DNA of 35,173 bases from Candidatus Parakkermansia intestinigallinarum. GTDB taxonomy: Bacteria > Verrucomicrobiota > Verrucomicrobiia > Verrucomicrobiales > Akkermansiaceae. Positions 1 to 35,173 of this stretch are shown in pieces. The position numbers and the translations under genes are program-made. Within the stretch, counting starts at the first letter, position 1; every line of letters starts with the position of its first letter. The DNA is taken from the NCBI GenBank assembly GCA_019114365.1, contig DXFQ01000058.1, positions 1-35,173 on the forward strand, written 5' to 3'. The notes beneath the pieces are model-generated. The model saw only the letters and a list, made by a program, of their open reading frames with translations, was not told the origin of the DNA and made no database searches.

Positions 1-257
1 AAAAGCCGCCCCCGCGTCAAAAAACGCTATGGGAGGGGGTGCTTCTCTAGTTTTGCCCTCTCCTTGCCCGACAACCCGCATGATTACTGCATCCCTTTTC
101 CCCCCTGCTCAAACTTTGGGACAGGTGTGGTTTTTGAGACCCTCAATCATTTTGTGCTGGAAAAACCGACAGAGCGGAGCTATAATGCTGCCAGCAAGGC
201 AGGCTCTGCCGCTTTGGAGCACAGAGCCCTTTGTCATTCAAGCCAAATACACATACT
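1..257. other. Upstream intergenic region of the Fe-S scaffold gene
   Basis: No convincing gene is seen here; the two ORFs listed in this stretch are short, overlap each other and have no recognisable content. The region holds a perfect TATAAT at 181-186 that may serve the downstream gene. The left edge is simply the window boundary. Confidence 0.5.
158..186 (+). promoter_or_regulatory. Candidate promoter for the Fe-S scaffold operon
   Basis: TATAAT at 181-186 is a perfect -10 box. The hexamer 17 bp upstream is TGGAAA, a poor -35 match. Transcription would start near 193 and give a leader of about 65 nt before the ATG at 258. The call rests mainly on the -10. Confidence 0.4.
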
Positions 258-950
258 ATGCAGTACACGACAGAAGTTGAACATATGTGTTGCGTCAAGA
301 AGGGCTGCAATCACGGCCCCGCACCCATCCCGCAGGAGGGGGCTTGGACGGCATCCACGAAGATTGAGGATATCTCCGGCCTGACTCACGGTGTGGGTTG
401 GTGCGCTCCTCAGCAGGGTGCCTGCAAGCTGACGCTCAACGTCAAGCAGGGCGTCATTCAGGAGGCCCTGGTCGAAACCATCGGCTGCTCGGGCATGACC
501 CACTCCGCTGCTATGGCTTCCGAGATTCTCCCCGGCAAGACGGTTCTTGAGGCCCTCAATACCGACCTCGTCTGCGACGCCATCAACACGGCTATGCGCG
601 AGCTCTTCCTGCAGATTGTCTACGGTCGCACGCAGAGCGCTTACTCCGAGGGCGGTCTGCCCATCGGCGCCGGTCTCGAAGACCTCGGCAAGGGGCTCCG
701 CTCTCAGACGGGCACGCTCTACGGCACGCTCGCCAAGGGCTCCCGTTACCTGGAGCTCGCCGAGGGTTACATCACGAAGCTGGCTCTCGATGAGAACAAT
801 GAGATCATCGGCTACCAGTACGTGAAGATGGGCCCGATGATGGAGGACATCAAGAAGGGTGTTGACGCCAATGAGGCTGTCAAGAAGTACACGGGTACCT
901 ACGGCCGCTTCGACGGTGCTGCCAAGTACATCGACCCCCGTCACGAGTAA
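258..950 (+). CDS. NifU-like iron-sulfur cluster assembly scaffold protein
   Basis: The product is 230 aa from the ATG at 258. It has a Cys-rich N-terminus (HMCCVKKGCNHGP) and a central ETIGCSGMTHSAAMASE stretch, which resembles the NifU/IscU-type scaffold fold where conserved cysteines hold a nascent Fe-S cluster. Another Cys sits in GWCAPQQGACK and one in DLVCDAIN. The ORF track opens at 231, but MQYTTEVEHMCC at 258 looks like the natural N-terminus; 285 (MCCVKK) is a further in-frame option and no Shine-Dalgarno decides between them. The gene lies 26 bp upstream of the GGGtGRT gene, a pairing I recall from Akkermansia and some anaerobes, so the two probably act together. The scaffold role is inferred from resemblance; the exact client protein is unknown. 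Confidence 0.75.
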   Translation: MQYTTEVEHMCCVKKGCNHGPAPIPQEGAWTASTKIEDISGLTHGVGWCAPQQGACKLTLNVKQGVIQEALVETIGCSGMTHSAAMASEILPGKTVLEALNTDLVCDAINTAMRELFLQIVYGRTQSAYSEGGLPIGAGLEDLGKGLRSQTGTLYGTLAKGSRYLELAEGYITKLALDENNEIIGYQYVKMGPMMEDIKKGVDANEAVKKYTGTYGRFDGAAKYIDPRHE

Positions 951-976
951 AGAACCCTTAACATCACATCACGATT

Positions 977-1978
977 ATGCCTCTTTTCGAATCTTACGAT
1001 CGTCGAATTAACCAGATTCTGCCGGTTCTCAAGCAGTACGGCATCAACTCCTGCGAGGAGGCCGAGCAGGTCTGCCTTGAGAAGGGTATCGACGTGCGCG
1101 CCATTGTCCGCGGCATCCAGAATATCGCCTTCGAGAACGCCGGCTGGGCCTACACCGTGGGCGCTGCTATCGCCATCAAGAAGGGCTGCAAGAAGGCTGC
1201 CGACGCTGCCGAGGCTATCGGCGAGGGTCTGCAGAGCTTCTGCATTCCCGGTTCGGTCGCGGATGACCGCAAGGTCGGTCTCGGCCACGGCAATCTCGCC
1301 GCTATGCTGCTGCGCGAGGAGACGGAGTGCTTCTGCTTCCTCGCCGGTCACGAGTCCTTCGCTGCTGCTGAGGGCGCCATCGGTATTGCTCGCTCCGCCA
1401 ACAAGGTGCGCCAGAAGCCGCTTCGCGTGATCCTCAACGGTCTCGGCAAGGATGCCGCTTACATCATTTCCCGCATCAACGGCTTCACTTACTGCCAGAC
1501 GAAGTTCGACTACGCCACGGGCAAGGTCGAGGTTGTCAAGCGCACGTCCTTCTCGGACGGCGAGCGCAGCAAGGTGAACTGCTACGGTGCTGACGATGTG
1601 CGCGAGGGCGTGGCCATCATGTGGCTCGAGGGTGTGGATGTGTCCATCACGGGTAACTCCACGAACCCGACCCGCTTCCAGCACCCGGTTGCCGGTACCT
1701 ACAAGAAGGAGTGCGTTGCCGCCGGCAAGAAGTACTTCTCCGTGGCTTCCGGCGGCGGCACGGGCCGCACGCTGCACCCGGACAACATGGCTGCCGGTCC
1801 CGCCTCCTACGGCTTCACCGACACGCTGGGCCGCATGCACAGCGATGCTCAGTTCGCCGGCTCCTCCTCCGTGCCCGCTCACGTGGAGATGATGGGTCTC
1901 ATCGGCATGGGCAACAACCCCATGGTCGGTGCGACCGTCTCCGTGGCCGTGGCTGTGGAAGAGGCGATGAACAAGTAA
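977..1978 (+). CDS. GGGtGRT family protein
   Basis: This 333-aa protein carries the family-naming motif as GGGTGRTLHPDNMAAGPASY near residues 255-275, followed by a Gly/Ser-rich and Met-rich C-terminus. The GGGtGRT family is a named but functionally uncharacterised protein family, often next to a NifU-like scaffold gene, as here with a 26-bp gap. It has scattered cysteines (for example SCEEAEQVC and ECFCFLAG) that could ligate metal, but there is no classical CxxC pair. Length and both ends look complete. A role in Fe-S cluster or redox metabolism is inferred only from the neighbour. The gene is followed directly by a strong terminator, so it ends the operon. Confidence 0.85.
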   Translation: MPLFESYDRRINQILPVLKQYGINSCEEAEQVCLEKGIDVRAIVRGIQNIAFENAGWAYTVGAAIAIKKGCKKAADAAEAIGEGLQSFCIPGSVADDRKVGLGHGNLAAMLLREETECFCFLAGHESFAAAEGAIGIARSANKVRQKPLRVILNGLGKDAAYIISRINGFTYCQTKFDYATGKVEVVKRTSFSDGERSKVNCYGADDVREGVAIMWLEGVDVSITGNSTNPTRFQHPVAGTYKKECVAAGKKYFSVASGGGTGRTLHPDNMAAGPASYGFTDTLGRMHSDAQFAGSSSVPAHVEMMGLIGMGNNPMVGATVSVAVAVEEAMNK

Positions 1979-2004
1979 GTTCAACTTTCTGCAAGTTGCA
2001 GATC

Positions 2005-2042
2005 GGCCGCATCCCCACCGGGGGATGCGGCCTTTTCTTTTT
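2005..2042 (+). terminator. Rho-independent terminator after the GGGtGRT gene
   Basis: A perfect 12-bp stem, GGCCGCATCCCC with GGGGATGCGGCC, closes on an ACCG loop and runs into TTTTCTTTTT. It sits 26 bp after the stop codon and closes the two-gene operon. Confidence 0.93.
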
Positions 2043-2231
2043 CCGGGGTGCGAGGGTGTGCGACGGGGTTGAAGGCCCGGGCGCGTGCCCGGTGCGGAAG
2101 ACGGGCAGGGGGGCGTTCGCTGAGCTTGAACAGGGTGGAGCGCCGGGCGGCCGGCTCGAGATTCGCGGGGCGGGCGTAGGGGGCGTGGGGCGGTTGGCCT
2201 GGGACGGAGTGCCGTTGCTGATCGGATGCCG
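2043..2231. other. Spacer between two convergent terminators
   Basis: This G-rich spacer separates the terminator of the plus-strand operon from that of the minus-strand M16 gene. Overlapping ORFs cross it, but none looks like a real gene. Confidence 0.5.
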
Positions 2232-2267
2232 AAAAAAACGCCGCACGGCCGGAAGCCGTGCGGCGTT
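2232..2267 (-). terminator. Rho-independent terminator of the M16 fusion gene
   Basis: On the minus strand a 13-bp stem (AACGCCGCACGGC with GCCGTGCGGCGTT on the plus strand) with a 5-nt loop ends in seven T residues. It lies 37 bp past the stop of the minus-strand gene. Confidence 0.92.
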
Positions 2268-2303
2268 GATGAGAGTCGGGCAAGCGGCTGCCGCCGCTGC
2301 GCT

Positions 2304-5300
2304 TTACTTGATGGTCACCGTCAGCGTTTCACCCTTCTTCATGTCCAGCTCGGGGAAGAGGATGAAGTCGTTGGTGAAGAAGGCGCCGGGGGCATCGCAG
2401 CCCGAGGCTCCCCGGCCGGTCTCAGCCGTCGGGAACCAGACGGCGACGCGCCCCTTGCGGTTGCTGTTGGCGGTGATGGTGAAGGTCTTGGCGTCCTGCC
2501 AGCTCACCGTGTAGTTGGAGCTGTGGTGCTCTTCGTTGAGCGTGGCGCTCCAGGCAGGATCGCCGTAGAAGGCCACCACGTCGCGGTCGTGCACGAGGCC
2601 GACGCGGTCTTTCGCGTTCTCTTGATTGAGATCCACGCCGACCGCAGCGATGTTGCGGTAGATGCGCCCGTCGATCTGCGGCTCGTTGAAGCGAGCCTTG
2701 AGCAGCCTCGGATCAATGTCCGCAGCTTCCTTGAGGATGAACTGATTGTTCAGGAACCACGCTTCGGCCAGCGTCGTGCCCGCGCTGTTGTCGAAGAACA
2801 TCGACAGCGTCCCCCAGCCGCCCTTGCCGTACCAGGAGGGAACCGTGTAGCCCACAAGCTGATTGCAGGTGTAGGCGGAGAGGGCGGTGACGGCCATGCT
2901 CTGCTTGGTATTCATCGCATCGCCGAAGAGGCAGTTGCCGGCGGCAATCCACACGCGGGTTTCGCCGTCCGGCTTGATTTCGGGACACTTGAACTGCTTG
3001 GCCACGCGGGCAAGAGCCTTGGTTTGCTTCTGCGTGATGGCCGGGGCAATGCCTTGGCCGACGATGCCGCGCATGTTCGGCAGGCTGGCTTCGTAGTAGC
3101 GGTTGTTTGCCGGGAAGATGAGCCCTTTGCTGTAGGGCATTTCCAAATTCGCCTGCGTTGCGTGGCTCGAGGAGACGACGAGCTGCGGCTTGCCCGTTGC
3201 CAGTTCGTGCGCGAAAAGGCCCTGCATGCCTTCGCGCTTGATGCGGCGGCCTTCTTCCGTGCTGTCGTTGTAGACGGTTTCGGTGGGTTTCACGTTGCCC
3301 GTTTGCTCCAGCACGGGGCTGTCGGGGCCCCAGTCCGTCAGGCAGTAGCTGCGGTCGAAGCGCTCGTGGCTCACGTTGGTGCTGCCGAGAACTCGTTTGA
3401 TGACGAGCGGTTGGCGGGCTTTGGCGATGCGCATGGCGTCCTTGGCGCTGTAGCCGGTGACGATGCCCCAGATGCAGTCGCCGTAGGGGTCGTCATCGAC
3501 GCGGCGCGCGGCGCGGTGCAGGTTGTTGACCAGCTCGCGACCGACTTCCATCGGGCGGGCAACGCAGGCCGCATAGCGGGCTTGCGTGTCGCGCAGCGCC
3601 TTGGCAATGGCGTCTTCGCTCAGCTCGTCCACCACGACGACCTTGCCCTTCCGGCCGTACTTGTCGGCCAGCGTTTGAGCCACCTTGAGCCACGATTTCT
3701 TGGAGGCGGCGTCTTTGCTGATGATGACCGTATAGGGGGAATACTTCTCGGCATCGCTCACGCTCAGCACGCGTACATCGTAGCGGAGAGCCACCTGCGG
3801 CGCGGCCGCGGGCACCGCAGTTTCGGGCACCGCAGTCTCGGGCTCGCCCGCCTTCACGGCGTTGCCTTGGCCCTCGTCGGTCTTTTCATCGTAGTCGTCG
3901 GGCACGGTAAAGATGTGAGTGGCTTTCGAGGCGTCGCCGAAGACTTCGCGCGCCAGCTGCCGGATTTCTTCCAGCGTGATGGAGCGCACATCCTCGCGCA
4001 GACCGCGCAGCAGGGCCAGCTGTTCCGGGTCGCTCTGGAGTTGGGCGAGATTGTTCATCCAGAAGGCAGGCTGAGAGAAGGCCTTGTCGATGCGGGACAG
4101 ATAGGGCTTGATGGCTCGCTCGAAGTCCTCTTGTGAGATGTTGCCCTTGCCGAGGTCCTGCATGATGAGATCCAGCGCCGTGCTGACTTTGACGCGGTTG
4201 CCTTTCACGCCTTCGCTCGTCACCATCACGAAGGCGGCGTCGTTGAAGTCGCTGCTCGTTTCAACGCTGACGGAGGGGCTGTAGCTTTCATTGAGCACCG
4301 CGCGGATGCCGTCAAAGACGCGTTCGCGTGCGATGGAGACGAGGATGGCAAGGCGGCGGTTGCGCTTGCGATCCATGCCGTTGCCCGCGGGGAAGATCTG
4401 CGTCACGATCGTCTTGTCTATGTCGGTGTTGTAGCGGATGAAGCTGCGTTCACCCCAAGGGCGGAAGTTCACGCGGCGCTGCTCTTCCGTCAGTTTCGTG
4501 AATTCCTTGTTGCGCTCGGGCATGGCGCCGAAGGTGCGCTCAATCACCGGGATGACCTCTTGGACGTCGAAGTCGCCGACGATTGTCACCTCCATCGCTC
4601 CCTTCTGCAGGAGGGGCGTCATGAGCTCGCGCACCTTCTGCGTATTCACGCCGTCGAACTGCTCGCGGGTCGGGAAGTTGAAGCGCGGATCGTCGCCGAA
4701 GAGCAGGCGTGTTACGTTGAACATGAAGGCGCCGTCGGGCGTTGTCTCAAACTGCGTGTAGACGGCATCGAGCTGGCGGCGCAGCAGCATCTCGGCCTCG
4801 GGGCGGAAGCCCGGGTGCAGCACGGCCGCTGCCAACAGCTTGCACTGAAGCTCGAAATCCTTGGGGTTGCAGTTGCCCGAGAAGGCGAAGCGATCCTGAC
4901 CCATGCTAAACGACATGCCTACCTTGTGTCCGGCGAGAATGCGGCGCAGATCATCCGTCGAGTGCGCTTCGAGGCCGCCGGCGGACATCACCGCCTCCGT
5001 CATTTGGCTGAGGCCGGGAATGGCCGGCAGATTCATCTGCCCGCCGTCGACGGCGACGCAGACTTGGATGTTGCCCTTGCGCGTGGAAAGCGGCTTGAGG
5101 TTGACGCGCACGCCGTTGGAGAGCGTGAGGGTTGTCGTATCGAGATCGGCCAGATGCTGTTGCTCAACGACTGTGCCGGGCGTGCCCGTCTGATCGTAGG
5201 CGAAGCTCAGCTCCTTCTGCTCCTCGGGGGGGGTGACGCGCACGGCTTTGGCTTCATCGTACACGCGGCGCAGATTCTGCTCGGTCGCATCGTCGGCCAG

Positions 5301-6755
5301 CGCTCCCATGAGCGTCAGCTTCACGCGGTCCGAGCAGTAGGCTTGAGCCAAGGCCTTGCGGCAGAGGTCGGGGTCGGCCGCCACGCGTGCAAGGCCGGCC
5401 TTGATGCTGCGGAGGTCTTCGGACGGGGGGGTGAAGGCTTGCCGGTCGGTGAGGGCCGAGATGATTTCTCCGGCCAGGCTGTCGCATGTCACGGTCTCCC
5501 AGCTGTCCTGAGCGCTTTGGGCTGCCGTCAGCAGCGATGAGGCCACCATCTCCAGCTCCTGCTCCGAGAAGCCGTATTCGCAGGCGCGGCGGAGTTCGGC
5601 CTCGGCCGCTGCGAGTGCCTCCTTCCACTTCTCGGGCTTGGCCTGCACGGCGAGGCCGAACACGCGAGCGGAGCGGAAGATTTCGTCATCGCTCACGCCG
5701 GCTCCCTCAAAGGGGCTCTCCGCCTGCTTCGCGAGGAGGTTGAAGCGAATGTTGAGCATGCTGCATGCCAGCTGCAGGGGCAAATCCTCGATGCGCTGCT
5801 CGAGCGTGTCGGGGCGCTGTTCCCAAGGATTCACCACGGAGAGCATGACGGTCGTCTTGGCGCTTTCGGGGTTCGGAATCACCTTTTCATCGGCGCCGAT
5901 ATTCGCCGGGGTGCCGATGGCGGGGCGAGCCGGGTTGGGGCTCTTCTCCATGCTTGCGAAGTGTTTTTCAATCCACTCCCGGGCTTTGTCGGTATCAAAA
6001 TCGCCCGTCACCACCACCGTCATGCGCTCGGGCACGTAGTTGGCGTGATAATAGGCGCGGATGGTCTCGTAGGGGCAGTTGCGAATCACCTCTTCGAGGC
6101 CGATGGGCATGTAGTCCGGCACGCGCGTGCCGTTGCAGAGCTGGCGAATGAAGGCCATGCTGGCGCGGTAGCCCTCCGAATCGCGGCTCTTGAGTTCGCT
6201 GATGACAATGCCGCGCTCGTGATCAATCGCCTCATCGCTCAGCTCGGCGCCGTCGGCAAAGTCGCGCAGCGCCGTGAAGGCGAAGTCGACCGTCTCATCC
6301 TTGAGGTTCGGCAGGTCGAACATGAAGACCGTTTGCAGCAGCCCCGTATAGGCATTCGCATCGCCGCCGAAGCCGAGGCCGAGCTGTTGCATGGCGGGGA
6401 TGAGCTCGCCGCGCTTGAAATGGCGGCTGCCGTTGAACACCATGTGTTCGAGGAAGTGCGAGATGCCCTTCGTCTCGGGGCTCTCGTTGAGCGAACCCGT
6501 ATCGACGAAAAGCCGGATGCTTGCGCGCCCCTTCGGCTCCGAGGTCGGGCGGATGATGTAGGAGAGCCCATTGTCGAGCTTCCCGAAGACCATCTGCGGG
6601 TCGTTTGCCAGCGGGCGCGTCAGATCCTCATCCGGTGCAGCCTCCGGCCGATTTGCGGGGGGTGCGGGCTGCGGAGCGTTTGCGGGAGCCTGGCTGTATG
6701 CCGCGGGGGCAGAGAGAGCCAAGGCCAGCAACATCATGGTGTATTTCGTGTTCAT
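2304..6755 (-). CDS. Secreted double-M16 metallopeptidase fused to a gingipain/caspase-like domain
   Basis: The product is 1483 aa from the ATG at 6755, chosen because it starts a clear signal peptide (MNTKYTMMLLALALSAPAAYSQA) followed by a Pro/Ala linker; the track start at 6929 would bury it. Residues about 55-530 form an active-looking M16 unit with the inverted zinc motif H100-FLE-H104 and a downstream glutamate in DHERGIVISE (E180/E187). Residues about 590-1030 form a second M16 unit without HxxEH, as is usual for the non-catalytic half. Residues about 1050-1483 are not M16. They contain DDDPYGDCIWGIVTGY, a His in VVSSSHATQAN (H1198), a Cys in WIAAGNCLFGD (C1275) and GYTVPSWYGKGGWGTL. 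This order recalls clan CD cysteine peptidases such as gingipain, but that is inference. M16 proteins of this length normally stop at about 900-950 aa. The enzyme is probably periplasmic or exported. Confidence 0.85.
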   Translation of the reverse strand: MNTKYTMMLLALALSAPAAYSQAPANAPQPAPPANRPEAAPDEDLTRPLANDPQMVFGKLDNGLSYIIRPTSEPKGRASIRLFVDTGSLNESPETKGISHFLEHMVFNGSRHFKRGELIPAMQQLGLGFGGDANAYTGLLQTVFMFDLPNLKDETVDFAFTALRDFADGAELSDEAIDHERGIVISELKSRDSEGYRASMAFIRQLCNGTRVPDYMPIGLEEVIRNCPYETIRAYYHANYVPERMTVVVTGDFDTDKAREWIEKHFASMEKSPNPARPAIGTPANIGADEKVIPNPESAKTTVMLSVVNPWEQRPDTLEQRIEDLPLQLACSMLNIRFNLLAKQAESPFEGAGVSDDEIFRSARVFGLAVQAKPEKWKEALAAAEAELRRACEYGFSEQELEMVASSLLTAAQSAQDSWETVTCDSLAGEIISALTDRQAFTPPSEDLRSIKAGLARVAADPDLCRKALAQAYCSDRVKLTLMGALADDATEQNLRRVYDEAKAVRVTPPEEQKELSFAYDQTGTPGTVVEQQHLADLDTTTLTLSNGVRVNLKPLSTRKGNIQVCVAVDGGQMNLPAIPGLSQMTEAVMSAGGLEAHSTDDLRRILAGHKVGMSFSMGQDRFAFSGNCNPKDFELQCKLLAAAVLHPGFRPEAEMLLRRQLDAVYTQFETTPDGAFMFNVTRLLFGDDPRFNFPTREQFDGVNTQKVRELMTPLLQKGAMEVTIVGDFDVQEVIPVIERTFGAMPERNKEFTKLTEEQRRVNFRPWGERSFIRYNTDIDKTIVTQIFPAGNGMDRKRNRRLAILVSIARERVFDGIRAVLNESYSPSVSVETSSDFNDAAFVMVTSEGVKGNRVKVSTALDLIMQDLGKGNISQEDFERAIKPYLSRIDKAFSQPAFWMNNLAQLQSDPEQLALLRGLREDVRSITLEEIRQLAREVFGDASKATHIFTVPDDYDEKTDEGQGNAVKAGEPETAVPETAVPAAAPQVALRYDVRVLSVSDAEKYSPYTVIISKDAASKKSWLKVAQTLADKYGRKGKVVVVDELSEDAIAKALRDTQARYAACVARPMEVGRELVNNLHRAARRVDDDPYGDCIWGIVTGYSAKDAMRIAKARQPLVIKRVLGSTNVSHERFDRSYCLTDWGPDSPVLEQTGNVKPTETVYNDSTEEGRRIKREGMQGLFAHELATGKPQLVVSSSHATQANLEMPYSKGLIFPANNRYYEASLPNMRGIVGQGIAPAITQKQTKALARVAKQFKCPEIKPDGETRVWIAAGNCLFGDAMNTKQSMAVTALSAYTCNQLVGYTVPSWYGKGGWGTLSMFFDNSAGTTLAEAWFLNNQFILKEAADIDPRLLKARFNEPQIDGRIYRNIAAVGVDLNQENAKDRVGLVHDRDVVAFYGDPAWSATLNEEHHSSNYTVSWQDAKTFTITANSNRKGRVAVWFPTAETGRGASGCDAPGAFFTNDFILFPELDMKKGETLTVTIK

Positions 6756-7022
6756 GGATTGGAATGCTATAATAAGGGTACGTCGACCTTTCTTTGATTC
6801 TTTCACAAAAAAACGCAGAAAGCCACCAAAAAAGGCTAATAACTGACGATGTGCCCGTTTTTCTCTGCGAAAGGGCTTGTTAAGGGCTCTTTGAGGGCTC
6901 CGGCCGCTTTGCTCGTTCCGGCGTGTCAATGCCGTGATAACAGCTTGCTTGACGGCTGCCGACGTGCTATTCTGGCAGAGTCAGCTCAGCCACCATCACT
7001 TCACCTCATTCGCCTCGATCCC
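6756..7022. other. Divergent intergenic region between the M16 fusion gene and the next plus-strand gene
   Basis: This 267-bp spacer must hold promoters for both directions. A palindromic AT patch at 6765-6778 contains TATAAT on the plus strand (6768-6773) and TATTAT on the minus strand; neither has a convincing -35. A better plus-strand candidate lies at 6944-6973. The ORF-track extensions of both flanking genes into this spacer are not needed. Confidence 0.5.
6944..6973 (+). promoter_or_regulatory. Candidate promoter for the gene at 7023
   Basis: TTGCTT (6944-6949), an 18-bp spacer and TATTCT (6968-6973) precede the ATG by 49 nt. The -10 follows GTGC, as does the one upstream of 8715. Confidence 0.5.
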
Positions 7023-7817
7023 ATGATTCACGAAACGGCTTTCCTCGGCGCCAGCACCATCCTCGGCAAGTACTGGACAAAGCGTCGGCACTTCGACTAT
7101 CTGATTGACAAGGAGAATTTCTCGTCGACTTTCGGCCACAGCTTTCGCTTCATGGTCTACCTCGACAGCGCCGTGGCCAACGGCTCGTATGCCGTGCGCA
7201 AGGATGTAGCGGCCGACACGTCCGCCACCAACTACCTGATTCGCCACCTCGCCGACATCAAGCCCGAGTTCACCGTCTTTGTGACGACCTGCGACATGCT
7301 CGCACCCGATGCCGACGAAAACACCCCCGTTCTCGAATCCAGCGACGACCCCTACGTGCAAAACCGCATCAACCTCTACCGCGAGCTCAACTTGCAGTAC
7401 GGCCGCGTGCTCAATGTTCACATCACGGAGCTGGGGGCGCCGATGGATTGCTTCTGCCCGCTGCTCCGGGCTATGGCGGATCCCCCCGCAGGCCGCAAGG
7501 CTCTGCCCTTTGCCCCCGATGAGCTGCACCAGATCTACTTCCCGCAGCGCATCCTCGGAGACGTTGAGCGCTGCATACCGCTGGGCATCCAGTCCATCAT
7601 TCCGGCGATGCCCCCGCTGACGACCCGCGAAATCGTCGAGGCTCTCAACCCAGCGCTTCTCAAGCGTCTGCGCGAGCCTCTCGCCGAAGACCCCAAGGGC
7701 TCGCGCCGCCAATCCATCCACTCCTTCCAGTGGCTCGACCCGAAGGACGGCTACCTCGTGACGAAAGACGACCAGATTGTCCTGCTCAAGTTCTTCGCCG
7801 GGGTCGATGCGCTGTGA
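7023..7817 (+). CDS. Unrecognised 264-aa protein, possibly an SDR/epimerase-fold relative
   Basis: The start at 7023 gives MIHETAFLGASTILG, a hydrophobic strand leading into a Gly-rich turn, which recalls the N-terminal nucleotide-binding turn of extended SDR proteins (GASxxxG). Further on, FVTTCDMLAPD, SDDPYVQNRINLYRE and YGRVLNVHITELGAPMD follow the order of the epimerase pattern, where Tyr and a residue four positions later form the active site; here the YxxxK lysine is replaced by Arg in YVQNR. I do not recognise a family and the SDR idea is weak inference. The track start at 6849 is rejected because its extra residues overlap the promoter. No transmembrane segment or signal peptide is seen. 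It stands alone between its own promoter and that of EF-P. Confidence 0.7.
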   Translation: MIHETAFLGASTILGKYWTKRRHFDYLIDKENFSSTFGHSFRFMVYLDSAVANGSYAVRKDVAADTSATNYLIRHLADIKPEFTVFVTTCDMLAPDADENTPVLESSDDPYVQNRINLYRELNLQYGRVLNVHITELGAPMDCFCPLLRAMADPPAGRKALPFAPDELHQIYFPQRILGDVERCIPLGIQSIIPAMPPLTTREIVEALNPALLKRLREPLAEDPKGSRRQSIHSFQWLDPKDGYLVTKDDQIVLLKFFAGVDAL

Positions 7818-7909
7818 GCCTGCGGATGAGGCGCTGCGCCGACGCCGCGCGGCCGAGGTGCCGTTCGCCGCTACGCTCCTTTTTTTGAAGGGGGGCGGTG
7901 AGAAAAAGC

Positions 7910-7938
7910 TTGACTATTGAGCCGTCCTCTGCTACCCT
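7910..7938 (+). promoter_or_regulatory. Promoter of efp
   Basis: TTGACT (7910-7915), a 17-bp spacer and TACCCT (7933-7938) make a good sigma-70-type promoter. Only 9 nt separate the -10 from the ATG at 7948, so transcription should begin within a few bases of the start codon and the mRNA is probably leaderless or nearly so. Confidence 0.75.
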
Positions 7939-7947
7939 CCCGCCGCT

Positions 7948-8517
7948 ATGGCAAAAGTCCCCGTTATCCAACTTCGCAAAGGCCACGCCGTGAATTACAA
8001 CGGCGACATCTGCGTGGTGCGTGAGAGCCAGCTCAAGACTCCTCCCCGCATGGCATCCTACGTCCAGATGACTATTCGCAGCATCGCTACCAAGAAGGAC
8101 TACAACCTTCGTCTGACCTCCAACGACTTCCTCGAGGGCGTGATGCTCAGCCGCGAAGAGATGGAGTTCTCGTACGTGGACGGCATGGGCTACCACTTCC
8201 TCAACACCGAGACTTACGAGGACGTTTGCGTGCCCGAGGATATCGTCGAGCCCGTCAAGGACTACCTCATGGAGGGCAACTCCTACATCCTGCTCTTCAC
8301 TGATGAGACCGTCTGCTCCATCGAGCTTCCGGCCGCCATCACGATGGAGGTTGCCGAGGCCCCCGAGGGCGTCAAGGGCAACTCCGCCAACAATGTCTAC
8401 AAGAGCGCAACGATGACCACGGGCCTCGTGGTGCAAGTGCCGCTCTTCATCAACGCCGGCCAGCGCATCTCCGTCAAGACGGAAGACGGCACCTACCTCG
8501 GCCGCGTCAACGGCTGA
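7948..8517 (+). CDS. efp: Elongation factor P
   Basis: This 189-aa protein has the usual EF-P length and three-domain layout: an N-terminal KOW-like domain, the central OB domain beginning near FSYVDGMGYHFLNTETYEDV, and a C-terminal OB domain with GNSANNVYKSATMTTGLVVQVPLF. It binds between the P and E sites and relieves ribosome stalling at polyproline. The tip loop reads KTPPRMASY: by alignment to E. coli (KPGKGQAF) the modified Lys34 is replaced by Arg34. Arginine tips are known in EarP-type EF-P, which is rhamnosylated, but the flanking residues here differ and no earP is present in the window. The polyproline-rich neighbours (8715 and 33467 products) are likely clients. It has its own promoter and terminator. 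Confidence 0.95.
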   Translation: MAKVPVIQLRKGHAVNYNGDICVVRESQLKTPPRMASYVQMTIRSIATKKDYNLRLTSNDFLEGVMLSREEMEFSYVDGMGYHFLNTETYEDVCVPEDIVEPVKDYLMEGNSYILLFTDETVCSIELPAAITMEVAEAPEGVKGNSANNVYKSATMTTGLVVQVPLFINAGQRISVKTEDGTYLGRVNG

Positions 8518-8553
8518 TAAACAGCCCGCCGCCCTTCACAAGGCATCAAAGAG

Positions 8554-8583
8554 GCCCCACTGCTTCGGCGGCGGGGCTTTTTT
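8554..8583 (+). terminator. Rho-independent terminator of efp
   Basis: GCCCCACTGC pairs with GCGGCGGGGC (one A-C mismatch, one G-T) around a stable TTCG tetraloop and is followed by six T. It begins 36 bp after the efp stop. Confidence 0.9.
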
Positions 8584-8670
8584 GACGCGGCAAGGGCAGG
8601 GCGGGGGAGGCAGGCGAAGCTCGGAGAATCTGCGGAGTTTTTGAAGTCTCGCTCAGCCTGAGCTTTGAGG

Positions 8671-8699
8671 TTGCATTCCCTTTGTCGGCGTGCTAGAAT
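8671..8699 (+). promoter_or_regulatory. Promoter of the 8715-icd operon
   Basis: TTGCAT (8671-8676), a 17-bp spacer and TAGAAT (8694-8699) lie 15 nt before the ATG at 8715, predicting a leader of roughly 9 nt. Confidence 0.7.
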
Positions 8700-8714
8700 G
8701 GCCGAAACCTCAGT

Positions 8715-9599
8715 ATGGCTCAACTTCGACAGTATCGCGCACCGCGTGGAGATCTCCGTTCGGGCGGCGGCATCGCCGGGAAGCTGGTGTACTTCATCCT
8801 GCCTCCCGCCTTTCTTGCTGCCGTCTTCGTCTTCTGCGCCGTCTGCCCGCACGCCGGGCAGGAGCTTGCCGTGCTTTCGCCCGCCCCGGCTCCGACGGCA
8901 CAGGCAAAAGCGCCCGGAGGCTCGCGCCCGGCAGCAGGGGCTCCCGCCGTCGCTCAGACGCCGAAGCCTGCGAAGCCGACCGCCCCTTCGCCGAGCACGA
9001 AGCAAGTCGAGACGGCCATGGGCACGGCGGTGACGGAACTGCCGCCCGAGGATCCTGATCCCAATGCGGATCTCGAGCCCTACGTGCCCGCTGACGGCAT
9101 GGTCAATCTGCTGGCGTCGGATACGCCGGCGCGGGCCGGAGCCGTCGATGAGGCTTTTCCCCTGAGCAACGCCACCGACGGCTCCGTCGCGAATGACGCC
9201 GGGGTGGCGGTGGCTTTGCCGACGGATGACAAACCCGCCTGGGTCGAGTGGTCACCTGCTCCCGGCAGCGCATCGGCCGTGACGACCGTCGTCATCTACG
9301 GCGGTGGCTCCCGGAGCCCGGCGGGCAAGCTCCGCGGCGGCTTCCGCGTCGAGCTCAAACTGGCCGACGGCTCCGTGCTGAAACGCCGCTTCTGCGAAGC
9401 GGGATTCGCGCTTGAGGGCTATGAGGTCTGGACGCTTCCGAAGGCGGCTGATGTTCGCGCGTTGTCCATCAGTGCGCTGCGCAGCAACCGCCCGCTCGTC
9501 CTGCGCCAAGTGCAACTGATCGGCCCTGCTGCTCGCCCTGCGGCAACGCAGGACGCGCCCCAACCTCTTCAAAATCTGAATCAGAATACACAACCATGA
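8715..9599 (+). CDS. Membrane-anchored Pro/Ala-rich protein of unknown function
   Basis: The 294-aa product has a basic N-terminus, one transmembrane segment (about residues 24-43, [21 protein letters not shown]), then a Pro/Ala/Lys-rich linker to about residue 95. The C-terminal half (about 125-275) is a beta-rich globular region with [12 protein letters not shown], a WVEWSP stretch, VVIYGGG and [22 protein letters not shown]. That pattern recalls discoidin/F5-F8-type or carbohydrate-binding jelly-roll domains, which is a weak inference. Topology would place this domain outside the cytoplasm. Its stop overlaps the icd start in ATGA, so the two are translationally coupled although no functional link to IDH is obvious. 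Confidence 0.75.
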
Positions 9600-10819
9600 G
9601 CGAAGGTACCCCCATCACGATGACCGCGCAGGGCTTGCGCGTGCCTGATTTTCCCATTATTCCCCACATCATCGGCGACGGCTCCGGGCCGGACATCTGG
9701 CGTGCGGCTCAGCGCGTGATTGACGCAGCCGTTTCCGCCGCCTACGGCGACGCACGCCGCCTTGTCTGGCAGGAGGTGCTTGCCGGGCAGAAGGCCTACG
9801 ACCAACTCAACACCTGGCTGCCGCAGTCGACGCTCGACGCCTTCCGCAGTCTGCTCGTCGGTATCAAAGGACCGCTCACCACGCCCGTCGGCGGCGGCAT
9901 CCGCTCGCTCAACGTCGCTCTGCGTCAGGGACTCGACCTCTACTGCTGCGTGCGCCCCGTGCGCTACTTCAAGGGCATTGAGACGCCCGTGAAGGATCCT
10001 TCGCTCGTGGATATGGTGATCTTCCGCGAGAACACGGAGGATATCTACGCCGGGGTCGAACTCCAGAGCGGCACGCCCGAGGCTCAGACTTTCTTCAACT
10101 GGCTTTCGGATTGTTTCCCCAAGCTGGCCAACAAGGTGCGCTTCCCCGACACGTCGGGCTTCGGCGTCAAGCCCGTTTCGCGCGAGGGTACCGAGCGCCT
10201 CGTGCGCGCGGCGATTCAGTACGCCGTGGCGCACCGTCGCCCCAGCGTGACGCTGGTGCACAAGGGCAACATCATGAAGTTCACCGAAGGCGCCTTCCGC
10301 GACTGGGGCTACGAGCTCGCCCGCCGCGAGTTCGGTGCCGAGCCCATCGGCAAGGGGCCTTGGTGCCGCCTGCCCAACGGCATCGTCATCAAAGACTGCA
10401 TCTGCGACGCCTTCCTGCAGGAGATTCTCATCCACCCGAAGGATCACTCTGTCATCGCCACGCTCAACCTCAACGGCGATTACTGCTCCGATGCGCTGGC
10501 TGCACAGGTCGGCGGTATCGGCATCGCGCCGGGCGCCAACATCAACTACAAGACCGGGCACGCCGTCTTTGAGGCCACGCACGGCACGGCGCCGGCGCTG
10601 GCGGGGCTCGACAAGGCCAATCCCTGCTCCTTCCTGCTTTCCGCGGAGATGATGCTGCGCTACATCGGCTGGCATGAGGCGGCTGACCGCATCGTTTCAG
10701 CCATCGAGAAGGCGATTGCCGACAAGCAGGTGACGGCCGATTTGGCCGAGATGATTCCCGGGGCCGCGTCTCTGTCGACGAGTGCCTTCGGCGACGCTCT
10801 CATAGCGCGCCTCGCCTGA
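9596..10819 (+). CDS. icd: Isocitrate dehydrogenase, possibly NAD-dependent
   Basis: The 407-aa enzyme oxidatively decarboxylates isocitrate to 2-oxoglutarate in the TCA cycle. It shows the substrate site [13 protein letters not shown], with S104 matching the E. coli phosphorylation site Ser113, then [10 protein letters not shown] (144-153), the lysine motif [12 protein letters not shown] (221-232) and the coenzyme loop HGTAPALAG (329-337). E. coli IDH uses Lys344, Tyr345, Val351, Tyr391 and Arg395 to bind the NADP 2'-phosphate. By motif alignment these are Ala334, Leu335, Ala341, Ala381 and Glu385 here, so NADP preference is unlikely and NAD use is plausible. Length and architecture match the homodimeric bacterial type. 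It overlaps the upstream gene by 4 bp. No isocitrate lyase or AceK is visible nearby. Confidence 0.93.
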
Positions 10820-10828
10820 CGGGTTTTG

Positions 10829-10867
10829 CTCCGCACGCGCCGACGGAACTCTCCGGCGCGTGCGGAG
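10829..10867. other. Strong hairpin between icd and ubiE, no T-tract
   Basis: A perfect 14-bp stem, CTCCGCACGCGCCG with CGGCGCGTGCGGAG, encloses an 11-nt loop (ACGGAACTCTC). It begins 9 bp after the icd stop. No T-run follows in either direction, so it is not a classical terminator; it may protect the icd mRNA 3' end or act as a T-less terminator. Confidence 0.7.
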
Positions 10868-10904
10868 ACGCTCACCTCTCCCCCCTCCCTTCTCCTGCGA
10901 CGTC

Positions 10905-11576
10905 ATGCCTGATCCCGCCTACGTGCATGCAGCGTTCTCGTCGATAGCCGAGCGCTACGTCACGGCCAATCACGTCCTGTCCCTGGGTACCGACCTCCTC
11001 TGGCGCGATCGGGCTCTCAAAATCATTGCCGAGTGGAAACCCGCGCGACTCATCGACATCGCTACGGGAACGGGCGACTTGGCTCTGGCCGTCAGTCGCG
11101 CCTTCCCTGAGATCGACGTGCTGGGCACGGACTTCTGCCGCCCCATGCTCGACGTCGCCCGTCGCCGAGGTCTGGAGAAGGTGCTGGAGGCCGATGCGCT
11201 GCATCTGCCGCTTCCCGACGCCTCGTTCGATGCGGCCACCGTGGCGTTCGGGCTGCGCAACATGGCTGACTACGAGGCGGCCCTGCGCGAGTTTCGCCGC
11301 ATTCTGCGCCCCGGCGGGCACCTGCTGGTGCTCGACTTCAGCATGCCGGAGGGATGGACGGCCGCGCCCTACCGCTTCTACCTGCATTGCATCCTGCCCA
11401 AAATGGCCGGCCTGATCACGGGCAACGGCGGCGCCTACCATTACCTCGGCGACAGCATCGAAGCTTTCCCCCGCGGAGAGGCCTTTTGCCGGCTGTTGCA
11501 GCGCTGCGGCTACGGCATGACGACCTCGCTGCCTCTCACCGGCGGTATCGCCTCGATTTACACGGCCGAAGCCTGA
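10905..11576 (+). CDS. ubiE: Demethylmenaquinone methyltransferase (MenG/UbiE)
   Basis: The 223-aa protein is a class I SAM methyltransferase that makes the last step of menaquinone synthesis. Motif I reads LIDIATGTGDLAL (about 45-57), followed by an acidic strand end VLGTD and the family signature VAFGLRNMADYEAALREFRRILRPGG, then LLVLDFSMPEG. The C-terminal YHYLGDSIEAFP and the ending GGIASIYTAEA are typical of UbiE/MenG. ATG 10905 (MPDPAYVHAAFSSIAERY) fits the family start; the track start at 10860 lies inside the preceding hairpin. With no ubiquinone genes seen and an anaerobe-like setting, MenG is the more likely function. It follows icd by 85 bp, separated by the hairpin. Confidence 0.93.
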   Translation: MPDPAYVHAAFSSIAERYVTANHVLSLGTDLLWRDRALKIIAEWKPARLIDIATGTGDLALAVSRAFPEIDVLGTDFCRPMLDVARRRGLEKVLEADALHLPLPDASFDAATVAFGLRNMADYEAALREFRRILRPGGHLLVLDFSMPEGWTAAPYRFYLHCILPKMAGLITGNGGAYHYLGDSIEAFPRGEAFCRLLQRCGYGMTTSLPLTGGIASIYTAEA

Positions 11577-11654
11577 AGAACGGCTCCCTTGCCCGCAGCC
11601 GGCACGTTCGCTGCCGCGATCGTGAAAAAAGTGTTCGTTTGACGCACTTTCGGA

Positions 11655-11683
11655 TCGACAAATGCCCCGGCTCAGGCTACCAT
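11655..11683 (+). promoter_or_regulatory. Candidate promoter of the bactofilin-uvrA operon
   Basis: TCGACA (11655-11660), a 17-bp spacer and TACCAT (11678-11683) precede the ATG at 11748 by 64 nt, so this gene would have a normal-length leader. Confidence 0.5.
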
Positions 11684-11747
11684 GTCCGGGACGTTGGCAC
11701 ACCGCCGAGGCCACTTACCCCCTTTCACTGATACATCAAAAAGACTT

Positions 11748-12368
11748 ATGGCATTCAATAACTTCAATCACAAACGTCGTCCTGATGCTGAGCAGAAGAC
11801 GTCTCCCTCTCTTGCGGACACCTCGATCCCGGCCGACTGGGGCGCGCCTCCCGTCGGCGTTGAGCCGGTGTCGAGCGGCAATGACGGGCTCTACGGCGAG
11901 CCGTCTCCGTACGTTCCGGCTGCCGCTGATCCCCTCAGCAGCGAGAGCACCGTCGTGGCTGCCCGCAACGTGCTCAACGCCGACGTCAGCGTGGTCGGCA
12001 AGCTGCGCTTCACGGATGATCTCCTGGTCGACGGCACCGTCGAGGGTGAGATTTCGTCGGACGGCATTCTGACCGTGGGCAAAAACGCGACGATTCAGGC
12101 CGGGGCGGACAACAAGGTCGCCATTCACACGCAGAGCGCCATCATTCACGGCAGGGTGACGGGCGACATCGTGGTGACCGATCGCATCGAGCTTTCGTCG
12201 ACGGCGGAGCTCGTCGGCGACGTGTCGGCGGCCCGTATTTCCATTCAGGAGGGCGCCGTGTTTATCGGCAACTGCCACGTCGGTTCGGCTTCGGTGGCGG
12301 CCACCACCCCCAAGAAGAGCTCCAAGACGTCGGCTCTCAAGGAGGAGCAGGCCAATCTTCTCAGCTGA
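11748..12368 (+). CDS. Bactofilin (polymer-forming cytoskeletal protein)
   Basis: The 206-aa product has a disordered N-terminus of about 65 residues rich in Pro and Ser, then a bactofilin beta-helix domain (about 75-185): VVGKLRFTDDLLVDGTVEGEI, GILTVGKNATIQAG and IIHGRVTGDIVVTDRIEL. Repeated GxVxGDI steps are the hallmark of the right-handed beta-helix that self-assembles into nucleotide-free filaments. The C-terminal tail is Lys/Ser-rich. The start at 11748 (MAFNNFNHKRR) is preferred; upstream 11682 lies at the -10 box. It is followed after 39 bp by a second bactofilin-like gene and then uvrA. A role in cell shape or as a scaffold for envelope enzymes is known for the family. Confidence 0.92.
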   Translation: MAFNNFNHKRRPDAEQKTSPSLADTSIPADWGAPPVGVEPVSSGNDGLYGEPSPYVPAAADPLSSESTVVAARNVLNADVSVVGKLRFTDDLLVDGTVEGEISSDGILTVGKNATIQAGADNKVAIHTQSAIIHGRVTGDIVVTDRIELSSTAELVGDVSAARISIQEGAVFIGNCHVGSASVAATTPKKSSKTSALKEEQANLLS

Positions 12369-12407
12369 TTCTTCCCGCGTTGCGGAAGAGTCTGATTGTG
12401 TGCAGCC

Positions 12408-13082
12408 ATGCCTGAGTTCAAGCCCGAGCCGCTCGTCGTGCCCCATGTCTCAGGCCTGCTGCCCGAAGGTGAGCGCAACCGTCGTGTTGCGCTCACGTCG
12501 TTTGCGGGGCACCGCGAGAAAAAACAGCTGCCGACGCGCGAGATTATCTGTTACGAGTGCGGGCGCAAGTCGCACGTGCCCGCCGCGGCGCTTTCGGCCA
12601 ACTGCATTCATTGCCATGCCCATCTCAACATGGCCAACGTCGACCTGCGGCCGTCGAGCACGCGCTGCACGGTCAGCACGCTGGGCGATATTACGATTCT
12701 GAGCGAGGCCGTGCTCTCGCACCTCAAGCTTGTCTGTCGGGATCTCAACGTGCTGGGCAAGGGCTCGGGAGCGGTGCGTTGCTCGCGCAAGATGACCGTG
12801 CAGGGCAGCTTTCGCCAAGTCGGCAGCTTTCGCGTCGGTGAGCTGGAGCTGTGCCGCGGAGCCGTGCTGCGCTTTGAGACGCCCGTGAAGCTGGGCAGCG
12901 CCGTCATCAACGGCTTGGTGGAGGGCGACATCGCGGCCGAGGGCGAGGTGCGGATTCGCCGCCACGGCATCTTGCGCGGGGAGTGCGTCGCGAAGCGCCT
13001 CATCATCGAGTCGGGAGGCTGCCACGAACTGCTTCATGCGCCGCGATCCGCAGGGCGCGGGTCTGATGCTTCCGCCGTCTGA
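12408..13082 (+). CDS. Bactofilin-like protein with an N-terminal zinc ribbon
   Basis: The 224-aa protein combines a short lead, a putative zinc ribbon (C48-YE-C51 then C66-IH-C69, spaced by 14 residues) and a C-terminal beta-helix (about 90-210) with repeats such as SGAVRCSRKMTVQGSF, VINGLVEGDIAAEGEV and GILRGECVAKRLIIE, which is bactofilin-like. The start at 12408 (MPEFKPEPL) is preferred to 12396. The stop TGA shares its last base with the uvrA ATG, so translation is coupled. Cys/His additions could tether the filament to nucleic acid or protein partners; this is inference. It is more basic and less regular than the first bactofilin and may co-assemble with it. Confidence 0.82.
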   Translation: MPEFKPEPLVVPHVSGLLPEGERNRRVALTSFAGHREKKQLPTREIICYECGRKSHVPAAALSANCIHCHAHLNMANVDLRPSSTRCTVSTLGDITILSEAVLSHLKLVCRDLNVLGKGSGAVRCSRKMTVQGSFRQVGSFRVGELELCRGAVLRFETPVKLGSAVINGLVEGDIAAEGEVRIRRHGILRGECVAKRLIIESGGCHELLHAPRSAGRGSDASAV

Positions 13083-15547
13083 TGGACATCAGCATCACAG
13101 GGGCTTCGCAGAATACGCTGCGCCACATCAGCCTCAAGCTCCCCGCCGGGCGCATCATAGCGCTCATGGGGCCGAGCGGCTCGGGCAAGAGCACGCTGGC
13201 CTACGACACGCTTTTTGCCGAATCGCGACGCCGCTTTCTCGACTGCCTCTCGCCCGGAGCTCGGCGCCTGCTGGCGCGCCCCGAGCGTCCGCAAGTCGAG
13301 GCCATCGACGGATTGCCGCCCGCCCTCTGTCTGGAGCAGGGCCTCAGCCGCGGCCCGTCGCGCAGCCTTCTCGGCACGCTCACCGAGACACTCGACTACC
13401 TGCGCATCATCTACGCGGCCATCGGGGTGCCGCACGACCCTGAAACCGGCACCGTGCTCACGCGGCTCAGCCCGGACGAAATCTCATCTTGCCTCGCCGA
13501 GCTCCCCGAAGGGACGCGCCTCACGCTGCTGGCGCCTCTGGGGGCATCGTTCGCACGCGAGGCGGAGAGCGGCATCATGCAGCTGCGCAAGACCGGCTAC
13601 CTGCGCGTGCGCGTCAGCGGCGTGATTCGCGAGCTCGACGAGCTCGAATCGCAGCCGCCGCGCGAAGACGAGGTCTGCGAGCTGGTCGTCGACCGCATCG
13701 TCGTCAAAGACGGCGCCGCCTCGCGCATCGCCGACTCCGTCCAAGCGGCGCTGCGCCTCTGGCCCGACGAGCTGCGCGCCTTGGTGCAGGAGCGCGGCGG
13801 CGAGCCCCGCCTCGACTGCTTTCACACCCGCTACCGCAACGCCGAGACCGGCTTTACCATGCCCGATCTCAGCCCCGGTCTCTTCTCTCATTACTCCCCC
13901 CGCGGCGCTTGCCCGCGCTGCGACGGGCTCGGCGTCGTTGAAGGCGGCAAGGGCGATCGGGGAGAGCCCGAGCTTTGCCCGCAGTGCAAGGGAATGAGGC
14001 TCAACCCCGTCGCCCTCGCCGTCACGCTCGACTTCGGCGCGAGCAGCCTCAACCTCGGCGACTACTGCCGCCTGAGCATCGAGCGCAACCGCGAGCTGCT
14101 GCGCCAGCTGCGCGTCCCGCCCGCCTTTCGCGAGCCTCTGAAAACCGCGCTTGAAGAACTGGAGCGGCGCTTCGACTGCCTCATCGAGCTGGGGCTGGGC
14201 TACCTCTCGCTCGACCGCGCCACCAACACGCTCTCGGGCGGCGAATTGCAGCGCGCGCGCCTCGCCGGACAGATCGGCGGCGGGCTTTCGGGTGTCCTTT
14301 ACATTCTCGATGAGCCCACCATAGGCCTGCATCCCCGCGAGGTTGACCGCCTCATCGCCGCGCTGCGCCGCCTGCGCGACAAGGGTAACACCATCCTCGT
14401 CGTCGAGCACGACCCCCAGCTGCTGGCCGCCGCCGACCACCTCGTCGAAATGGGCCCGGGCAGCGGACCCGAAGGCGGGCTCATTCTGGCCGAGGGCAGC
14501 TACGACGACTTCCTGCACAATCCCGATTCGCCCACGGGCGCCTGGCTCTCGGGGCACCGCCGCATGCCCGAAGCCGAGCCCCTCGACCTCGCGGCTCTTC
14601 CTCGCCTCGTGCTGCGGCATGCATCCGCCCGCAACCTGCACGACCTTGAGCTGAGCCTGCCGCTGGGCGCTTTCTGCTGCCTGTGCGGCCCCGGCGGCTC
14701 GGGCAAGAGCACGCTCGTGCATGAATGCCTGTTGCCGGCCTTGCGAAGCGGCAAGCTCGAGGGTGCCGAGGGCATCGCCCGCGCAATCCTCGTTGATCAG
14801 AGCCCTCTGGGCAGCTCGCCGCGCTCGACGCCTGCCTCGGCCACGGGGCTGCTCGACGTGCTGCGCCCGCTCTACGCCGCATTGCCTCTCGCGCGTCAGC
14901 GCGGCTACACGGCCTCGCGTTTCTCGCTCACGACGCGCGGCGGGCGCTGCGAACGCTGCGGCGGCACCGGTCTGCTGCAGGTCGACATGAACTTTCTGGC
15001 CGACCTCTACACGCCCTGTGACGCCTGCCGCGGAGCGCGCTACAACCGCGAGACGCTGGAGGTCACGTGGCGGGGCAAATCCATCGCGCAGGCTCTCGCG
15101 CTGAGCGTGCGCGAGGCGCTGGACTTCTTCTCGGCCATTCCGGCCGCGGCGGCCATCCTCAGAGCGCTCGATGAGCTGGGTCTGGGCTACCTCAGCCTCG
15201 ATCGCAGCGTCACGACCCTGTCGGGCGGCGAAGCGCAGCGCATCAAGCTCGCCACCTATTTAGCGAAGGCCGGCGGCAAATCGCGGCGCGGCTTGCCGGA
15301 GCATTACCTGCTGGTGCTGGATGAACCCGGCACGGGGCTCCATTTCGGCGAGCTGGAGCTGCTGCTGCGCGCCATTTATCGCCTGCGTGCCGCCGGGCAC
15401 AGTATCCTCTGCATTGAGCACAACCACAGCCTGCTCTCCCGTGCCGATTACATTGTCGAACTCGGCCCCGGAGCCGGAGAGGCGGGCGGGCGCCTTGTGT
15501 ACGCAGGCCCGCCCCGGCCCGAAGACCGCGCTGCCGTCGGCTGCTGA
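13082..15547 (+). CDS. uvrA: Compact UvrA-family ABC ATPase
   Basis: The 821-aa protein has the tandem UvrA layout. ABC unit 1 has Walker A GPSGSGKST (30-38), signature LSGGELQRARLA (from 384) and Walker B LYILDEPTIGLHP (about 405-417). Unit 2 has GPGGSGKST (from 536), LSGGEAQRIKLA (from 713) and LLVLDEPGTGLH (about 744). The zinc module C623xxC626-N19-C646xxC649 matches the DNA-binding zinc finger of UvrA. A region around 115-225, including LRVRVSGV and ELVVDRIVVKDGAASRIADSVQAAL, matches the UvrB-binding area, so this is not the UvrA2 type that lacks it. UvrA is usually about 940 aa; the missing length lies mainly in the insertion domain, where the first Cys pair is replaced by CFHT. It may be the housekeeping UvrA or a paralogue. 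Coupling to bactofilin genes is odd. Confidence 0.88.
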   Translation: MDISITGASQNTLRHISLKLPAGRIIALMGPSGSGKSTLAYDTLFAESRRRFLDCLSPGARRLLARPERPQVEAIDGLPPALCLEQGLSRGPSRSLLGTLTETLDYLRIIYAAIGVPHDPETGTVLTRLSPDEISSCLAELPEGTRLTLLAPLGASFAREAESGIMQLRKTGYLRVRVSGVIRELDELESQPPREDEVCELVVDRIVVKDGAASRIADSVQAALRLWPDELRALVQERGGEPRLDCFHTRYRNAETGFTMPDLSPGLFSHYSPRGACPRCDGLGVVEGGKGDRGEPELCPQCKGMRLNPVALAVTLDFGASSLNLGDYCRLSIERNRELLRQLRVPPAFREPLKTALEELERRFDCLIELGLGYLSLDRATNTLSGGELQRARLAGQIGGGLSGVLYILDEPTIGLHPREVDRLIAALRRLRDKGNTILVVEHDPQLLAAADHLVEMGPGSGPEGGLILAEGSYDDFLHNPDSPTGAWLSGHRRMPEAEPLDLAALPRLVLRHASARNLHDLELSLPLGAFCCLCGPGGSGKSTLVHECLLPALRSGKLEGAEGIARAILVDQSPLGSSPRSTPASATGLLDVLRPLYAALPLARQRGYTASRFSLTTRGGRCERCGGTGLLQVDMNFLADLYTPCDACRGARYNRETLEVTWRGKSIAQALALSVREALDFFSAIPAAAAILRALDELGLGYLSLDRSVTTLSGGEAQRIKLATYLAKAGGKSRRGLPEHYLLVLDEPGTGLHFGELELLLRAIYRLRAAGHSILCIEHNHSLLSRADYIVELGPGAGEAGGRLVYAGPPRPEDRAAVGC

Positions 15548-15616
15548 GGGCTGAACGGCAAACACTGCGTCCGGTGGCCGTTGCGGTGCCGAAGCGCCGC
15601 TCCCGCCGGGGCTGCA

Positions 15617-15638
15617 GGTGAGAAAGGGATTTCTCACC
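15617..15638. other. Hairpin downstream of uvrA, no T-tract
   Basis: GGTGAGAAA pairs perfectly with TTTCTCACC around a GGGA loop. It lies 70 bp past the uvrA stop. Lack of a T-run leaves its role as a terminator uncertain. Confidence 0.55.
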
Positions 15639-15703
15639 TCCTCCCGTAAAAAAGCGGGATAAGTCGTCGCTCCCGCGCCCGGATTCCGCTTGTCTGCTGC
15701 GTG

Positions 15704-15732
15704 TTGTATTTATCTAAGGCGCAGATTATAAA
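15704..15732 (+). promoter_or_regulatory. Orphan promoter in the gene-free spacer
   Basis: TTGTAT (15704-15709), a 17-bp spacer and TATAAA (15727-15732) form a good promoter in an AT-rich island. On the opposite strand the same island has TATAAT (ATTATA at 15725-15730) with a weak TTTCAT 17 bp upstream. Only a 12-codon ATG frame (15748) or the doubtful GTG ORF lies downstream. Confidence 0.4.
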
Positions 15733-16142
15733 CGAATAAAGCCTGTTATGAAAAGGTGTTCGAATCGTATCAGAACAAGAGTATAAAGAGCGCAACGCAG
15801 AACGTTGCCGGCCTCGGGCGGCAGGAGATGCGGAGCGCTGCGGACGGCACGCCTTTGGAGCCGGCGCGCACGGACGTCCGGCGCACGGCTGAACCCCGTC
15901 GAAGCGATGGTCGGCAACTTCTGCGACCTCGTCGAGGGATGCGGATTCAATACCGAATCCCAAGCGCTGAAAAGGCGCGCGACCGACCTGCGCGGCTCGG
16001 CCATTTGCGCGGCTTGGAGGCCGGAGCCTTCGTCCCTTTCGTCGCTTCCGCCGAACTCGTCGGTTCCGTCACTTCCGTCGGGCTCGCCGACGGCTCGGGC
16101 GCTGCAAACGCTGTAGTCGCTGCACGCTTCGGGAGCTGCGTC

Positions 16143-16160
16143 GCTACAGGCGCTACAGGC
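16143..16160 (+). repeat. Tandem 9-bp repeat GCTACAGGC
   Basis: Two exact copies of GCTACAGGC lie end to end, just before the 3' end of the MBL gene, within a longer stretch of loosely repeated CGCT/CGTC words. Confidence 0.7.
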
Positions 16161-16177
16161 GGGCGGCGTTCGGCGGC

Positions 16178-17545
16178 TCAGTCGAGTTTGTAGCTCTTGC
16201 CGGGCTGCGGGATGATGATCTGCGTCTGCGGAAGGCGCTGTTGCAGCGTCTCGCGCGTCTGCTCGAGGGCACCTTCGTCGCCGTGCACGAGCAGAATGGT
16301 GCGCGGAGCAAGAGTAACGGCGTAGTCAATGAGCGCCTCGCGCGTCGCGTGACCGGAGAAATCAAAACACTCCGTGCGGCAGAGCAGGGGGTAGGCCTGG
16401 CCGCCCTTCTCCTGCAGCTTGACGAGACTGCCCGGCGCGGCCGCCTTGATTTTGCCGGCGGGGGAGTCGGGGTCGCTGTAGCCGACGAAGAGAATGGCGT
16501 CTTTCGGGTGCGGCATCACCTGCGCCGCCAGCAGGTTGGAGACCGTGTGCTCGCTCATCATGCCGCTGGAGACAAGGTAAATGTTGCCCGGCGAGGCGAT
16601 GAGCGGCGCCTTGCCCTGTTTGGGCAGACCGTAAGTCTCAACCTCATCGCGCAGGCGGTAACCCGGTTTGAGGCGGGGCGTGCTGTCGGCCGTCTTGTCG
16701 TAGATGAGCGTGATTTTGGAGCTCAGACCGCCGAAATAGACCGGAACGTCGGGGATGAGCCCCTCGCGTTTGAATCGCCCGATTTCGCAGAGCAATTCCT
16801 GACTCTTGCCGAGGGCAAACACGGGGATGAGGACGGCACCGCCGCCCTCGATCGTCTCGCGTATCGCGTCGGCAAAGCGCCGCAGCTCAGCCTCGCGTGT
16901 GTAATCGCTGCGCCGTTGCGTGCTGCCGTGCGTGCACTCCATGAGCAGAATGTCGATGCCCTTCTGCGGGAAGTCGGCTCCGGCGATGAGCGTCTGGTTT
17001 TCAAACTGCACGTCGCCCGTGTAGAAGAGCGTCGCGCCGCTCTCGCTCTCGAGCTCAACGCCGCAGGAGCCGAGAATGTGCCCGGCGTCGTGCAGCGTCG
17101 CCAGCACGGCGCCGCGGCGGCCGGTGCGGAAGGCTTCGTTGTAGGGCCGCACCATCCAGCTGCGCGCGGCGTGCTCGAGCTCGTGGTGCGTGAAGAAGGG
17201 GTACTCGATGATGCCCTCCTGCAGGCGTTTTGAGGTCATCACGTTGACGGAGTTGTGCAGCATGGCTTCGCCGACGATGGCCGTTCCGGCAGTCATGATC
17301 ACTTCGGCGGCTGGGTGTGCATCTTGGAGAACGGGCAGAGTGCCGATGTGGTCGAGGTGGGCGTGGGTGATGAAAATGACATCCGGATCGGCCGCCCCGA
17401 TCAGACTGTAGTCCGGCATAGCCTCGCGTCCGTCCTTTTTGGGGTGCATGCCGGCATCGAGCACGATGCGCACACCGTCCATGTCGAGCAGGTAGCTATT
17501 GGAGCCGATTTCGGCGGCTCCCGTCATGTTGGTGAATGTAATCAT
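16178..17545 (-). CDS. MBL-fold/beta-CASP RNA-processing nuclease family protein
   Basis: The 455-aa protein has the metallo-beta-lactamase signature THAHLDHIG (about residue 69-78), an aspartate in FYTGDVQFENQ, and beta-CASP features: LMECTHGS, AVLIPVFALGKSQELL, LVSSGMMSEHTVSNLL and FSGHATREAL, with a late histidine in ILLVHGDEGALEQ. These match the CPSF73/YSH1-like RNase group (sometimes annotated as RNA exonuclease), which cleaves RNA with two zinc ions. It has the usual 450-460 aa length and no KH domain. The start at 17545 (MITFTNMTGAAEIGSN) is chosen because the other ATG, 17563, falls inside the -10 box. The gene is a single transcription unit with its own promoter. Confidence 0.9.
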   Translation of the reverse strand: MITFTNMTGAAEIGSNSYLLDMDGVRIVLDAGMHPKKDGREAMPDYSLIGAADPDVIFITHAHLDHIGTLPVLQDAHPAAEVIMTAGTAIVGEAMLHNSVNVMTSKRLQEGIIEYPFFTHHELEHAARSWMVRPYNEAFRTGRRGAVLATLHDAGHILGSCGVELESESGATLFYTGDVQFENQTLIAGADFPQKGIDILLMECTHGSTQRRSDYTREAELRRFADAIRETIEGGGAVLIPVFALGKSQELLCEIGRFKREGLIPDVPVYFGGLSSKITLIYDKTADSTPRLKPGYRLRDEVETYGLPKQGKAPLIASPGNIYLVSSGMMSEHTVSNLLAAQVMPHPKDAILFVGYSDPDSPAGKIKAAAPGSLVKLQEKGGQAYPLLCRTECFDFSGHATREALIDYAVTLAPRTILLVHGDEGALEQTRETLQQRLPQTQIIIPQPGKSYKLD

Positions 17546-17561
17546 GAAAATGAGCGGCGGC

Positions 17562-17590
17562 ATTGTGCCTCAAGATACCCCTCTTGTCAA
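17562..17590 (-). promoter_or_regulatory. Promoter of the MBL/beta-CASP gene
   Basis: On the minus strand TTGACA, a 17-bp spacer and CACAAT precede the ATG at 17545 by 16 nt. The perfect -35 and the position decide the start codon of the gene. Confidence 0.72.
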
Positions 17591-17621
17591 TGCGATACTT
17601 GATGCGGGGCCCGCAGCGCGC

Positions 17622-17649
17622 AAAAAAATCCCCTTTGAAGCAGGGATTT
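17622..17649 (-). terminator. Rho-independent terminator of the pur-pyr-glycosyltransferase run
   Basis: On the minus strand AAATCCC, a 10-nt loop and GGGATTT lead into seven T. It lies about 235 bp past the stop of the last glycosyltransferase gene and is the only clear terminator for the seven-gene run. Confidence 0.75.
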
Positions 17650-17684
17650 GAACCCGCCGCTGCCGATTTGAACCCGCCGCTGCC
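17645..17684 (+). repeat. Tandem 20-bp duplication
   Basis: The 20-mer GATTTGAACCCGCCGCTGCC occurs twice with no gap. Its first copy overlaps the right arm of the adjacent terminator, so the duplication also copied part of that arm. Confidence 0.9.
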
Positions 17685-17690
17685 CCTCTT

Positions 17691-17882
17691 GCCCTTCGCG
17701 TCGCCGGCGGATGATGCTCAACCCAGCCTTCGCGCGGATTTTGCGGCCGGGCTGAGCTTGGAGCTTCGTGCAGGGCTTGCATCCGCGCCGCGTGCCGAGC
17801 TTGCCGTCGTGCACTCCCCCGGCGCCGCACCGCTCTTGAGCCTCGTGCAAGCTCGGCGGCGGGGAGGGGATGAAACAGGCGT
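17691..17882. other. Intergenic region between the terminator and the last glycosyltransferase
   Basis: Part of the 337-bp spacer between 17545 and 17883. Short ORFs cross it on both strands but carry no recognisable content. Nothing beyond the terminator, 20-bp duplication and MBL promoter is seen in the spacer. Confidence 0.4.
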
Positions 17883-18983
17883 TCAGCGCAGCCCCTCGTA
17901 GAGCTTGCGGTAGGCGGAGACCGTGTCGCTGAGGCGGTAGGGAGGGGGAATTTGCCCGGGCAGGCTGGGCCTGTAGGTGCGCCACTGCAAGAGAACGTCG
18001 GCCATGGCGCGCGCCTTATCGGGCTCGACGCGTCCCTCGGGCAGGAAGGCCTCGAGCAGCTCGGAGACGACGCCGTGATCGTAGGCGGCTACCGGTCGCC
18101 CCAGCGACAGAGCCTCGAGAATGGGGCGGTTGTAGCTTTCGGGGCGGCGCGAGAGGTAGAGCGTGACGTCGCAGGCGCAGATAACGTCGCGCAGGTCGGG
18201 GCGGTGCCCGAGCCAGATGATGCGCTCATCGAGGTGCGCTTCGGCGAAGTGGTTGCGCAGCGACTCAAGGTAGTTGGGGTCGGCTTTGCCGGAGTCGCCG
18301 ACGATGTAGGCGAGCGGCGAGAGCCCGTTGTTGAGCAGAACCGACATGATGGGCTCGAGATCCTCCAGCCCGTGGAGCGGCGAGATGGGGCAGGGTACGC
18401 AGAGGGTGTAGCGATGCCTGCCGTGCTGCTGGGTGAGGTGCCATTGCTCCATCCAATCGGCGGAGGGCGCGTAGCCCGGGTAACAGAGAGACTCGTCCAC
18501 GCCGCCCGGAATGACCCAGACTTCGGCCCCCTTGGGAACGAAGCCGCGCTCGGTCATCACCTTGCGCAGGTATCGGGAGGAGAACACCAGCGCATCACAG
18601 GCACCCATGGCCCAGCGCTGCCAGCGGGCCGACATGAAGCCCGTCACCACACCGACGAGAGCCGGGCGGCGTCGGCGCCTCAGGCGCATGCAGGCCAGCC
18701 TCGCCATGAGGGCGGCTTCGGGGGTGTATGTCTGCAGGATGTCGGGGGCGATGGAGATGATGGTTTTGCGCAGCTTGCGAACAGCGGCCAGCGTTTTCAG
18801 CCATCCGCCCGTGCGGCAGGTGATGTGGCGCACGCGCGCGGCGTCCAGCGCTCCGATGAGCTCGCTGGCGGGTCCCATGACGATGTTTTTGATGCCCGCG
18901 GCTTGGAGACCTCGCGCGAGATCCGCTGCTTGGCCGGTGATGCCGCCGGGGCGAAGTCCGGGGTTGAGGTGCAGAACCTTCAT
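17883..18983 (-). CDS. Family 4-type glycosyltransferase (second of a pair)
   Basis: The 366-aa protein has the GT-B fold of GT4 enzymes. The N-terminus MKVLHLNPGLRPGGITGQAADLARGL is the acceptor-side domain. The donor-side domain has IIWLGHRPDLRDVICACDVTLYLSRRPESYNRPILEALSLGRPVAAYDHG, which includes an intact E-x7-E motif (ESYNRPILE). No signal peptide is seen; an internal hydrophobic face could sit on the inner membrane. It overlaps the upstream GT4 gene by 4 bp and is clearly related to it (both have RPDLRDV and GRPVAxYxHG), so the pair likely arose by duplication. It probably adds successive sugars to a lipid A, LPS or other surface glycan; substrate is unknown. Confidence 0.9.
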   Translation of the reverse strand: MKVLHLNPGLRPGGITGQAADLARGLQAAGIKNIVMGPASELIGALDAARVRHITCRTGGWLKTLAAVRKLRKTIISIAPDILQTYTPEAALMARLACMRLRRRRRPALVGVVTGFMSARWQRWAMGACDALVFSSRYLRKVMTERGFVPKGAEVWVIPGGVDESLCYPGYAPSADWMEQWHLTQQHGRHRYTLCVPCPISPLHGLEDLEPIMSVLLNNGLSPLAYIVGDSGKADPNYLESLRNHFAEAHLDERIIWLGHRPDLRDVICACDVTLYLSRRPESYNRPILEALSLGRPVAAYDHGVVSELLEAFLPEGRVEPDKARAMADVLLQWRTYRPSLPGQIPPPYRLSDTVSAYRKLYEGLR

Positions 18984-20092
18984 CGCGCTGAGAGTAGCTG
19001 GAGGTAGAGCTCGAGGTGCGCGTCAATCATGTCGGCGCGGCGGTAGGGAGGCGGAACGGGCGAGCGGGGAACGGGCGGGCAGGAGTACCATGCTGCAAGT
19101 TTATCGGCCATGGCTGCCGTATCTCCCGTGCGAACGCGCCCTTCGGGCAGAAAGACATCGAGTTGCTCGCCGACGCCGCCGTGCTCGTACCCGGCAACGG
19201 GGCGCCCCAGCGCCAGCGCGTCGAGCGTCGTCTTGCCGAAGGATTCGGGCTGGAGCGTCAGCGAGAGCGTGACGTCGCAGACGCAGAGGACGTCGCGCAG
19301 GTCGCTGCGGTGCCCCGTCCACGTGACGGCATCGCTGAGCCCGGCTTTCGCGAACGCTTCCTGCGCTTCGCGGCGGAAGGCCTCCTTCCCCTTTTTCGTT
19401 TCACCGACGATGACGGCGTGGGCGGGGATGCCTCTCGCCCTCAGTTCGCGGAGGATGGGGACGAGGTGCAGGGCGCCCTTGATGCGCGTGACGCGCCCCG
19501 GCAGGCAGAGGGTGTATTTGCCGCTGAGCTCGGGGTACTGCGCGCGCCACTTCTCCAGCCAGGCGGCATCGGGGCGATAGTCGGGGCGGTTGAGCTGTGT
19601 GTCCACCGAGTTGGGGATGACGACGACGCGGGAGGCCTCGGTGCGCGGGTAATGCACCAGAATATGCTCCTTCATGCAGCGCGAGACGGCAATCACGCGC
19701 TGCCCTTTCGCCATGATGCCCGAGTAGGGGTTGACGCTGTGGAAGCCGTGGAAGGTCGTGACCAGGGCCGGGCGCTCGGCCGGATTCATCTTGCGCCAAG
19801 CCAGATAGCCGACCCACGCCGGAATGCGCGAGTGCAGGTGCAGAATGTCGGGCTTTTCCGCTTCCAGCAGGCGCCGAAACGGGCGGATGCGAAAGAGGGA
19901 GCGGATGCTTTTCCGGCCGATGGGGCAGGTAATGTGCCGCGCCCCGGCTGCTTCAATTTGGGCGACCATGCTGCCGCCGGCGGAGACGACGACGTTTTCT
20001 TCGCCTCGAGCGCAGAGCCCTTGGCAGAGCTCGAGCACGACTTGCTCGACTCCGCCCGAACTGAGCGACGGCAGCAGGTGCATGATTTTCAT
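18980..20092 (-). CDS. Family 4-type glycosyltransferase (first of a pair)
   Basis: The 370-aa GT-B protein starts MKIMHLLPSLSSGGVEQVVLEL, typical of GT4 enzymes. Its donor domain shows LCLPGRVTRIKGALHLVPIL, VTWTGHRSDLRDVLCVCDVTLSL and TLDALALGRPVAGYEHGGVGE. The E-x7-E motif is ESFGKTTLD, so the second Glu is Asp. It overlaps the ELM1-like gene by 4 bp upstream and the second GT4 downstream by 4 bp, so all three are translationally coupled. Similar ELM1-GT pairs occur in LPS core gene sets of Gram-negative bacteria. Target glycan unknown. Confidence 0.9.
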   Translation of the reverse strand: MKIMHLLPSLSSGGVEQVVLELCQGLCARGEENVVVSAGGSMVAQIEAAGARHITCPIGRKSIRSLFRIRPFRRLLEAEKPDILHLHSRIPAWVGYLAWRKMNPAERPALVTTFHGFHSVNPYSGIMAKGQRVIAVSRCMKEHILVHYPRTEASRVVVIPNSVDTQLNRPDYRPDAAWLEKWRAQYPELSGKYTLCLPGRVTRIKGALHLVPILRELRARGIPAHAVIVGETKKGKEAFRREAQEAFAKAGLSDAVTWTGHRSDLRDVLCVCDVTLSLTLQPESFGKTTLDALALGRPVAGYEHGGVGEQLDVFLPEGRVRTGDTAAMADKLAAWYSCPPVPRSPVPPPYRRADMIDAHLELYLQLLSAR

Positions 20093-21033
20093 GGCAGCAG
20101 CTTCGGGAAGCGGTCGAGGATGTATTCGGCGGCGCGGTGCGCCTCATCGAGCACGGTGTCGGGCTGCGGCAGCGTGCGATCTTTGGCCCACTCGGTGAAG
20201 CTGCGCACGCATCCGTCGCTGATGATCATATCGAGCCCTCGGCTCACGCGCGACAGCTTTTTGCCCTTGCGGTACACCTTCTTGCGCGGCATCTCGATGA
20301 TGCCGACGGGCGCCCCGCTGGAGAGCGCTTCGTAGACCATCGAGACGCTGTCTTGCGTCACCCAGACCTCCTTGGCGCAGGCGAGGTGGTCGGCCACCCA
20401 AGTCGGGCCGGTTGTTTCGACGGGCTCGACGCGGATGCTCGGGCAGGTCGAGGTGACGTCCTGCACGAAGTCCTTGGGCGTGCGCCGCGAGGTGGTCAGC
20501 ACCATGGGGCAGGAGCTGTGGCGCGTGATGGTCGAGAGCTGGTTGAGCACGGTCTCGGTATCCCAGTCAAACTCCTTGCTCGGCCCGCCGATGAGGATGA
20601 GCTGCTCGCGCTTCGGCACCTCGGGGTGGGGCTTGATCATGTTGATGGAGCCGACGGTGGGAAGAATGCGCCCCCCGCTCGTCTCGCCGGGGCGCAGATC
20701 GTGCCGAGGCATGATGCAGAGATCAAAGAGACGCAGAGGCAGGCTCGGCCTCATGCACACCATGCACAGGCAGCGCAGGTGCCGCGCCAGACTCAGCGCG
20801 GCCAAGTGGGTGCCGTGCCCGGCGCAGAGGATGAGGTTGGGCCTGGGCAGGTCGAGATCTCGCCCCTTGTAGAGGAGCTTGCTCAGCCAAGTCTTGTCGA
20901 CGACGCTGACCTCATAATAGCTGTGCTCCAGATCCGGGCGCCGACGGCGGGCGCAGTCCGTCAGAGCCTGTGCCAGCCCTTCGGTTTGGGAGAGGTGGCC
21001 GCGCTTGCCATCGCTGACAATATAGATAATCAT
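20089..21033 (-). CDS. ELM1/GtrOC1-family protein (DUF1022)
   Basis: The 314-aa protein starts MIIYIVSDGKRGHLSQTEGLAQAL and contains LILCAGHGTHLAALSLAR, CMRPSLPLRLFDLCIMPRHD, LILIGGPSKEFDWD and VTQDSVSMVYEALSSGAPVGIIEMP. These match the mitochondrial-fission-ELM1-like family, which has a GT-B-like fold and in bacteria sits in LPS or O-antigen gene clusters. A glycosyltransferase activity is suspected for the family but not proven to my knowledge. The gene follows the dihydroorotase homologue by only 6 bp and overlaps the next GT4, so surface-glycan genes are appended to the pyrimidine operon. Confidence 0.82.
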   Translation of the reverse strand: MIIYIVSDGKRGHLSQTEGLAQALTDCARRRRPDLEHSYYEVSVVDKTWLSKLLYKGRDLDLPRPNLILCAGHGTHLAALSLARHLRCLCMVCMRPSLPLRLFDLCIMPRHDLRPGETSGGRILPTVGSINMIKPHPEVPKREQLILIGGPSKEFDWDTETVLNQLSTITRHSSCPMVLTTSRRTPKDFVQDVTSTCPSIRVEPVETTGPTWVADHLACAKEVWVTQDSVSMVYEALSSGAPVGIIEMPRKKVYRKGKKLSRVSRGLDMIISDGCVRSFTEWAKDRTLPQPDTVLDEAHRAAEYILDRFPKLLP

Positions 21034-21039
21034 TGTGTT

Positions 21040-22293
21040 TTACTGGAGGGGCAGCGTCACGGCGCCGCACAGGGTGCTGCCGAGCAACGGCGTGTTGAGC
21101 GTGCCGCAGCTCAGCTGAGATTCGCTGACGGTAACGCGAGCCTCCGGATCAAAGAGCATGAGCGGAGGGGTGAGCTCGGTATCCATCTCCGGATCCTGCG
21201 GGTTGGCGATGCGGCAGGGGTTTTCGCTGCAGGTGCGCACGACGTCTGCCCAGCTGAGCTTGCCGGGGAGGATGAGATGCGTGTAGATGGCCGGCAGGAA
21301 GGTGTCGAGAGAAACCATGCCCTGCGGCGCCGAGATGAAGTCCTGTTTCTTGGCGAAGGGCGTGCAGGGGCTGTGGTCGGAGACGATGCAGTCAATCGTG
21401 CCGTCTTTCACGCCCGCGAGCAGGGCATCGACGTCGCCGCGCGAACGCAGCGGCGGCAGGGTCTTGAAGTTGGTATCGTAATCGCAGATGTCTTCATCGG
21501 TGTAGAGGAGGTGGTGCAGAGCTACTTCGGCCGTGACCTTCACCCCCTGAGCCTTCGCGCGGCGGATGATGGCCACGCCTTCCGCCGTGCTGACGGTCTG
21601 GATGTGCACGCGAGCCCCGGCGTCCGCCGCGAGGCGCAGCACGGTTTCAATACCGATTTCTTCGGCGCAGGGCGGGGTGCCGTGCAGGCCGAGGCGGTAG
21701 GAGGTGGCGCCGACGTTGATGCAGGTGTTCTGCGTCAGCTCGGGCACGTCACCGCGAATCGCGAAGGTCAGCCCCAGCTCTCCGGCGTATTTCATGGCGC
21801 GGTAGAGCATGAGCAGGCTGACGGGCATGCGGCCGGCATCCGTCAGGATGCTCACGCCGCGCGCCGCCATCGTGTTGTAGGGCGCTTGCTGCTGCCCCTT
21901 CATGCCCAGCGAAATGCAGCCGGCGGCGTACATCTCGGCCGCCGAGCGCTGCGAAACGGCGTCGCGGAAGCTGTCGAGCGTCGCGTAGTTGTCGAACATG
22001 AAACCCTCGGAAGGCATCACGAGCATGCCCCAGACGCCGCCGTTGAGCGCAGCCTGACCCGCCCGGCTCACGCTTTCGCGCTTGCTGCGACCGGGAATCT
22101 CGATGGTGGCGTGCAGGTCGAAGAGCGCGGGCAGCAGGATCTTGCCGTGCGCATCAATGATGCGCGTGGCTCCTTGCGGAATCGCGAGGCTGCCGGCAGG
22201 TGCCGTCGTGACCTCGCTCCCGCTGCGGCCCAGACTGCAGTCGACGGCCTTTCCGTTGATGTCCGTCGCGTTTCGGATGTAGAGCTTATTCAT
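21040..22293 (-). CDS. pyrC: Dihydroorotase-like protein, probably non-catalytic partner of PyrB
   Basis: The 417-aa protein has the amidohydrolase/dihydroorotase layout with its beta-sandwich ends, but its metal site is degraded. The usual D-x-H-x-H-x-R-x-P-G is D59-L-H61-A-T63-I-E65-I-P-G68, so the second His and substrate Arg are lost. MPN becomes MPS (93-95). The HAED-type His region reads IRGDVPEL. The H-x-x-H-V-S-T box is H230-I-Q-T233-V-S-T, losing another ligand. Only D306 in SDHSP is kept. This resembles the inactive PyrC' that stabilises class A aspartate transcarbamylase in Pseudomonas. It overlaps pyrB by 8 bp, which supports a complex. A working dihydroorotase would then be encoded elsewhere. 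Confidence 0.85.
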   Translation of the reverse strand: MNKLYIRNATDINGKAVDCSLGRSGSEVTTAPAGSLAIPQGATRIIDAHGKILLPALFDLHATIEIPGRSKRESVSRAGQAALNGGVWGMLVMPSEGFMFDNYATLDSFRDAVSQRSAAEMYAAGCISLGMKGQQQAPYNTMAARGVSILTDAGRMPVSLLMLYRAMKYAGELGLTFAIRGDVPELTQNTCINVGATSYRLGLHGTPPCAEEIGIETVLRLAADAGARVHIQTVSTAEGVAIIRRAKAQGVKVTAEVALHHLLYTDEDICDYDTNFKTLPPLRSRGDVDALLAGVKDGTIDCIVSDHSPCTPFAKKQDFISAPQGMVSLDTFLPAIYTHLILPGKLSWADVVRTCSENPCRIANPQDPEMDTELTPPLMLFDPEARVTVSESQLSCGTLNTPLLGSTLCGAVTLPLQ

Positions 22294-23215
22294 GGTTCTG
22301 AGTCTGCGGGGTGAGGTGGTAAAGAATGCTCATGCGCGCGGCGATGCCGTTTTCAACCTGATTGCAAATGAGCGAGTTGCGGTATTCCATAGCGGCGTCG
22401 CAGATCTCGACGCCCCGATTGACCGGGCCGGGGTGCATGATGGAAAGATCGAGGTCTTCGATGCGCCGCAGGCGCTCCTCCGTCACGCCGAAGGCCTGGT
22501 GGTAGTCCGCCGCCGGGAAGAACGGCGTGTCGATGCGCTCGTTTTGGATGCGCAGCAGGTAGATGACGTCGGGCTTCCACTCAAAGGTGTCCTCCCAATT
22601 GGTGAAGCGCGGAATGCCCGTGTACTTCTCGGCGGGAACCAGCGGGCCGGGCCCCATGTAGGCCACTTGAGCCCCGAGCCGACGCAGAATCGTGCTGGTG
22701 GAGCGAGCGACGCGGCTGTGCAGAATATCGCCGATGATCACGACGCGCTTGCCGGCCACCGTGCCGTATTTCTCGCGGATGGTGAAGGCGTCGAGGAAGG
22801 CTTGGCTGGGATGCGCGTGGGCGCCGTCGCCGGCGTTGATGACGGAGGCCTTGCAGTGGCGGGCGATGACGGCGGGAATGCCGCTGTTTTTGTGGCGCAC
22901 GATGATGTAATCCATCTTCATGCTCATGAGCGTGTCAATGGTATCGTGCACGCTCTCGCCCTTCACGACGGAGGAGGTCGAGACGGTGAAGGTGGTCACG
23001 TCGGCCGAGAGGCGGTGCGCGGCCACCTCGAAGGAGGAACGCGTGCGCGTACTCGGCTCATAGAAGAGAGTCAGAACCGATTTTCCCTTGAGTGCGGGCA
23101 CTTTCTTCACACTCTTGGTGAAGATGTCCTTCATCGCCTTGGCGCTCTCGAGGATGGTGTCGATGTCCTCGTCGCTCAGAGAATCGATGGTGAGCAGATC
23201 TTTTCTCGGGTTCAT
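22286..23215 (-). CDS. pyrB: Aspartate carbamoyltransferase catalytic subunit
   Basis: The 309-aa enzyme joins carbamoyl phosphate and aspartate in pyrimidine synthesis. It carries the carbamoyl-phosphate motif S55-TRTR (FYEPSTRTRSSFE), K85 in SSVVKGESVHDT, GDGAHAHPSQAFLDAFT (HPSQ instead of the commoner HPTQ), the central VVIIGDILHSRVARS and the Asp-binding MHPGPVNRGVEI. Length is standard for the catalytic chain. No pyrI regulatory gene is present; the overlapping dihydroorotase-like gene is the likely partner, as in class A ATCase. The upstream pyrR ends about 7 bp before the start. Confidence 0.97.
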   Translation of the reverse strand: MNPRKDLLTIDSLSDEDIDTILESAKAMKDIFTKSVKKVPALKGKSVLTLFYEPSTRTRSSFEVAAHRLSADVTTFTVSTSSVVKGESVHDTIDTLMSMKMDYIIVRHKNSGIPAVIARHCKASVINAGDGAHAHPSQAFLDAFTIREKYGTVAGKRVVIIGDILHSRVARSTSTILRRLGAQVAYMGPGPLVPAEKYTGIPRFTNWEDTFEWKPDVIYLLRIQNERIDTPFFPAADYHQAFGVTEERLRRIEDLDLSIMHPGPVNRGVEICDAAMEYRNSLICNQVENGIAARMSILYHLTPQTQNHE

Positions 23216-23222
23216 ACTTCGT

Positions 23223-23741
23223 TCAATAGGTTATGGATTCGCAGCCGTCCGACTCGCTGAGCTGCACCGTGACCTCGGTGTCGAACGGCAGATCCAGCTT
23301 GAAGGCGGCGTAATCGGGGTGGATGGGAACCTGCCTGCCGCTGCGGTTGACGAGGCAGTGCAGCTTCACTTCGGCGGGGCGTCCGTACTCGAAAACGGCA
23401 TTGAGTGCCGCGCGGATGCTGCGCCCCGTGTGAATGACGTCGTCCACCAGCACCAGATGCAGATCATCGGTGCTGAAGGGCAGGTAGGAGGAGTGCAGTG
23501 CCGGCTTGCGATCCAGCATGCTCAAATCGTCGCGGTAGAGCGAGATGTCCAGCGTGCCGAAGCGCGCGCGGCAGCCCGCCGCTTCGAGCTTGTCCGTCAG
23601 GCGGCGTGCCAGTACGTCACCTCGGCGTATGAGCCCGACGACGGCCAGCCTGCCGGGCGGGACCTGCTCGCCGTAGCGCAGCAGATGCTCGGCCCATGTG
23701 TCAATGGCCTTCTCCAGTTCAGGCTGTCCGATCACGGTCAT
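23223..23741 (-). CDS. pyrR: PyrR pyrimidine regulator / uracil phosphoribosyltransferase
   Basis: The 172-aa protein has the PRT-fold signature LVLVDDVIHTGRSIRAAL (PRPP loop) and the PyrR-type N-terminus with LAVVGLIRRGDVLARRL and the C-terminal end DTEVTVQLSESDG. PyrR senses UMP and binds pyr leader RNA in Firmicutes; in many Gram-negatives it may act only as an enzyme. The leader of this gene is only 20 bp between purE and pyrR, so a classical PyrR attenuator directly upstream is not visible. The order pyrR-pyrB-pyrC' is the same as in Pseudomonas. Confidence 0.94.
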   Translation of the reverse strand: MTVIGQPELEKAIDTWAEHLLRYGEQVPPGRLAVVGLIRRGDVLARRLTDKLEAAGCRARFGTLDISLYRDDLSMLDRKPALHSSYLPFSTDDLHLVLVDDVIHTGRSIRAALNAVFEYGRPAEVKLHCLVNRSGRQVPIHPDYAAFKLDLPFDTEVTVQLSESDGCESITY

Positions 23742-23761
23742 GGTGCGGATGAAGCTTGCGT

Positions 23762-24169
23762 TTATTCGGCGAGGCGAATGATGCGGTGGGCGGCCATGGC
23801 GGCATTCAGCGGCGTTTTCTTGTGCAGGCCGACCGTGGTGGCGGGCACGCCGCCGGGAAGTTGAGAGATGGCCAGCAGCGCGTCGATGCCGTTGAGCGGG
23901 CCGCAGGGAACGGGCACGCCGATGACGGGCAGCTGCGTGTTCATGACCACGACGCCGGGCAGAGCGGCAGAAAGCCCGGCCACGCAGAGCAAAACGGCCT
24001 TCGTGCCGTCCTCTTCGAGCTTCCGGAGGTAGGCCAGCAGCTCGGGAAGATCGCGGTGAGCCGAGTAGACGACTTCTTCGGCCTCGACTTGGTGTTCTGC
24101 GAAGTACTGGCGAGCCGGTTCCATGAAGGGAAGGTCGCTCTTGCTGCCGTATATGGTGATGACTTTCAT
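23762..24169 (-). CDS. purE: PurE, 5-aminoimidazole ribonucleotide carboxylase/mutase family, short form
   Basis: The 135-aa protein is shorter than the usual 160-170 aa, trimmed mainly at the C-terminus. It has VITIYGSKSDLPFM, SAHRDLPELL (catalytic-site His38) and QLPGGVPATTVGLHKKTPLNAAMAAHRI. The class I motif AGGAAHLPG appears as AGLSAALPG, so the conserved His is Ala; AGLS resembles the class II AIR-carboxylase form that uses CO2 directly. Class is therefore uncertain. It sits at the head of the seven-gene minus-strand run with its own promoter only 9 nt upstream of the ATG. No purK is seen in the window. Confidence 0.9.
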   Translation of the reverse strand: MKVITIYGSKSDLPFMEPARQYFAEHQVEAEEVVYSAHRDLPELLAYLRKLEEDGTKAVLLCVAGLSAALPGVVVMNTQLPVIGVPVPCGPLNGIDALLAISQLPGGVPATTVGLHKKTPLNAAMAAHRIIRLAE

Positions 24170-24178
24170 GCGCCGCTT

Positions 24179-24208
24179 ATCTTAGCACGCCGGGGCCGGC
24201 GGACGCAA
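24179..24208 (-). promoter_or_regulatory. Promoter of the purE-pyrRBC'-glycosyltransferase run
   Basis: On the minus strand TTGCGT, an 18-bp spacer and TAAGAT end 9 nt before the purE ATG, giving a predicted leaderless or 2-3-nt-leader mRNA. This is the only good promoter seen upstream of the seven genes. Confidence 0.7.
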
Positions 24209-24210
24209 GC

Positions 24211-24253
24211 AAAAAGCAGCTGCGAGACGCGTTCACTGCCCGCCGCGAGCTGC
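24211..24253 (-). terminator. Probable terminator of the sigma-factor gene
   Basis: On the minus strand GCAGCTCGCG pairs imperfectly with CGCG...AGCTGC and is followed by TTTTTG. It starts 4 bp after the stop codon. The bulged stem lowers confidence. Confidence 0.45.
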
Positions 24254-24257
24254 GCGC

Positions 24258-24863
24258 TCAGCGGTGGTCATCGCCCAGCAGACCTTGGAGGATTTTGTGG
24301 GCGTAGTGGAGGCGCGAGCGGAGAGTCCCTTCCGTGATGTTGAGCAGGGCAGATATCTCGGCAAAGCTCTTGCCTTGAATGTCGAAGAGCGTGACAACCT
24401 CGCGCTGGGCGGGCGAGAGCTGATCCATGGCGGCGCGCAGGCGCTGCTTGAGCTCGCTGACGTGCGCGTTGCGCGTCGGGTCGGCCGCGCGACTTTCGTC
24501 GGCAAGCTCGCTGCGCTTGTCTATGGGGGTGGCGTCTGCGTCGTTGTCGATGCTGAAGGAGTTTTCGCGTTTTTTGCGGCGCAGCAGGTTGCGGGCGCGG
24601 TTGGCGGCTATCGAGTAGAGCCAGGTGAAGAAGGCGCTGCGCCCGCTGAAGTAGCGCAGGGAGTGAAAGGCCTTGAGGAAGGCGTCCTGAGCGATGTCGT
24701 AGGCATCGGCTTCTGACCGCAGCATTTGCAGCAGCATGGCGTGCAGCTTGCGACTGTGCCTCTTGACCAGAACGTCGTAAGCTTTGACATTGCCCTCCAA
24801 GGTGATGCGAATCAACTCCTCATCGGTGCGATCGTTGAGGCTCTGTTGCGTTTCATCAGGCAT
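24258..24863 (-). CDS. ECF-type sigma-70 family RNA polymerase sigma factor
   Basis: The 201-aa protein has sigma region 2 (DAYDIAQDAFLKAFHSLRYFSGRSAFFTWLYSIAANRARNLLRRKKRE) and region 4 (LSPAQREVVTLFDIQGKSFAEISALLNITEGTLRSRLHYAHKIL), joined by an acidic linker of about 45 residues. Regions 1 and 3 are absent, as in the RpoE/ECF group. No adjacent anti-sigma gene is seen: the next minus-strand gene downstream is purE, and upstream is the purine-rich spacer. It therefore may be controlled by an unlinked anti-sigma or by transcription alone. Candidate -10 TACCCT boxes lie upstream on the minus strand without a well-spaced -35. Confidence 0.93.
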   Translation of the reverse strand: MPDETQQSLNDRTDEELIRITLEGNVKAYDVLVKRHSRKLHAMLLQMLRSEADAYDIAQDAFLKAFHSLRYFSGRSAFFTWLYSIAANRARNLLRRKKRENSFSIDNDADATPIDKRSELADESRAADPTRNAHVSELKQRLRAAMDQLSPAQREVVTLFDIQGKSFAEISALLNITEGTLRSRLHYAHKILQGLLGDDHR

Positions 24864-25210
24864 GGCGGTGGGGTAGGGTAGGTGTGGGTGAGAAAATCAA
24901 AGCTTCGCAGCGGTGGCGCTTTGCCGAGTGCGTCTTGACCGGAGGATTCGGAGAGGAAGGGAGAGGCGCAGCAAGAGCGAGCGGAGGAGGGGCGAGCGGA
25001 GGAGGGAGGGGCGAGCGGAGTATGAGTCGGCGGGGCAGCTGCGAGCGAAAGGAAGGTGAAGGGGAGGGGTAGCGGTAGCGGGGAGTGGGAGAGGGAGTGG
25101 GAGAGGGAGAGCGGGTGCGGGGTGAGGAGGCGGGGGCTTTCTGCTTGGGAGGTGCTGAGGTCGGGAGGTGCTGCGGGTGAAACGGAGGGGGAGAGGAGGA
25201 CTGTCGTGAT
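24864..25210. repeat. Purine-rich low-complexity spacer with G-quadruplex repeats
   Basis: The plus strand is almost entirely G/A-rich over about 300 bp. It holds three GCGAGCGGAG copies between 24977 and 25020 and, at 25081-25107, a 12-bp tandem unit GGGAGTGGGAGA in just over two copies, which satisfies a G3-N3 quadruplex pattern. Open frames here exist only because of the composition. The minus-strand transcript would be pyrimidine-rich. Confidence 0.75.
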
Positions 25211-25247
25211 ATCGCGGTGCCGGGCGGAACGGCACCGGCACCGCGAT
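25211..25247. other. Strong hairpin downstream of purF, no T-tract
   Basis: A perfect 13-bp stem, ATCGCGGTGCCGG with CCGGCACCGCGAT, encloses an 11-nt loop (GCGGAACGGCA). It lies 9 bp past the purF stop. Its geometry closely matches the icd hairpin at 10829-10867, also 9 bp past a stop codon with an 11-nt loop. Confidence 0.75.
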
Positions 25248-25256
25248 CGAAGAAGC

Positions 25257-27173
25257 CTACACCGGCAGGGAGTACGAGCGGCCGTCGCGTCCGTCAAACC
25301 AGTTGATGAAGGCCGCATTGACCGTCGTGTAGCCGCCCGGCGTCGGGTAATTGCCGCTGAAGTACCAGTCGCCGCAGGGCCCTTCGATGGAGCGATGCAG
25401 ACCCTCGAGCGTCTGATAGATCACCTGAACGGGGCAGGTGGCGTTGTCCGGCGTGACGAGGCGCGATACCTCATTCGTGATCTCATCATCCGTGAAGGGC
25501 GCGTAGATCTTCTTGACGGGGTTGCCGCGCTCCTCCGGGGGGAGGGTCAGCTGGTGCTTGCACTCCTCGTAAATCGAGGTGATGTAATCGTACATGCCGC
25601 GCTTCTTGAGCAGGGAAATCGCCGCTTGGAAGGCGATAAACTTGCCCAGTTCGCTCATGTCAATGCCGTAGCAGTCGGGGTAGCGAATCTGCGGAGCCGA
25701 CGAGGCAATGACGATCTTGCGGGGTTTGGCACGCCCCAGCAGACGCAGCAGCGAGGTCTTGAGCGTCGTGCCGCGCACGATGGAGTCGTCGATGGCGACG
25801 AGCACTTCGTCTTCGGCGATGGCGCCGTAGGTGAGGTCGTAGACCTGCGAGACCATCTGGCCGCGGTTGGTCTCCTGCGTGATGAAGGTGCGCAGCTTGA
25901 TGTCCTTGTGGACGATTTTCTCGGCGCGGGGCCAGCGGCGCAGCACCTGCTCCTCGATCATCTCTTCGGTCAGGCGCCCCTCGCGCAGCGCGGCAATCAT
26001 ATCTGCCGTGATGCGTTCGCGGCGGTAGCTTCGCAGCCCTTCCAGCAGCCCGTAGTACGAGACCTCGGCCGTGTTCGGGATGTAGGTGACGGCCGCTTTG
26101 GAGATGTCTCCCTCGATGCTGGCGACGATCTTCTCGGTGAGCTCGGCGCCCAGCGCCTTGCGCTCGCGGTAGATGATGGGATCATTGCCGCGCGAGAAGT
26201 AGATGGCCTCAAAGGAGCAGGGCGTCGGCTCGAGCGGCTTGGTGTACTCGCGAATGGAAATCTTGCCGTCGCTCTTCACCACAATCATGTTGGCGCGCGG
26301 CAGCTCGTGCACCTGCTCGCTCTCCACCTCCATCACACTCATGAGCGGTACCCGCTCACTGGCAATGGCGATGTATTCATCCGTGATGATGTAGTGGCAG
26401 GGGCGGATGCCGTGCGGGTCGCGCAGGCAGAAGAAATCGCCGTTGCCGACGCCGCCCAGAATGCAGAAACCGCCGTCCCAAGCCTGCGATGCCTTGCCGA
26501 TAATATCGTAGAGATCGAGGCGTTTGGAGATCTCGCGCGGAATGTCGCGCCCGGGCATCGTGTCGCGCAGCTCGCGGTAGATGTCCGTGTGCGCCTCGTC
26601 GAGGTAGAAGCCGATCTCCTCGAGCACCGTCTGCGTGTCGGTGCCGAAGATGGGGTGCTGGCCGCGCTCGATGAGGCTGCGGTTGAGCTGCGGGGCATTG
26701 GTCATGTTGAAGTTGCCCAGCAGCATGAGCGTGCGCGTCTCCCAGTTGGTGCGGCGCAGGTAGGGGTGGCAGCTGCCCTCGTCAAAGAGGCCGCTGGTGC
26801 CGTAGCGCAGGTGCCCCATGAGAATCTCGCCGCCGAAATTGAAGTTCTTTTTGTAGCTCTCGGCGTCGCTCCAGCCGATTTCCCCGCGCTCGCGCATGTG
26901 GCGCAGAGAGCGCTGCTGCGTCGAGAAGATGTTGGCGAGAGCCGAGCTCGTCGCATCGCGCGCACGGAACACGTAGGGCTCCCCGAGCGGCATCCCCAGC
27001 TTGATGCAGCCGATACCCGCGCCGTCCTGGCCGCGGTTGTGCTGCTTCTCCATGAGCAGGAAAAGCTTGTTGAAGGCCCAGTCGGGCGAGCCGTACTTGT
27101 CCGCGAAGTAGGCGAGCGGCTTGAGGAGGCGGATGGCCGCCACGCCGCATTCATGATGGAGGGGGTCAGACAT
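25257..27173 (-). CDS. purF: Amidophosphoribosyltransferase family protein, long form
   Basis: The 638-aa protein has an N-terminal class II glutamine amidotransferase domain: a short leader MSDPLHHE, then nucleophile C9 in CGVAAIRL, RGQDGAGIG, LMGHLRYGTSG and LLGNFNMTN. The C-terminal phosphoribosyltransferase domain has the PRPP loop VLVAIDDSIVRGTTLKTSLL and FITQETNRGQMVSQVYDL. PurF makes phosphoribosylamine, the first purine step. Standard PurF is about 470-510 aa; the extra length is spread over the amidotransferase domain and a C-terminal extension of about 100 aa ending in FINWFDGRDGRSYSLPV. Long forms occur in Bacteroidetes and relatives. No interdomain Cys cluster for an Fe-S centre is evident. 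It follows purM by 23 bp, consistent with purine synthesis. Confidence 0.9.
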   Translation of the reverse strand: MSDPLHHECGVAAIRLLKPLAYFADKYGSPDWAFNKLFLLMEKQHNRGQDGAGIGCIKLGMPLGEPYVFRARDATSSALANIFSTQQRSLRHMRERGEIGWSDAESYKKNFNFGGEILMGHLRYGTSGLFDEGSCHPYLRRTNWETRTLMLLGNFNMTNAPQLNRSLIERGQHPIFGTDTQTVLEEIGFYLDEAHTDIYRELRDTMPGRDIPREISKRLDLYDIIGKASQAWDGGFCILGGVGNGDFFCLRDPHGIRPCHYIITDEYIAIASERVPLMSVMEVESEQVHELPRANMIVVKSDGKISIREYTKPLEPTPCSFEAIYFSRGNDPIIYRERKALGAELTEKIVASIEGDISKAAVTYIPNTAEVSYYGLLEGLRSYRRERITADMIAALREGRLTEEMIEEQVLRRWPRAEKIVHKDIKLRTFITQETNRGQMVSQVYDLTYGAIAEDEVLVAIDDSIVRGTTLKTSLLRLLGRAKPRKIVIASSAPQIRYPDCYGIDMSELGKFIAFQAAISLLKKRGMYDYITSIYEECKHQLTLPPEERGNPVKKIYAPFTDDEITNEVSRLVTPDNATCPVQVIYQTLEGLHRSIEGPCGDWYFSGNYPTPGGYTTVNAAFINWFDGRDGRSYSLPV

Positions 27174-27196
27174 GGTCCGTCATCAATGTGCCCTTG

Positions 27197-28201
27197 TCAA
27201 TGCTCGCCGCGCACCTTCACGTGAATGCCGCGGCCTTCGCGCATCGTGCCGATCACCGTGCCGCCGGGGCCGGCCGTCATCGCCTGCTGTACCTCATCGG
27301 GCTTCACGATGGCCACCCAGCCGATGCCCATGTTGAAGGTGTGGAAGCGATCCTCGGCGTCGACGAAGTCGAGCACCTTCTGGATGGCGGGGTTGTCCCA
27401 GTACGGCACCTCGAGGTCGGCACCCTTCTCGCCGAGGAAGCGCTCGAGATTCTCCGGCAGACCGCCGCCCGTGATGTGGGCGTAGGCCTTGGGCGTGATG
27501 CCGAGCTTGCGCATATCGTAGACAACGTCGTGGTAGAGTCGCGTCGGGGCGAGGATGCCGCGCAGCTCCTCTTCGGTCAGCAGGTCGGGATTCTGCTTGA
27601 GAATGCGGCGCACGAGGCTCCAGCCGTTGGCGTGGAAGCCGTCGCTGGGATAGCCGATGAGAACGTCACCCACCTCAACCTTCGACGGATCGATCATCTG
27701 GCTCTTCTCCACACAGCCGATGCTGAAACCGGCCATCTCAACGAGATTCTCGGGCACGACACCCGGCATTTCCGCCGTTTCACCGCCGGCAAGAATGCAG
27801 TTGCAGCTCTCGAGGTAGTCGCACATACCGGCCACGAGGCGCGTGATGCGGGGCCTCTCCGCCTCGAGATTCGAGATGCCGAGGTAGTCGAGAAAGACGA
27901 GGGGATCGCCGCCCGTGGTCAGGATGTCATTGACATTCATGGCCACCAAGTCCTTGCCGGCCGTTTCAAGCATGTCGAGCTCAAAGAGAATCTCCGTCTT
28001 GGTGCCGACGCCGTCGGTGCCGGTGACAATCACGGGCTCCTTGTAAGAGGAAAGGTCGTAGGCGGCAGCGAAGAGACCGAAGGCATTGCAGAGCCGGCGG
28101 TTCTTCTGGGTGCGCTTCACATGGGCGCTGATGTCATGAACAAAGGACTGGGCCTCGATGGTATCGACGCCGGATTGCTTGTAGGTGAGGTTGCCGGACA
28201 T
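27197..28201 (-). CDS. purM: Phosphoribosylformylglycinamidine cyclo-ligase
   Basis: The 334-aa enzyme converts FGAM to AIR using ATP. It has the PurM signatures VIVTGTDGVGTKTEIL, AMNVNDILTTGGDPL, LAGGETAEMPGV, GYPSDGFHANGWSLVR and AHITGGGLPENLERFL. The start at 28201 (MSGNLTYKQSGVD) fits the family; the track start 28294 runs through the promoter. A good promoter lies 27 nt upstream. AIR, its product, is the substrate of the PurE encoded 4 kb away, and PurF follows in the same operon. Confidence 0.97.
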   Translation of the reverse strand: MSGNLTYKQSGVDTIEAQSFVHDISAHVKRTQKNRRLCNAFGLFAAAYDLSSYKEPVIVTGTDGVGTKTEILFELDMLETAGKDLVAMNVNDILTTGGDPLVFLDYLGISNLEAERPRITRLVAGMCDYLESCNCILAGGETAEMPGVVPENLVEMAGFSIGCVEKSQMIDPSKVEVGDVLIGYPSDGFHANGWSLVRRILKQNPDLLTEEELRGILAPTRLYHDVVYDMRKLGITPKAYAHITGGGLPENLERFLGEKGADLEVPYWDNPAIQKVLDFVDAEDRFHTFNMGIGWVAIVKPDEVQQAMTAGPGGTVIGTMREGRGIHVKVRGEH

Positions 28202-28228
28202 AGGAATGAGGTGCGTGAATGCGTGACT

Positions 28229-28257
28229 ATTGTACCTGAAAAATACCCTTTTGGCAA
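28229..28257 (-). promoter_or_regulatory. Promoter of purM-purF
   Basis: On the minus strand TTGCCA, a 17-bp spacer and TACAAT lie 27 nt before the ATG. The same hexamer pair and spacing recur at the deacetylase gene (33393-33421). Confidence 0.8.
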
Positions 28258-28364
28258 GTCGTATTTTATCTCCCCGTTTGGGCGGAAAAGACACGCTGAA
28301 GGCAGCTGAGGGGCGCGCGGCAGCGAGGGCTGTGCAGCTCCGTCAGCTAATCGCCGGCGAACCC

Positions 28365-30614
28365 TCAGCTGAAGGTGTAGGCGTCGATATCCAGCGTGGC
28401 GATGATGTCCTCGCCGAAGCCCATGGCTTGGATCTCGCGCGAGCCGATTTCGGCGATGACGCGCGCGCCCGGCGCGCAGAGTGTGCACTGGTAGCGGTAC
28501 TGCCCGTAGCTCTTGGCGATGGGCGAGGGAATGGGCGGGCTGAGCTGTACCGTGGGCGGCAGGGCCTGTTCCAGACGCCGATGCAGCGATTCGATGCCGA
28601 AGCGAGCCAGTTCTTCCTGCACCGAGCGCACCGTCAGCACCGCCATGTGCGAGAAGGGCGGGTAGTTGAAGCGGCGGCGCAGTTCCAGTTCGGCCTCGGC
28701 AAAGCCGTCGGTGTCGTGCCGTCTGGCAAATTGAATGGCCGGAGCCTGCGGCGTGAAGGTTTGGATGATGACCTCGCCGTCGAGCTCGCCGCGCCCGGCG
28801 CGGCCGGCGACTTGCGTGAGGAGTTGAAAGCTGCGCTCGCCGGCGCGGGGATCGGGGATGCTCAGGCCGATGTCGGCGTTGAGCACGCCTACCAGCGTGA
28901 CGCCCGGAAAGTCGAGCCCTTTGGAAATCATCTGCGTGCCGAGCAGAATATCGATGCGGTGCGCGCGGAAATCGGCCAGAATGTCGCGCAGCGCGTTTTT
29001 GCGGGCGGCGACGTCTGCGTCGATGCGCTGCAGGCGCGCCTGCGGGTAGCAGCGCCGCAGGATGGCCTCGACTTTCTGCGTGCCGCAGCCCTCGAGCAGG
29101 ATGCCGCGCGAGCCGCATTCGGGGCAGGCGTGCGGCACGACGGCGCGGAAGCCGCAGATGTGGCAGATGAGGCGGTTCTCCGTCACGTGGTAGGTCAGGG
29201 GCAGGGAGCAGTGCTCGCAGGTGACGATGTGCCCGCAGTCGGGGCACTGCAAGGAGCGCGCAAAGCCGCGGCGGTTGAGAAAGAGGATGGTTTGTTCGCC
29301 GCGCGCGAGGCGCTCGTCGATGGCCATGCGCAGGCGCTCGCTGAGAATGCCCTGATAGCGCTTGTCCTTGGGTTCCGTGCGCATGTCCAGCACGCGGGTG
29401 AGCGGCAGGCGCTGGCCGTCGGCTCGGTGGTCGAGGCGCAGCATGCGGTACTTGCCCGTTTGGGCGTTGTGCAGCGATTCGAGCGAGGGGGTTGCCGAGC
29501 CCAGCACGATGGTGGCGCCTTCCATGCGTGCGCGCAGAACGGCGAGGTCGCGTCCTTGGTAGCGCGGGCTGTTTTCCTGTTTATAGGAGGCGTCGTGCTC
29601 TTCGTCGACGATGATGAGACCGAGCTGCTGAACGGGTGCGAAGACGGCGGAGCGCGGCCCGATGGCGATGCGCGCCTGCCCCCGGCGGATGGCATGCCAC
29701 TCGTCGAAGCGCTCGCCGTCGCTCATGGCGCTGTGCAGAATGGCTACGGCGCCGGGGCTCTCGGCAAAGCGGCTTTTGAAGCGAGCCATGGTCTGCGGCG
29801 TGAGCGAAATCTCCGGCACGAGAATCAGCACGCCTTTGCCGGCCGCCATGGCGCGCGCCGCCGCTTGCAGGTAGACCTCGGTTTTGCCGGACCCCGTCAC
29901 GCCCTGCAGCAGCAAGGGGCGGGATGAGCCTGCGTCGAAGGCTTCGTTGATGCAGGCGAGGGCCCGAGCTTGTTCCTCATTGAGCTCGAGCGGCTGCGAG
30001 GGGGCAAAGACTTCGTTGCCCGCAGGATCGCGCTTCACCTGCTCTTCGGTGATTTCGACGAGTCCGCGCCGCTCCAGAGCGCGGGCCGGAGCCAGCGCCG
30101 AACTGCCGCCCAAGTCGCTGAGGGCGGCTCGCTGCCCATCGGCGGCTTGGAGTTGGCGCAGCAGGGAGGCTTGGCGCGGCGCTCGAGCGTTGATTTTGTT
30201 GAGCTGCTCATCATCGGGCATGTGCAGCAGGTGCAGCACCTTGCGCGTCTTCTCCTCGTGCCGCTCCTGCCGTACGGCCTCGGGCACCATGCAGCGAATC
30301 ATTTGCTCGACCGGCACCGCGTAGTAGTGAGAGGCCCATTCGGCCAGATCCAGCAGCGTCGGCGAGACGATGGGTCGCTCATCAATGGCCCGCAGGATCG
30401 CCCGCAGGCGGTTTCTCAGCGCCGGGTCGGGATCGACGAGATCCAGCACGGTGCCGACAGCTTTGCCGCCGCGCAGCGGTACCTCGACGCGAAAGCCGCG
30501 GCTGACGGACTCAAGCCCGGGGGGGATGGCGTAATCGAGAGCCATGTCGTCGCGCCCGTCTACCAGAACACGGGCAAGCTTGAGCGGAGGCGCCTCGCTG
30601 AAGAGCTCCTGCAT
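28365..30614 (-). CDS. priA: Primosomal replication protein N' (PriA helicase)
   Basis: The 749-aa helicase restarts stalled replication forks. It shows the 3'-DNA-binding N-terminal domain (about 1-110), Walker A GVTGSGKT (238-245), Walker B DEEH (337-340), helicase motifs LGSATPSLES and GTQMISKGLDFPGVTLVG, and QVAGRAGRG. The zinc-binding region has eight cysteines: C457xxC460, C466xxC469, C484xxC487 and C497xxC500. Length matches E. coli PriA (about 730 aa). It lies downstream of khpA with a 243-bp purine-rich spacer between them; no clear promoter is visible in that spacer. Confidence 0.97.
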   Translation of the reverse strand: MQELFSEAPPLKLARVLVDGRDDMALDYAIPPGLESVSRGFRVEVPLRGGKAVGTVLDLVDPDPALRNRLRAILRAIDERPIVSPTLLDLAEWASHYYAVPVEQMIRCMVPEAVRQERHEEKTRKVLHLLHMPDDEQLNKINARAPRQASLLRQLQAADGQRAALSDLGGSSALAPARALERRGLVEITEEQVKRDPAGNEVFAPSQPLELNEEQARALACINEAFDAGSSRPLLLQGVTGSGKTEVYLQAAARAMAAGKGVLILVPEISLTPQTMARFKSRFAESPGAVAILHSAMSDGERFDEWHAIRRGQARIAIGPRSAVFAPVQQLGLIIVDEEHDASYKQENSPRYQGRDLAVLRARMEGATIVLGSATPSLESLHNAQTGKYRMLRLDHRADGQRLPLTRVLDMRTEPKDKRYQGILSERLRMAIDERLARGEQTILFLNRRGFARSLQCPDCGHIVTCEHCSLPLTYHVTENRLICHICGFRAVVPHACPECGSRGILLEGCGTQKVEAILRRCYPQARLQRIDADVAARKNALRDILADFRAHRIDILLGTQMISKGLDFPGVTLVGVLNADIGLSIPDPRAGERSFQLLTQVAGRAGRGELDGEVIIQTFTPQAPAIQFARRHDTDGFAEAELELRRRFNYPPFSHMAVLTVRSVQEELARFGIESLHRRLEQALPPTVQLSPPIPSPIAKSYGQYRYQCTLCAPGARVIAEIGSREIQAMGFGEDIIATLDIDAYTFS

Positions 30615-30857
30615 GGGGGAAAAGGAGGAGGAAAGGGGTGTGCGGAGAGTGGGAAAAGCCGGAAGTCGGAAGACGGAGACTCGGAGTAGAGGGACGAAAG
30701 CCGGAGGCGCAGGAGGGAGGCGGTAGACGGATGCTCGGAGACTCAGAGGCGGGGAGGAGGCTCGGAGGCGAGAGGCGTGGAGTCGGGGGCGTCCGTCCTG
30801 CCGAAGGCGGGGAAGGGGGGGGCGAGGGAGGGGCGGACAAGCCTCGCCCGAGGAAAC
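30615..30857. repeat. Purine-rich spacer with a G-quadruplex motif between khpA and priA
   Basis: The plus strand is again strongly G/A-rich, with repeated CTCGGAG words. At 30809-30833 four G-runs (GGGG, GGGGGGGG, GGG, GGGG) are separated by 1-3 nt, a strong quadruplex candidate. ORFs listed here are composition artefacts. Confidence 0.7.
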
Positions 30858-31130
30858 TCAGTCGAGCTCCTCTTCCGAAAGAATGTGCACGACCACCTTG
30901 ATGCCCTGTTTCTCGCCGGCGGCCTTGGCCATCGAGCGTATGGCGGAGGCCGTCATGCCGTTGCGGCCGATGACGCGTGCCACGTCCTCGTGTTTGAGAA
31001 TCAAACGAAAGCGCACCATGTCTCCCCGGGGAGTCGAAGCCACGCGCAGCTGAGCTGCTTCGGGATGCTTGATGAGCGGCCCGATGACCGCAAGAAGATA
31101 TCGACCGATGGATTCGACTAATTGCTGCAT
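30858..31130 (-). CDS. khpA: KH-domain RNA-binding protein KhpA
   Basis: The 90-aa protein is a single KH domain with the GxxG loop as GRNG in VARVIGRNGMTASAIRSMAKAAG, an N-terminal helix MQQLVESIGRYLLAVIGPLIKHPEAA and an acidic tail. It matches KhpA/YlqC, a small RNA chaperone linked to cell division and envelope control in Firmicutes, where it pairs with KhpB; no khpB is seen here. The start at 31130 gives the family N-terminus; the track start 31157 is within the leader. It has a very good promoter about 50 nt upstream. Confidence 0.9.
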   Translation of the reverse strand: MQQLVESIGRYLLAVIGPLIKHPEAAQLRVASTPRGDMVRFRLILKHEDVARVIGRNGMTASAIRSMAKAAGEKQGIKVVVHILSEEELD

Positions 31131-31180
31131 ATGGCTGAAACGGGGGTGCCGCGGCATGAAAGGTCGCCGACGCTTGGCGT

Positions 31181-31209
31181 ATCTTATGCGATGGTGCGGC
31201 GGCTGTCAA
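31181..31209 (-). promoter_or_regulatory. Promoter of khpA
   Basis: On the minus strand a perfect TTGACA, a 17-bp spacer and TAAGAT precede the ATG by 50 nt. It is the best sigma-70-like match in the window. Confidence 0.82.
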
Positions 31210-31256
31210 GCCTCCATCCGCACCGCCGGAGCTGCATGACAGAATGCGTTGCAAGA

Positions 31257-31310
31257 AGTCGACTCAGTTAACAATTGACTTGACGCGGGGAGATTGCTGT
31301 GATTTACTCA
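31257..31310 (+). promoter_or_regulatory. Promoter/operator region of the MerR-family gene
   Basis: TTGACG (31280-31285) can pair with TTTACT at 17 bp (31303-31308) or TACTCA at 19 bp (31305-31310); a 19-bp spacer would be typical of MerR-controlled promoters. Just upstream lie palindromes AGTCGACT (31257-31264), GTTAAC (31267-31272) and CAATTG (31272-31277) in an AT-rich patch. Which -10 is used, and whether the palindromes bind the regulator, is unknown. Confidence 0.45.
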
Positions 31311-31322
31311 TGCCGCACGTTC

Positions 31323-31862
31323 ATGAGTCAACGCAAGACCTACAGCATCTCAGCCATGGCTCGCAAGACCGGGCTGAGCATCCACACGCTGCGCTTCTAC
31401 GAGAAAGAAGGCGTTTTGCGCTACGTCGAGCGCACGCCGTCGGGGCGGCGCGTCTACACCGAAGACAGCTTGGCCTGCTTGCTCGGTGTGCTCTGCCTGA
31501 AGCATGCCGGGCTGACATTGCCCGAGATCAAAACCTTTTTTGACAGCACGAGGGAAGGGGCGGTTTCTCTGCCCGAGCGTCTCGATATGCTGCGCCGAGC
31601 CAAGGCTCAGCTCGAGGCTCAGCGGGATGAGCTCGACCGCTCTCTGGGGCTGGTCAACTACTTCCTCAAGGGCGGAGAGGCGGCACTGGCTGCCGAGGCG
31701 CGGGGGGACGATCCCGATGAGGCCTTCCCCTTCTTCACCAAGCAGGGCATTGTCACCTTCCCGTATCTGGCGCAAATCGGCGACAAGCTCGAAGTCTACG
31801 CGCCCGGGAGTGAGCCCCGAGGGCTGAGGCCGGACTCGCCGCCAGCTGCCCAAGAGGATTGA
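31323..31862 (+). CDS. MerR-family transcriptional regulator
   Basis: The 179-aa protein has an N-terminal winged HTH of the MerR type (YSISAMARKTGLSIHTLRFYEKEGVL, then RRVYTEDSLACLLGVLCLKHAGLTLPEIKTF), a coiled-coil dimer helix (about 85-120, RRAKAQLEAQRDELDRSLGLVNYFLKGG) and a C-terminal region of about 60 aa with no Cys pair or recognisable ligand motif. It is therefore unlikely to be a metal or SoxR-type sensor. The start at 31323 (MSQRKTYSIS) is chosen because 31299 would overlap the -10. It probably autoregulates; the next gene on the same strand is a 42-aa peptide 64 bp away that could be a target. Confidence 0.9.
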   Translation: MSQRKTYSISAMARKTGLSIHTLRFYEKEGVLRYVERTPSGRRVYTEDSLACLLGVLCLKHAGLTLPEIKTFFDSTREGAVSLPERLDMLRRAKAQLEAQRDELDRSLGLVNYFLKGGEAALAAEARGDDPDEAFPFFTKQGIVTFPYLAQIGDKLEVYAPGSEPRGLRPDSPPAAQED

Positions 31863-31892
31863 TTTTTCCCGAATCCCTCGCTGAACCCTCAA

Positions 31893-31914
31893 AATCGCCG
31901 TATAATCGCCGTAT
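31893..31914 (+). repeat. Tandem 11-bp repeat containing the -10 of the small ORF
   Basis: AATCGCCGTAT occurs twice in tandem; the junction creates TATAAT (31901-31906), a perfect -10. No good -35 lies 17 bp upstream (TCGCTG). The repeat may be an operator. Confidence 0.6.
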
Positions 31915-31926
31915 CCTTCAGCCGAC

Positions 31927-32055
31927 ATGAAGAAGATGTTTTGCATAGCTGCTCTTGGTGCCGCCGGATGTTTTCTCGCTGCGGCCGCGATGCTCATCTA
32001 CGCCTCGCGCCGCGACGTGCGCGATGTGCACGATATGCTGCGCCGCTACGAGTGA
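31927..32055 (+). CDS. Small 42-aa single-pass membrane protein
   Basis: This ORF is absent from the supplied track. It reads MKKMFCIAALGAAGC... then LIYASRRDVRDVHDMLRRYE: a positively charged N-terminus, a hydrophobic segment of about 20 residues and a short charged C-terminal tail. It is preceded by a TATAAT box (20 nt before the ATG) and ends well before the next gene. The Cys pair (C6, C15) lies within the hydrophobic segment and C15 does not fit a lipobox. No homologue is recognised. The pattern (start, TM segment, amphipathic charged tail, stop) suggests a real small membrane protein, not chance, but this is not proven. Confidence 0.55.
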   Translation: MKKMFCIAALGAAGCFLAAAAMLIYASRRDVRDVHDMLRRYE

Positions 32056-32139
32056 CGGAGCTGCACGCGGCCTGCGGAGCTGCCGCAACGCGCGACGGTG
32101 CTGCGGCGAACGAAGAGGCGCCGCCCGCGGGTGCTGCGG

Positions 32140-33225
32140 CTAATCTCCGCATCGCTCCCCGCAGCGCAGCTGCGCCGCCCAAGCTCGGTCGGCGCGGGAG
32201 GCGGAGCGGATGGCGAGGAGGTCGAACTCTCCCGCCTGCATCATCAGCAGCAACATGCGGAGTTGTGCGCGAATGTCGCGCTCGCGAGCTTGCTCGGAGA
32301 CGGCTTGCGAGCAAACCGCAGCGCCGGCCGCTATCACGGGGCGGTCCGTCAGATAGCGCACCCAGCCTGCAAAGCTGCGGCCGCTGCCCGCAAACGCAGG
32401 CTGCGTGACGGAATCCGACGCACACTCAAAGATATCAACGCCGGCCTCGGCAAGAGGCTGAACGATGTCGGCCAGCTCACCGGGCGTTGAGGCCGGACGA
32501 AGCTCCTGACTCGCGAGCCTCTGAGGCAGGCGCAGAATGACGGGCGTGCGCGCGCCGACGGCACGCCGAACGGCCGCCAGCAGTTCGCGGACAAAGCGCA
32601 GGCGCCCGACGCTGCTTCCCCCGTACTCGTCGCTGCGGCGGTTGGTGGATGCGTGCAGAAACTGGTCAATGAGACCGCCCCCCGGGCCGTTGACGGCGAC
32701 GGCGTCAAAACCGAGCGCGCGGGCTCGCCAAGCGGCGAGTGCGAAGGCATCCGCGATGTCCGCCATGCGGGCTCGGCTCATCGGCTCGCCGACCGCTTGG
32801 AGGGTGACGGGGTGGATGCCCGAAGGACTCAGAGCCGGCTGCTTGCCGACAACGCGGCGCGAGCCGCCTATCCTCAGTTCTCCGGCGTGGTAGAGCCGCG
32901 CGGCGATGCACCCGCCGTTTGCGTGCACGGCGTGCACCACCCTGCGCCAGCGCCGCAGCGACGGCCCCGAGTAAAACTCCGGTGCGTCGGCATCATTCGT
33001 CGCACAGGGCGAGACGGCCAAACCCTCCGTCATCACCAGCCCGATTCCGGCGCTCATGCTGCGCGTGTACGCGCGGAGCAGCTCAACGCTCGGAAGCCCG
33101 CCCGGACACAGACCCCGGTTTCCGGCTTCCAGCACGAGGCGGGTGGGCAAGCAGAGCTTGCGATGGCGAAAGGGCTTGAAAAGAAACTCAACATCGCGGA
33201 GGCAGAGTTCAATGCGGGTATTCAT
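32140..33225 (-). CDS. Old Yellow Enzyme-like FMN oxidoreductase with altered active site
   Basis: The 361-aa protein follows the OYE/NADH:flavin oxidoreductase TIM barrel: an early FKPFRHRKLCLPTRLVLEAGN strand, VMTEGLAVSP, ARLYHAGEL, the LIDQFLHASTNRRSDEYGGS signature and VILRLPQRLA. In typical OYEs the catalytic pair lies in a sequence like HGAHGYL just before the signature. Here it reads N178-G-P-G181-G-G-L: the first position is Asn and the second His/Asn is Gly. FMN-phosphate binding at the C-terminus (VIAAGAAVCSQ...) is weak. It may have lost or changed its reductase activity. The codon and base usage look like the neighbours. It is alone, with its own promoter ending 9 nt before the ATG. 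Confidence 0.85.
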   Translation of the reverse strand: MNTRIELCLRDVEFLFKPFRHRKLCLPTRLVLEAGNRGLCPGGLPSVELLRAYTRSMSAGIGLVMTEGLAVSPCATNDADAPEFYSGPSLRRWRRVVHAVHANGGCIAARLYHAGELRIGGSRRVVGKQPALSPSGIHPVTLQAVGEPMSRARMADIADAFALAAWRARALGFDAVAVNGPGGGLIDQFLHASTNRRSDEYGGSSVGRLRFVRELLAAVRRAVGARTPVILRLPQRLASQELRPASTPGELADIVQPLAEAGVDIFECASDSVTQPAFAGSGRSFAGWVRYLTDRPVIAAGAAVCSQAVSEQARERDIRAQLRMLLLMMQAGEFDLLAIRSASRADRAWAAQLRCGERCGD

Positions 33226-33234
33226 GGTTCTTGT

Positions 33235-33263
33235 ACTCTAAGATCGGCCTTGAGTCTGATCAA
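33235..33263 (-). promoter_or_regulatory. Promoter of the OYE-like gene
   Basis: On the minus strand TTGATC, a 17-bp spacer and TAGAGT end 9 nt before the ATG at 33225, the same distance as at efp and purE. A leaderless or nearly leaderless transcript is predicted. Confidence 0.7.
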
Positions 33264-33392
33264 GAAGATAGAAAAACTGTTTCGGAGCTCCATCCGCGAG
33301 AGCTGACAGGCTCGGGGAAAGCCGCGATACAGCGGCCCGACGGACGCCGCATCGCCGGAGACTCCGCGCGACGCATGTGACAGCGAAAAGGT

Positions 33393-33421
33393 TTGCCAAA
33401 GACGCGACAAAAGCGTACAAT
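33393..33421 (+). promoter_or_regulatory. Promoter of the polysaccharide deacetylase gene
   Basis: TTGCCA (33393-33398), a 17-bp spacer and TACAAT (33416-33421) precede the ATG at 33467 by 45 nt. The hexamers are identical to those of the purM promoter. Confidence 0.78.
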
Positions 33422-33466
33422 GACGCGCGACGCACCCGCACCGGGTGCCGCATCTGCATCACAGCT

Positions 33467-34543
33467 ATGAATAAATCCTTTTTCCTTGTCGCCTTCGCCG
33501 CCGTCTTGGGGCTCAGCTGCTGCGTCTCTCAGAGCCGGCAGGATCAGCAAACCGATCAGGTTGAGACGGACAGCTCGAAGACTCAGGGCGAGACGCCGAA
33601 TGCATCCGGCGTCCGAACTCCCGGCTCCAAGACTCCCTCCGTCAAACCCGGCAAACCCTACACCTACGTGCCCTCTTTCCCCGGGCGGCGCATCAGCCGC
33701 GTCTCCGTGCCCGGCAAGTATGTCGCGCTCACCTTTGACGACGGCCCCCACGTGACCCACACGCCGCACATCCTCGACGTGCTGGCTCGCCACAATGCCC
33801 GCGCCACCTTCTTCGTGCTCGGTCAGCGCGCCGCGCAGCACCCTGAAATCCTGAGCCGCGCCGTCTCTCAGGGCTGTGAAATCGGCTCGCACACATGGTC
33901 GCACATCAACATGGCGCGCAGCAGTCAGGAGACAATCAAGAATGAGCTCGACCGCACGGCGTCCGTGATTTCGCAGGCCACGGGGCGTGCTCCGCGCGTT
34001 GTGCGTCCCCCCTACGGTGCCGGCGGCACAAGCGTTGTCAACTACATCTACGACCTCTACGGTGCGCCTTCCATCCTCTGGGATGTCGACACGAATGACT
34101 GGCGCAAACCCGGCGTGCAGACTGTCATCAACCGCGCCGTCAACAGTGCGAGGCCGGGCTCCATCATTCTGGTGCACGACATACACGGCTCAACGGCTGC
34201 CGCCGTCGAGGGCATTGTCACCGGCCTGCAGCAGCGCGGTTACACCCTCGTGACGGTCTCCGAGCTCATCGCCATGGGGCGCCGCGCCGCTCTCGAGGCC
34301 GGCAAGACCCCCGCCGCTCCGTCGGCTCCCGCAGCGCCTACCGCTCCCGCGGCTCCCGCAGCTCCCGCGACTCCGTCTGCTCCTACCGCTCCCGCCGTTG
34401 TTCCGGCTCCTGCGGCTCCTCCGGTGCTGCCTGCGGCACCCGAGACGCCGTCGGCTCCCGTCGCTCCTGCCGCTTCCGCCGCCAACACCGCATTCGCCTC
34501 TCCGACGGCAGCGGTGATTGCGGGCTCATCCGCCGCGCTCTGA
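33467..34543 (+). CDS. Secreted NodB-family polysaccharide deacetylase with Pro/Ala tail
   Basis: The 358-aa protein begins with a signal sequence (MNKSFFLVAFAAVLGLSCC, possibly a lipoprotein though the lipobox is poor), a Ser/Thr/Pro linker to about residue 80, then a NodB domain (about 80-270): TFDDGPH (first Asp and metal Asp), HTWSHINM (metal His pair), RPPYGA, LWDVDTNDW and IILVHDIH. All motifs for the metal-dependent deacetylation of N-acetyl sugars (peptidoglycan, chitin-like or other polysaccharides) are present. Residues about 280-358 are almost only Ala, Pro, Ser, Thr and Val, which may span the cell wall or carry sugars. The start at 33467 fits the signal peptide; the track start 33377 overlaps the promoter. 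EF-P should help translate its tail. Confidence 0.93.
   Translation: MNKSFFLVAFAAVLGLSCCVSQSRQDQQTDQVETDSSKTQGETPNASGVRTPGSKTPSVKPGKPYTYVPSFPGRRISRVSVPGKYVALTFDDGPHVTHTPHILDVLARHNARATFFVLGQRAAQHPEILSRAVSQGCEIGSHTWSHINMARSSQETIKNELDRTASVISQATGRAPRVVRPPYGAGGTSVVNYIYDLYGAPSILWDVDTNDWRKPGVQTVINRAVNSARPGSIILVHDIHGSTAAAVEGIVTGLQQRGYTLVTVSELIAMGRRAALEAGKTPAAPSAPAAPTAPAAPAAPATPSAPTAPAVVPAPAAPPVLPAAPETPSAPVAPAASAANTAFASPTAAVIAGSSAAL
34310..34490 (+). repeat. GCTCC-type repeats encoding the Ala/Pro tail
   Basis: Degenerate repeats of GCTCC(C/T)GC words encode the Ala-Pro-Ala-Pro tail of the deacetylase. The array is imperfect and may vary in length between strains. Confidence 0.6.
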
Positions 34544-34558
34544 GCCGGAGATTCGGCT
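34543..34558 (+). terminator. Weak hairpin after the deacetylase gene
   Basis: AGCCG pairs with CGGCT around a 6-nt loop and is followed by TTCCCCTTT. A 5-bp stem is weak, so readthrough into the SUMT gene 28 bp further is likely. Confidence 0.3.
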
Positions 34559-34585
34559 TCCCCTTTACCCACCCATCCTCCCACC

Positions 34586-35173
34586 ATGAAAGCTGAGGAC
34601 AAGACACCCGGTAAGGTCTGCCTCGTCGGTGCGGGCCCCGGAGATCCGGGACTCATGACGCTGCGGGGCAAGGAGCTCGTCGAGCGGGCCGACTGCCTCG
34701 TTTACGACGCCCTCGTGCCCGCGTCCGTTCTGGCTTGGGCCTCGCCGGACTGCGAGAAAATCTACGTCGGCAAGCGCTCGGGCGTGCACGCCATGCCCCA
34801 GTCTCAAATCAACGAGCTGCTCGTGACCTGCGCCTCGCGCCACGCCTGTACCGTGCGGCTCAAGGGCGGAGACCCCTACGTCTTCGGTCGCGGCGGCGAG
34901 GAAGCCGCAGCCCTGTATGCGGCGGGAGTTCCCTTTGAAGTGGTGCCGGGCATCAGCTCTGCCATTGCCGGGCCCGCCCTCGCCGGCATTCCCGTCACCC
35001 ATCGGGCCCACTGCACCCAGTTTACCGTTTTTACCGGGCACGAAGATGCGGCCAAGACCGAGTCGACACTCGACATTCAGGGCATAGCCGCGGCCAAGGG
35101 AACCAAAGTCATGCTCATGGGCATGAGCCGCCTGCGCCGCACGCTCGACGCTTTGCTCGAGGCGGGGCAGGAC
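34586..35173 (+). CDS. cobA: Uroporphyrinogen-III C-methyltransferase (SUMT/CobA), 3' end outside window
   Basis: The reading frame is open to the window end (196 codons) and is absent from the supplied track because it has no stop here. The N-terminus KVCLVGAGPGDPGLMTLRGKELVERADCLVYDALV is the SUMT signature, followed by VRLKGGDPYVFGRGGEEA, the SAM-binding GVPFEVVPGISSAIAGPALAGIPVTHR and FTVFTGHE. It methylates uroporphyrinogen III to precorrin-2, the branch to sirohaem and cobalamin. A fusion to uroporphyrinogen-III synthase or siroheme synthase domains past the window cannot be excluded. It starts 42 bp after the deacetylase stop. Confidence 0.93.
   Translation, partial: MKAEDKTPGKVCLVGAGPGDPGLMTLRGKELVERADCLVYDALVPASVLAWASPDCEKIYVGKRSGVHAMPQSQINELLVTCASRHACTVRLKGGDPYVFGRGGEEAAALYAAGVPFEVVPGISSAIAGPALAGIPVTHRAHCTQFTVFTGHEDAAKTESTLDIQGIAAAKGTKVMLMGMSRLRRTLDALLEAGQD

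Follow-up and report, generated by a model that had tools for sequence, protein, structure and literature searches.

Transcription start sites that coincide with gene starts have been described in the genus Akkermansia. Cappable-seq of A. muciniphila from mouse cecum placed 10% of the 886 high-confidence start sites at gene starts, compared with 0.4% in E. coli (PMC4782308, Ettwiller et al. 2016). Akkermansia is also listed among the bacteria in which Shine-Dalgarno (SD) sites are scarce and CCUCC is conserved (PMC10783764); that source defines an mRNA as leaderless when its leader is shorter than 8 nt, so leaders of 2-4 nt count as leaderless. Most of the SD-scarce bacteria are Bacteroidota, described elsewhere as using AT-rich non-SD sites, whereas the Akkermansia considered here has promoters that abut the ATG. 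In Deinococcus, a -10 motif is found approximately 6-7 bp 5' of open reading frames (PMC12340547), and leaderless genes of the TANNNT type, in Deinococcus-Thermus (PMC12340547) as well as in Actinobacteria (Zheng 2011, PMC3160421), likewise have the -10 box approximately 6-7 bp from the start codon, which is also the arrangement here. Verrucomicrobia do not appear in the main text of the latter study (PMC3160421). Leaderless mRNAs in Akkermansia are already reported; what is added here is their extent and the clade.

The window is a stretch of 35,173 nt from an assembly of 2.13 Mb in 174 contigs. The nearest records to its elongation factor P (EF-P), up to 98% identical, are from Akkermansia metagenome-assembled genomes (MAGs), a good number of which come from goat, sheep, buffalo and rabbit, and identity to the A. 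muciniphila protein is about 81%. Judged by these similarities, the genome is that of an uncultured Akkermansia species belonging to a clade of mostly herbivore-gut MAGs. The comparison with A. muciniphila is therefore one within a genus, with start sites at gene starts in both, determined experimentally there and predicted here in an uncultured sister clade.

The preliminary description had placed the -10 boxes of efp, purE and a gene for an OYE-type oxidoreductase 9 nt from the ATG, and this was confirmed for all three. Each gene has a sigma-70-type promoter with a -10 box ending 9 nt 5' of the ATG, and the stretch between the two is too short for an SD site. An extra promoter further upstream may be present for any single gene. 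The features are as follows.

7910-7915, plus strand: -35 box of efp, TTGACT, 17 nt 5' of TACCCT; almost all Akkermansia regions upstream of efp retain TTGAC
7933-7938, plus strand: -10 box of efp, TACCCT, with a gap of 9 nt to the ATG at 7948
7945-7947, plus strand: predicted efp leader GCU, with the G at 7945 as predicted +1, at offset 7 from the -10 box and preceded by C
7948-8517, plus strand: efp, elongation factor P, 189 aa (Pfam EFP_N, EFP, Elong-fact-P_C); orthologues align from the Met
24203-24208, minus strand: -35 box of purE, TTGCGT, with an 18-nt spacer to the -10 box; TTGC is kept in most Akkermansia purE upstream regions
24179-24184, minus strand: -10 box of purE, TAAGAT, with a gap of 9 nt to the ATG at 24169
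23762-24169, minus strand: purE, AIR carboxylase, 135 aa (Pfam AIRC); the Met is conserved
33258-33263, minus strand: -35 box of the OYE gene, TTGATC, 17 nt from the -10 box
33235-33240, minus strand: -10 box of the OYE gene, TAGAGT, with a gap of 9 nt to the ATG at 33225
33226-33228, minus strand: predicted 3-nt leader of the OYE mRNA, ACC, with the A at offset 7 from the -10 box
32140-33225, minus strand: OYE-type NADH:flavin oxidoreductase, 361 aa (Pfam Oxidored_FMN)

Three further sites in the window carry a candidate -10 box close to a start codon, the last two being weak and lacking a good -35 box.

8671-8714, plus strand: promoter of the 8715 gene, TTGCAT-17-TAGAAT-15-ATG, -10 box at 8694-8699; predicted leader of about 9 nt, no SD site
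24875-24880, minus strand: TACCCT, 11 nt 5' of the ATG of an ECF-like sigma factor gene (24258-24863)
17572-17577, minus strand: TATCTT, 8 nt 5' of the ATG of an MBL/beta-CASP gene (16178-17563)

Gaps of 15-16 nt had been proposed for the 8715 and MBL genes. The first holds, at 15 nt; at the MBL gene the sole nearby TAnnnT is the one at 8 nt, with no TTG at 16-18 nt from it. The housekeeping -35 match of the ECF-like sigma factor gene (24258-24863, minus strand) is poor, so another sigma factor could serve it. On the minus strand at 31155-31209, TTGACA-17-TAAGAT is followed by an ATG 23 nt 3', all inside a called open reading frame (30511-31254), the true start of which may be further in.

The efp promoter could be followed through the genus. 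Among same-genus genomes the region upstream of efp has diverged apart from TTGAC, TAnnnT and the distance to the ATG. TAnnnT is present at a gap of 8-11 nt in 53 of 55 distinct Akkermansia upstream regions, 29 of them at 9 and 23 at 10, compared with a mean of 3.1 and a maximum of 10 of 55 when the same regions were shuffled. A G at about -3 also recurs upstream of efp in relatives. In other Verrucomicrobiales, efp is preceded by a TTGC or TTGG box and a TA-rich box near the ATG, without strict TAnnnT being kept, and different families of the order share the start ATG itself. For purE, TTGC and TAnnnT at a gap of 9-10 nt are found in most of the genus and not in three more distant loci (L052-L054), while OYE orthologues have TAnnnT at 6-7 nt (L062, L063, L068 and L077). 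Because the gaps vary among orthologues in this way (efp 8-11, purE 9-10, OYE 6-7), it is the short distance that is kept, with the exact gap drifting.

The spacing was examined across the whole genome by a pattern search that involved no gene calling, with the reversed pattern as the control. The pattern TTG[AC]-17-TAnnnT-(3-14 nt)-ATG occurred at 235 sites, compared with 5 for the control, and TTG[AC]-17-TAnnnT regardless of ATG at 500 sites, compared with 86. The ATG-abutting share is therefore 47% of two-box promoters (235/500), slightly overcounted through a few second ATGs that share a promoter. The next window of equal width, gaps of 15-26 nt, held 122 sites, second ATGs of the same genes included. 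The 10% published for A. muciniphila is lower than this share, and is a proportion of all start sites, intragenic ones included, in a different clade of the genus.

Among 95 listed sites the gap was 6 nt in 31, 9 nt in 15, 7 nt in 11, 10 nt in 10 and 8 nt in 7, with all other gaps at 5 or fewer; the modal gap is 6 nt and 9 nt is second, enriched and not modal. The earlier stress on exactly 9 nt is thus not borne out as a rule. Nor is 9 nt strong as a peak of its own, with 15 sites against 7 and 10 at the neighboring gaps of 8 and 10, and the values at 6 and 9 perhaps belong to one distribution. Start-calling bias caused by in-frame TAA or TAG was considered as the source of the excess at 9, and the call-independent search still ranks 9 second. 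The extended -10 dinucleotide TG was present in 37 of the 95 two-box sites, compared with approximately 5.5 expected from composition.

A gene-based sample gave a concordant picture. It covered 494 kb of the 2.13 Mb genome (the window plus L090-L129) and 330 genes called from codon usage alone; one other genome (G113), for which the gene caller was mis-trained and returned too many GTG and TTG starts, was left out of the conclusions. TAnnnT at a gap of 5-12 nt preceded 22.6% of 257 starts that lead transcription units, compared with 0.8% of 2416 internal ATGs; at 73 operon-internal genes the frequency was 8.2%, equal to that in shuffles. When starts were chosen by TAnnnT alone, a TTG lay 16-18 nt upstream in 37 of 58 and exactly 17 nt upstream in 25 of 58. 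Boxes next to the ATG often come with the -35 box at 17 nt or the extended -10 that mark genuine promoters, and the gap peaks agree with a +1 placed at or just before the start codon.

Transcription usually starts at a pyrimidine-purine initiator. At sites with a gap of 6 nt, C stands directly 5' of the ATG in 27 of 31, so that a +1 on the A of AUG would provide a C-A initiator; as C also precedes 55% of internal ATGs, this is supportive and not decisive. The A of the ATG is thus the predicted +1 at a gap of 6, and the mRNA would be leaderless. At a gap of 9, 12 of 15 sites have a purine seven bases after the -10 box, and from the base composition at these positions we infer that a leader of 2-4 nt, about 3, is more likely than a strictly leaderless mRNA. 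For purE the predicted leader would be 2 or 4 nt, from a G at offset 8 or 6.

The translation signals were consistent with such short leaders. Clear SD sites had been described as scarce, and in the 494-kb sample of the window's own genome SD motifs are in fact at background, preceding 8.2% of starts, compared with 9.0% in shuffles; the identical gene caller applied to E. coli gave 52% and 10%. No 16S gene was found in the window's own assembly. Two other Akkermansia genomes (G004, G017) and one further Verrucomicrobiales genome (G029) carry an intact anti-SD sequence, GGATCACCTCCTTTC, and the SD-scarce bacteria among which Akkermansia is listed (PMC10783764) are thereby matched in both respects. 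A multi-domain S1 gene is present as a 660-aa open frame with at least six S1 domains. The plasmid of D. deserti, a known user of leaderless mRNAs, has its TAnnnT gap peak at 6 in the identical test, as here. It differs in keeping SD sites (39% vs 12% in shuffles), whereas the Akkermansia has none above background. A second difference is the TTG box, common here and not observed close to the start in the sample of D. deserti.

Operon-internal starts of the same sample (the window plus L090-L129) are also without SD sites. They have C at -2 in 55%, compared with 22% at internal ATGs, and A at +4 and +5 in 59% and 45%, compared with 25% and 26%. These base preferences are possibly an SD-independent start context.

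The favored explanation for these observations is that promoters of the efp type yield leaderless or nearly leaderless, SD-free mRNAs as a mode of expression general to this Akkermansia clade, to which we assign a probability of about 0.92. Housekeeping sigma-70-type promoters (TTG[AC]nn, 16-18 nt, TAnnnT) would direct RNA polymerase to start at the A of AUG when the gap is 6, or a few bases earlier when it is 9, which leaves about 3 nt of leader (GCU-AUG for efp). Translation would presumably begin when ribosomes carrying fMet-tRNA recognize the 5'-proximal AUG directly, and about half of the promoters of this type would have an ATG within 14 nt. The expectation of leaderless or near-leaderless mRNAs with little SD, voiced in the preliminary description, is thus supported by the published data on Akkermansia as well as by the spacing, the footprints and the -35 and extended -10 signals, with 6 nt as the typical spacing.

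Were TAnnnT beside the ATG a chance match or an artefact of start calling, the real promoters would lie upstream and the leaders would be ordinary. TAnnnT is a weak motif, and gaps of 6 and 9 nt are in frame, so TAA and TAG stops could bias start calling based on open reading frames. However, the search free of gene calling returned 235 sites against 5, with its peak at 6, unselected -35 and extended -10 signals sit at the right places, and the arrangement is conserved across species and lacking at internal ATGs; this explanation is very improbable. Similarly little weight can be given to the proposal that the promoters are real and the mRNAs leadered, with a later in-frame ATG used and the promoter-proximal one idle. 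A second ATG does lie shortly 3' at some sites, but the products of efp, purE and the OYE gene align with their orthologues from the annotated Met, the efp ATG is kept across families, and there is no SD site at the called starts.

For the three named genes, it is a serious possibility, somewhat short of even odds, that mRNAs with very short leaders (2-9 nt), and not strictly leaderless ones, are the functional form and that the start is recognized independently of SD, through S1 or lack of structure. The purine found at offset 7 in most sites with a gap of 9 (12 of 15) and the presence of the multi-domain S1 gene agree with this, whereas the genome-wide mode is a gap of 6 with the +1 on the A of AUG. 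Functional short leaders overlap with the explanation preferred above, and the two differ only in the exact 5' end and the mode of recognition.

Counts of the two-box-ATG pattern and its reversal were compared across the phylum; since the reversal is not a perfect control, only large contrasts were counted. Related Akkermansia showed a strong excess (241 vs 56 in G043, 367 vs 42 in G088 and 267 vs 58 in G020), which was weaker in Akkermansia of the G004 type (124 vs 39) than in the window's genome (235 vs 5). One family of the same class (f9) had no excess over the reversed control, and the excess was found again in several other classes of the phylum, for example in G142 (152 vs 11) and also in G125, G045 and G044. 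This suggests patchy gain or loss of ATG-abutting promoters across the phylum.

It may be, and we propose this tentatively, that in this Akkermansia clade mRNAs that are leaderless or have leaders of <5 nt dominate the output of the strongest promoters (about half of the consensus ones), that initiation through SD sites has been lost with the anti-SD still intact, and that the combination is undocumented at such extent outside Deinococcota, Actinomycetota and archaea. Gene-start annotation in Akkermansia is affected. Genetic tools for Akkermansia should need no added SD site but should be sensitive to the distance between promoter and ATG. A bacterium that lacks SD sites and yet has an intact anti-SD is also a system for asking how the non-first genes of operons are translated.

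Two further observations were made. In the G031 sample (L160-L169), SD sites before leading starts were depleted below the level of shuffles (0.9% vs 6.2%). In the window's own genome (G000, C72:3652-3723), two divergent two-box promoters have TTGACGC boxes that overlap as an inverted repeat.
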